Shown in pieces: positions 1 to 58,109 of a DNA stretch of 58,109 nt. The notes under the pieces are model-generated. The model had not been told where the DNA came from and ran no database searches. It was given only the letters and a program-made list of their open reading frames with translations. Location of the stretch: NCBI RefSeq assembly GCF_007625205.1, contig NZ_VMNI01000009.1, positions 1-58,109 on the forward strand. Reading direction: 5' to 3'. A program made the translations under genes and the position numbers. Source of the stretch: Denitromonas ohlonensis (lineage in GTDB: Bacteria; Pseudomonadota; Gammaproteobacteria; Burkholderiales; Rhodocyclaceae). Within the stretch, counting starts at the first letter, position 1; each line of letters opens with the position of its first letter.

Positions 1-1
1 C

Positions 2-592
2 AAGAAGGTCGGCGCCGACAAGGCCGGCGTGATCGTCACCGATCGCGGCTTCATCCCGGTCGATGCGCAGATGCGCACCAACGTGCCGCACATCTTCGCC
101 ATCGGCGACATCGTCGGACAGCCCATGCTCGCCCACAAGGCGGTGCATGAAGCCCACGTGGCCGCCGAAGTGGCCGCCGGCGAAAAGTCCGCCTTCGACG
201 TCACCGTGATTCCGGGCGTGGCCTACACGCACCCGGAAGTGGCATGGGTCGGCTACACCGAAGCCCAGGCCAAAGCCGAAGGCAAGAAGGTCGAAACCGC
301 CAAGTTCCCCTGGGCGGCATCGGGCCGGGCCATCGCCAACGGCGCCGACTACGGCTTCACCAAGCTGATCTTTGATGCGGAAACCCACCGCGTCATCGGC
401 GGCACCATCGTCGGCCCCTCGGCCGGCGACATGATCGGCGAAGTGTGTCTGGCCATCGAAATGGGCGCGGATGCCGTGGATATCGGCAAGACAATCCACC
501 CGCACCCGACCCTCGGCGAGAGTATCGGCATGGCCGCTGAAATCGCCCACGGCAGTTGTACGGATGTGCCGCCGGCACGGAAGAAGAAGTAA
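2..592 (+). CDS. lpdA: Dihydrolipoyl dehydrogenase, C-terminal part (5' end outside window)
   Basis: This is the C-terminal ~196 residues of a dihydrolipoamide dehydrogenase, the FAD-dependent E3 subunit that reoxidises lipoamide in 2-oxoacid dehydrogenase complexes. The FAD-binding motif with the GD pair (FAIGDIVGQPMLAHKA) is followed by the dimerisation domain. That domain ends with HPHPTLGE, the catalytic His-Glu pair of the family. The reading frame is open to the left edge, so the NAD/FAD N-terminal half lies upstream. It ends in a short lysine tail and is followed by a terminator-like hairpin. Identity is secure. Which complex it serves (pyruvate, 2-oxoglutarate or another) cannot be told from this fragment. 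Confidence 0.95.
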   Translation, partial: KKVGADKAGVIVTDRGFIPVDAQMRTNVPHIFAIGDIVGQPMLAHKAVHEAHVAAEVAAGEKSAFDVTVIPGVAYTHPEVAWVGYTEAQAKAEGKKVETAKFPWAASGRAIANGADYGFTKLIFDAETHRVIGGTIVGPSAGDMIGEVCLAIEMGADAVDIGKTIHPHPTLGESIGMAAEIAHGSCTDVPPARKKK

Positions 593-636
593 GGAAGCAA
601 CGGCGCCGCCTCAATCGGGGCGGCACTAAAGAGAAA

Positions 637-662
637 CGGCGACCTGCGGGTCGCCGTCTCCT
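637..662 (+). terminator. Terminator-like hairpin after lpdA
   Basis: An 8-bp perfect stem (CGGCGACC / GGTCGCCG) with a 4-nt loop lies 45 nt after the lpdA stop and is followed by a pyrimidine-rich tract. A nearly identical hairpin occurs at 3551, which suggests a reused terminator sequence. The T-run is interrupted by C, so termination strength is uncertain. Confidence 0.6.
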
Positions 663-671
663 TTCTCTACT

Positions 672-1877
672 TCAGCTTGCGTTCGCTCCGCACATATATG
701 GCTCAATCGCCCTAAATTTCCCAGCCTTACTCACCTCTCGCCGGATCGCAAAGCGCCCTAAAGCCTCTGTCGGATCAACGTCTTTCAGACACGCGAAGTT
801 GATTCCGGACCACTCGTCCCGCTTGACCGACACCGAGTAAAGATACTGATCTTGGATCTCACCAGTCGAGGCATCTGGCCGCTGCGTGTAGCCAGACAAA
901 ACGACTTCCTCGACCTTTGGAAGAATACAAAAAACTTCACCGATGATCCGGAATGCAATGCCATGGACATGGCGCATGTACAACTGTTGTTGGCGAGTTG
1001 CCGACAGTTCCTTAATAGATAGTTTGTATCCCCGGGACGGGACCGTAGCGGTCTTGCTAGGAAGATTTTCGATCTCAGGCAGATCAACATCGATCATGAC
1101 CAAGCTGCCGTCGTCTCTAATTTCTGACGACAACAACGTCTCCCTCGGCCAAACAATATCCATTAGGGTGTCCTCGAGAACAATCTCCATGGCTGCCAAA
1201 TCGAAATGCACCTTCTCTTCGAATAAAGCCTTTCGCACTCGCTCCCGGGCATTGTGTTCACGCAACCGCTCCGTCCAACTTTCAAGTTCGCATTGATATG
1301 CAGATCGAGACTTCTCGTTCAACTCATCAACTTCTTTTCGTTTGGACTTGAACAATTTGGCTAATAGACCGTACCTAACAGTCACCGGATCAACTGGTTT
1401 AGGGCTTTGAAACGGTATTGACGTGTACATCGGCGGTTCGAACGGTGACGGGGTCGAGAGGTGGATCTCTTCAAGCGAGGAAATCCTTTCATTGATTTCA
1501 TCGCAAGCTGTCTGCAGTAACGTCCGAATTTCGTCCTTGCCTTGCTCCTTCGTCTGCTTTACGAGCTGCTCACTAAGGGGATTGCCATCCGCATCCTTAA
1601 AAATGACGGTTCCGTCATCCTCCACGGACACCGAAACCGACATCTCGGCAGATCCTCTTTCACGTCCACCTGAGGCGCCATGAAGCGAACCCACTCCGAC
1701 GCGCTCCCTAGCATAGAGGCCGGTTCCGGGGACACCCATGTTCATATACGTACCCCGCCGCCCACCAAAGGTCATCGACGCACCACGCGGACCAGCGGAC
1801 ACACTCAATCCACTTCCGCTAGCATTGAGATGCACTCCGGGCGCGAGCTTTATCCGCCTCCTGAATCTAATTCCCAT
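672..1877 (-). CDS. DUF4236 domain protein
   Basis: A protein of 401 residues whose N-terminus (MGIRFRRRIKLAPGVHLN, then SGSGLSVSAGPRGAS) matches the short glycine-rich DUF4236 domain. The remaining ~340 residues are charged and partly helical, with no catalytic motif I recognise. The start was chosen at the ATG preceded by AAAGGGGGATGT, a strong Shine-Dalgarno; an upstream ATG in frame lacks one and would break the domain start. The gene and its flanks are visibly more AT-rich than the neighbours and use codons avoided elsewhere in the window, which suggests acquisition by transfer. It has no operon partner: lpdA converges from one side and an unrelated gene diverges on the other. Function unknown. 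Confidence 0.75.
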   Translation of the reverse strand: MGIRFRRRIKLAPGVHLNASGSGLSVSAGPRGASMTFGGRRGTYMNMGVPGTGLYARERVGVGSLHGASGGRERGSAEMSVSVSVEDDGTVIFKDADGNPLSEQLVKQTKEQGKDEIRTLLQTACDEINERISSLEEIHLSTPSPFEPPMYTSIPFQSPKPVDPVTVRYGLLAKLFKSKRKEVDELNEKSRSAYQCELESWTERLREHNARERVRKALFEEKVHFDLAAMEIVLEDTLMDIVWPRETLLSSEIRDDGSLVMIDVDLPEIENLPSKTATVPSRGYKLSIKELSATRQQQLYMRHVHGIAFRIIGEVFCILPKVEEVVLSGYTQRPDASTGEIQDQYLYSVSVKRDEWSGINFACLKDVDPTEALGRFAIRREVSKAGKFRAIEPYMCGANAS

Positions 1878-2030
1878 ACATCCCCCTTTCTTATTCAAAC
1901 CCGCGGCGCGCGACAAGCCTCATTCTCACGGAATAATTCTGGTTCGTCCATAAGCGATTGACATTGAGCCCTCGCGGGTCAAAAAAGCGCAGCGCCTTCC
2001 GACGCCAATGACTCCCGGCACCGCAAAACC

Positions 2031-2056
2031 GGCGGATGACGCTGCGCTTATCCGCC
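2031..2056. repeat. REP-like intergenic inverted repeat
   Basis: GGCGGAT and ATCCGCC arms (7 bp, perfect) flank a 12-nt spacer GACGCTGCGCTT. Elements of this kind, GGCGGATAAGCGCAGC and variants, recur between genes in many proteobacterial genomes. Only one copy is seen here, so its repeat nature rests on recall of the motif rather than on the window. Confidence 0.5.
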
Positions 2057-2113
2057 CTACACGGCTGTCGGTGTAAACTCGGGGCTTCACCCGACACTGC
2101 CGAGACCCCCGAC

Positions 2114-3529
2114 ATGCGCAAACGCGACACCACGCTCTCCACTGACCAGAAAGCGCTCGCCATCAACCTCGACAAGTTGAAGTACGGCTCCATCGTGGAG
2201 ATCGGGGCGGGTCAGGAGGTGGCGCGGCGGTTTTTTTCGGTGGGTGCGGCGGCGGGAACGATTGCCAAGACCATGTCGGCCTACGACATGGCGGTGAGCG
2301 ACGATATTTACGGGCATGTGGATCGCTATGTGAGCCGGGCGCGGCTGCTGCAGATGCTGGACAAGGAGTTCAGCCAGGTGGTGGAGCGGCTGGCGCATGT
2401 GCGGGCGAAGAACACGACCTTTTTTGCGTACGCGGCGACGGTGACGGCGCGCAGCTTCAAGCAGGCAAACGAGTGTCACGGCTGGGTGGGCTTGCGGGTG
2501 CAGCTGCATCCGGGCGCCGAGCCGAGTGATGTGATCATGCATGTACGCATGCTCGACAACGACAACGCGCTACAGGCCGAGGCACTGGGCATTCTGGGTG
2601 TGAACCTGATCCACGGCGCCTTCCATCATTATCAGAACCCCGAATGGGTGGTCGAGTCGCTGGCCGACGGGCTGGGTTCGGACCGCATCGAGGTGGACGT
2701 GATCCACTTCTCCGGCCCCTATTTTGAGGAGGTCGAAAACCGGTTGATGAACCTGCACCTGATCCGCAGCTGGCTGACCCGGGCGGTGGTTTTCAACCCG
2801 GCCGGTGAGGTGGTGGTGCCGGGCGAGCTGCTGTACCGCAAGCCGGTGATGGTGATGCGCGGCAGCTTCAAGCCTTTGACGCTGGTGAACGTGGACATGA
2901 TGCTCGCCGGCCAGAAGCAGTTCAGCCAGCTGGCAGCGGTGGATGAGAAAGAGGTAGTGTCGCTGGCCGAGATCACCATGAATTCGCTGGCCTCGGGCGA
3001 CAACGTGGATGGGGCGGACTTCCTCGCCCGCATTGACCTGCTGGCCTCGCAGGGCTACACGGTGATGATCTCCGACTACCTGCGCTTCTTCCGCCTGCGC
3101 GCCTACCTGCGCCGCTACACGCAGAAGCCGATCGGCATCGTGCTGTCGGTGCGCGACTTCGCCTTCCTGTTTGACGAGCAATACTACGAAGGCATGGAGG
3201 GCGGCATTCTGGAGGCTTTCGGCAAGCTCTTTCCGGACAACACGCATGTGTACGTGTACCCCTCGCGGCCGCGCGGTGGCGAGCCGACCGATCTGGTGAC
3301 GCTGGATAATGTCGAGGTGCCCGCCAAGCTGCGCCACCTGCTCGCCTACCTCAAGGAAAACGACAAGCTGCTGGCCGTGCAACCGCTCGACGAAAGCCAT
3401 CTGCACATCGACGTGACCGAGGTGCTCGCCGGGCTGCGCAGCGGCCGGGGCGACTGGGAAGAAGATGTGCCCGAATCGGTCGCGCAACGCATCATGGACG
3501 GACGCTTGCTGGGCTTCGATACCGAGTAA
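2114..3529 (+). CDS. Conserved protein of unknown function (~471 aa)
   Basis: A soluble protein of 471 residues with no signal peptide or membrane segment. Its N-terminal part contains YGSIVEIGAGQEVARRFF, a signature I associate with a widespread conserved family whose database names (nicotinate-nucleotide adenylyltransferase, TonB-dependent receptor) are inconsistent and probably wrong. I see no HxGH nucleotidyltransferase motif and no beta-barrel features, so neither name is adopted. The ATG at 2114 begins MRKRDTTLS; an earlier in-frame ATG would only add a low-quality extension across the REP-like repeat. The gene stands alone, closed by a good hairpin-plus-T terminator. Cytosolic location is inferred from the absence of export signals. 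Confidence 0.8.
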   Translation: MRKRDTTLSTDQKALAINLDKLKYGSIVEIGAGQEVARRFFSVGAAAGTIAKTMSAYDMAVSDDIYGHVDRYVSRARLLQMLDKEFSQVVERLAHVRAKNTTFFAYAATVTARSFKQANECHGWVGLRVQLHPGAEPSDVIMHVRMLDNDNALQAEALGILGVNLIHGAFHHYQNPEWVVESLADGLGSDRIEVDVIHFSGPYFEEVENRLMNLHLIRSWLTRAVVFNPAGEVVVPGELLYRKPVMVMRGSFKPLTLVNVDMMLAGQKQFSQLAAVDEKEVVSLAEITMNSLASGDNVDGADFLARIDLLASQGYTVMISDYLRFFRLRAYLRRYTQKPIGIVLSVRDFAFLFDEQYYEGMEGGILEAFGKLFPDNTHVYVYPSRPRGGEPTDLVTLDNVEVPAKLRHLLAYLKENDKLLAVQPLDESHLHIDVTEVLAGLRSGRGDWEEDVPESVAQRIMDGRLLGFDTE

Positions 3530-3550
3530 GCGCCCCCCTGCATCACAATA

Positions 3551-3576
3551 ACGGCGACCCACGGGTCGCCGTTTTT
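3551..3576 (+). terminator. Rho-independent terminator
   Basis: ACGGCGACC / GGTCGCCGT stem with a 4-nt loop followed by six T residues, 22 nt after the stop of the upstream gene. It is near-identical in stem sequence to the hairpin after lpdA. Confidence 0.85.
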
Positions 3577-3588
3577 TGCGCCGTCAGC

Positions 3589-4044
3589 TCAAGGCAGCGG
3601 CAGCCGCCGCTGGTGCTTGATCGACTTGAGCGAGAAGCTCGAATAGATCTCCTTCACCCCCGGCAGCGTGCGCAACACGTTGCGGGCGAATTCGCCGAAG
3701 GCTTCGAGATCGGTGGCCACCACTTCGAGCATGAAGTCGTAGCGCCCCGACACGTTGTGGCAGGCCACCACCTGCGGGATGCCTTGCACCGCGACCTCGA
3801 AAGAATCCCCCACATCAATGCGGTGGTTCTCCAGCATCACGCTCACGAAAGCGGTCACGTCATAGCCGAGGCGGCGCGGGTCGAGTTCGGCGTGGTAGCC
3901 CCGGATCACGCCGGACTCTTCAAGCGCCTTAACCCGCCGCCAGCAAGGCGACGAGGTCAGCGACACCTGCTCCGACAGATCAGCGACGGTGACCCGCGCG
4001 TCGTTCTGCAAACTTATCAGAATTTTCTTGTCGATCTTGTCCAT
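3589..4044 (-). CDS. mdeR: Lrp/AsnC-family regulator, MdeR-like
   Basis: A 151-residue Lrp/AsnC regulator: N-terminal helix-turn-helix (MDKIDKKILISLQNDARVT, then VADLSEQVSLTSSPCWRRVK) and a C-terminal ligand-binding RAM domain. It is divergent from a methionine gamma-lyase gene with 148 bp between the starts. This is the arrangement of mdeR-mdeA in Pseudomonas putida, where MdeR activates mdeA. The start was set at the ATG preceded by GGGAGGA eight bases upstream; the longer frame has no ribosome site. It probably senses methionine or a related amino acid and controls mdeA and itself. The symbol is assigned from the pairing and family, so it is an inference. Confidence 0.8.
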   Translation of the reverse strand: MDKIDKKILISLQNDARVTVADLSEQVSLTSSPCWRRVKALEESGVIRGYHAELDPRRLGYDVTAFVSVMLENHRIDVGDSFEVAVQGIPQVVACHNVSGRYDFMLEVVATDLEAFGEFARNVLRTLPGVKEIYSSFSLKSIKHQRRLPLP

Positions 4045-4084
4045 GGGCAAATCCTCCCAACACAAAGCCATTTGCTTTGCTTTT

Positions 4085-4113
4085 CATGCGCCAATGAAAG
4101 CATATCGCGCATG
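4085..4113. promoter_or_regulatory. Candidate operator between mdeR and mdeA
   Basis: Perfect 7-bp inverted arms CATGCGC and GCGCATG, centred 22 bp apart (two helical turns), lie in the divergent gap. Lrp-family proteins often bind such dyads as dimers of dimers. No biochemical consensus is known to me for this regulator, so this is a positional inference. Confidence 0.35.
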
Positions 4114-4192
4114 ATTTCGGCAATTTTTAACAAGCATGGATCACTAAAGTAGACGCATTGGCCAGCAGGTCACCCCCCAACAAGGAAGCCCC

Positions 4193-5404
4193 ATGTCACA
4201 CGCGTCCCGCCCCCAAGGTTTCGCCACCCGCGCCATCCACCACGGCTACGATCCGCTCGACCACCAGGGCGCACTGGTGCCCCCGATCTACCAGACCTCC
4301 ACCTTCGCCTTCGGCAGTGCCGAGTACGGCGCGGCCTGTTTCGCCGGCGAGGAAAAAGGCCATTTCTACACCCGCATCTCCAACCCCACGCTCGCCCTGC
4401 TCGAGCAACGCATGGCCACGTTGGAAGGCGCCGAGGCGGCCGTGGCCTTTGGCTCGGGCATGGGCGCGATCACCGCCACCTGCTGGACACTGCTGCAACC
4501 GGGCGATGAACTGATCACCGACACCACGCTGTATGGCTGCACCCATTCGTTCTTCATGCACGGCCTGCAACGCTTTGGCGTCAAGGTCACGCGCATCGAC
4601 ATGACCGACCCGCAGGCGCTGGCTGATGCCATCTCCAGCAAGACCCGCCTGGTGTATTTCGAGACCCCAGCCAATCCCAACATGCGCCTGGTCGACATCG
4701 CCGCCGGCAGCGCCATCGCCCATCGCCACGGCGCGCTGGTGGTGGTCGACAACACCTACTGCACGCCTTACCTTCAACAACCGCTCTCGCTGGGCGCCGA
4801 CGTAGTGGTACATTCGGCCACCAAATACCTCAACGGCCATGGCGATGTCACCGCCGGCATCGTCGCCTGCAACGCCGAGCTGGCCATGCGGGTGCGCCTC
4901 GAAGGCCTCAAGGACATGACCGGCGCCGTGCTCTCGCCCAACGACGCCCACCTCATCATGCGCGGCCTGAAAACGCTGGCGCTGCGCATGGACCGCCACT
5001 GCGAAAACGCCGAAGCGATTGCGCGCACGCTGGCCTCGCATCCGGCCGTCGACAAAGTGTACTTCCCGGGGCTCGAGAGCGACCCCTTCCACGCGCTCGC
5101 CAGCCGCCAGATGAAGCGCTTCGGCGGCATGATCGCCTTCGAACTCAAGGGCGGCCTGGACGCCGGCCGGAGCTTCATGAACCATCTGAGCCTGATCACC
5201 CGCGCGGTCAGCCTGGGCGACGCCGAATCGCTCGCCCAGCACCCGGCCAGCATGACGCACTCGACTTACACGCCCGAAGAGCGCGCAGCGGCTGGCATCC
5301 CCGAGGGGTTGGTGCGGCTCTCTGCCGGGCTGGAGGATATCGAAGATCTGATCGCCGACATTGAACACGCGCTGGCGGCCTCGCAGCTGCGCGCGGCGGC
5401 CTGA
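4193..5404 (+). CDS. mdeA: Methionine gamma-lyase
   Basis: A cytosolic PLP enzyme of 403 residues that cleaves L-methionine to methanethiol, ammonia and 2-oxobutyrate. The sequence follows P. putida MdeA closely from GFATRAIHHGYDP onward. Diagnostic residues sit at the same numbers as in that enzyme: Cys116 in LYGCT, which separates true methionine gamma-lyases from cystathionine lyases, and the PLP lysine Lys211 in HSATKYL. The GSGMGAI loop and the C-terminal SLGDAESLAQHPASMTHS segment are intact. The ATG at 4193 is preceded by AAGGAAG. The gene is monocistronic here: the third gene of the Pseudomonas cluster (mdeB, an oxoacid dehydrogenase E1) is absent. Control by the divergent Lrp-type regulator is likely. 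Confidence 0.93.
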   Translation: MSHASRPQGFATRAIHHGYDPLDHQGALVPPIYQTSTFAFGSAEYGAACFAGEEKGHFYTRISNPTLALLEQRMATLEGAEAAVAFGSGMGAITATCWTLLQPGDELITDTTLYGCTHSFFMHGLQRFGVKVTRIDMTDPQALADAISSKTRLVYFETPANPNMRLVDIAAGSAIAHRHGALVVVDNTYCTPYLQQPLSLGADVVVHSATKYLNGHGDVTAGIVACNAELAMRVRLEGLKDMTGAVLSPNDAHLIMRGLKTLALRMDRHCENAEAIARTLASHPAVDKVYFPGLESDPFHALASRQMKRFGGMIAFELKGGLDAGRSFMNHLSLITRAVSLGDAESLAQHPASMTHSTYTPEERAAAGIPEGLVRLSAGLEDIEDLIADIEHALAASQLRAAA

Positions 5405-5466
5405 GAACTTTCAGGGAAAGAATTCAGGACGAGGCGCGCCAGCGCGCCGAAACGACACCGCCGCAC

Positions 5467-5904
5467 TCAAACCGAACTCAGCAACAGACTCGTCTCACTA
5501 TTGAGCACGCCATCAATCATGCGCACCTCGCGCAGCACGCGGTCGAATTCGGGCAGGCTGACGGTCTGGATTTCGGCAATCAGGTCCCACGTGCCATTGG
5601 TGGTGTGCAGCGTGTGCAGCTCGGGCATGCCGCGCAGGCGGCGGATGACCTGCGCAGTCGATTTGCCGGCAATCTCGATCATCATCAGGGCGCGCACCGC
5701 GCTGTCGGGGTAGTCGCGACCCGCGCGAATCGTAAAGCCCAAAATCGCGCCCGATGCGAGCAAACGATCCAGCCGGTTCTGCACGGTGCCGCGAGACACT
5801 TTGAGAATATCCGCGAGCTTGGATAGCGGCGCCCGGCCATCGGCACGCAAGAGCGCGATCAGTTCATGATCGAGTGAATCGAGTACCTGTCTGGTTTCGT
5901 TCAT
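5467..5904 (-). CDS. Lrp/AsnC-family transcriptional regulator
   Basis: A 145-residue Lrp/AsnC protein with an N-terminal HTH (LDSLDHELIALLRADGRAPL, then KLADILKVSRGTVQNRLDRL) and a C-terminal RAM domain (residues ~65-140). It is divergently transcribed from ocd-ctlX with 169 bp between starts, so it most likely controls that ornithine/citrulline catabolic pair. Its 3' end faces the mdeA 3' end. It is not a close copy of the MdeR-like protein 1.5 kb upstream, so the two appear to be specialised rather than a recent duplication. Ligand unknown; ornithine, arginine or citrulline would fit the context. Confidence 0.85.
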   Translation of the reverse strand: MNETRQVLDSLDHELIALLRADGRAPLSKLADILKVSRGTVQNRLDRLLASGAILGFTIRAGRDYPDSAVRALMMIEIAGKSTAQVIRRLRGMPELHTLHTTNGTWDLIAEIQTVSLPEFDRVLREVRMIDGVLNSETSLLLSSV

Positions 5905-5985
5905 CGGCCTTCCTGACCTCAGATTGCGTTGTTGATCATTTCCTACTGACGATTTTTACAAAATTACATCACTACTTACAAGTGT

Positions 5986-6009
5986 TTGTGATTTTTATTG
6001 AAATCGCAA
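5986..6009. promoter_or_regulatory. Candidate Lrp-type operator upstream of ocd
   Basis: TTGTGATTT and AAATCGCAA form 9-bp arms with a single mismatch around a 6-bp AT spacer, in an AT-rich divergent gap. Lrp-family sites are typically AT-rich weak dyads. The element is 65 bp before the ocd start codon and is a good candidate for the site bound by the divergent regulator. Confidence 0.4.
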
Positions 6010-6073
6010 CTGCCTAAACTCTCCGACATGCCACACCAAGCAAACCGTGGCGATCAAAGACGAGGAGAGAAAG

Positions 6074-7144
6074 ATGCAGTCCAAGAATGCCAAATCGCTG
6101 AACCTGATCCATTTCGTGAGCGTGGACGACATGATGAAAATCGTCTTGGAGATCGGCGTCGAAAAAACCATTGCCGGCGTTGCCGCGCAGATTGAACACG
6201 ACTTTCGGCGCTGGGCGCTGTTCGACAAAACGCCGCGACTCGCAGCGCACTCGGACCACGGCGTGATTGAACTGATGCCGACCAGCGATGGCGAGGTTTA
6301 CGCCTTCAAGTACGTCAACGGCCACCCCAAGAACATGAAGGAAGGGCTGCAGACGGTCACCGCGTTTGGCGTGCTGTCCGACGTCGGCACAGGCTACCCG
6401 GTGCTGTTGTCCGAGATGACGATTCTCACCGCGATCCGCACCGCCGCCACCTCGGCCATGGCCGCAAAGGTTCTGGCACCGGCCGGCGCGCGCTGCATGG
6501 CGATGATCGGCAACGGCGCGCAATCCGAATTTCAGGCCATGGCCTTCAAGACGCTGCTCGGTATCGACACCCTGCGCCTGTACGACATTGACTCGTATGC
6601 CACCGACAAGTGCGCAGCCAATCTTGCGAACCGCGGCTTTCAGATCATCAAATGCGCTTCAGCAAAGGAAGCAACCGAGGGCGCGCAGATCATCACGACC
6701 TGCACCGCCGACAAGCAATACGCCACGATCCTCACCGATGACATGGTGGGTGCCGGCGTGCACATCAACGCCATTGGCGGCGACTGCCCGGGCAAAACGG
6801 AGTTGCAGCGCGAGATCCTGCTGCGCTCGGACATCTTTGTCGAATACACCCCGCAGACGCGTATCGAGGGCGACATCCAGCAACTGCCGGCAGATCATCC
6901 CGTTACCGAGTTGTGGACGGTGATGACTGGCGACGCCCCGGGGCGCACTCATGCCGAGCAGATTACCGTTTTCGACGGTGTCGGCTTCGCCATCGAAGAC
7001 TTCTCGGCCCTGCGCTATCTGCACGCACAGCTTGAAGCGACCGGCCACTTCGAACGCCTCGACATGATCGCCGACCCCAACGAGCCTCGCGACTTGTGGG
7101 GCATGGTCATGCGCGCTGCCAAGACCGCCTCAAAAGCGGCATAA
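6074..7144 (+). CDS. ocd: Ornithine cyclodeaminase
   Basis: A 356-residue member of the ornithine cyclodeaminase/mu-crystallin family. It converts L-ornithine to L-proline and ammonia with bound NAD. The Rossmann motif is MIGNGAQSEFQ (classic GxGxQ), and INAIGGDCPGKTE and the flanking helix match bona fide cyclodeaminases. The start was placed at the ATG preceded by GAGGAGAG; the upstream ATG at 6047 has no ribosome site. It is followed 80 bp later by ctlX on the same strand, so together they would convert citrulline through ornithine to proline. Likely regulated by the divergent Lrp-type protein. Alanine dehydrogenase or ketimine reductase relatives are the main alternatives, made less likely by the context. 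Confidence 0.88.
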   Translation: MQSKNAKSLNLIHFVSVDDMMKIVLEIGVEKTIAGVAAQIEHDFRRWALFDKTPRLAAHSDHGVIELMPTSDGEVYAFKYVNGHPKNMKEGLQTVTAFGVLSDVGTGYPVLLSEMTILTAIRTAATSAMAAKVLAPAGARCMAMIGNGAQSEFQAMAFKTLLGIDTLRLYDIDSYATDKCAANLANRGFQIIKCASAKEATEGAQIITTCTADKQYATILTDDMVGAGVHINAIGGDCPGKTELQREILLRSDIFVEYTPQTRIEGDIQQLPADHPVTELWTVMTGDAPGRTHAEQITVFDGVGFAIEDFSALRYLHAQLEATGHFERLDMIADPNEPRDLWGMVMRAAKTASKAA

Positions 7145-7224
7145 GCCCACACCCCCTGCCCGAATCCGCCGACGAGCCAAAAGCACCGGCGGATCATCCA
7201 TTGACCGCCCCGGGAGACACCTCA

Positions 7225-8166
7225 GTGCAAAGACGCAGCGCCCAAGCCCCTTCGGCCATCATCATGATCCGGCCGCACCACTTCTGGCCGAACGCAGAGA
7301 CGGCGGCAGACAACGCCTTCCAGCAGCCAGCAGACGGGCGCGACCCTGAGGCCATCGCGCGCGACGCCTATGACGAAATGACGCGCGCCGCCGAGATCAT
7401 GGAAGCGCACGGCGTGCAGGTACATATTTTCGACGACACCACCCGCGACACGCCCGACTCGGTGTTTCCCAACAACTGGTTCTCCACCCATCCGGGCGGC
7501 CATGTCGCGATCTACCCCATGTTCGCCCCCAACCGCCGGCGCGAGCGGCGCGCGGACGTCATCGAGATGCTGAAGCGCGACTATCGCGTGCAGGAGGTCG
7601 TCGACTACTCCGGGCTGGAGCCAGACCGTCTGTTTCTGGAAGGCACTGGCGCGATGGTGCTCGACCATATCGAGCGCATCGCTTACGCCGTCCAATCCAA
7701 CCGCGCCGACCCCGTCGCGCTGGAGCGCTTCTGCTCGCACTTCGGCTACGAGCCCATGGTGTTTGCAGCGCATGACGCGGGCGGCGTGCCGGTGTATCAC
7801 ACCAATGTCCTGATGTGCATCGCGACCGATTTCGTCATGATCGGGCTGGACATGATCTCCGACCCTGCACGACGCGAAGAGATCGTCGAACGCTTCACCG
7901 CGTCTGACCGCGTCGTGGTCCCCCTCACCAATGCGCAGATCGCACATTTCGCTGGCAACGCCATCGAGCTGCAGGGCAAGAACGGGCGTCTCCTCGCCCT
8001 CTCTGCCCGAGCACACAGCGCCTTGACGGCGGAGCAGCGCGCATTGCTCTCCAACAGCGTTGAACTGGTTCCGCTCGACGTCCCCACAATCGAAATGGCG
8101 GGCGGATCGGTGCGTTGCATGATGGCAGGCGTGCACCTCGCGAGACGACCGTCGCCAAAAAAGTGA
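7225..8166 (+). CDS. ctlX: Citrulline utilization hydrolase CtlX (arginine deiminase-related)
   Basis: A 313-residue guanidino/ureido-modifying enzyme of the arginine deiminase superfamily. Visible features are IIMIRPHHFWPN at the N-terminus, the FPNNWFSTHP and DRLFLEGTGAMVLDH motifs, the catalytic His region VYHTNVLMCI, and the C-terminal nucleophile Cys in GGSVRCMMAGV. CtlX hydrolyses citrulline to ornithine, which fits its place directly after ocd. The start was set at GTG 7225, preceded by GGGAG at eight bases; no ATG in this region has a better site. Family membership is firm. The exact substrate (citrulline versus a methylated arginine) rests on the ocd linkage. Confidence 0.82.
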   Translation: MQRRSAQAPSAIIMIRPHHFWPNAETAADNAFQQPADGRDPEAIARDAYDEMTRAAEIMEAHGVQVHIFDDTTRDTPDSVFPNNWFSTHPGGHVAIYPMFAPNRRRERRADVIEMLKRDYRVQEVVDYSGLEPDRLFLEGTGAMVLDHIERIAYAVQSNRADPVALERFCSHFGYEPMVFAAHDAGGVPVYHTNVLMCIATDFVMIGLDMISDPARREEIVERFTASDRVVVPLTNAQIAHFAGNAIELQGKNGRLLALSARAHSALTAEQRALLSNSVELVPLDVPTIEMAGGSVRCMMAGVHLARRPSPKK

Positions 8167-8392
8167 TTTTCCCTATTAAAAACGCGATTTGCGGGATTTC
8201 CACTTGGGGTTGATCGATACAGTGCGCACCAATCGCGCCAGATCATCTGCGTAACAAATAATCGCTGCATAAAGCACTTACTCGAGACAAACACGCCCTC
8301 CTCCGCGCATGCCAAAGCCGGTAGCGCAACGCACCGTTTTACCTGCAGCACCGTTTCGCTCACAGCCCCCTGAGCCATCAAAAAGTTGGCCG

Positions 8393-8536
8393 GCTTCGGG
8401 GATTGGTGGTTCGCGCGAACCACGCCGAAGCGAACCCCTATGGCGCCCATGAAGGCGCCAGTCGCGTTTTGAAAAGCAGGGCAAAGACCCTGGTAGCAAA
8501 CGATCTGTCGCAGCACCGACGACAGCCGACAGATCG
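8393..8536 (+). promoter_or_regulatory. Structured leader resembling a glycine riboswitch
   Basis: The gap from ctlX to the symporter remnant (8167-8564) contains no gene but has four consecutive stem-loops just before the remnant's ribosome site. They are: a nested dyad with an 18-bp perfect palindrome at 8406-8423 and outer arms GCTTCGG/CCGAAGC; TGGCGCC/GGCGCCA at 8441-8460; CAGGG/CCCTG at 8477-8492; and CGATCTGTCG/CGACAGATCG at 8501-8536 followed by ATTTT. GCCGAAG after the first stem and GCAGGGCAAAGACC after the second resemble the conserved GCCGAAGGnGCAA and CUCAGGCAAAAGGAC blocks of glycine aptamers, with several mismatches. Glycine riboswitches commonly precede AGCS symporters. A degraded first aptamer may lie at 8308-8365. 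The family assignment is tentative. Confidence 0.45.
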
Positions 8537-8564
8537 ATTTTCGTAATACAACTGGAGACACTCC

Positions 8565-9205
8565 ATGCGCTCAGTCCCAGGACACACCAAGTACGTCGCC
8601 ATGTCCGTGCTGCTCGGTCTGTTCAGCATTTCCGCGTTCGCCGAAGACATTGATGCCGCTGCGACACCTTCTTCAATGACTACCTCGGCTGGTTTGCCAG
8701 CCTGATCTTTACCTCCGTTCCGGTCGGTGACACCAGCTTCCCGCTGATCGCCGACTGGCTGCTGATCGCCGCCCTTGTGGTCACGCTGTACTTCGGCTTC
8801 CTTCAGTTCCGCAAGTTCAAGCTCGCGGTCGACATCGTCAGCGGTAAGTACACCGACCCCAGCCACAAGCATGACGGCGAGCTGTCGCACTTCCAGGCAC
8901 TGGCCACGGCCCCGCCAGGCACCGTCGGTCTCGGCAATATTGCCGGCGTGGGCGCGGCCCTGGCCATTGGCGGCCCCGGCGTTCTGGATGATCATGGTCG
9001 GCTTGTTCGCCATGGCCTCCAAGTTCGCCGAGTGCACGCTAGGCGTTAAATACCCTACGGTGCTGCCTTCCGGCGTGGTTTCTGGCGGCCCGATGTACTC
9101 CCTCAGCCGTGCTCTGGCCGAGCGTGGCATGGCCCGCTTCGGCAAGATGACAAGATGATGTTCTGCGCCTTAATCATCGTCGGCTGCGCAACCGGCTTCA
9201 TGTGA
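8565..9205 (+). pseudogene. Decayed sodium:alanine/glycine symporter (AGCS family), N-terminal remnant
   Basis: Three reading frames in succession carry AGCS similarity. The first, from ATG 8565 after a good CTGGAGA site, gives a signal-like start ([19 protein letters not shown]). The second, from about 8661, gives [14 protein letters not shown], then a transmembrane segment, then [18 protein letters not shown]. The third, from about 8984, gives [20 protein letters not shown] and [21 protein letters not shown] further shift near 9150 leads into [10 protein letters not shown] and a stop. Only about 210 of the usual ~470 residues remain, and the consensus LSGTVG now reads PPGTVG. The gene is therefore dead through several frameshifts and loss of its 3' half. 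Its substrate class fits the adjacent amino-acid genes. Confidence 0.85.
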
Positions 9206-9479
9206 AGCGCTACAGCATCATTCGAAAAACTGACAGCCTGACCTGGCCTGCATCAAGGCGGACAGAAGCACAACAAAACGACTTCCGGCCCGAAGCACGC
9301 CGCCCGCAGACTGGATAAGTGACATTACGTATTCCGTTACGGAGCGCTTTGAGACACTATGCTTGTGCCCAATGCTTCAAAGCGGGCTCAAAGTAACCAG
9401 AGGAGGTTACGAGCCTACAGTGGCAGGTCCGGACAAAACGATTCGGGCATGACCTATATAACGTTGTGGAGGAGTCCAA
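9206..9479. other. Intergenic region before dctP
   Basis: No gene and no clear sigma-70 or sigma-54 promoter can be read here. It holds the unrecognisable 3' debris of the symporter remnant and then the dctP leader, ending in the strong ribosome site GGAGGA at 9469-9474. Confidence 0.6.
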
Positions 9480-10487
9480 ATGCGCAAACATGTAATCGCG
9501 ATCGCAGCAGCTGCAGTCCTGGCAGGCCAAATCGGTGTCGCTCAAGCCGAAGGCGCGTGCGATGACGGTGAGGTGGTCATCAAGTTCGCCCACGTGACCA
9601 ACACCGACAAGCACCCGAAGGGGATCGCTGCGGAGTTGCTGGCCAAGCGGGTCAACGAAGAAATGAACGGCAAGGCCTGCATGCAGGTGTATCCGAACTC
9701 CAGCCTGTACAACGACGACAAGGTGCTCGAAGCGATGCTCAGCGGCGACGTGCAGCTGGCTGCCCCGTCGCTGTCGAAGTTCGAGAAATTCACCAAGAAA
9801 TTCCGTCTCTTCGATCTGCCCTTCCTGTTCACCGATATTGATGCGGTTGATCGCTTCCAAAACTCGGCCGACGGCCAGAAGCTGAAGGAATCGATGAGCC
9901 GCCGTGGTCTGACGGGTCTGTCCTTCTGGCACAACGGCATGAAGCAGCTGTCGGCCAACAAGCCGCTGGTCACGCCGGAAGATGCCAAGGGTTTGAAGTT
10001 CCGCGTGCAAGCCTCTGACGTGCTGGTCGCTCAGTTCGAGCAACTCGGTGCCAACCCGCAGAAAATGGCCTTCAGCGAAGTGTACGGCGCGCTGCAGACC
10101 AAGACCATCGACGGCTGCGAGAACCCCTGGTCCAACATCTACGGCCAGAAGTTCTTCGAAGTTCAGGACGGCATTACCGAAACCAACCACGGCGTGCTGG
10201 ACTACCTGGTTGTCACCTCGACCGAATGGCTCAAGAGCCAGAAGCCGGAAGTGCGTGACCAGTTCCTGAAGATCCTCGGCGAAGTCACCACCGAGCGTAA
10301 CGCCGCCGTCAAGAAAGTCGACGAAGACAACCGCCAGAAAGTCATCGAAGCCGGTTCGACCGTGCGTACGCTGACTGCTGAACAGCGCCAGGCGTGGGTC
10401 GAGGCGATGAAGCCGGTGTGGAAGAAGTTTGAGGGCGACATCGGGGCTGACCTGATGGAAGCCGCTCAGAAGGCTAACAAGGGCTAA
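9480..10487 (+). CDS. dctP: TRAP transporter periplasmic binding protein, DctP family
   Basis: A 335-residue periplasmic solute receptor with a Sec signal peptide (MRKHVIAIAAAAVLAGQIGVAQA, split here as MRKHVIAIAAAAVLAGQ and IGVAQA). The DctP-family core follows: KFAHVTNTDKHPKG, LFDLPFLFTD, and EVYGALQTKTIDGCENPWSN. The last closely resembles C4-dicarboxylate receptors of the Rhodobacter DctP type, so succinate, fumarate or malate are the likely ligands. The ribosome site is GTGGAGGAG. It is the first gene of dctPQM, with 104 bp to dctQ, a gap often seen because the receptor is made in excess. Ligand assignment is by family resemblance only. Confidence 0.9.
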   Translation: MRKHVIAIAAAAVLAGQIGVAQAEGACDDGEVVIKFAHVTNTDKHPKGIAAELLAKRVNEEMNGKACMQVYPNSSLYNDDKVLEAMLSGDVQLAAPSLSKFEKFTKKFRLFDLPFLFTDIDAVDRFQNSADGQKLKESMSRRGLTGLSFWHNGMKQLSANKPLVTPEDAKGLKFRVQASDVLVAQFEQLGANPQKMAFSEVYGALQTKTIDGCENPWSNIYGQKFFEVQDGITETNHGVLDYLVVTSTEWLKSQKPEVRDQFLKILGEVTTERNAAVKKVDEDNRQKVIEAGSTVRTLTAEQRQAWVEAMKPVWKKFEGDIGADLMEAAQKANKG

Positions 10488-10591
10488 GCCCGTGGGGCGC
10501 GAGGGCGTCCCATCTGCGCCATCCGTATGCGCGGCGAGCCTGGCTCCCCGCGCATATTTTTGGCCCAACCTTTGATAAAACGGAGAGGGAG

Positions 10592-11281
10592 ATGACTGGA
10601 GAACCGAGCCGATTTTCCCAGGCAGTGGAAAGCGCTGAAGAGACATTCATCGCGGTCACTCTGGGATTCATGACGCTGATCACGTTCGCCAACGTGGTTG
10701 CGCGCTATGTCTTCAACAGCAATATTTTGTGGGGGCTGGAAGTCACGGTCGTCCTGTTCGCCTGGCTGGTGCTCGTCGGCGCCGCCTACGGCGTCAAACG
10801 CACATTCCACATCGGCGTGGATGTCATCATCAACCTGCTGCCTCCGCCGGTGAAAAAGGTGTTTGCCTTGCTGGCCGTCGGCGCGAGCCTGCTCTTCGCC
10901 GTGCTGCTGCTCAAAGGCGCTTGGGAATACTGGTATCCGTTTGCCTCCGACCGTATCTGGATGGAAACCGACGATATCCCGATGCCGGGTTTCCTGGCCT
11001 GGATTGGCCCGATCATCAACGAGGGCGAAGCTTACGAGAAGATGCCGCGATTCGTGCCCTACTTCGCACTGCCGCTGGGCATGGCCCTGTTGGTGCTGCG
11101 TTTGCTGCAGGCGGGCTATCACGTACTGACCAATCAGCGTGACTCGATCATTGCCGCGCACGAAGTTGAAGACATGATCGAAGACGCGGTGGATGCCCAC
11201 GCAGACGGTCACCATCACAACTCGGACCGCGCCATCGCCAAGATGAATGCGGGCGCTCAGACCAACAAAAAGGAGCACTGA
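10592..11281 (+). CDS. dctQ: TRAP transporter small membrane subunit, DctQ
   Basis: A 229-residue integral membrane protein with four predicted hydrophobic segments (about residues 20-45, 50-70, 90-110 and 155-175). It contains the conserved WGLEVTVVLFAWLVLVGAAY region of DctQ proteins. Longer than the typical ~170-residue DctQ, it has a hydrophilic loop between TM3 and TM4 and a cytoplasmic C-terminal tail containing HADGHHHN. It partners DctM in the inner membrane. The ribosome site GGAGAGGGAG precedes the ATG, and its stop is 3 bp before dctM. Confidence 0.9.
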   Translation: MTGEPSRFSQAVESAEETFIAVTLGFMTLITFANVVARYVFNSNILWGLEVTVVLFAWLVLVGAAYGVKRTFHIGVDVIINLLPPPVKKVFALLAVGASLLFAVLLLKGAWEYWYPFASDRIWMETDDIPMPGFLAWIGPIINEGEAYEKMPRFVPYFALPLGMALLVLRLLQAGYHVLTNQRDSIIAAHEVEDMIEDAVDAHADGHHHNSDRAIAKMNAGAQTNKKEH

Positions 11282-11284
11282 CCG

Positions 11285-12646
11285 ATGGATCTCGCAATTC
11301 TCTTCGGCATGGTCATCGGCTTCATGCTGATCGGCGTGCCCATCGCCATCTCGCTCGGTCTGTCGAGCATTCTGTTCCTGATGTTTCACTCAGACGCCTC
11401 GCTCGGCTCGGTGGCGCAAACGCTCTTCACCACGTTTGACGGCCACTACACGCTGCTGGCGATCCCGTTCTTCATCCTCGCCTCGAGCTTCATGTCGACG
11501 GGTGGGGTGGCAAACCGCATCATCCGCTTCGCCATCGCCATGGTCGGCTCGATTCGTGGCGGTCTGGGCATCGCATCGGTGGTCGCTTGCATGATGTTCG
11601 CCGCGCTGTCGGGCTCCTCGCCTGCCACCGTGGTCGCCATCGGCTCGATCGTCATCGCAGGCATGGTGCAGGCGGGTTACAAAAAGGAGTTTGCCGCAGG
11701 TTTGATCTGTAACGCGGGCACGCTGGGCATTCTGATTCCGCCGTCGATCGTGATGGTGGTCTATTCCGCCGCCACCGACGTGTCGGTTGGCCGAATGTTC
11801 CTCGCGGGCGTCGTTCCGGGCTTGCTCGCCGGCTTCATGCTGATCATCGCGATCTACATTGCGGCGCGCATCAAGAACCTGCCCAAACAGCCCTTCCCCG
11901 GCTGGGGCGAGGTGTTTACAGCAGCGCGCGACGCCGGTTGGGGCCTGTTCCTGATCGTGATCATTCTTGGCGGTATCTACGGCGGCATCTTCACACCGAC
12001 CGAAGCGGCTGCGGTAGCAGCAATCTACGCCTTCCTGATCGCCAACTATGTCTACCGCGACATGGGGCCGTTTGCAGATGAAAACAACCATCGCAATCCG
12101 CTGTTCAAAGTGCTGGAAGTGTTCTGGCACCAGGACACCAAGAAGACCCTGTTCGAAGCGGGCAAGCTGACCATCATGCTGATGTTCGTGATCGCCAACG
12201 CGATCATCCTGAAGCATGTGCTGACCGAGGAGCGCATCCCCCAGGCCATCACCGAGGCCATGCTCTCGGCCGGCTTTGGCCCGATTGCCTTCCTCATCGT
12301 GGTCAACATCATCCTGCTCATCGGCGGTCAGTTCATGGAGCCGTCGGGCCTGCTGATCATTGTGGCACCGCTGGTCTTCCCGATCGCCATCCAGTTGGGC
12401 ATCGACCCGATCCACCTGGGCATCATCATGGTGGTGAACATGGAAATCGGCATGATCACACCACCTGTTGGCCTGAACCTGTTCGTCACCGCGGGCGTCG
12501 CCCAGATGTCGGTGATGAACGTGGTCAAGGCGGCCCTGCCCTGGGTCGCGATCATGATGCTCTTCCTGATCATCGTCACCTACGTACCCTGGGTCTCGAC
12601 CTGGCTGCCGACGCTGATGATGGGCCCGGAAGTCATCATCCAGTAA
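11285..12646 (+). CDS. dctM: TRAP transporter large permease, DctM
   Basis: A 453-residue inner-membrane permease with about twelve hydrophobic segments. Family motifs are visible: SGSSPATVVAIGSI, GTLGILIPPSIVMVVY, GGIYGGIFTPTEAAAVAA, and GMITPPVGLNLFVTAGVA. It performs sodium-driven uptake of the solute delivered by DctP. At about residues 255-290 there is a longer hydrophilic insertion (RDMGPFADENNHRNP and following), which is within the variation of DctM proteins. It ends the operon and is followed by a strong terminator. Confidence 0.93.
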   Translation: MDLAILFGMVIGFMLIGVPIAISLGLSSILFLMFHSDASLGSVAQTLFTTFDGHYTLLAIPFFILASSFMSTGGVANRIIRFAIAMVGSIRGGLGIASVVACMMFAALSGSSPATVVAIGSIVIAGMVQAGYKKEFAAGLICNAGTLGILIPPSIVMVVYSAATDVSVGRMFLAGVVPGLLAGFMLIIAIYIAARIKNLPKQPFPGWGEVFTAARDAGWGLFLIVIILGGIYGGIFTPTEAAAVAAIYAFLIANYVYRDMGPFADENNHRNPLFKVLEVFWHQDTKKTLFEAGKLTIMLMFVIANAIILKHVLTEERIPQAITEAMLSAGFGPIAFLIVVNIILLIGGQFMEPSGLLIIVAPLVFPIAIQLGIDPIHLGIIMVVNMEIGMITPPVGLNLFVTAGVAQMSVMNVVKAALPWVAIMMLFLIIVTYVPWVSTWLPTLMMGPEVIIQ

Positions 12647-12666
12647 GTCTGAGCACTCGAACAGAA

Positions 12667-12698
12667 CAAACCCCTGCCTCGGCGGGGGTTTGTTTTTT
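12667..12698 (+). terminator. Rho-independent terminator of dctPQM
   Basis: An 11-bp stem (CAAACCCCTGC / GCGGGGGTTTG, one G-T pair) with a 4-nt loop followed by TTTTTT, 20 nt after the dctM stop. Confidence 0.9.
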
Positions 12699-12821
12699 GG
12701 CGTGCCGACAAACTGGCACTGAAGCCCACCGAGCGTCGGCCGTCGTGTTGGCGTGGCCACCTACCCGACCATCAGACGCACCCCAGCACCAGCCAGGCAG
12801 TTGGTTGTGACGCGTCCGACA

Positions 12822-12850
12822 ATGCAAAACGCCCGGCACTGGCCGGGCGT
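12822..12850 (-). terminator. Rho-independent terminator of the aor-tup operon
   Basis: On the minus strand ACGCCCGGC / GCCGGGCGT with a 4-nt loop is followed by TTTTGCATT, 27 nt beyond the tupA stop. It would close the long minus-strand operon. Confidence 0.8.
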
Positions 12851-12876
12851 CCGAAGCGCTACTGCAGAACCGGGCT

Positions 12877-13692
12877 TTACTTCGCCTTGAGCGGGAAAAA
12901 CAGCTGTTCGCCGTGCAACTTGTAATCGGCGATAGCCTGATGTCCGGCATCGGAGGTGATCCAGTTGATGAAAGTCTCCGCCGCGGCCTTTTTGACATGC
13001 GGATGCTTCACCGGGTTGATCAGAATCACGCCGTAGGGGTTGTAGAGTGTCGGGTCACCCTGGAACAGAATCTTCAGATCCTGGCGGTTCTTGAAGTTGG
13101 CCCAGGAGCCGCGGTCGCTCAAGGTATAAGCCCCCACGCCCGCTGCCATATTGAGCGTCGCGCCCATGCCCGAGCCCGAGGCCTTGTACCAGGCCTGTCC
13201 TTCCGGATTCTTGCCCGCCGCTTTCCAGAAACGCATTTCCGCCGAGTGGGTGCCACTGCGGTCAGCGCGCGAAGCGAAGGCATTGCCGCTGTCAGCGATC
13301 TTGCCAAACGCATCGTCAGTACTCTTTGCGGCAGCAATGCCCGCAGGATCGGCCGCCGGACCAACCACGACGAAGTCGTTGTACATCACGTCCTTGCGAT
13401 ACGCCCCGAAGCCCTCGGCGACAAAGGCTTCTTCTTTGGCGCGGTCATGCACCAGCAGCGCGTCTGCGTCGCCGCGCTTGCCGACATCGAGCGCCTGACC
13501 GGTGCCCAGTGCAACGACCTTTACCTGAATGCCGGTGGCCTTCTCGAAGATCGGCAGAATGTAGCCGAACAAGCCCGAGTTTTCAGTGGACGTCGTCGAA
13601 GCCAACGTAATGGATTCGCCGGCCTGCACCGTCATGGCCGTCGCACTCAGAATCAGCGCTGGAAGCAGACGTTTCAAAAAGCCAGATGCCAT
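12877..13692 (-). CDS. tupA: Tungstate ABC transporter binding protein TupA
   Basis: A 271-residue periplasmic oxyanion receptor with a Sec signal peptide (ending VQAGES). The TTST motif in TLASTTSTENSGLF is characteristic of TupA-type tungstate receptors; ModA molybdate receptors differ here. Further conserved blocks are GTGQALDVGKRGDADALLVH, FASRADRSGTHSAE and YTLSDRGSW. It overlaps the end of tupC by 19 bp and is the last gene of the operon, whereas tup operons usually start with tupA. Context with a tungsten enzyme supports tungstate over molybdate, although some TupA relatives bind both. Confidence 0.9.
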   Translation of the reverse strand: MASGFLKRLLPALILSATAMTVQAGESITLASTTSTENSGLFGYILPIFEKATGIQVKVVALGTGQALDVGKRGDADALLVHDRAKEEAFVAEGFGAYRKDVMYNDFVVVGPAADPAGIAAAKSTDDAFGKIADSGNAFASRADRSGTHSAEMRFWKAAGKNPEGQAWYKASGSGMGATLNMAAGVGAYTLSDRGSWANFKNRQDLKILFQGDPTLYNPYGVILINPVKHPHVKKAAAETFINWITSDAGHQAIADYKLHGEQLFFPLKAK

Positions 13693-14393
13693 GGGAGTTC
13701 TCCTTGAATGAACTGCCGCGCCTCCACCGAGGACGGCTGGGAAAAGAAGCGACGCACCGACACATGTTCACGTACCCGGCCCCCGGCCAGAAACACGATG
13801 TCATCGGCCAGACGCGTCGCCTGACCGAGATTATGCGTTGTCATTAATATTTTTGTACCTTCCGTGCGGATCTGCCGCACGATGCGCTCCACCGCTTCGA
13901 CCGCCGAGGGGTCGAGACTGGAGGTCGGCTCATCCAGCAAAAGCAGGCGCGGCCGGGTCAGCCACACCCGGCCCAGCGCCAGACGTTGCTGCTCACCGCC
14001 CGACAATTGCCTGGCGTTATCGTTGGCCCGATCAGCCAGCCCGATCTGCTCGAGCATGGCCATTGCCGCCATGCGTCGCTCGCGTGCGCCGACCCCGCGC
14101 GGTACCAGCCCCAAGGCGATGTTGTCGATCACCGAACTGCGCAGCATGACCGGATGCTGGAAGACCATGCCGACCGCCAGCGGATCAAAGCTGCCGCCGC
14201 CCCAATCGATCACCCCTCCCGTGGACGGCAACAGACCGCAGATGGTCCGCAGCAGCACGCTCTTGCCCGCACCATTGGGCCCGAGCACCACGGTGATACC
14301 CTCGCCCGACAGGGTCAGATCCACCCCATCGAGGACAGCCCGACCATTGGGTCGAAACACCACATCACGAAGCCGCAACGGGAACAGGCTCAT
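13674..14393 (-). CDS. tupC: Tungstate ABC transporter ATPase TupC
   Basis: A 239-residue ABC ATPase with Walker A GPNGAGKS (residues ~38-45), signature LSGGEQQR, Walker B LLLLDEPTSSLDPSA and H-loop TTHNLGQA. It energises tungstate uptake with TupB in the inner membrane. It has no C-terminal MOP/TOBE molybdate-binding domain, as expected for TupC rather than ModC. It overlaps tupB by 4 bp (ATGA type) and tupA by 19 bp, indicating translational coupling. Confidence 0.9.
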   Translation of the reverse strand: MSLFPLRLRDVVFRPNGRAVLDGVDLTLSGEGITVVLGPNGAGKSVLLRTICGLLPSTGGVIDWGGGSFDPLAVGMVFQHPVMLRSSVIDNIALGLVPRGVGARERRMAAMAMLEQIGLADRANDNARQLSGGEQQRLALGRVWLTRPRLLLLDEPTSSLDPSAVEAVERIVRQIRTEGTKILMTTHNLGQATRLADDIVFLAGGRVREHVSVRRFFSQPSSVEARQFIQGELPWHLAF

Positions 14394-15094
14394 TCGAATC
14401 GACGCATCACCGAGGTGCGCAAGGCGAAGGCCCCGGCGTTGAGAAACAGGATCAGCGCCAGCAAAACCATGCCCAGCGCAATCGCCAGCGGGAGATCACC
14501 CTTGCTGGTTTCGAGCGCAATGGCGGTGGTCATGACGCGGGTACTGCGGTCGATATTGCCGCCGACGATCATCACCGCCCCCACTTCCGACATCGCGCGG
14601 CCCAGACCGGCCAGCACCGCCACCGATAGCGAAAACCGGCAATCGTGCAGCAGCACCCGCACTGTGTCGCGCCAGCCAAAGCGCAGCGCGGCCAGCTCTT
14701 CACGGTACTGCCGCCAAGTATCTTCGACCACTTGCCGGGCGATCGCCGCCATCAGCGGCACCACCAGCACCACCTGAGCAATCACCATGGCCGATGGCGT
14801 ATACAACAGGCCGAAGTCGCCCATTGGCCCGGAGCGCGACAACACGAGATAGACCACCACCCCCACGACCACCGAGGGCAGCCCCATGAAGCCGTTAACG
14901 ATGACGGCCGCCGTCTGCTTGCCGGGGAAGCTCCCAACGGCCAGGCACGCGCCCAGCGGCAGTCCGATAAACGTGCCGATCAAGACGGCCAGGCCGCTCA
15001 CCTGAAGTGAGAGCAGGACGATCTCGAACACGCGCGCGTCGAAGTCCCACAACAGCGAAAACGCGTCGGCAAACGCCTGTGAAAATCCGCCCAA
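14390..15094 (-). CDS. tupB: Tungstate ABC transporter permease TupB
   Basis: A 234-residue inner-membrane permease of the binding-protein-dependent type. It has about five to six hydrophobic segments and the EAA-like loop (around LGRAMSEVGAVMIVGGNID) that contacts the ATPase. FMGLPSVVVGVVVYLVLSRS is typical of TupB. Coupled by overlap to tupC and 6 bp downstream of aorE, so it belongs to the same transcript as the aldehyde oxidoreductase genes. Confidence 0.9.
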   Translation of the reverse strand: MGGFSQAFADAFSLLWDFDARVFEIVLLSLQVSGLAVLIGTFIGLPLGACLAVGSFPGKQTAAVIVNGFMGLPSVVVGVVVYLVLSRSGPMGDFGLLYTPSAMVIAQVVLVVPLMAAIARQVVEDTWRQYREELAALRFGWRDTVRVLLHDCRFSLSVAVLAGLGRAMSEVGAVMIVGGNIDRSTRVMTTAIALETSKGDLPLAIALGMVLLALILFLNAGAFALRTSVMRRFE

Positions 15095-15100
15095 AGCGCC

Positions 15101-15406
15101 TCAGCCTCCGCCGCGTTGCATGGCGCGATCCAGCCGCGCGATCAGGGCCGCGCGCGCCGGCAATTCGCCCGCCAAAAACTCAAATCGGGTCGCCAGCACC
15201 GGCAACGCAAACAGACCGATCCGCCGTGCCGACTGCGGTACCGCGGTGATCTCCAGGCGCACCTCGCCCGCGCTCACGCGAAAGCGCCCCGCTCCCAGCG
15301 ACTCGACGCCGCCGGGCAATGCCGCATGCAGACTCCGCTCAAACTCCTGCGCGCTGGCCCCGACTTCGCGCGAGAATGTCTCCAGTGACGGGGGGGTAAA
15401 CGCCAA
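15101..15406 (-). CDS. aorE: Small conserved protein of the AOR operon (AorE-like), function unknown
   Basis: A 101-residue soluble protein with no signal peptide, no cysteine and no motif I recognise. Residues ~40-75 alternate hydrophobic and charged residues and look beta-rich (RFRVSAGEVRLEITAVPQSA). The C-terminus is DRAMQRGGG, so like the preceding MoaD-like protein it ends in a di-glycine, possibly by chance. It starts 2 bp after aorD and is 6 bp before tupB, so it is embedded between the enzyme and the metal importer. Small unassigned proteins are found at this place in Aromatoleum-type aor operons. A role in cofactor or tungsten handling is a guess from position. Confidence 0.75.
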   Translation of the reverse strand: MAFTPPSLETFSREVGASAQEFERSLHAALPGGVESLGAGRFRVSAGEVRLEITAVPQSARRIGLFALPVLATRFEFLAGELPARAALIARLDRAMQRGGG

Positions 15407-15408
15407 GA

Positions 15409-15660
15409 TCAGCCTCCGGCCACTGGCGGCCAGATGGCCAGTTCATCGTTTTCTTCCAGCACATGGCTCGCCCGCGCGGCCGGTGGAATGAAACGCCCAT
15501 TGACCAGCACCAGATGCGCGCTTTTTTCAGGCACCCGGTACTGATCAATGACCGTCTGAATCGTGGTGCCTGCCGGCAGATCCAGATCGACGATATTGCC
15601 TTTTCGATCGGCCGGCAGGTAATCGGTCAATGACGCAAACAACTTGAACTTCAGCTTCAT
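15409..15660 (-). CDS. aorD: MoaD/ThiS-like sulfur-carrier protein of the AOR operon
   Basis: An 83-residue beta-grasp protein with the C-terminal PPVAGG tail needed for adenylation and thiocarboxylation in MoaD/ThiS proteins. LVNGRFIPPAARASHVLEEN matches the family core. It overlaps aorC by 4 bp (ATGA). In tungsten and molybdenum enzymes the pterin dithiolene sulfurs come from a MoaD thiocarboxylate, so this may be a dedicated MoaD paralogue for AOR cofactor assembly. ThiS is the alternative, but no thiamine gene is near. Confidence 0.85.
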   Translation of the reverse strand: MKLKFKLFASLTDYLPADRKGNIVDLDLPAGTTIQTVIDQYRVPEKSAHLVLVNGRFIPPAARASHVLEENDELAIWPPVAGG

Positions 15661-16925
15661 GCCACCGCTCGATTCAAGGCGGTGGATTGCGTCACCGCCA
15701 CGTAGGCCTCAAAGAACGCGTGTGGATTGTGAAGCAGGCGCTCTTTCCAGAGCCCGAGATGCAGCTGCCCCTGGATCAACCCCCGCAGCGCCCCCACGTG
15801 ATCGGTAAGCCCGATGGCGGTCGCACCAATCAGCACATCGTCCTTGAACTGCAGGCTGATGTAGCGATACCCCGCCTCGTCGCATTGCTCGACGCTCTGC
15901 CCGTCCTTGTCGCCCCACCATTGACCGAAAGACGTCGAGATCAGTCCGAGCGTGTCGAGCACGTTGATGGCTAAAACGCCCGGCAGCTGCGCCTCACCGC
16001 CCGCCATGTTGATCGCGGCAATGCGTGCCTGGTCGGCCGCATTGGGCTGGATGGCCGACACCAGATGCGCACCGGTAAACAGATCCGGCGCCTCGGCCAC
16101 GTCCCCGGCCGCGTAGATGCCCGGCACCGACGTTTCCATGCGCGAATCGACGATCACGCCCTTGGCCACGTGCACCCCGGTCGCTTCCAGAAAGCCGACA
16201 TTCGGCGCCACGCCGGCGGCGACAATCACCACGTCGCAAGGCAGATGCTCGCCAGTGGACAGCTGCACATTCAGGGGTGCATCGCCGGTGCCGGTGTCGA
16301 TACGCTCAACGCCCGCCGAGGTGCGAACGGCGATGCCCTTGGATTCCACCCAGCGCTTGATCATGCCGCCAGCGGTCGGGGTCATCATGCGCGGCACCAT
16401 GCGGTCACCCATTTCGACCACGGTCAGTTCCACGCCCCGTTTGGCCAACGCTTCCATGATGATGCAGCCGATGAAACCCGCGCCGAGCTGCAGCACCCGG
16501 CTGCCGGGCTTGGTCAGCGCGGCGATGGCGCGCGCGTCTTCAAGCGTCCAGCAAGTCTGGGTTTGCGGGCGGTCAATGCCGGGGATGGGCGGACGCACGG
16601 GGTGCGATCCGGTGGCGATCAGCAGGCGATCGTAGTCTTCGTGGCTGCCGTCGTGAAACAACACGCGCTGTTGCTCACGGTCGACCGACACCGCACGGCC
16701 CGGCTTCAAGCGAATGCCCAGCGATTCGAAATGCCCGGTGCGTTTGCGCAGGTAGGTGCCGGACTCGTTGATGTTACCTTCGAGCAGATACGGGATGGCC
16801 ATGCGCGAATACGGCGGCGCGTCTTCACTGCCAGCCATCACGATCTGGCCAGCCGGATCGGCCTGGCGCAGGGTTTCAGCGGCAATCACCCCGGTGGGTC
16901 CATTGCCCAGAATCAGATATTTCAT
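15657..16925 (-). CDS. aorC: AOR FAD/NAD(P)-binding subunit AorC
   Basis: A 422-residue pyridine nucleotide-disulfide oxidoreductase-fold protein. The N-terminal FAD motif is ILGNGPTGVIAAE, a second Rossmann motif LQLGAGFIGCIIMEAL is at about residue 147 for NAD(P)H, and GIYAAGDVAEAP is the second FAD contact. It lacks a CxxxxC redox disulfide. In Aromatoleum AOR the flavin subunit passes electrons between the Fe-S subunits and NAD+. It lies 114 bp after aorB; that gap holds a perfect hairpin, then an AAGGAG-like site. Nitrite reductase or rubredoxin reductase-like flavoproteins share the fold, and the operon decides the role. Confidence 0.88.
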   Translation of the reverse strand: MKYLILGNGPTGVIAAETLRQADPAGQIVMAGSEDAPPYSRMAIPYLLEGNINESGTYLRKRTGHFESLGIRLKPGRAVSVDREQQRVLFHDGSHEDYDRLLIATGSHPVRPPIPGIDRPQTQTCWTLEDARAIAALTKPGSRVLQLGAGFIGCIIMEALAKRGVELTVVEMGDRMVPRMMTPTAGGMIKRWVESKGIAVRTSAGVERIDTGTGDAPLNVQLSTGEHLPCDVVIVAAGVAPNVGFLEATGVHVAKGVIVDSRMETSVPGIYAAGDVAEAPDLFTGAHLVSAIQPNAADQARIAAINMAGGEAQLPGVLAINVLDTLGLISTSFGQWWGDKDGQSVEQCDEAGYRYISLQFKDDVLIGATAIGLTDHVGALRGLIQGQLHLGLWKERLLHNPHAFFEAYVAVTQSTALNRAVA

Positions 16926-16993
16926 GAAGAACTCCTCATACGCAGGATCGGCCCGCCCGCCCCAAAGGCAAGACGAGCCGACAGCAAGCGGAA

Positions 16994-17019
16994 CCGGTCG
17001 CGGCCTTCACCGCGACCGG
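16994..17019 (-). repeat. Perfect intra-operon hairpin between aorB and aorC
   Basis: CCGGTCGCGG / CCGCGACCGG, a 10-bp perfect GC-rich stem with a 6-nt loop, lies 20 nt after the aorB stop. No T-run follows it on the minus strand, so it is not an ordinary terminator. It could protect the 3' end of an aorAB message or set subunit ratios. Confidence 0.7.
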
Positions 17020-17039
17020 CACTCAGGTCAAGACAGGAA

Positions 17040-18887
17040 TCAGAGCCCGAGTCGGCCGGCTGTTTCCTCGGTGACCACGCCGTCCGGCGTCCAGCCGCGT
17101 ATCTGGTAATACTCCGGAATCATCTTGTCGATGCCGCTCACCAAGCCCTTGGCCGGGCCCGTCTGGGCAGGCTCGGTCTTCAAGCGTGGCGGCAAGTCGT
17201 CATCCTTGCGGGTGAAACCTGCGGCCGTGTTGAACTGCCGCTCCATGTTCCAGATGCGCTCACCAACCAGGTTGAGTTTCTCCATGGACCAATCACCGTC
17301 GCAGGCCGCCTGCAGCTGCGGTTGCACATCGGCCAGTGTCCAGGCAAAAGACGTGAACACGCAGATGCCCGCCGAGTCGAAGATCGCCGTCGCGTCCTGG
17401 AACGCCTTGACCAACTCCGGTTTGCCTTCGGTAACGAGCGGATCGGTCTTGACCGGAATGCCCAGCACCTCGGAGGCCACGGTGTAGCTGCGCAAATGGC
17501 AGGCACCGCGATTGGAGGTGGCGTAAGTCAGACCCATACCCTGGATGCCGCGCGCGTCATAGGCCGGAAACTCCTGCCCTTTGACCGTCATCGACAGCTC
17601 GGGGTGGCCGTATTTTTCGCACAGCCGCTTGGAGCCCTGGCCGATTTCCACGCCAAAGCCTTCACCCAGCGCGGTCATCTCGGTGAACCGTGCCAGCGCC
17701 TCCGCCGAACCAAAAGGCGCGTCGACGCCGATCTGCTCATTGGTCAGCACGCCCATTTCGTAGAGCTCCATTACCGCACCGACGGTGGCGCCGAAGGAGA
17801 TCGGGTCCATACCTTGCTCGTTGCAAAGCAGGTTGGCGTACTGCAAGGCTTCGATATCGCCCACGCCGTTGGCGGCACCCAGCGCCCAGGCGGCTTCGTA
17901 CTCCAGACCGCCCGACGCGCCCCAGTATTCGGGCTTGTTGACGACAGTGAAATGGCCCTTGTCGATCTCGGATATCCGCCCGCAGGCGATGGTGCACCCG
18001 AAACAGGCTGCATTGGTCACCAGTTGCGACTTGCCGTCCGACGCACGCTTCTCGTGCATGGCTTCGGCCGAAATCTTGGCTGCATCCTCAAACTGCACAT
18101 CTTTGTGGTTGCGCGTCGGTAGCGAGCCCATCTCGTTGATCACGTTCATCAACACCTGGGTTCCGTACTTGGGCAGGCCCTCGCCCGTCACCGCGTTGTC
18201 GGCGAGTACTTTCTTGGCCGCGGTGGTTGCGGCCATGAAACCCTTGAAGTCCTTGATGCCGCCAACACCCTTCGTGCCGCGCAACGCCACGGCTTTCAGG
18301 TTCTTGGAGCCCATCACCGCGCCCACGCCGGAGCGGCCGGCGGCCCGGTGCAGATCATTGACCACACAGGCATACAGCACTTGATTTTCGCCCGCCCGGC
18401 CAATCGAGGACACGCGGATCTGCGGGTCCTGATGCTGCTTCTTGATGGTCTCTTCGGTTTCCCAGCAGGACTTGCCCCACAAACCGCTGGCATCGCGCAG
18501 CTCGGCCCGGTCATTTTCGACGTACAAATACACCGGTTTTGGCGACTTGCCCTCAAAGATGATCATGTCCCAGCCGGCGAACTTCATTTCGGCGCCAAAG
18601 AAGCCACCGGAGTTCGAACAGGCGATGGCGCCAGTGAGCGGCCCCTTGGTCACAATGGTGTAACGCCCGCCGGTCGATGCCATGGTGCCGGTCAAGGGAC
18701 CGGTGGACATGATCATTTTGTTGTCCGGCGATAAAGGATCGACCTTCGGGTCGATTTCGCTGATGAGATATTTGCTCGCCAACCCGCGTGAGCCGAGATA
18801 TTCGTCGGCCCACTGCATGTTCAGCGGCTCGGGGGTGCACGTGCCCTGAGTGAGGTTCACGCGCAGGATTTTTCTAGCCCAGCCCAT
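17040..18887 (-). CDS. aorB: Tungsten aldehyde:ferredoxin oxidoreductase catalytic subunit AorB
   Basis: A 615-residue AOR-family enzyme that oxidises aldehydes to acids at a tungsten bis-pterin centre. The N-terminal domain starts MGWARKILRVNLTQG and continues with GPLTGTMASTGGRYTIVTKG, GRAGENQVLYA and RSGVGAVMGSKNLKAVALRG, all typical of the family. The [4Fe-4S] ligands are CFGCTIAC with a fourth Cys in GICVFTSF near residue 500. The start was set at the ATG after GGAGGACGGAACC; the frame is open far upstream but that part is antisense to the ferredoxin gene. It lies 13 bp after aorA. Close similarity is to the Aromatoleum type rather than archaeal homodimers, as the added AorA and AorC subunits also indicate. 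Cytosolic. Confidence 0.93.
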   Translation of the reverse strand: MGWARKILRVNLTQGTCTPEPLNMQWADEYLGSRGLASKYLISEIDPKVDPLSPDNKMIMSTGPLTGTMASTGGRYTIVTKGPLTGAIACSNSGGFFGAEMKFAGWDMIIFEGKSPKPVYLYVENDRAELRDASGLWGKSCWETEETIKKQHQDPQIRVSSIGRAGENQVLYACVVNDLHRAAGRSGVGAVMGSKNLKAVALRGTKGVGGIKDFKGFMAATTAAKKVLADNAVTGEGLPKYGTQVLMNVINEMGSLPTRNHKDVQFEDAAKISAEAMHEKRASDGKSQLVTNAACFGCTIACGRISEIDKGHFTVVNKPEYWGASGGLEYEAAWALGAANGVGDIEALQYANLLCNEQGMDPISFGATVGAVMELYEMGVLTNEQIGVDAPFGSAEALARFTEMTALGEGFGVEIGQGSKRLCEKYGHPELSMTVKGQEFPAYDARGIQGMGLTYATSNRGACHLRSYTVASEVLGIPVKTDPLVTEGKPELVKAFQDATAIFDSAGICVFTSFAWTLADVQPQLQAACDGDWSMEKLNLVGERIWNMERQFNTAAGFTRKDDDLPPRLKTEPAQTGPAKGLVSGIDKMIPEYYQIRGWTPDGVVTEETAGRLGL

Positions 18888-18900
18888 GGTTCCGTCCTCC

Positions 18901-19377
18901 TCACGTTGCCGGCGTGGCAGTGTTGGCCTTGGCCGCCCACTGTCGCATCTTGTCGAGCCCGGTCCAGTCGGCGTCGATATACGTGATCGCGCTGGTCGGA
19001 CAGGCCGCAGCACAGGCCGGGTTGTCATCGCACAGGTCACATTTCTGGACCTTGCCCGAATCCTGCTCGTAGTTGATGGTGCCGAAGGGACAGGCGATGG
19101 TGCATACCTTGCACCCGACGCAGATATCCTCATGGACAACCTTGGCGCCCGTTGCCGCATCGAGCCGGATGGCATCAACCGGACAGGCGTTCATGCACCA
19201 GGCTTCGGCGCACTGGGTACAGGTGTAGGGCACCTTTTTGCCCTCTGCTTCGAAATTGAATACCTTGATCCGCGACTTGGACGGATTGAAGACCCCATGG
19301 TGCTCATACGAACAGGCCATCTCGCATTGCAGACAGCCCGTGCATTTGGCGGGGTCAATGTGAAGAGACTTCAACAT
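18901..19377 (-). CDS. aorA: AOR polyferredoxin-like subunit AorA
   Basis: A 158-residue HycB-like iron-sulfur protein with four cysteine motifs for four [4Fe-4S] clusters: CTGCLQCEMAC, CTQCAEAWCMNACP, CVGCKVCTIACP and CDLCDDNPACAAACP. It carries electrons between AorB and AorC. The start was set at ATG 19377, preceded by AGGAGGAG; the longer frame has no ribosome site. It is the first gene of the minus-strand operon and has a ~150-nt leader downstream of a sigma-70-like promoter. No Tat or Sec signal, so cytosolic. Confidence 0.92.
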   Translation of the reverse strand: MLKSLHIDPAKCTGCLQCEMACSYEHHGVFNPSKSRIKVFNFEAEGKKVPYTCTQCAEAWCMNACPVDAIRLDAATGAKVVHEDICVGCKVCTIACPFGTINYEQDSGKVQKCDLCDDNPACAAACPTSAITYIDADWTGLDKMRQWAAKANTATPAT

Positions 19378-19532
19378 CGGCCGACTCCTCCTGACAGGTT
19401 GAGATCGGGCGGGTGGTCTCTGGCGGACCAAACAATAATCCTCGCAGTGCAGTCAGCTGCGGGACATTCCTGCATGCGCCCGTTTATTATTCTCCCTCAC
19501 GCGCCTGCTCAGCACGACGCGATCGAATTCTC

Positions 19533-19560
19533 AGCATACGCCCACGGACTTGATTGTCAA
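19533..19560 (-). promoter_or_regulatory. Predicted sigma-70 promoter of the aor-tup operon
   Basis: On the minus strand a perfect TTGACA is separated by 16 bp from TATGCT. The expected start is near 19525, giving a leader of about 150 nt before aorA. The leader holds AATAAT/ATTATT arms around a GC-rich core that could fold. I could not match it to the Moco/Tuco riboswitch by eye. Confidence 0.55.
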
Positions 19561-19674
19561 CGCACCGAAAACCGCGCCGGATGGCGCTTTCAGACTCGAT
19601 TGCCTACTATTCATCTGGACGCAGTGCAGCACGTTTGCCTATGCAGTTTACGTTCAAAAAAATGAGACCAGATC

Positions 19675-20919
19675 ATGACACGCCCAACCGACGCCCCTGC
19701 TGCTGCGCGAACCGCGCTCGATGTTGAGGAAGCACGCGCACTCATCCATGCCGGGCTGGCGCCAGTACAAGGGTGGGAGCAAGTCGCCATCCGCGACGCA
19801 CTCGGCCGCGTCCTCGCCCAAGACGTTATTGCGCCGCACAATGTCCCCGCTCATGACAACTCCGCCATGGACGGCTACGCCATTCGTACCGACGACTGCC
19901 ACGCCGGCGCGTCGCTGAACATCGTCGGTACCGCCTTCGCGGGAAACGCCTTCTCCGGCATCGTCGGACCGGGTCAGGCGGTGCGCATCATGACCGGCGC
20001 GATGGTGCCGCGCGGCGCCGACTGTATCGTGCCACAAGAAGACGTCCAGGCCGACAAGACCAAGGTTCAGATTCCGGCCGGCCGCAAACCCGGCCAGAAT
20101 GTCCGCCGCGCCGGCGAAGACCTCGCCCTGGGCGAGCCGGCCCTGTCTGCCGGCAAGCGTATCGGCCCGGCCGAACTCGGCCTGATCGCCTCGCTGGGCA
20201 TTGCCGAAGTTCTCGTCTATCGCAGGCTGCGCGTCGCGTTTTTCTCGACCGGCGATGAAGTCGCCTCGATCGGCAAACCGCTCGCCCCCGGCCAGATCTA
20301 CGACAGCAACCGCTACACGCTCTATGGCGTACTGACCCGGCTCGGCTGCGACATCCTCGACATGGGGGTCATTCCCGACCGTCCCGAAGCGCTCGAAGCG
20401 GCCTTTCACGATGCGGCCACCGCCGCCGACGTGATCCTCACCTCCGGCGGTGTGTCGGTTGGCGAGGCGGACTTCATCAAGGAAATGGTCAATCGACTGG
20501 GCGAAGTCGCCTTCTGGAAGATAAACATCAAACCGGGCCGGCCGATGGCCTTTGGCAAGCTCGACACCACCTGGCTGTTCGGCCTGCCGGGCAACCCGGT
20601 CGCCGTGATGGTCACCTTCTACCAGTTTGTGCAGGACGCCCTGCTGGCGCTGATGGGCGTCAGCCCCCTGCCAACACGGCCCACGCTGGCCGCGCGCTGC
20701 ACCATCGAGATCCGCAAGCGCCCCGGCCGACGGGAATTCGTCCGGGCCATCGTCCGCGCGAGCGCCGATGGCTGGGAGGTATCGCCCACCGGTGCCCAGG
20801 GCTCCGGCGTGTTGCGCTCGATGTCAGATGCCAACTGCTTCATCGTGCTGCCCGAGTCCCGTGCCGATGTGGCCGCAGGTGACGCGGTCGACGTTCAGTT
20901 GTTCGACGGCCTGACCTGA
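19675..20919 (+). CDS. moeA: Molybdopterin molybdenumtransferase MoeA
   Basis: A 414-residue MoeA, which ligates the metal oxyanion to adenylated molybdopterin. Visible motifs: VPAHDNSAMDGYAIR, RIMTGAMVPRGADCIV, FFSTGDEVASIGKPL, IYDSNRYTLYGVL, ILTSGGVSVGEADF and KPGRPMAFGKL followed by LPGNPVAVMVTF. The usual four domains are present. The ribosome site before ATG 19675 is weak. The gene is divergent from a tungsten AOR-tungstate importer operon, which suggests this copy inserts tungsten. MoeA paralogues specialised for tungsten are known in AOR-containing microbes, but that specificity cannot be read from the sequence. Confidence 0.93.
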   Translation: MTRPTDAPAAARTALDVEEARALIHAGLAPVQGWEQVAIRDALGRVLAQDVIAPHNVPAHDNSAMDGYAIRTDDCHAGASLNIVGTAFAGNAFSGIVGPGQAVRIMTGAMVPRGADCIVPQEDVQADKTKVQIPAGRKPGQNVRRAGEDLALGEPALSAGKRIGPAELGLIASLGIAEVLVYRRLRVAFFSTGDEVASIGKPLAPGQIYDSNRYTLYGVLTRLGCDILDMGVIPDRPEALEAAFHDAATAADVILTSGGVSVGEADFIKEMVNRLGEVAFWKINIKPGRPMAFGKLDTTWLFGLPGNPVAVMVTFYQFVQDALLALMGVSPLPTRPTLAARCTIEIRKRPGRREFVRAIVRASADGWEVSPTGAQGSGVLRSMSDANCFIVLPESRADVAAGDAVDVQLFDGLT

Positions 20920-20936
20920 TCCGCCGAGCGACCAAA

Positions 20937-20970
20937 CAACAACGCCGGCATGTGCCGGCGTTGTTGTTTT
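20937..20970. terminator. Bidirectional terminator between moeA and the OmpA-like gene
   Basis: A 14-bp perfect stem (CAACAACGCCGGCA / TGCCGGCGTTGTTG) with a 2-nt loop is followed by TTTT on the plus strand; the two flanking genes converge on it. On the minus strand the T-run is shorter. Confidence 0.85.
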
Positions 20971-20981
20971 GGATGACAGAC

Positions 20982-21527
20982 TCACTTCGCGCCGATCACG
21001 AGCTCGACCCGACGATTGCTTGCACGGCCTTCCCGCGAGCCGTTGTCAGCCACCGGCTCGTCTTCGCCACGCCCTTCTGAAGACAGGCGCTCCTCGGCGA
21101 CACCCCGCTCGATCAAAGCACGCGCCACCACGGCGGCGCGCGCCTCGGACAGCGTCTGATTGTAGGCGCCATCCCCGGCGCTGTCGGTATGCCCGACCAC
21201 CCGCGCATGCACCTGCGGCACCGTATTGAGTGCGCCGGCGAGACGATCAAGCGCATCGGCAGCGTCGGCATTCAATTCGCTGCGCCCCGACTTGAAGCTC
21301 ATCGCACCGGGCAGCGTCACGCGCAAGCCATCACCCAATGCTTCGACGCCAAGTCCGACATCTTTCAGCCCGTCCGCCTCCGCCGACAACAACTGCATGG
21401 GCGTCTTTCCGGGCTCAGCCCGCGGTGCGGCAGCCGGTGCTGCCGGCTCTCCGGACGACTGGGGGGCGGTTGCGCAAGCGGACAACAAACATGCGCTCAG
21501 CGCAATGGCGATCAAGGACGACTTCAT
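20982..21527 (-). CDS. OmpA-family outer-membrane lipoprotein
   Basis: A 181-residue lipoprotein with a signal peptide ending in the lipobox LLSAC, a low-complexity Ala/Pro linker (residues ~22-45) and a C-terminal OmpA/Pal peptidoglycan-binding domain. GHTDSAGDGAYNQTLSEAR and EGRGEDEPVADN hold the diaminopimelate-contacting Asp and Arg residues. The start was chosen at ATG 21527 after GAGGT; the longer frame adds no signal. It anchors the outer membrane to the wall. Pal itself is unlikely, since the tol genes are absent and the domain is preceded by an unusual extra segment. Confidence 0.85.
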   Translation of the reverse strand: MKSSLIAIALSACLLSACATAPQSSGEPAAPAAAPRAEPGKTPMQLLSAEADGLKDVGLGVEALGDGLRVTLPGAMSFKSGRSELNADAADALDRLAGALNTVPQVHARVVGHTDSAGDGAYNQTLSEARAAVVARALIERGVAEERLSSEGRGEDEPVADNGSREGRASNRRVELVIGAK

Positions 21528-21727
21528 GGAAAGAACCTCGTGACGAGTGAATATAGGGGTCCGCGCTTGCGACACCGGGGATTCAACAGCCCACGGCCAG
21601 CGCCTCCTGGAATACTCCAGCTGGGCTCGCATCATACACGCCAACAAATGTCATTTCCATATGACAAACAGTAATTTATCGCTATGCCAACGATCAGCGA
21701 AAGAGCGCCGCCCCGCCCGTGCGCAGA

Positions 21728-21765
21728 AAAACAAATGCCAGAGACGCGTCTCTGGCATTTGTTTT
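21728..21765 (-). terminator. Terminator of icd with a 19-bp perfect palindrome
   Basis: AAACAAATGCCAGAGACG forms an uninterrupted palindrome with its mirror, 38 bp in all, ending in TTTGTTTTT on the minus strand. It is 40 nt beyond the icd stop. The zero-base central loop means that in RNA the middle four bases form the loop. Confidence 0.85.
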
Positions 21766-21805
21766 ACAACAGACACGAACCCGCTGGTTCGCGTCAGCGG
21801 GCGGT

Positions 21806-24043
21806 TCAGCCGCGCGTGGCAGCAAGCGCAGCGTTCAGCGTCGTGCTCGGGCGCATTACCGTCTTGGTCTTCTCGGCGTCGGCCATGTAATAGCCACCGA
21901 TATCGACCGGCTTGCCCTGCACGGCGCTGAGTTCGGCAAGAATCTTCGCCTCGTTGTCGGCCAGCGACTTGGCCAGCGGGGTGAAGTACGCTTTCAACTC
22001 GGCGTCTTCGTCCTGTGCCGCCAGGGCCTGCGCCCAGTACATGGCCAGGTAGAAGTGGCTGCCGCGGTTGTCGAGCTCGCCGGTCTTGCGCGATGGCGAT
22101 TTGTCGTTGTCGAGCAGCTTGCCCGTGGCTTCGTCCAGCGTCTTGGCGAGCAGCTTGGCCTTGGCGTTGCCTTCCTTGATGCCGAGGTCTTCAAGCGACA
22201 CGGCCAGCGCGAGGAACTCGCCGAGCGAGTCCCAACGCAGGTGGTTTTCTTCAACCAGCTGCTGCACGTGCTTGGGCGCGGAGCCGCCGGCACCGGTTTC
22301 GTACATGCCACCGCCAGCCATCAGCGGAACGATGGACAGCATCTTGGCCGAGGTGCCCAGTTCCATGATCGGGAACAGGTCGGTCAGATAGTCGCGCAGG
22401 ATGTTGCCGGTGACCGAAATGGTGTCCTGGCCGCGAACCACGCGCTCCAGGGTGTAACGCATGGCGCGCACTTGCGACATGTGCTGGATGTCGAGACCGG
22501 TGGTGTCGTGATCCTTCAGGTAGAGCTCGACCTTCTTGATCAGCTCGTTCTCGTGCGGACGGTAGGGGTCGAGCCAGAACACGGCCGGCATGCCGGAGTT
22601 GCGCGCGCGGGTGACGGCGAGTTTGACCCAGTCGCGGATCGGGGCGTCCTTGACCTGGCACATGCGCCAGATGTCGCCCTCTTCGACGTTCTGCGATAGC
22701 AGCACTTCGCCGGTGTCCAGATCGGTGATGTTGGCGACGCCGGCCTTGGGGATCTCGAAGGTCTTGTCGTGCGAGCCGTATTCCTCGGCCTTCTGCGCCA
22801 TCAGACCGACGTTGGGCACGGTGCCCATGGTCTTAGGATCGAAGTTGCCGTTGGTTTTGCAGAAGTTGATCATCTCCTGGTAGATACGGGCAAAGGTCGA
22901 CTCCGGCATCACGGCCTTGGCGTCTTTCTGGCGACCATCGGCACCCCACATCTTGCCGCCCGAGCGGATCATCGCCGGCATGGAGGCGTCAACGATGATG
23001 TCGTTGGGCGAGTGGAAGTTGGTGATGCCCTTGGCCGAATCGACCATCGCCAGTTCGGGGCGGTGCTCGTGGCAGGCGTGCAGGTCTTCGATGATCTCCT
23101 CGCGCTGCGAGCGCGGCAGATTGGCGATCTTGTCGTACAGGTTGACCATGCCGTTGTTGACGTTGACACCCAGCTCACGGAACAGCGCGGCGTGCTTCTT
23201 GAAGGCGTCCTTGTAGAAGATCCGGACGCAGTGGCCGAAGACGATGGGGTGCGACACCTTCATCATCGTCGCCTTCACGTGCAGCGAGAACATCACGCCG
23301 GACTGGCGCGCGTCTTCGATCTGCTCTTCGTAGAAGTCGCACAGCGCTTTCTTGCTCATGAACATCGAGTCGATGATCTCGCCGTCGAGCAACGCCACCT
23401 CGGGCTTGAGCACGATGGCTTCACCTTCCTTGGTGATCAGCTCCATCTTGACCTTACGCGCACGGTCGAGCGTCATCGACTTTTCGCCGTGGTAGAAGTC
23501 GCCATGCTTCATGTGTGAGACATGGGTACGCGAGGCCTGGCTCCACTTGCCCATCGAGTGCGGGTGTTTCTTGGCGTAGTTCTTGACGGCAGCCGGCGCA
23601 CGGCGGTCGGAGTTGCCTTCGCGCAGCACCGGGTTGACGGCGGAGCCCAGGCACTTGCCGTAACGGACCTTGATCGCTTTGTCTTCCTCGGTTTTCGGCG
23701 CTTCCGGGTAGTCAGGGATCGCGTAGCCCTTGGACTGCAATTCCTTGACGCAGGCCATCAGCTGCGACACCGAGGCGCTGATGTTCGGCAATTTGATGAT
23801 GTTGGTGTCCGGCTCCTGGGTCAGACGGCCCAGCTCGGCGAGCGTATCCGGCACCTTCTGCTCGTCGGTCAGGAATTCGGAGAATTCAGCCAGCACCCGC
23901 GCTGCCACCGAGATATCGCTCGTCGTCACGTCGATGCCAGCCGGCGCGGCGAACGTCCGGATAATCGGCAGCAGGGAGCACGTCGCCAACAAGGGCGCCT
24001 CATCGGTGAGGGTGTAGATGATCGTCGGACGCTTCGTAGTCAT
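21806..24043 (-). CDS. icd: NADP-dependent isocitrate dehydrogenase, monomeric type
   Basis: A 745-residue monomeric (class II) NADP-isocitrate dehydrogenase, the TCA enzyme making 2-oxoglutarate and NADPH. The N-terminus reads [20 protein letters not shown], and the family blocks [40 protein letters not shown] and [20 protein letters not shown] are intact. The length matches the ~740 residues usual for this type, unrelated to the ~415-residue dimeric enzyme. The start was set at the ATG after GGGAGAAATGC. The gene is monocistronic, with a long terminator. Its competitor for isocitrate, aceA, lies 10 kb away. Confidence 0.96.
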
Positions 24044-24301
24044 GCATTTCTCCCTTGTTTTATATCGTGGCGCAAAGCCAACCGGATACCGCAACCAGCC
24101 TAGTTTGCCCTAAGCGCTCCGTATTCGCATTCAGGCAAGTCAAGGCGAAGGCGTAATTATAATGCCGGATCCTTACGTCTCGCTGGCAATCATATAGATG
24201 ACTGACCGCCGGTTATCACTGGGGGCATTTTCTGCCAACCATGCACCAAAATGAAGCGGCGTTTGCCGTGCGGATCGACATCGGGCTTCGGCCCACTTCG
24301 C

Positions 24302-24613
24302 TCAGCGAATCGTGACAGTGTCGCTACGAGTATCGCCCCGGTTGTCGCGCCATGACACGCTCACCGTCTCGCCCGGCGCGCCGCCGGCAAACGAAAACAC
24401 CAGATACGGGTCGCGCGACACCGACGGCCCGAAGCGCGCCTGCAAGACCACACGGGCGTCGTGCAACACCGTCAGGTCGGTGATGTAATGCGCCGCCACC
24501 AGCGCGCCCTCGGGCAGGCGCCGCCGCCCGGTTTCCATCGGGTGTGCCGCCATCAGACGCACTTGCGTCACGCCTTCTGCCACCGTCGCCCGGATCCGTA
24601 CGGGATCGCTCAT
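24302..24613 (-). CDS. soxZ: Thiosulfate-oxidation carrier partner SoxZ
   Basis: A 103-residue SoxZ: PVRIRATVAEGVTQVRLMA, HPMETGRRR and the immunoglobulin-like fold end in VSWRDNRGDTRSDTVTIR. SoxZ forms the SoxYZ heterodimer that carries sulfur intermediates in the periplasm. It has no signal peptide of its own, as expected, because it is co-exported with SoxY. It is 19 bp after soxY, and the start has GAGGACA upstream. Confidence 0.93.
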   Translation of the reverse strand: MSDPVRIRATVAEGVTQVRLMAAHPMETGRRRLPEGALVAAHYITDLTVLHDARVVLQARFGPSVSRDPYLVFSFAGGAPGETVSVSWRDNRGDTRSDTVTIR

Positions 24614-24632
24614 TGTTCTGTCCTCATTGCGG

Positions 24633-25088
24633 TCAGCCGCAACCGCCCTGCACAATCTTGATCTCGCGCCGCGCCAGCGCAAAACCACCATCGGCCTCAA
24701 CCACCGCAATCACATGACTGGTTTGCGCCATCTTGATCCGGGTCTGCAAACGCGGCAAGGTGCCTTCGGGCAACGCAAACACCGCCGCCAAGGTGGTCGG
24801 GTTCTGATCGACGAGCAGCGCGATTTGCCGCGTGCCCGGCAGGCGGGAGATCACCTCGACCGACACCATCGCACCGTTCTCGACGATCTCCGCCGCGACG
24901 ATCTCGATCGCATCGCTCGCGCGCCCCCCGGCCGCACCCAGTGCTTCCATCACCGCGTCGACGCCATGAATCGAAAACACCGATGCCGCCGTCGCCGCCG
25001 ACACCGGCAGCACGCCGGCGGCAACCAGCCAGGCGAGCACGCCCGCGCGCCCGCCTGTTTTCAGCGCCAACCGCCGTGACCGATCCAT
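24633..25088 (-). CDS. soxY: Sulfur carrier protein SoxY
   Basis: A 151-residue SoxY with an N-terminal export segment (MDRSRRLALKTGG, then a hydrophobic stretch to SAATA). The export segment begins with an Arg pair but lacks a complete Tat consensus. The C-terminal swinging arm ends VQGGCG, carrying the Cys that binds sulfur intermediates; canonical SoxY ends GGCGG, so one glycine is missing. Start: ATG 25088, preceded by GGAGAGGG. Divergent from fccAB, with 114 bp between starts. No other sox gene is in the window. Confidence 0.9.
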   Translation of the reverse strand: MDRSRRLALKTGGRAGVLAWLVAAGVLPVSAATAASVFSIHGVDAVMEALGAAGGRASDAIEIVAAEIVENGAMVSVEVISRLPGTRQIALLVDQNPTTLAAVFALPEGTLPRLQTRIKMAQTSHVIAVVEADGGFALARREIKIVQGGCG

Positions 25089-25202
25089 ACCCTCTCCTGC
25101 GCAAAATTGCTGTCCATTCGCCGCGTATCGTGCCATAGCCCGCGTCGCCGCAGCGTCAACCGGTATCATGACGGCCATTCGTTCCTGACTCGGGAGACCG
25201 AC

Positions 25203-25523
25203 TTGAAGCTGATACGGCCACTGACTTTGATCTGGCTAGCCGCCTTGGCGCCAAGCATTCACGCGGGCGGCATGCCTATCGACAAGGGTCGCACGCTGGC
25301 CGCCACCTGCGCCAATTGCCACGGCACGGACGGCCACAGCGTCGGCGGCACCGAAAGCCTCGCCGGCGTCCCGCGCGACACGCTGCTGCGCAAGCTGTCC
25401 GCCTTCAGCCGCGGCGAGAAGCCCGCCACCATCATGCATCAGATCGCCGAGGGCTACACGCCAGAACAACTCACGCTGATCGCCGAGCATTTTGCCGCCC
25501 AACGCGCCCGCACAGGACACTGA
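25203..25523 (+). CDS. fccA: Monohaem c-type cytochrome, FccA-like subunit
   Basis: A 106-residue protein with a signal peptide (LKLIRPLTLIWLAALAPSIHA) and one haem-binding CANCHG. A distal Met lies in TIMHQIAEGYTPEQL. It is the probable electron acceptor of the sulfide dehydrogenase flavoprotein encoded 4 bp later. Allochromatium FccA has two haems and is about twice as long, so this is the short monohaem type also seen next to SoxF-like flavoproteins. No ATG gives a signal peptide; TTG 25203 with GGGAG upstream is the best start, which implies low translation efficiency. Confidence 0.85.
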   Translation: MKLIRPLTLIWLAALAPSIHAGGMPIDKGRTLAATCANCHGTDGHSVGGTESLAGVPRDTLLRKLSAFSRGEKPATIMHQIAEGYTPEQLTLIAEHFAAQRARTGH

Positions 25524-25527
25524 GGCC

Positions 25528-26787
25528 ATGACCAATCGACGCCATTTCCTCGCCGCCGTCGGCGCTGCCGCCCTGGCCGGATGCGCTCAGATCGGCAAGT
25601 CCGCCCGCAGCGCCCATGTGGTGGTGGTCGGTGGCGGCTTCGGCGGTGCCACCGCGGCCAAATATCTGCGGCTGTGGAGCGACGCCAATGTCAGGGTCAC
25701 GCTGATCGAGCGCAATGCCCGGTTTGTCTCCTGCCCGATGTCGAACCTCGTCATCGGTGGCATGCAGACCATGGCGCAGATCACTCACGATTACACCGGC
25801 CTGCGCGATCATCACGGCGTGCGCGTGGTCCAGGATACCGTCACTGCCATCGACCCGGCCGCGCGCGAACTGCGTCTGGCCAGCGGTGAGCGCCTGCACT
25901 ACGACCGTCTGCTGCTCTCGCCCGGCATCGATTTCATGCCCGAGCGCATCGACGGCCTGGCCGGACACGAAGACGAGATCCCCCACGCCTGGAAGGCCGG
26001 CCCGCAAACCACCATTTTGCAGCGCCAACTCGCCGCCATGCCCGACGGTGGCGTGTTTGCCATTCACATTCCCAAGGCGCCCTTCCGCTGCCCGCCCGGA
26101 CCCTACGAGCGCGCCAGCCTGGTGGCCGACTACTGCCGTCGCCACAAGCCGCGCGCCAAGGTGCTGGTGCTCGACGCCAACGCCGACATCCAGTCCAAGA
26201 AAGGGCTGTTTCTGGCGGCCTGGGGCGACCGATACCGGGGCATGATCGAATACCGGCCAAACAACCAGCTGCTCGGCGTCGACGCCCGCACACGCACCGC
26301 GAAGCTGGAGTTCGACGACGTCAAAGCCGATGTGCTCAACGTGATCCCGCCGCAGCGCGCGGGCAAGGTCGTCGAGCTCATCGGCAGCCGGCTGGTCAAT
26401 GATCGCTGGGTGTCGGTGGACTGGCTGAGCACCGAGGTGCGCGATGTGCCCAATGTGCACGTCATCGGTGACGCAACCCTGTCGGCGCCGCGCATGCCCA
26501 AGTCCGGCACCATGGCCAACCAGCAGGCCAAGGTCGCGGCGGCGGCCATCTTGCATCTGCTCGCCGATCTGCCGCCCAACCCCGCGCCGGTGGTGATGAA
26601 CACCTGCTACAGCTACGTCGGTGGCGACAGCGCCATGCATGTGGCCTCGGTGCATCGCTTCGACACGGCGGAACACACTTTTCTACCGGTCGAAGGTGCC
26701 GGTGGTCTGTCCGCCGTCGCCAGCCCCGCCGAAGCCACGGCCGCGCAGGCCTGGGCGCACAACATCTGGGCCGATATGCTGCGTTAG
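25528..26787 (+). CDS. fccB: Flavocytochrome c sulfide dehydrogenase flavoprotein (FccB/SoxF)
   Basis: A 419-residue periplasmic FAD protein that oxidises sulfide. The N-terminus NRRHFLAAVGAAALAGC is a Tat signal. The FAD motif is HVVVVGGGFGGATAAKYL; the redox cysteines are in VSCPMSNLV and NTCYSYVG; VHVIGDATLSAPRMPKSG is the second FAD block. The C-terminal FCSD-flavin-binding region is present. Sulfide:quinone reductases share the fold, but the Tat signal and adjacent cytochrome favour FccB. The stop overlaps the stop of the convergent nudix gene by 4 bp. Confidence 0.92.
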   Translation: MTNRRHFLAAVGAAALAGCAQIGKSARSAHVVVVGGGFGGATAAKYLRLWSDANVRVTLIERNARFVSCPMSNLVIGGMQTMAQITHDYTGLRDHHGVRVVQDTVTAIDPAARELRLASGERLHYDRLLLSPGIDFMPERIDGLAGHEDEIPHAWKAGPQTTILQRQLAAMPDGGVFAIHIPKAPFRCPPGPYERASLVADYCRRHKPRAKVLVLDANADIQSKKGLFLAAWGDRYRGMIEYRPNNQLLGVDARTRTAKLEFDDVKADVLNVIPPQRAGKVVELIGSRLVNDRWVSVDWLSTEVRDVPNVHVIGDATLSAPRMPKSGTMANQQAKVAAAAILHLLADLPPNPAPVVMNTCYSYVGGDSAMHVASVHRFDTAEHTFLPVEGAGGLSAVASPAEATAAQAWAHNIWADMLR

Positions 26788-27272
26788 GGGATTTGGGCGG
26801 ACGCCGCTGGACGCACGGCTTCGTCCGCCGCCGGCGCAAGCCAGCCCAACTCCATCACCCACGGCTCCGCGCGCGTGTAGCCGAGTGCCTCGCGAATATA
26901 GGCGACGGTGTTCGCGGGCAAGGCGGCGGGCGAATACCAGCCCAGCGCGTCGCATTTGTCGGGCTCGGCCCGGCGTGGCTCGCCCTGCCAGCGGCGAGCG
27001 CGCAAAAAGAAATCGATGCGATTGGTGTCCGAGAGTCGGTGCACCACGCCAACCAGATCCAGATCGGCCACCGTCAGACATACATCCAGCTCTTCGGCCA
27101 TCTCGCGGATCGCGGCCATGCGAATCGACTCGCCCGCTTCCACATGCCCACCCGGCAAGCTGAACAAGCCATCGAAAAAGCCCGTGTTGGCCCGACGCAT
27201 CAGCAGCACCGCGCCGGCTTGCGGCAGGATTACATGCACCCCGGTGGGGATGCCCGCCACCGCGACAGTCAT
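26784..27272 (-). CDS. NUDIX hydrolase
   Basis: A 162-residue NUDIX protein with a complete Nudix box, [20 protein letters not shown] (continuing EL), the Glu cluster binding Mg2+. [20 protein letters not shown] precedes it. It overlaps dut by 4 bp, so it is coupled to a nucleotide-pool gene; a house-cleaning nucleotide diphosphatase role is plausible. Substrate not predictable. Confidence 0.88.
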
Positions 27273-27718
27273 TTCGAGCCGGTACTGCCGAAGCCGCCCG
27301 CGCCGCGCGTCGACGCCTCGAACTGGTCCACCACATTGAAGGTCGCCTGCACCACCGGCACCACCACCAGCTGCGCGATCCGCTCCATCGGTTCGATCTT
27401 GAACGCGACCTTGCCGCGGTTCCAGACCGACACGAAGATCTGCCCCTGGTAGTCCGAATCGATCAGCCCGACGAGGTTGCCCAGCACGATGCCATGTTTA
27501 TGGCCCAGCCCCGAGCGCGGCAGAATCATCGCGGCCAGCCCCGGATCATCCAGATGAATCGCCATGCCGGTGGGTACCAGCACGGTATCGCCCGGCAACA
27601 GGTTCAAGGGTGCGTCGAGACAGGCGCGCAGATCCAGCCCGGCCGCCCCCGGCGTAGCGTAGGCCGGCGGATGGGTCTTGAGGCGCTCATCGAGCAGGAT
27701 GACGTCGATCGGGTGCAT
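27269..27718 (-). CDS. dut: dUTP diphosphatase
   Basis: A 149-residue trimeric dUTPase that makes dUMP and removes dUTP. All five motifs are readable: [41 protein letters not shown] and the flexible C-terminal [10 protein letters not shown]. It lies 16 bp after coaBC, a linkage common in proteobacteria. Confidence 0.95.
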
Positions 27719-27734
27719 GGTCCTTCCTTGAATG

Positions 27735-28925
27735 TCAGCGTGCCGACAGCAGGTCAGCCAGATGCTTGACGATGCTGCGGGCGAGATTATCCTTGGCGGC
27801 GCGCGGCACCGGGTGGCGGCCCGCCTCGTCGTAAATCACCACCTGGTTGTCGTCCTGACCGAGCCCGTCCTGCACCAGATTGCCCACCACCATCGGCAGC
27901 CGCTTGTTGCGTCGCTTACCCTCGGCGTAGGTGTCCAGATCACGGCTCTCGGCGGCAAAGCCGACGCAAAACGGCGGGTTAGGCCGCGCGGCCACCTCGG
28001 CCAAGATATCGGGATTCGGCGTCAGCGCGATACTCATCGCATCGCCGGACTTCTTGATCTTGTGCTCCGCTGGCGTCGCCGGCCGGTAATCTGCCACCGC
28101 CGCCACACCAATGAACACGTCGGCATCATCAATCGCCGCCGTCACCGCCTCACGCATCGCCAGCGCAGACTGCACGCTGATCCGCGTCACACCATAAGGC
28201 ACCGGCAAGGCGACCGGCCCACTCACCAGCACCACCTCGGCGCCCGCCTGGGCACAGGCGCGCGCCAGCGCGTAGCCCATCTTGCCCGAGCTGCTATTGG
28301 TGATACCGCGCACCGGGTCGATGGCTTCGAAGGTCGGGCCCGCGGTCAGCACCACTTTACGCCCCGTCAGTCGCTTGGCTTCGAAATGGCTGATCACCGC
28401 TTCACACAAAACCTCAGGCTCGAGCATGCGGCCCAGACCGGTTTCACCGCAGGCCTGTTCGCCCTCGTCCGGCCCCAGCACCACCACACCGTCGTCGAAC
28501 AACTGCCTGGCGTTGCGCTGCGTGGCCGGGTGTTGCCACATCTGACGGTTCATCGCCGGCGCCACCATCAGGTCGCAATCCCGCGCCAGGCACAGCGTGG
28601 TCAGCAAGTCGTCGCAGCGCCCCTGCGCCAGTCGGGCCATGAAGTCCGCCGTCGCCGGCGCCACGATGATGCCGTCGGCGTCGCGGGTCAGATCAATATG
28701 CGCCATGTTGTTGCCCATGCGCGGATCCCACAGATCCGTCCACACCGGATGCCCGCTGAGCGCCTGAAAGGTCACCGGCGTCACGAAATGCGCCCCGCCT
28801 TCACTGAGCACCACGTGCACGCTGGCCCCCGCCTTGACCATCAAGCGCGTCAATTCCGCCGCCTTGTAGGCCGCCACGCCCCCGGTCACGCCGAGAATAA
28901 TTTTCCTGCCCTTCAGTTCGATCAT
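27735..28925 (-). CDS. coaBC: Bifunctional phosphopantothenoylcysteine decarboxylase/synthetase
   Basis: A 396-residue CoA-biosynthesis fusion. Residues ~1-190 are the FMN decarboxylase CoaC ([40 protein letters not shown]). Residues ~190-396 are the CTP-dependent synthetase CoaB ([32 protein letters not shown]). The ATG at 28925 begins [16 protein letters not shown]; a GTG three codons earlier is an alternative, and neither has a strong ribosome site. It is divergent from radC with 52 bp between starts and leads coaBC-dut-nudix. Confidence 0.95.
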
Positions 28926-28977
28926 GACATTCACATATACTGAGCGCTGATTTCAGCCTGATCAAGGATTGTACTGC

Positions 28978-29652
28978 ATGGCCATCACCGATTGGCCCGC
29001 CGGCGAGCGCCCGCGGGAAAAGCTCATCGAGCGCGGCCCGGCGGCCCTGTCGGACGCTGAACTCCTGGCCATTTTCTTGCGCGTTGGCGTGCGGGGTAAA
29101 AGCGCAGTCGACCTAGCACGCGACCTGATCGCCCACTTCGGCACCCTCTCCGGGCTGTGCCACGCCACGCGTGACGCCTTCGCGGCCTTCCCCGGCATGG
29201 GTCTGGCCAAATACGCTCAACTTCAGGCCATCATGGAGATCGCCCGCCGCGCGCTGGCCGAAGACATCGGCGAAGGCGACATCCTGGGCGCCCCCGAGGC
29301 CGTCAAACGCTGGCTGCGCCTCCATCTCGGCGCCCTACCCCATGAAGTTTTCATGGTTTTACTGCTCGACGCGCAGAACCGGCTCATCCTTTCCGAGACA
29401 CTTTTCCGCGGCACACTCACACAAACAAGCGTGTATCCGCGAGAAGTCGTAAAATTCGCGCTGACGCACAATGCCGCGGCGGTGATCCTGGCCCACAACC
29501 ACCCCTCCGGCAATGCCATGCCCAGTGCCGCAGACCAGTCGCTGACACGCGACTTGCGCAGCGCACTGGCTTTGATCGACGTCCGTGTGCTCGATCATTT
29601 TGTCGTCACACAAGCACAGATCACGTCGTTTGCTGAAAGCGGACTGCTGTAG
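28978..29652 (+). CDS. radC: RadC family JAB-domain protein
   Basis: A 224-residue RadC/MPN protein: N-terminal helix-hairpin-helix ([14 protein letters not shown]) and a C-terminal JAMM metalloprotease-like site [20 protein letters not shown] with HxHPSG and the distal Asp. Despite its name no repair role is firmly established; a linked role in transformation or DNA maintenance has been proposed. The start ATG 28978 begins [16 protein letters not shown]. Confidence 0.93.
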
Positions 29653-29676
29653 TTTTCTCTTTTTGAAAACAAGTCC

Positions 29677-29706
29677 TTGAATTCTCAGCCCTGAGTGTTG
29701 TACACT
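29677..29706 (+). promoter_or_regulatory. Predicted sigma-70 promoter of rpmB-rpmG
   Basis: TTGAAT and TACACT are separated by 18 bp, 40 bp before the rpmB start, in a short AT-rich stretch after radC. A CTCAG/CTGAG dyad lies in the spacer. Confidence 0.5.
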
Positions 29707-29745
29707 CGGCGGCTTTTCGAAAACCGATTTCCCTGGAGCACAACC

Positions 29746-29982
29746 ATGGCTCGCGTTTGCCAAGTGACCGGTAAGGCACCGATGGTGGGTAACAATGTTT
29801 CCCACGCCCAAAACAAGTCTAAGCGTCGTTTTCTGCCGAACTTGCAGTACCGCAAGTTCTGGAGCGAAGCTGAAAACCGCTGGATTCGCATGCGCGTTTC
29901 GAGCGCCGGCCTGCGCACTATCGACAAGAAAGGCGTCGATGTGGTCGTGGCCGATCTGCGCGCCGCTGGCGCAAAAATCTAA
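29746..29982 (+). CDS. rpmB: 50S ribosomal protein L28
   Basis: A 78-residue L28: [20 protein letters not shown], then [12 protein letters not shown] and [15 protein letters not shown]. There is no CxxC zinc pair, so it is of the zinc-free type. The ribosome site is CTGGAG. It is 25 bp before rpmG, the conserved L28-L33 operon. Confidence 0.97.
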
Positions 29983-30007
29983 CCCCCTTCACTAGACGGA
30001 GACTGAC

Positions 30008-30175
30008 ATGGCCAAAGGCGGTCGCGAAAAAATCAAGCTCGAGTCCAGTGCTGGCACGGGACACTTTTACACCACCAACAAGAACAAGCGCACGATGCCC
30101 GAAAAGCTGGAATTGAAGAAATTCGATCCGGTGGTTCGCAAGCACGTGATGTACAAGGAAACCAAGCTGAAGTAA
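30008..30175 (+). CDS. rpmG: 50S ribosomal protein L33
   Basis: A 55-residue L33 ([20 protein letters not shown], then [18 protein letters not shown]) ending at TAA 30173-30175. It lacks the paired CxxC motifs of zinc-binding L33, consistent with the zinc-independent form typical of betaproteobacteria. The ribosome site is CGGAGAC. Confidence 0.96.
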
Positions 30176-30214
30176 TTATTTCAGCTGCCGGGTTCGCCCA
30201 GCCGGTTTCGATCG

Positions 30215-30244
30215 AAGGCCCGCTCATAGCGGGCCTTTGCTTTT
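30215..30244 (+). terminator. Terminator of rpmB-rpmG
   Basis: AAGGCCCGCT / AGCGGGCCTT with a 3-nt loop followed by TGCTTTT, 40 nt after rpmG. Confidence 0.85.
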
Positions 30245-30334
30245 GCCACCCCGCCTTTGCCGCTCAACGAGCATTGCACAAAAAAGAGCGGAAACGGGCG
30301 TAGCGGTCGGGCAAAACGCAGGGAGCGGGCGAAA

Positions 30335-30384
30335 AAAAAGCTGCCCGAAGGCAGCTTTTTCTAACGCATTCTGCCTAAGCAGAA
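30335..30384 (-). terminator. Double hairpin terminator of the cold-shock gene
   Basis: Right after the stop codon ATTCTGC/GCAGAAT (30368-30384) forms one stem. Next, AAAAAGCTGCC / GGCAGCTTTTT with a TTCG tetraloop (30335-30360) is followed by a T-run on the minus strand. Confidence 0.85.
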
Positions 30385-30588
30385 TTAGCCACGCTGGATG
30401 TTCGAGGCTTGTTTGCCCTTCGGACCCTGCGTCACTTCGAAAGTGACTTTGTCACCTTCTTTGAGCGATTTGAAACCGTTCATGTTGATGGCGGAGAAGT
30501 GCGCGAACAGATCTTCGCTGCCGTCATCAGGAGTAATAAAACCAAAACCTTTGGCGTCGTTGAACCACTTAACAGTACCAGTTGCCAT
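30385..30588 (-). CDS. csp: Cold-shock domain protein
   Basis: A 67-residue CspA-family OB-fold RNA/DNA-binding protein. RNP1-like KGFGFITP and RNP2-like DLFAHFS are intact. It is an RNA chaperone or antiterminator. The ribosome site GAGGAA is 10 bp before the ATG, and a leader of about 110 nt is predicted, typical of cold-shock messages. Which paralogue it is cannot be said. Confidence 0.95.
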
Positions 30589-30705
30589 GTTGCCTATTTC
30601 CTCGCGATTACATCAATGATACGCCCGAGAATCGAGCCGATCCCTCTGGTCAATCGAAGGGTCGGTGTTCTGAAACCGCCAATCGACGCGAAAGGTACGC
30701 CTCAG

Positions 30706-30734
30706 CTTTTACCGGCATAGGCTTTTGCCGTCAA
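30706..30734 (-). promoter_or_regulatory. Candidate promoter of the cold-shock gene
   Basis: On the minus strand TTGACG, a 17-bp spacer, then TAAAAG. The start would fall near 30699, leaving a 110-nt leader. The rest of the csp-clpS gap (30589-30960) is unusually AT-rich and contains no gene. Confidence 0.4.
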
Positions 30735-30960
30735 GAACTTCCTGCGGACATTTTTTGCGCAACACGGCAATATCAACTCAACGCCACACCATAAAGCACA
30801 AAAAACACGCATTACTATCTGTTTTATAACAATAAAGTCGTACAGCGCAGCAAATTTGCACCGCAGCAAAAAAAATGCGTTATTTTTGCCACAGAACATA
30901 CATCACGGCCCGGCATCACGCCGGCTTGCCATCCCCCAACGCTCCATTAGAATGGCTCTC

Positions 30961-31269
30961 ATGGCAGTCAAGAAACAAGACGATTCTTTGCTAGAGGCGG
31001 AAAAGACGCGAGTCGGTCCGCCACGCATGTACAAAGTGCTTTTGCTGAACGACGACTTCACGCCCATGGATTTTGTCGTCAGTGTGCTGCAACGTTTTTT
31101 TGCGCTAGACCGCGAACGCGCGACTCGTGTCATGCTCCAAGTACATACGGAGGGGCGTGGCGTGTGCGGAACGTTTCCGAAAGACATCGCTGCAACCAAG
31201 GTTGAGCAAGTCATCGCTCATGCCCGGCAACACCAACATCCGTTGGCCTGTGTGATGGAGGAGAACTGA
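30961..31269 (+). CDS. clpS: ATP-dependent Clp protease adaptor ClpS
   Basis: A 102-residue N-end-rule adaptor that hands substrates with destabilising N-termini to ClpAP. The core [20 protein letters not shown] holds the Asp residues that bind the N-degron amino group; [19 protein letters not shown] and the C-terminal His-rich helix follow. The start may be ATG 30961 or 30952; neither has a good ribosome site. It is 2 bp before clpA. Confidence 0.94.
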
Positions 31270-31271
31270 GA

Positions 31272-33548
31272 ATGATTGCGCAAGAACTGGAAGTCAGCCT
31301 TCACATGGCCTTCGTCGAGGCGCGCCAGAAACGGCACGAATTCATTACCGTGGAGCATCTGCTCCTCGCCTTGCTCGACAACCCATCAGCCGCTGAGGTG
31401 CTCCGGGCCTGCTCGGCCAACATCGAGACCCTGCGGCGCGAACTCACCGATTTCATCAGTGAGCACACGCCCACCGTGGAGGGCGACGAGGACATCGACA
31501 CCCAGCCAACCCTGGGTTTTCAACGCGTCATCCAGCGCGCCATCCTGCACGTCCAGTCATCGGGCAAGAAGGAGGTCACTGGCGCGAATGTGCTCGTGGC
31601 CATCTTCGGCGAGAAGGAATCGCATGCGGTGTATTTCCTGCAACGCCAGGAGGTATCGCGACTGGACGTGGTGAACTTCATCTCGCACGGCATCGCCAAG
31701 GGCGGCCACGGCAATGCGCCCGAGGCACCCAAGGGCCATGATGCAGAGCCAGAATCGCCCGAGGGCGAAAGCGCCCAGCCTGGCGGCGCGCTCGAGAGCT
31801 TTACCCAGAACCTCAACCAGCAAGCGCTGATGGGCAAGATCGACCCCTTGATCGGTCGCGACAAGGAAGTCGAGCGCGTCATCCAGACACTCTGCCGCCG
31901 CCGCAAGAACAATCCGCTGCTGGTCGGTGAGGCCGGCGTCGGCAAAACGGCCATCGCCGAGGGCTTGGCACGTCGCGTGGTCGAGGGACGGATTCCGGAC
32001 GTGCTGATCGACGCCCAGGTTTACGCACTCGACATGGGCGCCCTGCTCGCTGGCACCAAGTATCGCGGCGACTTCGAGCAACGCTTGAAGGCCGTTCTCA
32101 AGCAGCTGCTCGAAAACGAGCACTCGATTCTGTTCATCGACGAGATCCACACCTTGATCGGTGCCGGCGCGGCCTCGGGCGGCACGCTCGACGCGTCGAA
32201 CCTGCTCAAGCCGGCGCTCTCCAGCGGCCAGCTCAAGTGCATCGGCGCGACCACCTACAGCGAGTTCCGCCAGATTTTCGAGAAGGACCATGCGCTGTCG
32301 CGGCGCTTCCAGAAGATCGATGTGCCCGAGCCGTCGATTGCCGAAACCGTCGAGATTCTCAAAGGGCTCAAGAGCCGCTTTGAAGAGCATCACAAAGTGC
32401 GCTACTCGGCAGCCGCGCTGGCCTCGGCGGCCGAGCTGTCGGCCAAGTACATCAACGACCGCCATTTGCCCGACAAAGCCATCGACGTGATCGACGAGGC
32501 CGGCGCCGCGCAACGCATCCTGCCCAAGTCCAAGCAGCGCAAGACCATCGGCAAGGGCGAAGTTGAAGAGATCGTGGCGAAGATCGCCCGCATCCCGCCG
32601 CGCACCGTGTCCAACGACGACAAGGCCGCGCTCAAGACACTCGACCGCGACCTGAAGAACGTCGTCTTCGGACAGGATCCGGCGATCGACGCATTGGCAA
32701 AAGCCATCAAGATGTCACGCTCGGGGCTTGGCAGCCCGGGCCGGCCGATCGGCAGCTTCCTGTTCAGCGGCCCGACCGGCGTCGGCAAGACCGAAGTGGC
32801 GCGCCAGCTGGCCTACACGCTGGGCATCGAGCTCGAACGCTTCGACATGTCCGAGTACATGGAGCGCCATGCGGTCAGCCGGCTCATCGGTGCGCCCCCG
32901 GGCTATGTCGGCTTCGATCAGGGCGGCTTGCTCACCGAAGCCATCACCAAGAAGCCGCACTGCGTGTTGTTGCTCGACGAGATCGAAAAGGCGCATCCGG
33001 ACATCTTCAATATCCTGCTGCAGGTGATGGACCACGGCACGCTCACCGACAACAATGGCCGCCAGACCGACTTCCGCAACGTGATCATCATCATGACCAC
33101 CAACGCGGGCGCCGAGGCGATGCAAAAGACCGTCATGGGCTTCGCCGCCAAACGAGAGTCGGGCGACGAGATGGCAGACATCAAGCGCATGTTCTCGCCG
33201 GAGTTCCGCAATCGCCTGGATGCATCCATCTCGTTCCGGGCGCTGGACAACACCGTCATCCTGCGGGTGGTCGACAAGTTCCTCACCCAGCTCGAAGCGC
33301 AACTGCACGAGAAAAAAGTCGAAGCCACATTCACCGACAAGCTGCGCACCTGGCTGGCGGCCGAGGGCTTCGATCCGCTGATGGGCGCACGGCCCATGGC
33401 GCGTCTGATCCAGGACACCATCCGCTCGGCCCTGGCCGACGAGTTGCTGTTTGGCCGACTGGCCAATGGCGGCCGGGTGACCATTGATCTGGACGACGAA
33501 GAAAAAGTGGTGCTGTCACTGGATGAAGCCCTGGCCCCAACCCACTGA
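31272..33548 (+). CDS. clpA: ATP-dependent Clp protease ATP-binding subunit ClpA
   Basis: A 758-residue AAA+ unfoldase. The N-terminal double Clp repeat (residues ~1-145) binds ClpS. D1 has Walker A GEAGVGKT (~220) and D2 GPTGVGKT (~500). VNNL-type linkers and IGL-like loops for ClpP docking are expected near 620. Length equals E. coli ClpA. Coupled to clpS, closed by a strong terminator. Confidence 0.97.
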
Positions 33549-33568
33549 ACTCCGTGTCACACGGTATC

Positions 33569-33597
33569 GGGCGGCTCGCTGAGCCGCCCTTTTTTTG
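33569..33597 (+). terminator. Terminator of clpS-clpA
   Basis: GGGCGGCTC / GAGCCGCCC with a GCT loop followed by seven T residues, 20 nt after clpA. Confidence 0.93.
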
Positions 33598-33647
33598 CCC
33601 GCGATTGCTACACTGCCGGCCACTTCACTCGCCGAGGAGATGTCACC

Positions 33648-34127
33648 ATGAGTTTTCAAAATGCCGATTTGTGCGACCAGTTCGACGCCGAAGTCCGTGT
33701 CGTCGCGCCGATGTTCCACAGCTTTGGCGGCAAGCCCGCATTTTCAGGCCCGATCACCACACTCAAGGTTTTCGAGGACAACAGTCTGGTTCGCACTGCG
33801 CTCGAAGGCGCCGGCAACGGGCGCGTACTGGTCATCGATGGCGGCGGCTCGATGCGCTGCGCGATGGTCGGTGACCAGCTCGCCGTGCTGGCGGTCAACA
33901 ACGGCTGGGCAGGGATCGTGGTCTATGGCTGCATTCGCGACGCCAAAGCGATTTCAAACATGCCGGTCGGGGTGTTTGCGCTGGGCACGCATCCGCGCAA
34001 GAGCGTCAAAAAAGGCGCAGGCGATGCGGACATCCCGGTGACCTTCGGTGGCGTCACCTTTACGCCCGGCGAAATGCTGTATGCCGACGAAGACGGCGTG
34101 ATCGTAGCGAGCCGCGCACTGATTTAA
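33648..34127 (+). CDS. rraA: RraA family protein (RNase E inhibitor or HMG aldolase type)
   Basis: A 159-residue RraA-family protein. [20 protein letters not shown] and [20 protein letters not shown] carry the G...RD metal-site signature of class II 4-hydroxy-4-methyl-2-oxoglutarate/oxaloacetate aldolases. The same fold serves as RraA, the inhibitor of RNase E. The length (159) matches RraA better than the ~220-residue aldolases. The ribosome site GAGGAG is clear. No operon partner. Function between the two possibilities is undecided. Confidence 0.88.
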
Positions 34128-34254
34128 ACCACGGCAGTGGCGGCAGCGCCAGGTGCGCCAGCACCAAAATTTTTTTCATAAAGCTGAAACGCTTTCCGCA
34201 ATATGAGATATAGGCGGCAAGTCATTGATAAATAAGCAAAATGTTTTTCTTATA

Positions 34255-34299
34255 TCTTATATAAGACATATTGCTGCTGTGCAAAAAGACGCCTATAAT
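34255..34299 (+). promoter_or_regulatory. aceA promoter with an adjacent palindrome
   Basis: TTGCTG (34271), exactly 17 bp, then a perfect TATAAT (34294), 118 bp before aceA. Just upstream lies the 12-bp palindrome TCTTATATAAGA (34255-34266), and its half TCTTATAT also occurs at 34248, overlapping. The gap 34128-34416 is very AT-rich otherwise. A regulator binding there would sit next to -35. No regulator is adjacent. Confidence 0.65.
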
Positions 34300-34416
34300 T
34301 TTCTCACTGCCGGATGCGCTGTATTGTTGAGATCAAAGCCGATACAGCGCGCTGCGAGATAGCAAGCTCAATGACAGGCTCCCTCCCTGTTTTCATCGCA
34401 ACACAAGGAAACCATC

Positions 34417-35730
34417 ATGTCCCAATCCCGTGAACAGCAAATCGCCGCCCTGAAAAAAGACTGGGCAGAAAACCCCCGCTGGAAGAGCGTCAAGCGCGGT
34501 TACAGCGCAGAAGACGTCGTGCGTCTGCGCGGCAGCCTGCAGCCCGAGTACACGCTGGCTCAGCGTGGTGCCGAGAAGCTGTGGGACAAGGTCAACGGCG
34601 GCGCCAAGAAAGGTTACGTCAATGCCTTCGGCGCCATCACCGCCGGCCAGGCAATGCAGCAGGCCAAAGCCGGCCTCGAAGCCGTGTATCTGTCTGGCTG
34701 GCAAGTCGCCGCCGACGGCAACACCTCTGAAACCATGTACCCGGACCAGTCGCTGTACGCCTACGACTCCGTGCCGACCATGGTGCGTCGTATCAACAAC
34801 ACCTTCAAGCGCGCTGACGAAATCCAGTGGTCGCGTGACATCAACCCGGGTGACAAGGACTTCGTCGACTACTTCCTGCCGATCGTCGCCGACGCAGAAG
34901 CCGGTTTCGGTGGTGTGCTGAACGCCTTCGAACTGATGAAGAACATGATCGCCGCCGGTGCCGCCGGTGTTCACTTCGAAGACCAGCTGGCTGCCGTGAA
35001 GAAGTGCGGCCACATGGGTGGCAAGGTGCTCGTGCCGACCCGCGAAGCCGTCGAGAAGCTGACCGCTGCCCGTTTCGCTGCCGACGTGATGAACGTGCCG
35101 ACCCTGATCCTGGCCCGTACCGATGCCGAAGCCGCCAACCTGATCACCAGCGACTACGACGCCAACGACAAGCCCTTCCTCACCGGTGAGCGCACCCAGG
35201 AAGGCTTCTACCGCGTCAAGAACGGTCTCGAGCAGGCCATCAGCCGTGGCGTCGCCTACGCCCCGTACGCCGACCTCGTGTGGTGCGAAACCGGCACGCC
35301 GGATCTGGGCTTTGCCCGCGAATTCGCGCAAGCCGTGCATGCCGCTTGCCCGGGCAAGCTGCTGTCCTACAACTGCTCGCCCTCCTTCAACTGGAAGAAG
35401 AACCTGGACGACGCGACCATCGCCAAGTTCCAGGACGAGCTGGCCGCCATGGGCTATAAGTACCAGTTCATCACCCTGGCCGGTATCCACATCAACTGGT
35501 ACAACACCTTCCAGTTTGCCCACGCCTACGCACAGGGCGAAGGCATGAAGCACTACACCGAGATGGTGCAGGAGCAGGAATTTGCCGCGCGCGACAAGGG
35601 TTACACCTTCGTGTCGCACCAGCAGGAAGTCGGTGCCGGCTACTTCGACGATGTCACCACCGTGATCCAGGGTGGCTCGTCCAGCGTCAAGGCGCTGACC
35701 GGCTCGACCGAAGAAGAGCAGTTCCACTAA
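34417..35730 (+). CDS. aceA: Isocitrate lyase
   Basis: A 437-residue isocitrate lyase, splitting isocitrate to succinate and glyoxylate. The N-terminus [20 protein letters not shown], the substrate blocks [10 protein letters not shown] and [10 protein letters not shown]-like (here [15 protein letters not shown]), and the catalytic loop KKCGHMGGK (Cys197) are intact. Length as in E. coli (434). The ribosome site is AAGGAAACC. No malate synthase gene is adjacent, so the glyoxylate bypass is completed elsewhere. Transcription is probably from the strong promoter at 34271-34299. Confidence 0.97.
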
Positions 35731-35773
35731 GCTGTTGGTGTCTGCACTGATCCGAAAGGCTCAGTGCATCACG

Positions 35774-35812
35774 CAAAAGGGGCCGTTCGCGAATGCGAAC
35801 AGCCCCTTTTGT
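35774..35812 (+). terminator. Terminator of aceA
   Basis: CAAAAGGGG ... CCCCTTTTG arms enclose GTTCGC/GCGAAC with one bulge and a GAAT loop. The stem's own T-run gives the U-tract. Confidence 0.85.
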
Positions 35813-35831
35813 ATTGCAACACCCTGCCGTG

Positions 35832-36833
35832 TCAGCCGCCGCAGGCCAAGTCGGACGCTGTCTCGACGCGATTTCGCCCCGCGGTCTTGGCCGAGTACAA
35901 GGCCTGATCAGCCGCCATCATCAGAGCATTGGCGGCCAGTTTCGAGGGATCTGCGCTCGCGGTGCCCAAGCTCACCGTCACATGCTCCGCCACCGATGAC
36001 CCCACATGCGGAATGTCCAGCGCCGAAATCGCGGTGCGAATCCGCTCGGCCACCACCCGCGCGCCGGCCGCATTGGTGCCGGGCAGCACCACCACGAACT
36101 CTTCTCCGCCATAGCGCGCGGCCAGATCGCCGGTCCGCGCCGCCACACCGGCGAGCACCGAACCCACGCTGCGCAGACAGGCATCGCCCTGCGGGTGCCC
36201 ATAAGTGTCGTTGTAGGCTTTGAAGTGATCGACATCCATCATGATGATGGACAGCATCTGCCCACCCCGCTGGCAACGCCGCCACTCGGCCGCCAGCCGC
36301 TCGTCAAAGGCGCGACGATTGGCCAGACCAGTCAGGGAATCTTTCGAGGCCAGCTGCTCGAGCTGAATCTGTGCCTCTTTCTGCACGGTCATGTCACGCA
36401 GCGTCTCGACGACGGCCACCAGGTGGCCCGCTTCGTCATAGATCGGGCCGGCATCCACCGCCAGGTAAAGCCGGGTTCCGGCACGAGGCATGCGGCACCA
36501 GTTCTCGACATGAAAACCAAGCTGACTGCTGGAGTCGGCGTCATAGGCCGCGTAGAAGCCCTCGATTTCGGCTGTGCGCCCCTGCGCGATCAGGTCAGCC
36601 AGGCAGGGCCGGGGGTCGTCGTAGAAGGCAAACCCATGGTCCTGCGTCCCGAGCACCTCGCTCGCCGGCACCCCCGTCAGTCGTTCACAGGCGCGGTTCC
36701 AGATTGACACCTTTCCCTCCGCATCGAGCACAAAGGTTGGCACCACCAGATGCTGCATCAAGGCAATCGCAAAGCTCTGGTCGGCGACCGCCGAATCCAG
36801 CGGGTCCGGCCGAGGTGTGCGCTGCGTCATCAT
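35832..36833 (-). CDS. PAS domain-containing diguanylate cyclase
   Basis: A 333-residue soluble protein. PAS domain residues ~24-155 (FVLDAEGKVSIWNRACERLT), then a GGDEF domain ~165-325 with DSLTGLANRRAF and the catalytic GGEEF at about 242-246, so it should make c-di-GMP. The I-site position four residues upstream of GGEEF reads LAAR rather than RxxD, so feedback inhibition is probably absent. No membrane segment. It is divergent from the binding-protein/EAL receptor pair, with 136 bp between starts. Confidence 0.92.
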   Translation of the reverse strand: MMTQRTPRPDPLDSAVADQSFAIALMQHLVVPTFVLDAEGKVSIWNRACERLTGVPASEVLGTQDHGFAFYDDPRPCLADLIAQGRTAEIEGFYAAYDADSSSQLGFHVENWCRMPRAGTRLYLAVDAGPIYDEAGHLVAVVETLRDMTVQKEAQIQLEQLASKDSLTGLANRRAFDERLAAEWRRCQRGGQMLSIIMMDVDHFKAYNDTYGHPQGDACLRSVGSVLAGVAARTGDLAARYGGEEFVVVLPGTNAAGARVVAERIRTAISALDIPHVGSSVAEHVTVSLGTASADPSKLAANALMMAADQALYSAKTAGRNRVETASDLACGG

Positions 36834-36969
36834 CGTATTGTCTCCAGAGCTGATTTATATTTTGCGTTCTTATCGGCATTCGGCAACAAACATTGAGCGT
36901 GGCGCCCCGCCACGCCTGAGCGCTGTCTTGGGCTACCATGCGCATGAACGCCGCTTGCGGAGGGTCTGC

Positions 36970-38046
36970 ATGACACAGATGGCTGCACTGCTGTGCGCAC
37001 TTGCCCTGGTGTGCTGCACCGGCGTGGCCGCCGGTCACGAGGACGTGGTCTACGATGGGTACGATCTGACGCCGCGCGACCAAGGCGTCGATATCGGCGT
37101 CCAACCCCTGGGCTATCCGACCGGACTGGTGGGTGCCGCCATGGGGCGAGATCGCATTCTGCGTCGCGCGCTCAATCCCCTGGGCCATGACCTGCACACC
37201 TTTGCGTTCCGGCGCGGACCCGACATCGTCGAACGCCTGGGCGGCCAGCGCCTGGAGGCCGGACTCGTCGGCGACATGCCGACCATCGCCGCCATTGCCG
37301 GGGGCGACACGCTGGTTGCCGGCGTCGTCAAGCTCTCGAGTTCATCCATCGTGTCGCGAGAAGCGGGGTTGGTGGAAAGCCTGCGCGGCCGGCGCATTGC
37401 CTACGCCGAGGGCTCCAGCGCGCATCACACCTTGCTCGAAGGCCTCTCCAGCGCCGGGCTGAGCGAGGCGGACGTTACCCTCGTGCCGATGGACGTCAAC
37501 GACATGCCCGCCGCACTGCACTCGGGTGCGGTCTCGGCCTTTGCTGCCTGGGAGCCGGCGCCCAGCATCGCGCTATCACAACAAGCTAACCACCGGATCG
37601 TGTTCCGCGGGCGCAGCACCGATTACCTGCTGCTCTCGCGCGCATTTGACGCCGCCCACCCGCAAGCCGCGCGTGAGCTGATCGCGGCACTGGTGCGCGC
37701 GATCCGCTGGATGCAGCTCAGTCGCACCAACATCGAAACCGCGGCCCGATGGGCCATGGCCGACAGCGCAAAGCTGACCGGACGCCCCACCCCTGCATCG
37801 GTTGCGCAAGCGGTCGACATTACACGGGCAGAACTGCTGGACGTGCCCGCGATCCCGATGATCCCCGCCTCGGCGCGCGGTATGCACGGACTGGGCGGAA
37901 AGCTCACCTTGCTGCAGCGGCTCGGCAAAGTGCCCAACACCATCAACAGCGACCAGATCGAGCGCGCGTTTTCCTACGCCGGTCTCCACGACGTGCTGAC
38001 CGATCCGGCCAAATACCGCTTAAACAATTTCGATTACGACCGTTAA
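36970..38046 (+). CDS. Periplasmic substrate-binding protein (SsuA/NMT1-like)
   Basis: A 358-residue protein with a signal peptide (MTQMAALLCALALVCCTGVA, cleaved near VAAG) and an ABC-type periplasmic binding fold of the SsuA/NMT1 kind. VQPLGYPTGLVGAAMGRDRI, GLVGDMPTIAAIAGGDTLVA and LRGRRIAYAEGSSAHHTLLE follow the nitrate/sulfonate/taurine receptor pattern. There is no ATPase or permease gene with it. Instead it ends 7 bp before a membrane c-di-GMP receptor, so it likely presents a ligand to that sensor. The start is at ATG 36970 after GGAGGG. Ligand unknown. Confidence 0.85.
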   Translation: MTQMAALLCALALVCCTGVAAGHEDVVYDGYDLTPRDQGVDIGVQPLGYPTGLVGAAMGRDRILRRALNPLGHDLHTFAFRRGPDIVERLGGQRLEAGLVGDMPTIAAIAGGDTLVAGVVKLSSSSIVSREAGLVESLRGRRIAYAEGSSAHHTLLEGLSSAGLSEADVTLVPMDVNDMPAALHSGAVSAFAAWEPAPSIALSQQANHRIVFRGRSTDYLLLSRAFDAAHPQAARELIAALVRAIRWMQLSRTNIETAARWAMADSAKLTGRPTPASVAQAVDITRAELLDVPAIPMIPASARGMHGLGGKLTLLQRLGKVPNTINSDQIERAFSYAGLHDVLTDPAKYRLNNFDYDR

Positions 38047-38053
38047 CCGCACT

Positions 38054-41000
38054 ATGCGGTCGCGTCTTTTTGCCATCTCCAACCTCAGCACCAAGATCAG
38101 TCTGGTCTTCGGCGGGAGCATCCTCGTCGTCATCGTGACGATGGTGGCCATCTGGTATTACGGGTTCGCGCCGCTGAGCCTCAAAGGCGCGCGCGATCAA
38201 CGCATCAGCGACATCATCGCCACCCAGTCCATCCAGGCCGACGCCCGCATCCGCCAACTCGCAAACGACTTGCGCGAACGTCGCGGCAATCTCCAGGTTC
38301 TCGCCAGCGCGCCGGTGTTCGACGTCCTGCTCGGCGCGCAGCCACTCGACCCGGCGGCACTTCAGCAGGCGCTGGAGAACGCCTTTACGCATCTCGCCTG
38401 GGCCTATCCCGATCGCTACGCCAGCCTGGTGCTGATCAGCGCCGATGGCCGACGCCTTCTCACCGCACCCGCCGCAACCGCTCAGCCCCCGCCGGCCAGC
38501 GCACACTGGCTGGACAAGGTCCTGACCCCGGGCGCCAGCGAAACCGTGATGCTCAATCGCGACGCAGCAACGGATGCGCTTTTACTGATCCTGGCCCGCC
38601 AGATACGCTCGCCCACCGGCGGGACGCTCGGCACGCTGGTGCTGCGCATGCCGCCCGGCGACCTGCTGGCCCCCCTCGCACGGGCCGACGAAGTCCTGCT
38701 GGGGCCCAGCGGGCGAATCGATCTGATCGACGGCGCCGGCACGCACTTGGCCCATCAAACCCCCCGTAACGCCACGCGAAGTACCACGCTCCCACCCCCG
38801 TCGGCGAAAAGCCGAGGCATCGAAGGCAGCTTTCTCGAACCCCGCCCCGACGGCCGCACCGACATTGCCACCTACCGCTACCTTCAGGTCGGCGCCGACG
38901 ATGGCTGGACGCTGGTGGTCCGACGCGACAAGGACGAAGCCTTCGAATACATCGTCGATCGCCGCAACCGCGTGCTCCTGCTCAGTCTCGTGGTTGCCGC
39001 CCTCTCCATCGTGCTCGTCCGTCTCTTCGCCCGGCAGCTCACCCGCCCCTTGCGCGCGCTGATCGACACCTCGGAGCGCATCGCCGCTGGCGAGGCCTCG
39101 GTGCGCATGCCGCCATCCATGACCGAGCACACCGAAGAGCTTGCGCGTCTGGCGCGCAGCTTCAACCACATGGCGGCACAGGTCGACTCCCGCCGCCAGC
39201 GGCTTGAAATCGAAGTGGACCAACGCACCGAAGAACTCGCCCGCGAAAAGGCCACCCTCCAGCGCTATCTGGATGTCGCCGGGGCGATCATGCTGGTCCT
39301 CAGCCCAACCGGCCGGATCCAGCTCATCAACCGCATCGGCTGCGAAATTGTCGGCCGCGGCGAGGCGGAGCTCGTGGGCGGAAACTGGTTCGAACTTTGT
39401 CTTCCCCCGCGCATGCATGCTGATGTTCAAGCCGCCTTTGGCAGACTCGTCGGCGGCGAGCGCAACGACGTCAGCCGCTACGAAAATCCCATCCTGACCG
39501 CCAATGGCCAGGAGCGCACCATTGCCTGGGCCAACACCTTGCTGCGCAACCCGGACGGACGCATCACCGGCATTCTGGCTTCCGGTCTCGACGTAACCGA
39601 CGCCCGCAACGCCGAAGCGGCGGTGCGCAGCGCACACGACCTGCTCCACACCATCATCGACACCTCACCCGACTGGATCTGCGCCAAGGACCGCGAGCAA
39701 CGCTACATCCTGGTCAACCAGGCCATGGCCAGCGCATTGGGGCAGTCCCCCAAGGACATGATCGGCCAGGCGGCGCCGGCCCCCGGCATCGCCACAGCGC
39801 AGCACCGTGACGACAACAGCGACGACAAGGTACTGACCGGCAAGAGCATTCACCTGCGCACCGAGCATATTCGCGACAAGGCCGGACGTGAGCGGATTCT
39901 CGACACCTACAAACGCCCGCTGCGCGACGCTCACGGCCAGATCAACGGCCTCCTCGCCTATAGCCGCGACACCACCGCGCAACACGAGATGGAGGCCCAG
40001 CTACGCCTGTGGGCCAAGGTGTTCGAATGCTCCAGCGAAGGGGTGATGATCACCGACCCCCAGCACCGGATCGTTGCGGTCAACCGGGCATTCAGCGAAA
40101 TTACGGGCTACGCCGACCACGAGGCGATCGGCCAGACACCGCGCCTGCTCAGCTCAGGCCGCCATGACGCTGCCTTCTACAACACGCTGCGAGCCACCAT
40201 GGAGGCAAGCGATCGCTGGCAGGGCGAGATCTGGAATCGTCGCAAGAATGGGGAGGTCTACCCGCAATGGCTGACCATCAACGCCGTTCGCGACCCCACC
40301 GGCACCCTCACCCATTTCGCCGGCGTGTTCTCCGACATCAGCGACATCAAGCGCTCCGAAGCCCGCCTGGCGCACCTGGCCCACCACGACGCACTCACCG
40401 GCCTGCCCAACCGCATGCTGCTGCACGACCGGCTCGGCCACAGCATCGAGCGCGCGCGGCGCCATCAACACAGCCTGGCGGTGTGCTTTCTCGACCTCGA
40501 CAACTTCAAACATGTGAACGACAGCCTCGGCCACCATGTGGGCGACGAACTGCTCAAGGCCATCGCCACCGAACTGCTTCGCCATATCCGCAGTGAAGAC
40601 ACCTTGTCACGCATCGGTGGCGACGAGTTTGTGCTGCTCGTCGACACCATCGACACCCCCGCCAGCGTCGAGCACATCGTCAACAAGCTGCTCAGCGTCC
40701 TGCGCGAGCCGCGCAATATCGCCGGCCACCAGTTGTATCTGAGCGGCAGCATCGGCATCAGCCTCTTCCCGCAAGACGGCACCGACGCCGGCACACTCAT
40801 CCAGCATGCCGACTCCGCCATGTACGATGCCAAGCAACTGGGTAAAAACCGTTTCCGCTTCTACACCCAGTCTCTCACCGATGGTGCGGTCAAACGCCTG
40901 CGCATCGAATCCGCGCTGCGCGAAGCGGCCCTGCATCAACAGCTCACGCTGGCCTATCAACCGCAGGTCGATCTGGAAACCGGCGCGCTGATCGGCGTTG

Positions 41001-41671
41001 AAGCCCTGCTGCGCTGGACCCACCCCGAGATGGGCTCGATCCCGCCCGACGTTTTCATTCCGATCGCCGAAGAGTCCGGCCTGATCGACGAGATTGGCGC
41101 CTGGGTGCTCAACACCGCCTGCCAGCAACTGAGCGACTGGGACGCCCAAGGCTGGTCACCACCGCGCATGGCGGTCAATGTCTCGGTGCGCCAACTGCGC
41201 CAGCCCGACCTGCCCAATCAAGTGCAGCGCGCGCTCGACCGCGCCCGCCTGCCCGCGGCGCGGCTGGAACTGGAAATCACCGAGTCCGCCATTGCCGACC
41301 ACGACGGCGTCGCCGCCATCCACCGGCTCGCCGCGCTGGGCGTGCCGATCTCCGTCGACGACTTCGGCACCGGCTATTCGTCGCTCAGTTATCTCAAAAA
41401 ACTGCCGATCCGAACGCTCAAGATCGACAAGAGCTTCGTCGCCGACCTGACCACCGACACCAATGACGAAGCCATCGTGCGCTCCGTCATTGCACTGGCC
41501 GGCGACCTCGGACTCGACGTCATCGCCGAAGGCGTGGAACTCGAAGCGCACCGCCGCTTCCTGCTTGACCATGGATGCGCGCGCGGCCAAGGCTATCTGT
41601 TCGACCGCCCCTTAAGTGCCGAGGTGCTGCGGCAGCGATACCGCGCGGCGGCGAAAAAGCCCACGGAATAG
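38054..41671 (+). CDS. Membrane sensor with HAMP, three PAS, GGDEF and EAL domains
   Basis: A 1205-residue c-di-GMP enzyme. TM1 ~18-38, a periplasmic sensor domain ~40-300, TM2 ~306-325, HAMP ~327-380, PAS1 from ~400, PAS2 from ~530, PAS3 from ~652, GGDEF ~775-940 with an intact GGDEF motif near 855, EAL ~950-1195 with EALLRW near 983. EAL metal and catalytic residues (NVSVRQL, ELEITES, VDDFGTGYSSLSYLKKLP) are intact, so phosphodiesterase activity is expected; the GGDEF may be active or may regulate by GTP. It begins 7 bp after the periplasmic binding protein gene, and the two are probably one ligand-sensing unit. Confidence 0.93.
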   Translation: MRSRLFAISNLSTKISLVFGGSILVVIVTMVAIWYYGFAPLSLKGARDQRISDIIATQSIQADARIRQLANDLRERRGNLQVLASAPVFDVLLGAQPLDPAALQQALENAFTHLAWAYPDRYASLVLISADGRRLLTAPAATAQPPPASAHWLDKVLTPGASETVMLNRDAATDALLLILARQIRSPTGGTLGTLVLRMPPGDLLAPLARADEVLLGPSGRIDLIDGAGTHLAHQTPRNATRSTTLPPPSAKSRGIEGSFLEPRPDGRTDIATYRYLQVGADDGWTLVVRRDKDEAFEYIVDRRNRVLLLSLVVAALSIVLVRLFARQLTRPLRALIDTSERIAAGEASVRMPPSMTEHTEELARLARSFNHMAAQVDSRRQRLEIEVDQRTEELAREKATLQRYLDVAGAIMLVLSPTGRIQLINRIGCEIVGRGEAELVGGNWFELCLPPRMHADVQAAFGRLVGGERNDVSRYENPILTANGQERTIAWANTLLRNPDGRITGILASGLDVTDARNAEAAVRSAHDLLHTIIDTSPDWICAKDREQRYILVNQAMASALGQSPKDMIGQAAPAPGIATAQHRDDNSDDKVLTGKSIHLRTEHIRDKAGRERILDTYKRPLRDAHGQINGLLAYSRDTTAQHEMEAQLRLWAKVFECSSEGVMITDPQHRIVAVNRAFSEITGYADHEAIGQTPRLLSSGRHDAAFYNTLRATMEASDRWQGEIWNRRKNGEVYPQWLTINAVRDPTGTLTHFAGVFSDISDIKRSEARLAHLAHHDALTGLPNRMLLHDRLGHSIERARRHQHSLAVCFLDLDNFKHVNDSLGHHVGDELLKAIATELLRHIRSEDTLSRIGGDEFVLLVDTIDTPASVEHIVNKLLSVLREPRNIAGHQLYLSGSIGISLFPQDGTDAGTLIQHADSAMYDAKQLGKNRFRFYTQSLTDGAVKRLRIESALREAALHQQLTLAYQPQVDLETGALIGVEALLRWTHPEMGSIPPDVFIPIAEESGLIDEIGAWVLNTACQQLSDWDAQGWSPPRMAVNVSVRQLRQPDLPNQVQRALDRARLPAARLELEITESAIADHDGVAAIHRLAALGVPISVDDFGTGYSSLSYLKKLPIRTLKIDKSFVADLTTDTNDEAIVRSVIALAGDLGLDVIAEGVELEAHRRFLLDHGCARGQGYLFDRPLSAEVLRQRYRAAAKKPTE

Positions 41672-41692
41672 ACGCCACCGCACTGGCTCACA

Positions 41693-42364
41693 CTAGCGAA
41701 CGCCCCCATAGGCCTCGGCCACCGCGTCATAAGCCGGCAAAGCCACCGTCTCCGCCCGCGCCGCGTCCGCCCATTCGACCATCGCCGGATGGGCCAGCAT
41801 TGCGTCACGATACGCGGCCGCCACCGGGGGCAAGCTCACGTTGTAGGTCACAAAGCGCATCACCACCGGCGCAAACATCGCGTCAGCGACCGAAAACGCG
41901 CCAAACAGATACGGCCCGGCGTCGCCCGCAAACTCGCTGCGCGCCTGCGTCCAGACCTCGACAATACGGTCGATATCCGCCTGCACCTCGGCGCTGGGCG
42001 GCTTGCCCTTGAGCCGCAGCTTGATGTTCATCGGCATCGCGCTGCGCACCGCGCCAAAGCCCGAGTGCATCTCGCAGGCCACGCTGCGTGCGCGCGCCCG
42101 CGCCAGCGGATCGGCCGGCCACAGCCCCGGATGGCGCTCAGCCAGAAACTCCGCAATCGCCAACGTATCCCACACCTGAAAACCATCCACATGCAGGCAG
42201 GGCACCAGCCCGTTGGCGGAATAGGCGCGGTGCCCGGCATGCGCGCCCTTGCCGCTCACTTCCACCTGATGCGCTTCAAACGGGATGCCGAAGTGCTTCA
42301 TCAGCACCCACGGTCGCAGCGACCATGACGAGTAGTTCTTGTTACCAAAATAGAGCGCGTACAT
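41693..42364 (-). CDS. Glutathione S-transferase family protein
   Basis: A 223-residue GST. The N-terminal thioredoxin-like part reads YFGNKNYSSWSLRPWVLMKH (Ser-rich catalytic loop), then NGLVPCLHVDGFQVWDTLAI with the cis-Pro and Asp-Thr glutathione contacts; the all-helical C-terminal half follows. Ribosome site: GGAGAC. Converges on the EAL gene. Substrate unknown. It lies 19 bp after the next upstream gene in the same direction, a hydrolase, so they may be co-transcribed. Confidence 0.9.
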   Translation of the reverse strand: MYALYFGNKNYSSWSLRPWVLMKHFGIPFEAHQVEVSGKGAHAGHRAYSANGLVPCLHVDGFQVWDTLAIAEFLAERHPGLWPADPLARARARSVACEMHSGFGAVRSAMPMNIKLRLKGKPPSAEVQADIDRIVEVWTQARSEFAGDAGPYLFGAFSVADAMFAPVVMRFVTYNVSLPPVAAAYRDAMLAHPAMVEWADAARAETVALPAYDAVAEAYGGVR

Positions 42365-42383
42365 CGAAGTCTCCTTGGGGGGG

Positions 42384-42947
42384 TCAAAGCGTGTTTACAA
42401 CACGTTCGTCATGAATAGGTGCGTGCAGCGATTCAAGCAGTGCCAGACCGTCCGGCCAGTTGCCCAGCCCCGAGTCGGCGTTGATATGGCCGGCTGCACC
42501 GATGCTTTCAAAGCGGCTGCCCCAGGCCTCGGCAAATTGCCGCGCCCGCGCCACCGACACATAGGGGTCGTCTTCGCTGGCCACCACGACCGACTGAAAG
42601 GGCAGCGCCTGCAAGGGCATCGGCGCGAAGCCGCGCACCGAAGCGGGCGTATGCGCCGGTGACTCCACATCGGCCGGTGCCACCAGCAAAGCCCCGCGCA
42701 CCCGGCCAGCGTGTTGCCGCGCCCAATGCGCGACCAGCGCGCAGCCCAGACTGTGCGCCACTAGTATCACCTCGTCATGCGCGCCACGCACCGCCGCGTC
42801 CAGCGTGCTGATCCAGTCACGACGGCTCGGCGCATCCCAGTCGCGCTGCACCACCCGGCGCACCTGCGGCAAGGCCCGCGACCAATGGCTCTGCCAGTGC
42901 GCCGGCCCGGAGCCGCCCAGGCCCGGAATCGCCAACCAGATTGTCAT
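42384..42947 (-). CDS. RBBP9/YdeN-family serine hydrolase
   Basis: A 187-residue alpha/beta hydrolase. IWLAIPGLGGSGPAHWQSHW is the family start, AHSLGC the nucleophile elbow, SEDDPYVSVARA the acid, and GHINADSGLGNWP the catalytic His. Substrate unknown; RBBP9-type proteins are small cytosolic esterase or peptidase-like enzymes. Confidence 0.88.
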   Translation of the reverse strand: MTIWLAIPGLGGSGPAHWQSHWSRALPQVRRVVQRDWDAPSRRDWISTLDAAVRGAHDEVILVAHSLGCALVAHWARQHAGRVRGALLVAPADVESPAHTPASVRGFAPMPLQALPFQSVVVASEDDPYVSVARARQFAEAWGSRFESIGAAGHINADSGLGNWPDGLALLESLHAPIHDERVVNTL

Positions 42948-43048
42948 ATCACTCTCCGCTACAATGTGACCGTTGTTTCATTCAACACGCGTCGAGTCAC
43001 TGTATCGCACCGATCCACGGGCGTACATCGATAAGGATTCGACATTAA

Positions 43049-43065
43049 TGTGAAGGAAATTCACA
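43049..43065 (+). promoter_or_regulatory. Dyad over the ribosome site of a LysR gene
   Basis: TGTGAA, GGAAA, TTCACA: perfect 6-bp arms whose loop is the likely Shine-Dalgarno, ending on the ATG. It could be a protein operator or an RNA hairpin masking the site. Confidence 0.35.
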
Positions 43066-43976
43066 TGCAGCGCATCCCACCCCTCCCCGCCCTGCGCGCC
43101 TTCGAGGCCGTCGCCCGGCTGGGCAGCGTGGTCAAGGCGGCGAGCGAGCTACACCTCACCCACAGCGCCATCAGCCATCAACTGCGCGCGCTCGAAGACC
43201 TGCTCGGGCAGCCCCTGTTTGACCGCCAGGGCAAACGCCTGTCGGTGAACGAAAACGGTCGGGTCTATGCGATGCAGGTGCGCCACGCGCTGTCTGACCT
43301 CTCGCGCGCGACCGGCACGGTGGTGGCGCAGCCGCGCGAAGACGAGCTGGTGATCGGCACCATTCCGTCCTTTGGCGCGCACTGGCTCATCCCGCGCCTG
43401 CCGCACTTCACTTCCGCCCACCCCGAACTCAAGATCACACTGCGCGCCGGCCTGCAGGTGGCCGATCTCGACGCCGAAGGCATTGATGTGGCGATCCGCA
43501 TGGGGCATGGGGGCTGGGACAAGGTGCAGCAGCGCGAGCTGTTCGCCGACCAGCTGGTCGCCGTCGCCGCGCCGCACTTCCGCGGCGGTCGCCTGCCGCG
43601 CACGCCGGCCGAAGTGGTGGCCGCGCCCTTGCTGCTGTCGATCGAAAACTGGCGGCCCTGGCAGGACGCCGCCGGACTGCCCGCCGACGCGCTACAGGGT
43701 ATCCACTTCAATGATTCCAATCTGGTAATCGAAGCGGCCCGCCGCGGCCAGGGCGTGGCGCTGTCGCGACTGTCGCTGGTGCACGGCATGCTGCAAGACG
43801 GGCAACTGGTGCAGCTCACCGAGGTGAGCGTGCCCTACCCCAACCCCTACTGGCTGGTGTGGCCCGTCCGCAGCGCCGGACGGGCCCGGGTGGAACACTT
43901 CAGCCAGTGGCTGGACGCCGAGATTGACGCCTACTTGGCCACTGTCTCAGGCGCCACGTCAGAAACCGACGACTGA
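43065..43976 (+). CDS. LysR-family regulator, GcvA-like
   Basis: A 303-residue LysR protein of the GcvA subgroup. The N-terminal HTH is LPALRAFEAVARLGSVVKAA, then LHLTHSAISHQLRALEDLLG; the effector domain (residues ~95-295) begins ELVIGTIPSFGAHWLIPRLP. Start: ATG 43065 after AAGGAA, rather than ATG 43050. Divergent from the hydrolase gene, a possible target. Its last 46 bp overlap, antiparallel, the end of the next gene. Confidence 0.9.
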   Translation: MQRIPPLPALRAFEAVARLGSVVKAASELHLTHSAISHQLRALEDLLGQPLFDRQGKRLSVNENGRVYAMQVRHALSDLSRATGTVVAQPREDELVIGTIPSFGAHWLIPRLPHFTSAHPELKITLRAGLQVADLDAEGIDVAIRMGHGGWDKVQQRELFADQLVAVAAPHFRGGRLPRTPAEVVAAPLLLSIENWRPWQDAAGLPADALQGIHFNDSNLVIEAARRGQGVALSRLSLVHGMLQDGQLVQLTEVSVPYPNPYWLVWPVRSAGRARVEHFSQWLDAEIDAYLATVSGATSETDD

Positions 43977-44176
43977 GCACAGCGCCGCGCATCGCGGTGC
44001 CGGTGGCAATGACCGTGGCGGCCAAACAGCGCCACCACGCCCACCGCAATCAGCACCAGCGGCCACCCCATCGACACCGCCTCGCGGATCACCTCGGCCG
44101 GCAGCACGCCGAGGTTCGCCAGCAAAGCCACCGTGCCGACCCCGATCAGGATGAAAGGGAAGATTCTCGGACGCAT
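43931..44176 (-). CDS. Small membrane protein with a LiaF-type transmembrane domain
   Basis: An 81-residue protein with two hydrophobic segments (IFPFILIGVGTVALLANLGV and WPLVLIAVGVVALF), the pattern of the LiaF/DUF5668 N-terminal domain. The charged His/Arg-rich tail (RHGHCHRHRDARR) may bind metal. It follows the Spy-like gene by 2 bp on the same strand, suggesting a two-gene envelope-stress unit. Its 3' end overlaps the LysR gene. Confidence 0.75.
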   Translation of the reverse strand: MRPRIFPFILIGVGTVALLANLGVLPAEVIREAVSMGWPLVLIAVGVVALFGRHGHCHRHRDARRCAQSSVSDVAPETVAK

Positions 44177-44178
44177 GC

Positions 44179-44634
44179 TCAGCTTTCCCCACCATGCCTG
44201 CCACGACGATGCCCCGGCCGGAAGCGGAACTCTCGATCAAACACCGCCTGCTGCTCGGCGTCGAGCACCGGGTACAGCGCCTTCGTCGCGTCAGTCACCG
44301 TCGTCACCAGCGCCTGCCCCTGGTCCAGCCCTTGCTGGAGCTTGTCGAGCCGGCCCAGCGCGGTGGCCGGCATGCCGCCGCCGCGGAAGTCAGCCACGGC
44401 TTTTTCGACGTCACCAGCCTTGGCGGTCAGTGCCGACTCAAAGCCATCCCAGGCTGCCTGCTGCTGCGGCGTGATCTTGAGCGCGCTCTCCAGCGCATTC
44501 AGCTTGGCCTCGGCCTTGCGCACGATGGGCGGGTTCTCGCACCACTCACCGCCGCGAGCCACCACAGCCGTGGCACCCAGCCCGGCCAGCGTCAGTACAC
44601 CCACGGTGCCGATAATCAAGGTTTTGCGTTTCAT
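44179..44634 (-). CDS. Spy/CpxP-like periplasmic chaperone protein
   Basis: A 151-residue protein with a signal peptide (MKRKTLIIGTVGVLTLAGLG to VARGG). The mature part is helical and contains two LTxxQ-type motifs in degenerate form (KITPQQQAAWDGFESAL and LDAEQQAVFDREF), the signature of Spy/CpxP. It ends in an Arg/His-rich tail. It is divergent from a response regulator/histidine kinase pair, as cpxP is from cpxRA. Probable role: periplasmic chaperone or feedback sensor partner of that system. Confidence 0.82.
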   Translation of the reverse strand: MKRKTLIIGTVGVLTLAGLGATAVVARGGEWCENPPIVRKAEAKLNALESALKITPQQQAAWDGFESALTAKAGDVEKAVADFRGGGMPATALGRLDKLQQGLDQGQALVTTVTDATKALYPVLDAEQQAVFDREFRFRPGHRRGRHGGES

Positions 44635-44755
44635 GTCCTGCTCCTTCGGGAGTCACCCAAGCGGTGACGACAGCGCCAGTATGCGCAGCCCATGTAAGCC
44701 GCATTTGTCTGGCTGGGCCCCCTTACGCAAGACTGTGTATCGGCCGGCGGACTTG

Positions 44756-44796
44756 ATACATTGGCATACAAAGCCGCTGGCGGGCTGCGGTATAAA
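44756..44796 (+). promoter_or_regulatory. Candidate autoregulated promoter of the two-component system
   Basis: ATACA occurs twice with a 10-bp period (44756, 44766). TATAAA at 44791-44796 is a plausible -10, placing the repeats over a poor -35. OmpR-type regulators bind such direct repeats, so this may be an activator-dependent start. The rest of the divergent gap (44635-44817) shows no other signal. Confidence 0.4.
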
Positions 44797-44817
44797 CAGC
44801 CCACACCGGAGCATCCA

Positions 44818-45555
44818 ATGACCGAATCCCCCGACCACATCCTCATCGTCGACGACGACCGCGAGATCCGCAGCCTGCTGAGCGACTACCTCGAACGCCA
44901 GGGCCTGCGCTGCACCGCCGTGGCCGACGGTCGCCAGATGCAGGCCGCGCTCGACAAGCACCGCTTCGACCTCATCGTGCTTGATGTCATGCTGCCCGGC
45001 GAAGACGGCCTGAGCCTGTGCCGCAAACTGCGCGTCGACTCGCAAGTGCCCATCCTCATGCTCACCGCCCGCGGCGACGACATGGACCGCATCCTCGGGC
45101 TGGAGATGGGCGCCGATGACTACCTCGCCAAGCCCTTCGTCCCGCGCGAACTGCTCGCCCGCATCAGCGCCGTGCTGCGCCGCACCCGCGCCCTGCCGCC
45201 CAATCTGGCCGCGCAAGCCAGCGCCCACACCCGCTACCTCGACTTTGCCCAGTGGCGGCTCGACACCGCCGAGCGCCACCTGATCGCCCCCGACGGCGTC
45301 ACCGTGCCGCTCACCGGCGGCGAGTACCGGCTGCTGCAGGTCTTCCTCAGCCACCCGCAGCGCGTGCTCAATCGCGACCAACTGCTTGAACTCACCCAGG
45401 GCCGTGAAGCCGACGCCTTCGACCGCTCCATCGACTTGCTGGTCAGCCGCCTGCGCGCCCGGCTGCGTGACGACGCCCGCGAGCCGGCCGTGCTCAAAAC
45501 CGTCCGCGGCGAAGGCTATGTGCTGGCCGCCACCGTCGCCGGAGCGGCCGAATGA
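44818..45555 (+). CDS. OmpR-family response regulator
   Basis: A 245-residue regulator. The receiver domain (residues 1-120) has the acidic pair in ILIVDDDREIRSLL, the phospho-acceptor Asp in LIVLDVMLPGEDG and the Lys in DDYLAKPFVPREL. The C-terminal winged helix (~140-240) includes FDRSIDLLVSRLRARLRDDA. Start: ATG 44818 after CGGAG. It overlaps the kinase gene by 4 bp. Confidence 0.95.
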   Translation: MTESPDHILIVDDDREIRSLLSDYLERQGLRCTAVADGRQMQAALDKHRFDLIVLDVMLPGEDGLSLCRKLRVDSQVPILMLTARGDDMDRILGLEMGADDYLAKPFVPRELLARISAVLRRTRALPPNLAAQASAHTRYLDFAQWRLDTAERHLIAPDGVTVPLTGGEYRLLQVFLSHPQRVLNRDQLLELTQGREADAFDRSIDLLVSRLRARLRDDAREPAVLKTVRGEGYVLAATVAGAAE

Positions 45556-46874
45556 GCGGACCCAAACACCGCCGCGGCCACAGCCTGTTCCGCCGGCTGA
45601 TGCTGATCTGGCTGCTCGGCCTGGCTGTGGTCATCGCCGTCAGCCTTGGCCTCTCGCTTGGCGCCAGCGGCCGCGCCCTGCGCGACCAGCTGTATACCCA
45701 AATGGCGCACGACATCGCCTCCGCCGCGCGCCTGATGGACTACCTGCCGCCCGCCGAACGCGCCGACTGGCTCACCTCGCTCGACCGCCCCTACTACCGC
45801 TTCGCCCTCGCCCCGCCACCCGAGCGTGGTTACAGCGGCGAGCACCTTGAAGACGAAGCCGCGCTCGACTTACTACGCGACGCCCTCGGCGACCGCCCCT
45901 TCACCATCCGCGGCGAATGGAAAAGCCCCGCCGGCCGGCCCGCCCTGTATCTCGGCCTCACGCTGACCGACGGCACGCCCTTCAGCGTCACCCTCACCTC
46001 GCCCGCCGGCTTTATGCCACGCGGCCGGCTATTCGCCGCCGGCGCGCTGCTCGTGCTCGGTGTGATGGCGCTCACCTGGCTGGCCGTGCGCCTCGCCACC
46101 CGGCCCATCTCACGTCTGGCCGACGCCGCCCGCGCCCTCGGCGACAACCCCGAGCGCGATCCCCTGCCCGAAGACACCGGCCCGCGCGAAGTGCGCGACG
46201 CCGCCCGCGCCTTCAACCAGATGCAGACCCGCATCCGCAGCCACATGGCCGAGCGCACGCAGATCCTCGCCGCCATCTCGCACGATCTGCAAACCCCCAT
46301 CACCCGATTGCGCCTGCGCAGCGAACTGCTCGACGACGCCGCCACCCAGACCCGCTTCAACGCCGACCTCGACGCCATGCAAGCGCTGGTGCGCGAGGGC
46401 CTCGACTACGCACGCAGCCTCGACTCGAACGAGGCCAGCCGAAGCATCGACCTCAACGCCCTGCTCGACACCCTGCGCCTCGAAGCCGACGAAATGGCCA
46501 TGCCGGTCACCCTCGACGGCCGCGCCAGCCAGCCCTACACCGGCCGCCTGCAAGGCCTGCGCCGCGCACTGTGGAACCTGATCGACAACGGGGTGAAATA
46601 CGGCGAACGGGTCGACATCACCGTCACCGAAACCGACACCGGCTGGCAGATCGACATCCGCGACCACGGCCCCGGCCTGCCCGAGTCCGAACGCGAGTCG
46701 GTGTTCGAACCCTTCTACCGCCGCGAAGCCTCACGCAACCGCGACACCGGCGGCACCGGCTTAGGGCTGGCGATCACCCGCAATCTGCTGCGTGCGCAAG
46801 GCGGCGAAGTGGTGCTTGAAAACGCTGACGGCGGTGGCTTGCGGGCGCGAGTCACCCTCACTCGGGCGGGCTAA
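45552..46874 (+). CDS. Sensor histidine kinase
   Basis: A 440-residue membrane kinase: TM1 ~15-38, a periplasmic part ~40-160, TM2 ~162-182, HAMP ~183-235, the H-box AAISHDLQTPITRLRLRSEL with phospho-His near 243, N-box NLIDNGVKYG, then DHGPGLPESE and GGTGLGLAIT. Its layout resembles EnvZ/CpxA/OmpR-type kinases. Partner of the upstream regulator, coupled by overlap. Its 3' end overlaps the next gene by 17 bp antiparallel. Confidence 0.95.
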   Translation: MSGPKHRRGHSLFRRLMLIWLLGLAVVIAVSLGLSLGASGRALRDQLYTQMAHDIASAARLMDYLPPAERADWLTSLDRPYYRFALAPPPERGYSGEHLEDEAALDLLRDALGDRPFTIRGEWKSPAGRPALYLGLTLTDGTPFSVTLTSPAGFMPRGRLFAAGALLVLGVMALTWLAVRLATRPISRLADAARALGDNPERDPLPEDTGPREVRDAARAFNQMQTRIRSHMAERTQILAAISHDLQTPITRLRLRSELLDDAATQTRFNADLDAMQALVREGLDYARSLDSNEASRSIDLNALLDTLRLEADEMAMPVTLDGRASQPYTGRLQGLRRALWNLIDNGVKYGERVDITVTETDTGWQIDIRDHGPGLPESERESVFEPFYRREASRNRDTGGTGLGLAITRNLLRAQGGEVVLENADGGGLRARVTLTRAG

Positions 46875-47463
46875 CCGGCGCGTCCTCGCGGTGGCTGCCG
46901 AGACTGGCCGAGAGCTTGCGCGTGATCTTCGCCATGCTCACCTCGGCCCGCTCAAAGCCATACACAAATTTGGGGAAATCCAGCGGCGCCTGCGCGGCCC
47001 AGATGGCTTCGTGCTGGTCGGGCGGCAAGATGCGCAGCGGATCGCCCACCGCCACCCAGCCAATCGGCACGGTCTCGCCCGCTGGCAACGTGGTGCGCAG
47101 ATGCACCACCGCGTTGATGCGCACCTCGCAGCCCTGCCCCAGCCGCGCCCCGTGAAACACCGACGCACCGGTGGCGATGAATACATCATCCGCCACCGTG
47201 CAACCGACCACATGCGCGCCGGGCCCGACCAGGCAGTGCCTGCCGATCGTCAGCGCATGGTCTGCCGTGCTGCGCAGCACCGCGTTCTCGAGCACGATCA
47301 CGCACTCACCGAGGTCGATACGACTGCCCTCGGCGATGATCTGTGCACCATGCATCACCCGGCAACCGGGGCCGATGTGCACATTGCCGCACACGGTGGC
47401 GGTCGGCGCCACCCAGGCGTCGGGGTCGATGGTGGGCGCATGGCCGAGATGCGTGAGCAGCAT
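46858..47463 (-). CDS. Gamma-carbonic-anhydrase/PaaY-like hexapeptide protein
   Basis: A 201-residue left-handed beta-helix protein with hexapeptide repeats (WVAPTATVCGNVHIGPGCRV, then GRHCLVGPGAHVVGCTVADD). The metal-binding His residues expected in gamma-CA relatives appear as VMHGAQI, VVGCTV and VFHGARL. One of the three positions is Cys instead of the usual His, which may weaken zinc binding. No operon partner. Catalytic role uncertain. Confidence 0.85.
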   Translation of the reverse strand: MLLTHLGHAPTIDPDAWVAPTATVCGNVHIGPGCRVMHGAQIIAEGSRIDLGECVIVLENAVLRSTADHALTIGRHCLVGPGAHVVGCTVADDVFIATGASVFHGARLGQGCEVRINAVVHLRTTLPAGETVPIGWVAVGDPLRILPPDQHEAIWAAQAPLDFPKFVYGFERAEVSMAKITRKLSASLGSHREDAPVSPPE

Positions 47464-47508
47464 GGGATCACTCCGAGTCGAGATGCGTCGATCCTGCGCT
47501 GAAACGGC

Positions 47509-48882
47509 TCAGTCCGGCAAGACGGATTGAATCGCCGCCCACACCCGTTCCATATCCGCCTGCGTCGTCGCCCAATGGCTGATCGCACCGCGAATCGCGC
47601 TTTGCCCGAAGAGCACCGTCGGCGTCATGAAAACCTCGCCGGTCGCGTTGATCCGTGCGAGCAGCGCGGCCGCGTCGCCCTCAACCGGCGCAAAACAGAA
47701 GCCGTTCAGCGTCACTGGCGCGAGCAGGCGCAGCCGTGGCTCGGCGGCGATCTGCTCACCCAGCCAGCGCGCTTGGTCGCAATTGCGCTCCACGACCTCG
47801 GCGTAGCCCGCCTGTCCGTAGGCGCGCAGCGTAAACCACGCGGGCAAGGCGCGAAACCGGCGGGAGTTTTCAGGCGTCAGTTGCAAGAAGTTGCCCGGCT
47901 CGACCTCGCCGCGCAGGTAGGCCGCGTGGTTGCGAAACACCTCGGCCTGCAGCGGTAAATGGCGGGTCAGCGCGACCGCCGAGTCGTAGGGCACGTTGAG
48001 CCATTTATGGCAATCGACGGTGATCGAGTCGGCCGCCGCCCAGCCCGCCAGGCGCGGCCGGTAACGGGCGCTCGCTGCGGCGATGCCGGCGAAGGCCGCG
48101 TCCACATGCAGCCAGAAATCGAAGCGTGTTTTCAACGCGGCGATGGCGGCCAGATCATCGAAGTCACAGGTGTTCACCGTGCCCGCATTCGCCACCACGA
48201 TGCACGGCCCCGGCGCGTCCGCCAGCGCCTCGGCGAGCGCCGCCACATCAACCGCCTCGCGCCCCGGCAGCGCGGCCACCCGGTGCAGGCTCTGCCGCCC
48301 CAGACCGAGCATGGCCAGACTCTTGATCGTGCTCGAATGCGCGCCGGCACTCAAGACTCGAACCGGCCCCAGCGCGGCCAGCCCGGCCTCGGCCACATCC
48401 ACCCCCGCCTGCGTACCCAGCCACTGACGCCCCGTCGCCAAGCCCACAAAATTGGCCATGGTCGCGCCCGACACGAAAGCCCCATTGAAGCATTCGGGTA
48501 GGCCGAGCATGTCGCGAAACAGCGCGAGGGTTTCAAGCTCCAGCGCACCGGCGTTGGAGTCGGCCGAGCCGGTGGCGTTCTGGTCGATCGCACTGGCCAG
48601 CCAGTCGCCGACCAGCGCGGCGGGCGTAGCGCCTCCGGTGACGAACCCAAAGTAACGTGGCCCCGCGCTGGCCGCAAGGCCGGGCGAGAACCGGGTCAGG
48701 AATTCGCTCAGCGCAGCGCGAGCACCGCCGCGCTCGGCGAACGGCGCAGCGGGAGGCGAGCCACCGGCCACCGGCTGGGTCGGCAGCTTGGCCAGAAACT
48801 GGCTCGCCTGCGCGCACACCTCGCGCAACAGCGCGTCGGTCTGGGCGTGGTCGTCGGACAGGAAATCGTGTGTTTTCGACAT
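47509..48882 (-). CDS. Pyridoxal-dependent group II decarboxylase
   Basis: A 457-residue PLP enzyme of the aromatic-L-amino-acid/diaminobutyrate/glutamate decarboxylase family. RYFGFVTGGATPAALVGDWL, FVSGATMANFVGLATGRQW, HVDAAFAGIAAAS and the PLP-lysine motif VDCHKWLNVPYDSAVAL are visible. Many such proteins in proteobacteria have unknown amino-acid substrates. Located alone between a hexapeptide protein and a DUF3291 gene. Confidence 0.88.
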   Translation of the reverse strand: MSKTHDFLSDDHAQTDALLREVCAQASQFLAKLPTQPVAGGSPPAAPFAERGGARAALSEFLTRFSPGLAASAGPRYFGFVTGGATPAALVGDWLASAIDQNATGSADSNAGALELETLALFRDMLGLPECFNGAFVSGATMANFVGLATGRQWLGTQAGVDVAEAGLAALGPVRVLSAGAHSSTIKSLAMLGLGRQSLHRVAALPGREAVDVAALAEALADAPGPCIVVANAGTVNTCDFDDLAAIAALKTRFDFWLHVDAAFAGIAAASARYRPRLAGWAAADSITVDCHKWLNVPYDSAVALTRHLPLQAEVFRNHAAYLRGEVEPGNFLQLTPENSRRFRALPAWFTLRAYGQAGYAEVVERNCDQARWLGEQIAAEPRLRLLAPVTLNGFCFAPVEGDAAALLARINATGEVFMTPTVLFGQSAIRGAISHWATTQADMERVWAAIQSVLPD

Positions 48883-48993
48883 GGGGCGCTCGCAGCCGCA
48901 AGAGCGGCAATCGGTAAAAGCTTACCCTGCGCGCCGCGCGCCATTTCTCAAAGAGACAATCCGGCCGAGTAAGACCGGGCCAGCACCGTCGCT

Positions 48994-49482
48994 TCAGTCG
49001 GCCGCCGTCAGCGCCCTGCGCCCGAGCGGCTGCCCGTCGGCATCAAACGCCTCTCGGAAACTGAAGGCCGTCGGCGAGGCGCCATTCGCGTTCAACTCGG
49101 CCAACCGCGCCATCGCCTCGGCCATGTCGGGCCGGTGCCCGGCCGGCACCCACCACAACACCATATGCATGTCGGCCGCCTTGGCAAACCACTCACGCCG
49201 ACGCGTCATCACCGACTTGTGCGCCGAGCGATACACATAGTCGAACAAGGCCTCGCTACTCGCCCACACCGACAGGTTGATGATCATGTCGGCGTCGTCT
49301 GGCGCCGAGGAGCTGCCCTCGCGCGAATCACCTTCGAAACGCCACACAAAGCCGGGGCTGCGCTCCGCCAAGGCGTTGATCTCGTCGAGCCGCGCCACGA
49401 AGTCCGCCAGTTGCGGCGAATCGATGGGCGCGAGCAGACGCGCGACATTGAGTTGGGCCAGTTGCATGGCGGGAGCAGTCAT
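48994..49482 (-). CDS. DUF3291 domain protein
   Basis: A 162-residue protein. MQLAQLNVARLLAPIDSPQL and the antibiotic-monooxygenase-like DADMIINLSVWASSEALFDYV pattern match DUF3291, a dimeric alpha-beta barrel domain. The start is ATG 49482, before which the frame adds only poor sequence. No clear function. Confidence 0.8.
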   Translation of the reverse strand: MTAPAMQLAQLNVARLLAPIDSPQLADFVARLDEINALAERSPGFVWRFEGDSREGSSSAPDDADMIINLSVWASSEALFDYVYRSAHKSVMTRRREWFAKAADMHMVLWWVPAGHRPDMAEAMARLAELNANGASPTAFSFREAFDADGQPLGRRALTAAD

Positions 49483-49573
49483 CGGACGATCCTTGTGAGG
49501 CAGGTCAACCGCATCATCACGCGTATCGCCGCGCAGGACAAACGCGTCTTTTTCACAGTCCCACAAGTTTCAT

Positions 49574-50551
49574 TCACGCTGGCTCCGGCCCGAAGCCCGC
49601 CGCCGCGTCGGCCGCCATCTCGGCCCGCAGCCAGTCGACAAAGGCCTGACGCAGCGGGGTTTCGCCGCCACGCTGCGGCAACACCAGCCAGTAGGCCCAG
49701 CGCCGCGGCAGGCCATCCGCATCAAAGCCGTGCTCGGCCGACACATCCTGCCCCTCGCGGTACATCACCGGCACCTCGACATCGAACAGTCGCGTGAGCT
49801 GGCCGTTGCGCAAGGCCAGCGCCGCCAGCGATCCGCGCGCCAGCGCCACGCCCTGCCCCTCGATGGCCGCCTGCACCACCAGCCCCGAATCATTTTGCAT
49901 CAGGCCAGCACTCGGCTCCGGCCAGTCCAGCCCGACCGCGCGAAACCATGGCACCCAGTCCTCACCGTCCGAACGCAGCAGCGGCAAGCCGGCCAGCTCC
50001 GCCGGCGTGCGCGGCAGCCGACCGGCAAAGCGCGCGCCGACCACCGGAAACAACACATCGGCCATCAGCAATTCGCTGCGCACCCCGGTGTAGCCGCCAA
50101 AGCCCCAACGGATCGCCACATCCACGCCATCGCGCACAAAATCCGACCGCTCGGTGGTGGACACCACATTCACTTCACAACCCGGATTCGCCTCGATAAA
50201 GCCTGCAATCCGCGGCGCCAGCCAGCGCCCCGCAAAAGACGGCATCACGCTGATCGACAGCCGGTTCACATTGATCCGCCGGCGCAACACCCCCACCGTA
50301 TCCGACACCTGACGCAGCGCCTCGTTGCTCACCGCCAGCAACTCTTCGCCCGCGCGAGTCAGCACCACCGCCCGCCCCTGACGTGAAAACAGCGGGAACT
50401 CAAGCCACGCCTCCAACGCACGAATCTGATGGCTCACCGCGCTGTGGGTCACATGCAGTTCTTCCGCCGCACGCGTAAAGCTCAAATGCCGCGCCGCCGC
50501 TTCGAAGGTGCGCAAGGCCGGCAAGGGGGGGAGTTTTCCAGGCGCTTCCAT
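49574..50551 (-). CDS. LysR-family regulator, GcvA-like
   Basis: A 325-residue LysR protein. HTH: LPALRTFEAAARHLSFTRAA, then LHVTHSAVSHQIRALEAWLE; effector domain residues ~95-300 begins RLSISVMPSFAGRWLAPRIA. Divergent from a DUF2917 gene, a pairing common in betaproteobacteria, so it probably controls that gene. Confidence 0.9.
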   Translation of the reverse strand: MEAPGKLPPLPALRTFEAAARHLSFTRAAEELHVTHSAVSHQIRALEAWLEFPLFSRQGRAVVLTRAGEELLAVSNEALRQVSDTVGVLRRRINVNRLSISVMPSFAGRWLAPRIAGFIEANPGCEVNVVSTTERSDFVRDGVDVAIRWGFGGYTGVRSELLMADVLFPVVGARFAGRLPRTPAELAGLPLLRSDGEDWVPWFRAVGLDWPEPSAGLMQNDSGLVVQAAIEGQGVALARGSLAALALRNGQLTRLFDVEVPVMYREGQDVSAEHGFDADGLPRRWAYWLVLPQRGGETPLRQAFVDWLRAEMAADAAAGFGPEPA

Positions 50552-50662
50552 AGGCGAGTTTTATTCACACAGGGGCAAGAAATGATCGTTTCCGGAAAAG
50601 CCACGAGAAGGCCATGCTTAAAGCCATTCAGGACATATCGTTAGCGCCGCCGGAGAATACCA

Positions 50663-50995
50663 ATGCAAGCCACACTAACACAGCACCCCGACAAACTCGC
50701 CGCCAACTCAGTGCGCTCAATCGACCATTTCCAGGGCGGCACCGTGCACTGCCTGCGCGGCCGCTTGTGGATCACCGCCGAAGGCCACGCCCAGGACATC
50801 TGGCTCACGCCCGGCATGCGCCTCACCCTCCCTGACCCCGGCAAAGTCGTCATCCAGGCCGACACGGACAGCACGCTGTCGCTCATCGCCCCGCCGCAGC
50901 GGCGGCCGCTGACCGTCTCGCTGCAACACCTATGGCAGCGCCTCCAACGACCGGCGACCGGGGTGATCGGACCGAGGTGTGATGGGGCGTGCTGA
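50663..50995 (+). CDS. DUF2917 domain protein
   Basis: A 110-residue soluble protein with the DUF2917 core (LRGRLWITAEGHAQDIWLTP, then MRLTLPDPGKVVIQADTDST), a small cupin-like beta fold. No operon partner other than the divergent LysR. The 3' part is followed by a region (50996-51180) with no gene. Confidence 0.78.
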   Translation: MQATLTQHPDKLAANSVRSIDHFQGGTVHCLRGRLWITAEGHAQDIWLTPGMRLTLPDPGKVVIQADTDSTLSLIAPPQRRPLTVSLQHLWQRLQRPATGVIGPRCDGAC

Positions 50996-51180
50996 GAAAC
51001 TGCTTCGCGACATCGGTGCCATCTTGCCGCACGATGCCAGACAAACCCAACTCGCATGCAGGCCAGCAAATGATCTGCCATCATGCCAACGGAAAACACT
51101 GACCGGCCGACGATCCCATCGTCGCGCCGACGCGCAACCAACACATACAACCGCGCCTTCTTGCGGGCCCAAAATCGCAC

Positions 51181-51687
51181 ATGCGCTTGATCGGCTTCAT
51201 CGGAATCCTTGCTCTGCTGGCCATTGCAATCTTTGGCATCGTCATCTCCATACAGGCGGGCGACCTCAAAGGTATTGGCTTGATGCTACTCATGATCGGT
51301 ATGCTCGGCCTCTTCGCCAACATGCTGTGGCGAGGCGCTCAAATATCCCGCAGCCTCGATTCATCGGAGCGCTTGGCCGAAGGATGGGCCGGCGAATCAG
51401 TTAGCCCCTTTTTTCGTGATCAAATCGCAAAATCAATCGAAGGTCACGTACTCATTGTTGGCACGGCGGCCTCAATAACAATGGCTGTCGCTACACAGAC
51501 TCTGCCGGCTACGAGCATCTTCTGGAGCGAAAAGGCCGCACGACACACGGCGCTTTTCGGCTTTTGGCCGCTCTTGGCATTTGTCTTTTACGTACGAATA
51601 TGCGGCCCTCACTTTGTAACAAGCTGGCCCAAAGTGATGACAATGCTGGCCGTCGTCGCATTTCCATTCCTGATCACCTACGCATAA
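51181..51687 (+). CDS. Hypothetical membrane protein
   Basis: A 168-residue protein with about four hydrophobic segments (residues ~3-24, 30-50, 88-108 and 140-166). No family recognised. The coding sequence is clearly more AT-rich than its neighbours, and there is no good ribosome site before ATG 51181, so it may be an acquired or decaying gene. Reality as a gene is moderately supported by frame length and membrane pattern. Confidence 0.5.
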   Translation: MRLIGFIGILALLAIAIFGIVISIQAGDLKGIGLMLLMIGMLGLFANMLWRGAQISRSLDSSERLAEGWAGESVSPFFRDQIAKSIEGHVLIVGTAASITMAVATQTLPATSIFWSEKAARHTALFGFWPLLAFVFYVRICGPHFVTSWPKVMTMLAVVAFPFLITYA

Positions 51688-51779
51688 CGCTTGGCATCGC
51701 AGGTCTGATGCCTACTGGGACCACTGCATTTCGCCATTTCACCGCGATACCATGGCGCAATATCATCACGACCCAAACC

Positions 51780-52655
51780 ATGCTCACCCTCCCCCCACCC
51801 CACACCCTGATCGCCTTCGAAGCGGCCGCCCGCCACGGCAGCTTTCTGCGTGCGGGCGAAGAGCTGTGCATCACGCCGTCGGCGGTGAGTCATCGGATCA
51901 AGGCGCTGGAGGACTGGCTGGGGCAGGCGCTGTTTTTGCGGGTCAGCCGGAAGATCGAGCTGACCGCGGCGGGGGCGGCGTATCTGGCCGAGGTTCGGCC
52001 GGCGCTGGAGCGCATCGAGGCGGCGTCGCGGCAGTTGCGGCGGCAGGCGGGGCAGACGCTGCGTATCAGCGTGGCGCCGGCTTTCGGGGCGAAGTGGCTG
52101 GTGGGGCGGCTGGCGGGGTATCAGCAGACGCATCCGGCGCTGGAGTTTGCGCTGTCAGCCTCGACCCGGCTGGACCCGATGCTCGATGGCACGGCCGACC
52201 TCGGCTTGCGCTATGGCCGCCCGCCGTGGCCGGGGCTGTCCGCCTTCAAACTGAGCGATGAGACGGTGACGCCGCTATGCACTCCGGCGCTGGCGGCGAC
52301 ACTGAAAACACCCGCCGATCTCGCCGGCGTGCGCCTGCTACGCCATCCGCTGCTGCCCTGGCAGCCGTGGTTTGCGGCCGCGGGGCTGGACTGGCCGGCA
52401 CCGGAGAGCGGGCCGGAGTTTGATGACGCAATGATGATGCTCGAGGCGGCAGCCGCCGGCAGTGGCGTGGCGCTGAGCGTGGGGCTGCTGGCACGCAGCT
52501 ATCTGGCAGCGGGCACGCTGGTGGCGCCCTTCGATGTGTCCGTGCCCGGCCTGGGCTTTTACGCCGTGCTGCCACCGGCGGCGGCCAACCAGGCGTGGAT
52601 TCGCGATTTTGTGCGCTGGTTGCAGCTTGAGGTGCGCACACCGCAGACGGAATAG
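51780..52655 (+). CDS. LysR-family regulator, GcvA-like
   Basis: A 291-residue LysR protein. HTH: TLIAFEAAARHGSFLRAGEE, then CITPSAVSHRIKALEDWLGQ; effector domain residues ~90-285. The start ATG 51780 has no clear Shine-Dalgarno. The third GcvA-type regulator in 10 kb, with no obvious partner, since the following gene is a secreted protein and the preceding gene is the AT-rich unknown. Possible target: the secreted protein. Confidence 0.85.
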   Translation: MLTLPPPHTLIAFEAAARHGSFLRAGEELCITPSAVSHRIKALEDWLGQALFLRVSRKIELTAAGAAYLAEVRPALERIEAASRQLRRQAGQTLRISVAPAFGAKWLVGRLAGYQQTHPALEFALSASTRLDPMLDGTADLGLRYGRPPWPGLSAFKLSDETVTPLCTPALAATLKTPADLAGVRLLRHPLLPWQPWFAAAGLDWPAPESGPEFDDAMMMLEAAAAGSGVALSVGLLARSYLAAGTLVAPFDVSVPGLGFYAVLPPAAANQAWIRDFVRWLQLEVRTPQTE

Positions 52656-52778
52656 GACGTTCACCCGGCATCGGCAACGACTCCCCCCGCGATACGCGAT
52701 TTTCCTGCGCTGGATCAGAGCAGCGCCCGCCGTGCGTTGGCACACTGCGCTCTGTTTTTCACCGACTCGGAGACTTTC

Positions 52779-53243
52779 ATGCGTTTGCTGTTCGCTGCCC
52801 TCGCCCTTGCCATCCCCCTGAGCGCCATTGCCGAGCCGGTGGCCTGTCCGGATGCGGCCACCGTCAAACAAGTCAATGCCTGCCCGACGACCGAAGAGCT
52901 TCAGTACACCTTTGACGGCTACTGCGGTAGCAACGCCCGGCTCTACAGCCCACTGGACACGACCTGCGAGAGCTTTGAAAGCTACCGCAAGCTCAAAGAC
53001 ATTGCGCTGTGGGAATCGACCGATGGCCAATTTGCCAACTACCTGTCCTGCGACATGCCCAAGGACGAGATGGCCAAGGCCAAGCCGGTGAGCATCAGCG
53101 TGAGCCAGAAGAAGGGCATCACGATGCTGCGTTGCGACTACTCCAATGGCACGTATTTTGTGCAGCGTTCGCGCACCAAGTGCACCGTGCCGGCTGAAGG
53201 CACCTGCCCGGCCGATGGCCCCTGCGTGGCACAGTGCGAGTAA
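52779..53243 (+). CDS. Secreted cysteine-rich protein, unknown function
   Basis: A 154-residue protein with a signal peptide (MRLLFAALALAIPLSAIAEP). The mature ~135 residues contain ten cysteines, an even number that suits five disulfides, ending in GTCPADGPCVAQCE. No family recognised. The longer frame starts outside the signal, so ATG 52779 was preferred. Convergent with the MscS gene with no gap between stop codons. Confidence 0.7.
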   Translation: MRLLFAALALAIPLSAIAEPVACPDAATVKQVNACPTTEELQYTFDGYCGSNARLYSPLDTTCESFESYRKLKDIALWESTDGQFANYLSCDMPKDEMAKAKPVSISVSQKKGITMLRCDYSNGTYFVQRSRTKCTVPAEGTCPADGPCVAQCE

Positions 53244-54110
53244 TCAGCCAAGCGCATTTTCAGGCGTCGCCGGGCTGAACTGCCCGGCCGCCACCGCGCT
53301 CAGAAAATCGCTGGTGAGGGAAACCTCCAGCGCGTGAGCGCGCGCGGCAGGGCAAAACAGCTGGATCTGAAAATTGACCCGCGCGGTATCCGAGGTGCCG
53401 ACATGCACCAGCGGCGCCGGCCCTTGCACATCGGCCGACAAGGCGCGATCCACCGCCATGCTCACCCGCTCGGCCTCCTCCGCAAAATCGGCACAGGCCG
53501 ACGCCGCCTGCGTCGTCCACCAGGCCAGCGCCTCACCCACATTCAACACGGGCTCCACCGTCACAACGAAGGGATGCAGCACGTAGTGACGGCTGAGGCG
53601 TTCGTTACGGACCGAATGGGTCAGAAACAGGCTGTTCGGGATGACGATCAGGTTGCCGGTGTAGCCGTGTCCGCGCTTTGGCGGTGCGAGCTCGAGCAAG
53701 GTGGTCGATAACAGGTTGTAGTCGCTGACCTCGCCGCGTACGCCGTTAACTTCAATCCAGTCGCCCACCGAATACAACCCGGTGCCGGTGCGCAGCGCGA
53801 AGCCGCTCACGCACATGATGATTTCCTTGGTGGCCAGCACCACCGCGACGATGACCGCGGTCAACGACAGCATGATGTCTTGCAAATGCCCCAGCCAGAT
53901 CACCAGCAAGGCCACGGCCAGGCCCAGGTTGAAGGCGCTGCGCGCGTAAAACACCCGGCGCCGACGCGAGGCGTCCAGCACCTCGGCACCGCCACGCATG
54001 TAACGGGTCGCCAGGCGGCGGCCAATCACAAACAGCAATACCATCACCACGGTGATTACCAGTCGTGGCAACCACTGATCTTCATTCAACAAGGCCTGCA
54101 CGTTCTTCAT
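53244..54110 (-). CDS. MscS-family mechanosensitive channel
   Basis: A 288-residue inner-membrane protein: three hydrophobic segments (LVITVVMVLLFVIGRRLATR, YARSAFNLGLAVALLVIWLG, and the pore-lining helix VIVAVVLATKEIIMCVSGFA), then the beta domain VGDWIEVNGVRGEVSDYNLL. The pore helix lacks the regular AxxG spacing of E. coli MscS TM3. Start: ATG 54110 after GGAGCGAG. Role: osmotic release channel by family. Confidence 0.85.
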   Translation of the reverse strand: MKNVQALLNEDQWLPRLVITVVMVLLFVIGRRLATRYMRGGAEVLDASRRRRVFYARSAFNLGLAVALLVIWLGHLQDIMLSLTAVIVAVVLATKEIIMCVSGFALRTGTGLYSVGDWIEVNGVRGEVSDYNLLSTTLLELAPPKRGHGYTGNLIVIPNSLFLTHSVRNERLSRHYVLHPFVVTVEPVLNVGEALAWWTTQAASACADFAEEAERVSMAVDRALSADVQGPAPLVHVGTSDTARVNFQIQLFCPAARAHALEVSLTSDFLSAVAAGQFSPATPENALG

Positions 54111-54249
54111 CTCGCTCCGGTTCGGGCTTGAAAGCATACCGCGACCACCGCCCGATCTCACCTCACCGCAGCGCAACATTGTCGGGTTCACCCGACTAGG
54201 CAAAGCGGGGCCAAAACCCGATCATGAGCACAACATCGGCCGTCATAAA

Positions 54250-54278
54250 CGCCAAATTTCGCCAAAAACTACGCCATT
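54250..54278 (+). repeat. Three helically phased CGCCA(A/T) repeats upstream of pyc
   Basis: CGCCAAA at 54250 and 54260 and CGCCATT at 54272, on the same face of the helix (10- and 12-bp periods), in an AT-rich gap about 90 bp before pyc. Probably a regulator site. No family consensus recognised. Confidence 0.45.
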
Positions 54279-54366
54279 TAACGGCTAAATCGGCGATCTA
54301 CAACAATAGGCATACAGCACAAGACGCAGCCGCCCGGCTTCAATCGCTTAATCAGGACGCAACCCC

Positions 54367-57300
54367 ATGAATCCGATCAAGAGCATCCTCGTCGCCAACC
54401 GATCCGAGATCGCCATCCGCGTGTTCCGCGCGGCCAGCGAAATGAACATCCGCACCGTGGCGATCTACTCCAAGGAAGACCGCCTCTCGCTGCACCGCTT
54501 CAAGGCCGACGAGGCTTATCTGGTGGGCGAAGGCAAAGGCCCGATCGCGGCCTACCTCGACATCGACGACATCATCCGGGTGGCCAAAGAGGCGCATGTG
54601 GATGCGATTCACCCCGGTTACGGCCTGCTCTCCGAGAACCCCGACTTTGCCGAAGCCTGCGCCAAGGCCGGTATCCGCTTCATCGGCCCCAGCCCCGACG
54701 CCATGCGCCGACTCGGCAACAAGGTCACCGCCCGCCACCTGGCCGAAAGCGCCGGCGTGCCCGTGGTGCCCGCCACCGATGCCCTGCCCTATGACCTGGC
54801 CGAAGCCAAGGTCGCGGCCGCGAAAGTCGGTTACCCGATGATGCTCAAGGCCAGCTGGGGCGGTGGTGGCCGCGGCATGCGCGTGGTCGAGACCGAAGCC
54901 GATCTCGGCCCGGCCATGGAAGTGGCCCGCCGCGAAGCCGGCAGCGCTTTCGGCAACGACGAGGTGTATCTCGAAAAACTGGTGCGCCGCGCCCGCCACG
55001 TGGAAGTGCAGGTGCTGGGCGACACCCACGGCAACCTCATCCACCTGTTCGAGCGCGACTGCTCGGTGCAGCGACGCAACCAGAAAGTGGTCGAGCGCGC
55101 CCCGGCGCCCTACCTCGACGAGAAAACCCGCACCGACCTGTGCGCCGCCGCGCTGCGTCTGGCCGAAAAAGTCGGCTACAGCCATGCGGGCACGGTCGAA
55201 TTCCTCATGGACGCCGACACCGGCGCCTATTACTTCATCGAGGTGAACCCGCGCATCCAGGTCGAGCACACGGTGACCGAGCAGGTCACCGGCATCGACA
55301 TCGTCAAGGCACAGATCCGCGTCACCGAAGGCGTGCGCATCGGTGACGAAGGCAGCAGCATCCCCACGCAGGACAAGATCCGCCTCAACGGCCACGCGCT
55401 GCAATGCCGGGTGACCACCGAAGACCCGGAAAACGGTTTCGCCCCCGACTACGGCAAGCTCACCGCCTACCGCAGCGCCTCGGGCATGGGCGTGCGCCTC
55501 GACGGCGGCACGGCCTACGCCGGCGCGGTCATCACCCCCTATTACGACTCGCTGCTGGTCAAGGTCACCGCCTGGGGCAACACCGCCGTTGAAGCGGCCA
55601 GCCGCATGGACCGCGCGCTGCGCGAGTTCCGCATCCGCGGGGTCACCACCAACCTGGCCTTCCTCGAAAACGTCATCGCCCACCCGCAGTTTCTGTCGGG
55701 CGAATGCATCACCCGCTTTATCGACGACACGCCCGCGCTGTTCGAATTTACCCCACGCCGCGACCGCGCCACCCGCCTGCTCAGCTTCATCGGCGAAGTG
55801 ACCGTCAACGGCAGCCCCGAGATGAAAGGCCGCACCGCGCCGGTCGGCCCGCTGGCCGCACCGATCCTGCCCAAGTGCGACCTCACCGAGCCGCCCCCGG
55901 CCGGCTCGCGCGACCGCCTCAAAGCCATGGGCGCCGACGCCTTCGCCCAGTGGATGCGCGACACCCCGCAAGTGCTGCTGACCGACACCAGCATGCGCGA
56001 CGCCCACCAGTCGCTGTTTGCCACCCGCATGCGTACCCGCGACATGGTCGCCGTGGCGCCGCATTACGCGCGCCTCGGGTCCGAGCTGTTCTCGATGGAA
56101 TGCTGGGGCGGCGCGACCTTTGACGTGGCGCTGCGCTTCCTCAAGGAAGACCCGTGGACCCGCCTGGCCGAGCTGCGCGAAGCCATGCCCAACCTGCTGC
56201 TGCAAATGCTGCTGCGCGCCTCCAACGCCGTGGGCTACACCAACTACCCCGACAACGTGGTGCGCCAGTTCGTCAAACAGGCCGCCGCCGGCCGCGATGG
56301 CGAAGGCGGCATCGACCTCTTCCGCGTGTTCGACTCGCTCAACTGGGTGGACAACATGCGCGTCGCCATCGACGCCGTGCGCGACACCGGCGCGCTGTGC
56401 GAGGCGGCCATCTGCTACACCGGCGACCTGTTCGACACCAATCGCCCCAAGTACAACCTGCAGTACTACGTGAAGATGGCCAAGGAGCTGGAAAAGGCCG
56501 GCGCGCAGATTCTCGCCATCAAGGACATGGCCGGCGTGTGCCGCCCGCGTGCCGCCAGCGCGCTGGTCAAGGCGCTGCGCGACGAAGTCGGCCTGCCCAT
56601 CCACTTCCACACCCATGACACCAGCGGCATCGCCGCGGCCAGCGTGCTGGCGGCCGTCGAGGCCGGTGTGGATGCGGTCGACGGCGCGCTCGACGCACTC
56701 AGCGGCCTCACCGCCCAACCCAACCTCGGCTCCATTGTTGCCGCGCTGCAAGGCCACGACCGCGACCCGGGCGTAAATCTGGCCAACCTGCAAAAACTCT
56801 CGCGCTACTGGGAAGGCGTGCGCCGCCAGTACGCGCCGTTTGAAGCCGACATCCGCGCCGGCACCTCCGACGTCTATCTGCACGAAATGCCCGGCGGCCA
56901 ATACACCAACCTGCGCGAGCAAGCCCGTGCGGTCGGCATCGACCACCACTGGCCGGAAGTGGCCCAGGCCTATGCCCAGGTCAACCTGCTGTTCGGCGAC
57001 ATCGTCAAGGTCACGCCGACCTCCAAGGTGGTGGGCGACATGGCGCTGTTCATGGTCACCAACGGGCTCACCCCCGCCGAGGTGATGGACCCGGCGCGCG
57101 AAATCGCCTTCCCCGAATCCGTCGTGCAACTGATGCGCGGCGAACTCGGCTACCCGGCTGACGGCTTCCCCGAAGCGCTGCAAGCCAAAGTGCTGGGCGG
57201 CGAAAAACCCATGGTCGGCCGCGCCGGCGACCACCTGCCGGCCGTCGATCTCGACGCCACCCGCGCCGAACTGAGCAAGACCCTGGAGCGCGACGCCACC

Positions 57301-57825
57301 GACACCGAGCTGGCCTCGTCGCTGATGTACCCCAAGGTTTTCGCCGACTATGTCGCGCATGAAACCAAATACGGCGACGTCTCCGTGCTGCCCACCCCGG
57401 CCTTCTTCTACGGTCTGGCCGATGGCGAAGAAGTGGTGGTCGACATCGATCGCGGCAAAACCCTGGTCATCCGCCTGCTCGGCCGCGCCGAATCCGACGA
57501 CGGTCAGATGAAGCTGTTCTTCGAACTCAACGGCCAGCCGCGCCTGATCAAGGTGCCCCGCGCCGGTGTGGTCAACACCAGCGACCGACCCAAGGCGCAA
57601 GACGGCAACCCCGACCAGATCGGCGCGCCCATGCCCGGCGTGATCGGCAGCGTCGGCGCCCGTGACGGCCAGCACGTCAATCGCGGCGACACCCTGATGA
57701 CGCTCGAAGCCATGAAGATGGAACTGGCCATCAAGGCCGAACGCGACGGCACCATCGCCGCCGTGCATGTGAAACCCGGCACCCAGGTCAACGCCAAGGA
57801 TCTGCTGATCGAATTCAAGGCCTGA
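54367..57825 (+). CDS. pyc: Pyruvate carboxylase
   Basis: A 1152-residue single-chain pyruvate carboxylase. Biotin carboxylase domain residues ~1-450 (ILVANRSEIAIRVFRAASEM, the glycine-rich ATP loop WGGGGRGMRVVE, FIEVNPRIQVEHTVTEQVTG). Carboxyltransferase domain ~530-810 (RDAHQSLFATRMRTRDM, ECWGGATFDVALRFL, KDMAGVCRPRAAS). PC-specific tetramerisation region, then the C-terminal biotin carrier with biotinyl Lys1117 in LEAMKMELA. Makes oxaloacetate from pyruvate and bicarbonate. A weak ribosome site precedes the start. Monocistronic. Confidence 0.97.
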   Translation: MNPIKSILVANRSEIAIRVFRAASEMNIRTVAIYSKEDRLSLHRFKADEAYLVGEGKGPIAAYLDIDDIIRVAKEAHVDAIHPGYGLLSENPDFAEACAKAGIRFIGPSPDAMRRLGNKVTARHLAESAGVPVVPATDALPYDLAEAKVAAAKVGYPMMLKASWGGGGRGMRVVETEADLGPAMEVARREAGSAFGNDEVYLEKLVRRARHVEVQVLGDTHGNLIHLFERDCSVQRRNQKVVERAPAPYLDEKTRTDLCAAALRLAEKVGYSHAGTVEFLMDADTGAYYFIEVNPRIQVEHTVTEQVTGIDIVKAQIRVTEGVRIGDEGSSIPTQDKIRLNGHALQCRVTTEDPENGFAPDYGKLTAYRSASGMGVRLDGGTAYAGAVITPYYDSLLVKVTAWGNTAVEAASRMDRALREFRIRGVTTNLAFLENVIAHPQFLSGECITRFIDDTPALFEFTPRRDRATRLLSFIGEVTVNGSPEMKGRTAPVGPLAAPILPKCDLTEPPPAGSRDRLKAMGADAFAQWMRDTPQVLLTDTSMRDAHQSLFATRMRTRDMVAVAPHYARLGSELFSMECWGGATFDVALRFLKEDPWTRLAELREAMPNLLLQMLLRASNAVGYTNYPDNVVRQFVKQAAAGRDGEGGIDLFRVFDSLNWVDNMRVAIDAVRDTGALCEAAICYTGDLFDTNRPKYNLQYYVKMAKELEKAGAQILAIKDMAGVCRPRAASALVKALRDEVGLPIHFHTHDTSGIAAASVLAAVEAGVDAVDGALDALSGLTAQPNLGSIVAALQGHDRDPGVNLANLQKLSRYWEGVRRQYAPFEADIRAGTSDVYLHEMPGGQYTNLREQARAVGIDHHWPEVAQAYAQVNLLFGDIVKVTPTSKVVGDMALFMVTNGLTPAEVMDPAREIAFPESVVQLMRGELGYPADGFPEALQAKVLGGEKPMVGRAGDHLPAVDLDATRAELSKTLERDATDTELASSLMYPKVFADYVAHETKYGDVSVLPTPAFFYGLADGEEVVVDIDRGKTLVIRLLGRAESDDGQMKLFFELNGQPRLIKVPRAGVVNTSDRPKAQDGNPDQIGAPMPGVIGSVGARDGQHVNRGDTLMTLEAMKMELAIKAERDGTIAAVHVKPGTQVNAKDLLIEFKA

Positions 57826-57832
57826 CACGCGC

Positions 57833-57859
57833 GCGCCGGGGCCCCCAAGGCCCCGGCGC
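57833..57859. terminator. GC-rich hairpin between pyc and the next gene
   Basis: GCGCCGGGGCC / GGCCCCGGCGC, 11-bp perfect stem with a 5-nt loop, between convergent genes. No T-run on either strand, so termination may need Rho or act weakly. Confidence 0.55.
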
Positions 57860-57862
57860 CGC

Positions 57863-58108
57863 TCAACTCGCGTAGCCCGCCGTATCGGTCAGCAAGGCCG
57901 CGCTGCGCACAAAAACACCACCGCCGCGGCCGATCTCCCGCCCGCGGGCATCGGTCAACACGGCTTCGGCAATGAATTGCGTACGATTGCTGTTGACCAC
58001 ACGCCCCACCGACACATTGCGCCCCGACGACACCGGCCGGGTGAGGTAGGGGCAGGTTTCTGAGCCTAACAGCCGTACAGGCTCACGGCTGACTGAGTGC
58101 TCCTCGGC
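57863..58108 (-). CDS. PaaI-like (hotdog) thioesterase, C-terminal fragment (5' end outside window)
   Basis: The reading frame is open from the right edge to TGA at 57863-57865, 81 residues. The C-terminal half, GRVVNSNRTQFIAEAVLTDA then RGREIGRGGGVFVRSAALL, has the beta-strand pattern of the last strands of PaaI-type hotdog thioesterases. The N-terminal part of the fragment (to about codon 25) fits the family poorly and coincides with overlapping inverted repeats CAGCCGT/ACGGCTG at 58069-58090, so a rearrangement near 58050 is possible. Confidence 0.55.
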   Translation of the reverse strand, partial: AEEHSVSREPVRLLGSETCPYLTRPVSSGRNVSVGRVVNSNRTQFIAEAVLTDARGREIGRGGGVFVRSAALLTDTAGYAS

Positions 58109-58109
58109 C

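Follow-up and report, generated by a model that had tools for sequence, protein, structure and literature searches.

The window, a 58,109-nucleotide stretch of the Denitromonas ohlonensis contig NZ_VMNI01000009.1, carries eight minus-strand open reading frames between positions 12877 and 19377, in the order aorABCDE-tupBCA. From aorA through tupA, the consecutive gaps calculated from the gene coordinates are 13, 114, -4, 2, 6, -4, and -19 nt, and the ORF calls thus confirm the eight co-oriented, closely spaced genes of a preliminary description of this DNA. That description had also placed an enzyme, a MoaD-like protein, and a tungstate-type importer together at this locus, and the gene identities as well as the co-location were borne out by family matches across the operon (Fer4 types, AFOR_N, AFOR_C, Pyr_redox_2, ThiS, ABC_tran, and PBP_like_2). 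Our analysis adds a divergent moeA, several features of AorE, and a hairpin in the single long gap.

The first three genes encode the subunits of an AorABC-type enzyme: a polyferredoxin-like subunit with a C-terminal extension (aorA, 18901..19377, minus strand), a tungsten-pterin catalytic large subunit of the AFOR family (aorB, 17040..18887, minus), and a FAD/NAD subunit (aorC, 15657..16925, minus). AorB scored 273.9 bits against AFOR_N (cut-off 29.8) and 455 bits against AFOR_C (cut-off 27), was 85% identical to a protein of Aromatoleum toluclasticum, and had as its best solved match chain A of 8c0z, with 1219 bits over residues 1-615. AorA, which matched Fer4 families, aligned without gaps to chain C of the same structure over residues 1-156, C-terminal helix region included, and AorC, which matched Pyr_redox_2, aligned to chain E over residues 1-414 with 689 bits. 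With the 8C0Z chains as the best solved match of all three subunits, the enzyme is of the Aromatoleum type. The AorA extension aligns with the one that mediates filament formation in 8C0Z, and a C-terminal tail of at least 24 residues was present in 135/135 loci read, including loci without an aorB/aorC gap. The genome encodes one AOR, and AorABC would be an NAD-linked tungsten enzyme that oxidizes aldehydes with NAD+.

Two putative maturation helpers follow. The product of aorD (15409..15660, minus) is a ThiS/MoaD-like sulfur-carrier protein that matched Pfam ThiS with 40.4 bits (cut-off 22.5), fell below the NCBIfam equivalog cut-offs for moaD (23 of 66.15 bits) and thiS (27.9 of 37.45 bits), and ends in a C-terminal GG (AGG). 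The AGG end was found in all 92 AorD relatives readable to the stop, the other two of the 94 being cut by contig ends, and AorD may supply the dithiolene sulfur. The small protein encoded by aorE (15101..15406, minus, TTG start) ends in RGGG and had no match in Pfam or NCBIfam, and its R13 and last three glycines were invariant in 58 sequences, with 58/58 collected members ending in GGG. Its AlphaFold2 model (pLDDT 81.9) retrieved with Foldseek, at rank 1, the Thermus MoaD-related protein 1v8c (E 7.3e-4, TM-score 0.57) and, at rank 2, an unrelated SAD-kinase domain, 4yom (E 8.8e-4), whose TM-score of 0.65 was above that of 1v8c. The AorE profile reached 1v8c at E 0.46, and DUF1952 was matched in 3/58 AorE members (best E 0.0021), the AorE of the window not among them. 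From its predicted fold, AorE may share ancestry with the C-terminal domain of the Thermus protein, and it may assist pterin maturation.

The importer genes, all on the minus strand, are tupB (14390..15094, TTG start), a tungstate-type ABC permease above the NCBIfam cut-off for ABC_perm1; tupC (13674..14393), an ABC_tran-family ATPase located between the other two; and tupA (12877..13692), a predicted periplasmic tungstate-binding protein matching PBP_like_2. The best solved matches of TupA were the TupA-type proteins 3lr1, 3muq, 5my5, and 3kn3. Among the eight tungstate-site residues named in PMC5517513 (T9, T10, T11, S12, H59, R118, T124, and D170), mapped through 5my5 with a +23 offset established in this analysis, seven were identical and T9 was replaced by Ser. 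TupA (225 of 400 bits) and TupB (169 of 320 bits) both scored below the curated NCBIfam cut-offs; the importer probably works like TupABC and would take up tungstate, without being classed as a curated NCBIfam equivalog.

On the plus strand, moeA (19675..20919) encodes a metal insertase with MoeA domains and an NCBIfam MoeA score above cut-off, and it starts divergently, 297 bp from aorA. Its product carries R289 and A310, which correspond to R291 and A312, and the available text of PMC13197769 reports R and A residues in the MoeA of Methylorubrum extorquens for tungsten preference. The second of the two MoeA proteins in the genome has K and S, and a separate MoaD-like gene lies just 3' of it. 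As a control, we considered 14 genomes of the same order in which no AOR was detected; a MoeA match was present in 13 of them (18 loci). In the six control loci with at least 56% identity, R was present in 6/6 and A in 4/6, and TupA was encoded in 4/6 of these genomes vs 0/8 of the others. Since R and A are not confined to genomes with a detected AOR, their value as proof of tungsten specificity is weakened. From its sequence and its co-occurrence with TupA, the divergent moeA is probably a tungsten-dedicated copy, whose product would insert the metal.

The preliminary description had singled out the full linkage of aor to tup genes, but this arrangement is neither unique nor rare among close relatives. 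Downstream of aor, 12 of the 56 well-flanked named loci contained tupB-tupC-tupA on the same strand, 10 contained tupBC without tupA, two had another arrangement, and 32 had none. Nor is a terminal tupA unusual, as had been suggested, since this order was found in 12/12 linked loci and also, according to the accessible portion of PMC13197769, in Methylorubrum extorquens. In four Aromatoleum loci (L074, L081, L085, and L089), tupB-tupC was located 3' of aorE with tupA outside the flank, and loci of Thauera and Aromatoleum, where tupA and tupBC are separated, provide natural variants for asking whether the linkage matters.

The best explanation, which we regard as likely, is that these genes form a self-contained tungsten set comprising the enzyme AorABC, the helpers AorD and AorE, the importer TupBCA, and the divergent MoeA. 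Excerpts of two papers (PMC13328260, PMC12096430) describe a YdhV-like clade of the AOR family that prefers molybdenum, but 8C0Z, the nearest solved relative of our enzyme, is a tungsten enzyme, the tupA alongside aor encodes a tungstate-type protein, and molybdenum was not found in the Aromatoleum enzyme according to the parts of PMC6365974 and PMC9295118 available. The latter also states that aorDE together with tungstate addition raised activity and that the enzyme held tungsten and no molybdenum. We therefore consider it highly improbable that AorABC carries molybdenum instead in vivo, and tungsten is the likely metal on these comparisons. The importer and MoeA may serve other enzymes because the genome encodes nine PF00384 molybdopterin-family proteins, and their position beside aor could be merely historical, with molybdenum or other tungsten enzymes of the cell as the actual clients. 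The 32 aor loci with no tup genes nearby are in keeping with such a history, as is the presence of TupA in 4 of the 14 same-order genomes, which had been picked for their lack of any AOR hit. We nevertheless think it unlikely, since the only TupA of the genome sits in this operon, while one ModA and the second MoeA with its MoaD-like neighbor are encoded elsewhere. If the set is as we describe it, one small locus would combine tungsten import, metal insertion, the pterin sulfur carrier, and the enzyme, offering a convenient cassette with which to produce a biotechnologically used acid-reducing enzyme.

Upstream of aorA, the promoter scan identified a minus-strand site at 19533..19560 with TTGACA at 19560-19555, a 16-nt spacer, and TATGCT at 19538-19533, matching the consensus at 10/12 positions. 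The scan yielded 2 promoter-like sites compared with 1.4 in shuffles, so on its own the match means little. Phylogenetic footprinting bore out the promoter claimed earlier: TTGACA, the 16-nt spacer, and TATNCT were kept in 8/8 aligned loci while the flanks diverged, the set being the window and seven named relatives whose divergent moeA lies nearby (L097 and L103, also with moeA upstream, were left out). Apart from the promoter hexamers, no conserved operator block was spotted by eye in the moeA-aorA intergenic region of this eight-locus alignment, and transcription probably starts near 19525. The terminator proposed after tupA (likely at 12826..12848, minus) fared less clearly: by eye, a G+C stem of 7 bp (12848-12831) runs into GTTTT, but it is missing from the strict terminator scan, which requires at least 5 T, and the fold of the region is only modestly better than shuffles (z -1.75, 12/200 as good). 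A strong internal terminator had been named as grounds for rejecting a single transcript; a strong hairpin is indeed present in the 114-nt gap, but the stem in the window lacks a good T-run. Transcription of all eight genes as one message is plausible from the sequence. Searching the full window against Rfam at the gathering threshold gave no match, and thus no known Moco/Tuco-type riboswitch was detected.

The aorB/aorC gap (16926..17039, minus) folds to -57.6 kcal/mol, with a z of -3.52 and 0/200 shuffles as good. A 12-bp hairpin begins approximately 20 nt past the aorB stop, with the stem-loop at about 16994-17021, and a second stem lies further on. Among relatives, 62/87 aorB/aorC gaps of at least 40 nt reached z<=-2 and 25/87 fell short of it, compared with 20/115 other same-strand control gaps, in counts drawn from related loci that are not independent. 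In a class/phylum set, 19/39 gaps were shorter than 40 nt, too short for the hairpin, and 11 of the other 20 reached z<=-2. The aorE/tupB gap, similar in length and from the same loci, held a hairpin in 1/20 cases, while other junctions also carried hairpins when long (aorC/aorD 6/13, aorA/aorB 2/4). Covariation was scored in three groups picked by eye, using 6/8 (A2), 12/15 (A3), and 9/9 (A4) loci; L052 and L053, with hairpins elsewhere, were dropped from A2, L056, L090, and L091 were dropped from A3, and three further groups with 11 loci were left uncounted. The group of the window had four double-sided pairs (2/500 shuffles reached the score) and a second group had five (0/500), whereas the third had no double changes (250/500).

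In the 8C0Z filament, as described in the text available from PMC10413684, AorAB protomers carry a single AorC cap. With AorAB as the repeating unit and AorC present once, the hairpin may favor AB over C. By protecting the upstream aorAB message or partly terminating transcription, it would leave AorC and the downstream helpers outnumbered by AorA and AorB, as fits an Aor(AB)nC make-up; we give this proposal a little less than even weight. A strict tie between the filament helix and the hairpin is unsupported, and filaments do not need the hairpin, since the AorA tail also occurs in loci without the gap. More tentatively, the hairpin could be a conserved dosage device that sets the length of an electron-conducting filament, its strength tuning that length between species, which would amount to mRNA-level control of a protein nanowire. 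It is about as conceivable that the structure is simply a terminator or attenuator with no role in subunit ratio, leaving aorAB as one unit and aorCDE-tupBCA expressed by read-through or from their own promoter. Beginning a median of 20 nt beyond the aorB stop, the stems are placed as terminators are, and among the 55 traced at this junction across the collected gaps, 23 have at least 5 T in the next 8 bases; yet the stem in the window, with only 4 T in 8, is absent from the terminator scan listing, no promoter-like site was listed inside the gap by the promoter scan of the window, and the genes downstream are tightly spaced. This alternative differs from an AorAB excess mainly in mechanism, because partial termination would still yield AB > C. 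The absence of the hairpin from many relatives and its occurrence in some control gaps would suit a functionless leftover or chance product of a high-G+C spacer, but these hairpins exceed both the expectation from dinucleotide shuffles and the level in two sorts of control gaps, and they covary in two of three groups, which makes such an origin unlikely. The text available from PMC10413684 describes the in vivo oligomerization of the Aromatoleum AOR filament as unknown, a question that the hairpin makes accessible to testing.

The five products of our aor genes, helpers D and E included, recur in the same order in Aromatoleum aromaticum EbN1 (AorABCDE, 8C0Z), with A, B, and C aligning nearly full length; unlike in our window, tup genes, a divergent moeA, and an aorB/aorC hairpin go unmentioned in the accessible parts of the AOR literature. 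The AOR neighborhoods of Iyer et al. 2006 (PMC1779556) likewise unite AOR, MoaD, a pyridine-disulfide oxidoreductase, ferredoxin, and MoeA, but the text available makes no mention of a tungstate importer, which is present here. The moeA1-mobB-tupBCA cluster of Methylorubrum extorquens (PMC13197769) shares the tupB-tupC-tupA order and the MoeA R and A residues; it serves a W-formate dehydrogenase, its excerpted description does not mention aor genes, and the moeA of our window has no adjacent mobB. In the tupABC-CsWOR41-moeA cluster of Cetobacterium somerae (PMC13328260, in the portion available), importer, tungsten oxidoreductase, and MoeA adjoin as they do here, but the enzyme belongs to another class (Class V, exported) and the gene order differs. 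For the hairpin, the closest parallels are operons with selective RNA processing and stabilization (SRPS) such as those of the cellulosome (PMC8219983, PMC4423207) and puf (PMC6238624), where, in the excerpts available, an intercistronic stem-loop separates subunits needed unequally; at the level of sequence, the same likeness is seen here in a stable stem-loop between the genes of two subunits.

The eight genes that the preliminary description had assigned to one transcript were confirmed exactly in position and single direction as aorABCDE-tupBCA on the minus strand (12877-19377), with overlaps or small gaps throughout except for 114 nt between aorB and aorC (16926-17039), the sole long gap in the operon. 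Family matches and the nearest solved structures identified the enzyme genes as a three-subunit tungsten aldehyde oxidoreductase (AOR) and the importer genes as Tup-type, and a family match identified a ThiS/MoaD-like protein encoded in the operon. The label "Tup-type importer" was chosen because TupA and TupB score under the NCBIfam equivalog cut-offs (225/400 and 169/320, respectively). Residues T10, T11, S12, H59, R118, T124, and D170 of Desulfovibrio TupA, numbered by our own mapping, were retained in the window TupA, and the T9 position was occupied by Ser. We infer that the AOR metal is tungsten; for the Aromatoleum enzyme, the accessible text of two papers reports W as present and Mo as undetected (PMC6365974, PMC9295118). 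The window's genome encodes a single copy each of AOR, TupA, and ModA, and two MoeA. Among the matches listed with names, the closest AorB belonged to Zoogloeaceae bacterium G21618-S1 (99%) and Denitromonas iodatirespirans (95%), which makes a Denitromonas relative the probable source. The locus is real and probably a functional tungsten operon; its parts are ordinary, and the number gathered in one place is uncommon. Among the neighbouring ORFs, identified by eye, were a TRAP transporter-like trio (solute-binding, small and large membrane subunits; 9480-12646, plus strand) convergent with the tupA end, and, on the minus strand, OmpA-type lipoprotein-like (20982-21647) and monomeric isocitrate dehydrogenase-like (21806-24094) ORFs.

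The comparison of aor and tup order in close genomes, proposed in the preliminary description, was based on the best 80 loci with close AorB relatives, narrowed to the 56 that had minimum flanks of 5 kb upstream and 9 kb downstream of aorB. Full linkage, with tupB-tupC-tupA downstream on the same strand, was found in 12 of these 56, including Denitromonas, Zoogloea, Thauera, and other Zoogloeaceae or Proteobacteria; ten had tupB-tupC without tupA, two had another arrangement, and 32 had no tup genes within the flank. Among 15 genomes that have a named aor locus without linked tupA and were searched for TupA, 14 encoded one elsewhere. The 15 tupA regions fetched comprised two with tupB-tupC-tupA-moeA together (both Dechloromonas), two with tupB and tupC 2-3 kb off, and 11 in which tupA was accompanied by neither a tupB nor a tupC of the window type. 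A tupA split from aor-linked tupBC, located elsewhere and with no such tupB or tupC in the region fetched, was observed in Thauera, Aromatoleum, and Azoarcus-type genomes (regions L146-L149, L151-L154, and L156-L158). Linkage was seldom seen in more distant relatives: of 40 class- or phylum-level regions, several ending at contig edges, three contained tup genes, and in none of the three did these follow aorE on its own strand. AorB itself was present in 22/200 order-level genomes (E≤1e-20), 48/369 class-level genomes, and 8/398 phylum-level genomes (both E≤1e-100), the window's genome being counted in each. Two relatives carried inserts: about 1.6 kb with a long opposite-strand ORF between aorD and aorE in Aromatoleum evansii (L085:8920-10344), and about 440 nt, containing an ORF no longer than 139 aa, between aorE and tupB in Thauera propionica (L069:13724-14143). 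The open-access main text searched contained no mention of the aorABCDE-tupBCA arrangement; from the accessible portions of two papers, WOR-Tup-MoeA clustering is already known in Cetobacterium somerae (PMC13328260) and AOR-MoaD-MoeA neighbourhoods have been on record since 2006 (PMC1779556).

The divergent moeA (19675-20919, plus strand) starts 297 bp from aorA, and its product has R289 and A310. In M. extorquens MoeA1 the corresponding pair is R291 and A312, likewise 21 residues apart, and the available text of PMC13197769 ties these residues to tungsten preference. The second MoeA of the genome has K and S at those positions and is directly followed by a MoaD-like gene (G000:C2:336072-337521), apparently forming a separate molybdenum set. 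However, the residue argument for tungsten is weakened because R and A were also seen in genomes in which no AOR was found: among 14 such control genomes of the same order, six had a MoeA of at least 56% identity, with R in all six and A in four. TupA was present in four of these six versus none of the other eight, and lay about 3 kb from moeA in two of the four; it is therefore suggestive, in a small sample, that this MoeA type tracks tungstate import, not AOR per se.

AorD ended in AGG in all 92 sequences readable to the stop. Pfam and NCBIfam searches gave no match to the window AorE, and R13 and a C-terminal GGG were invariant in all 58 distinct AorE (window included), a set gathered by similarity to the window protein that possibly misses distant forms. 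The AlphaFold2 model averaged a pLDDT of 81.9, with 37 in its last block, and its top Foldseek hit was 1v8c, a Thermus thermophilus MoaD-related protein (E 7.3e-4), but because a SAD-kinase domain was close behind (E 8.8e-4) with a higher TM-score, the fold alone leaves the kinship undecided. The AorE profile aligned weakly (E 0.46) to 1v8c at the C-terminal end, RGGG end included, and three of the 58 members matched Pfam DUF1952 (best E 0.0021), which we take to be the C-terminal domain of 1v8c, preceded by a MoaD-like domain. AorE is probably a stand-alone form of this domain and a helper of AorD. In Table 1 of PMC9295118, the recombinant Aromatoleum enzyme had a specific activity of 4.5 U/mg from aorABC, 85 U/mg with aorDE and tungstate, and 16 U/mg with aorDE and no tungstate added; W contents were 1.06, 1.52, and 0.39, respectively, and the aorDE effect by itself is therefore not merely extra tungsten.

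The one feature of the operon worth an experiment is a hairpin at the AB/C boundary, of which the open-access main text searched contained no mention. About 20 nt past the aorB stop lies a G+C-rich 12-bp hairpin, accompanied by a second stem, and the gap folds with z -3.52 (0/200 shuffles equal or better). A perfect stem at p≤0.01 was found in 44 of 80 collected aorB-aorC gaps of 40-160 nt with 200 shuffles, and, with 100 shuffles, in 41/80 versus 11/115 other same-strand gaps of the same regions. Folding z≤-2 was reached by 62/87 aorB-aorC gaps versus 20/115 control gaps (Mann-Whitney p 3e-17, the loci being related and including both L027 and L078, apparently one contig). By junction, for gaps of at least 40 nt, the counts were 60/86 at aorB-aorC, 1/20 at aorE-tupB, 6/13 at aorC-aorD, and 2/4 at aorA-aorB. 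Covariation was scored in three groups picked by eye. The window's group had four double-sided pair changes, and 2/500 shuffles reached its covariation score, although its count of further pair types was no better than shuffles (281/500); the Rhodocyclales-type group had five double-sided pairs (0/500), and the Dechloromonas-type group had none (250/500), with 6/13 pairs invariant. Two Thauera gaps (L072 and L075) contained a 25-bp near-perfect stem of repeat-like sequence, possibly a repetitive element.

Five or more T within eight bases followed 23 of 55 stems (the window's stem had four in eight), so some members of the set may have an attenuator here instead of a stabiliser. Evidence against a strict requirement for the hairpin is that the gap was too short for a stem in 19/39 class- or phylum-level loci (a stem occurred in 11 of the other 20) while the C-terminal tail of AorA was present in all 135 loci read. 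AorAB protomers stack repeatedly on one AorC, and free AorAB is abundant, according to the accessible text of PMC10413684; a stem-loop after aorB could give such an AorAB excess through protection of the upstream message or partial termination. The first of these, protection, would be like that described, in the portions available, for selective RNA processing and stabilization operons (PMC8219983) and for puf (PMC6238624), in which a stem-loop shields the upstream message.
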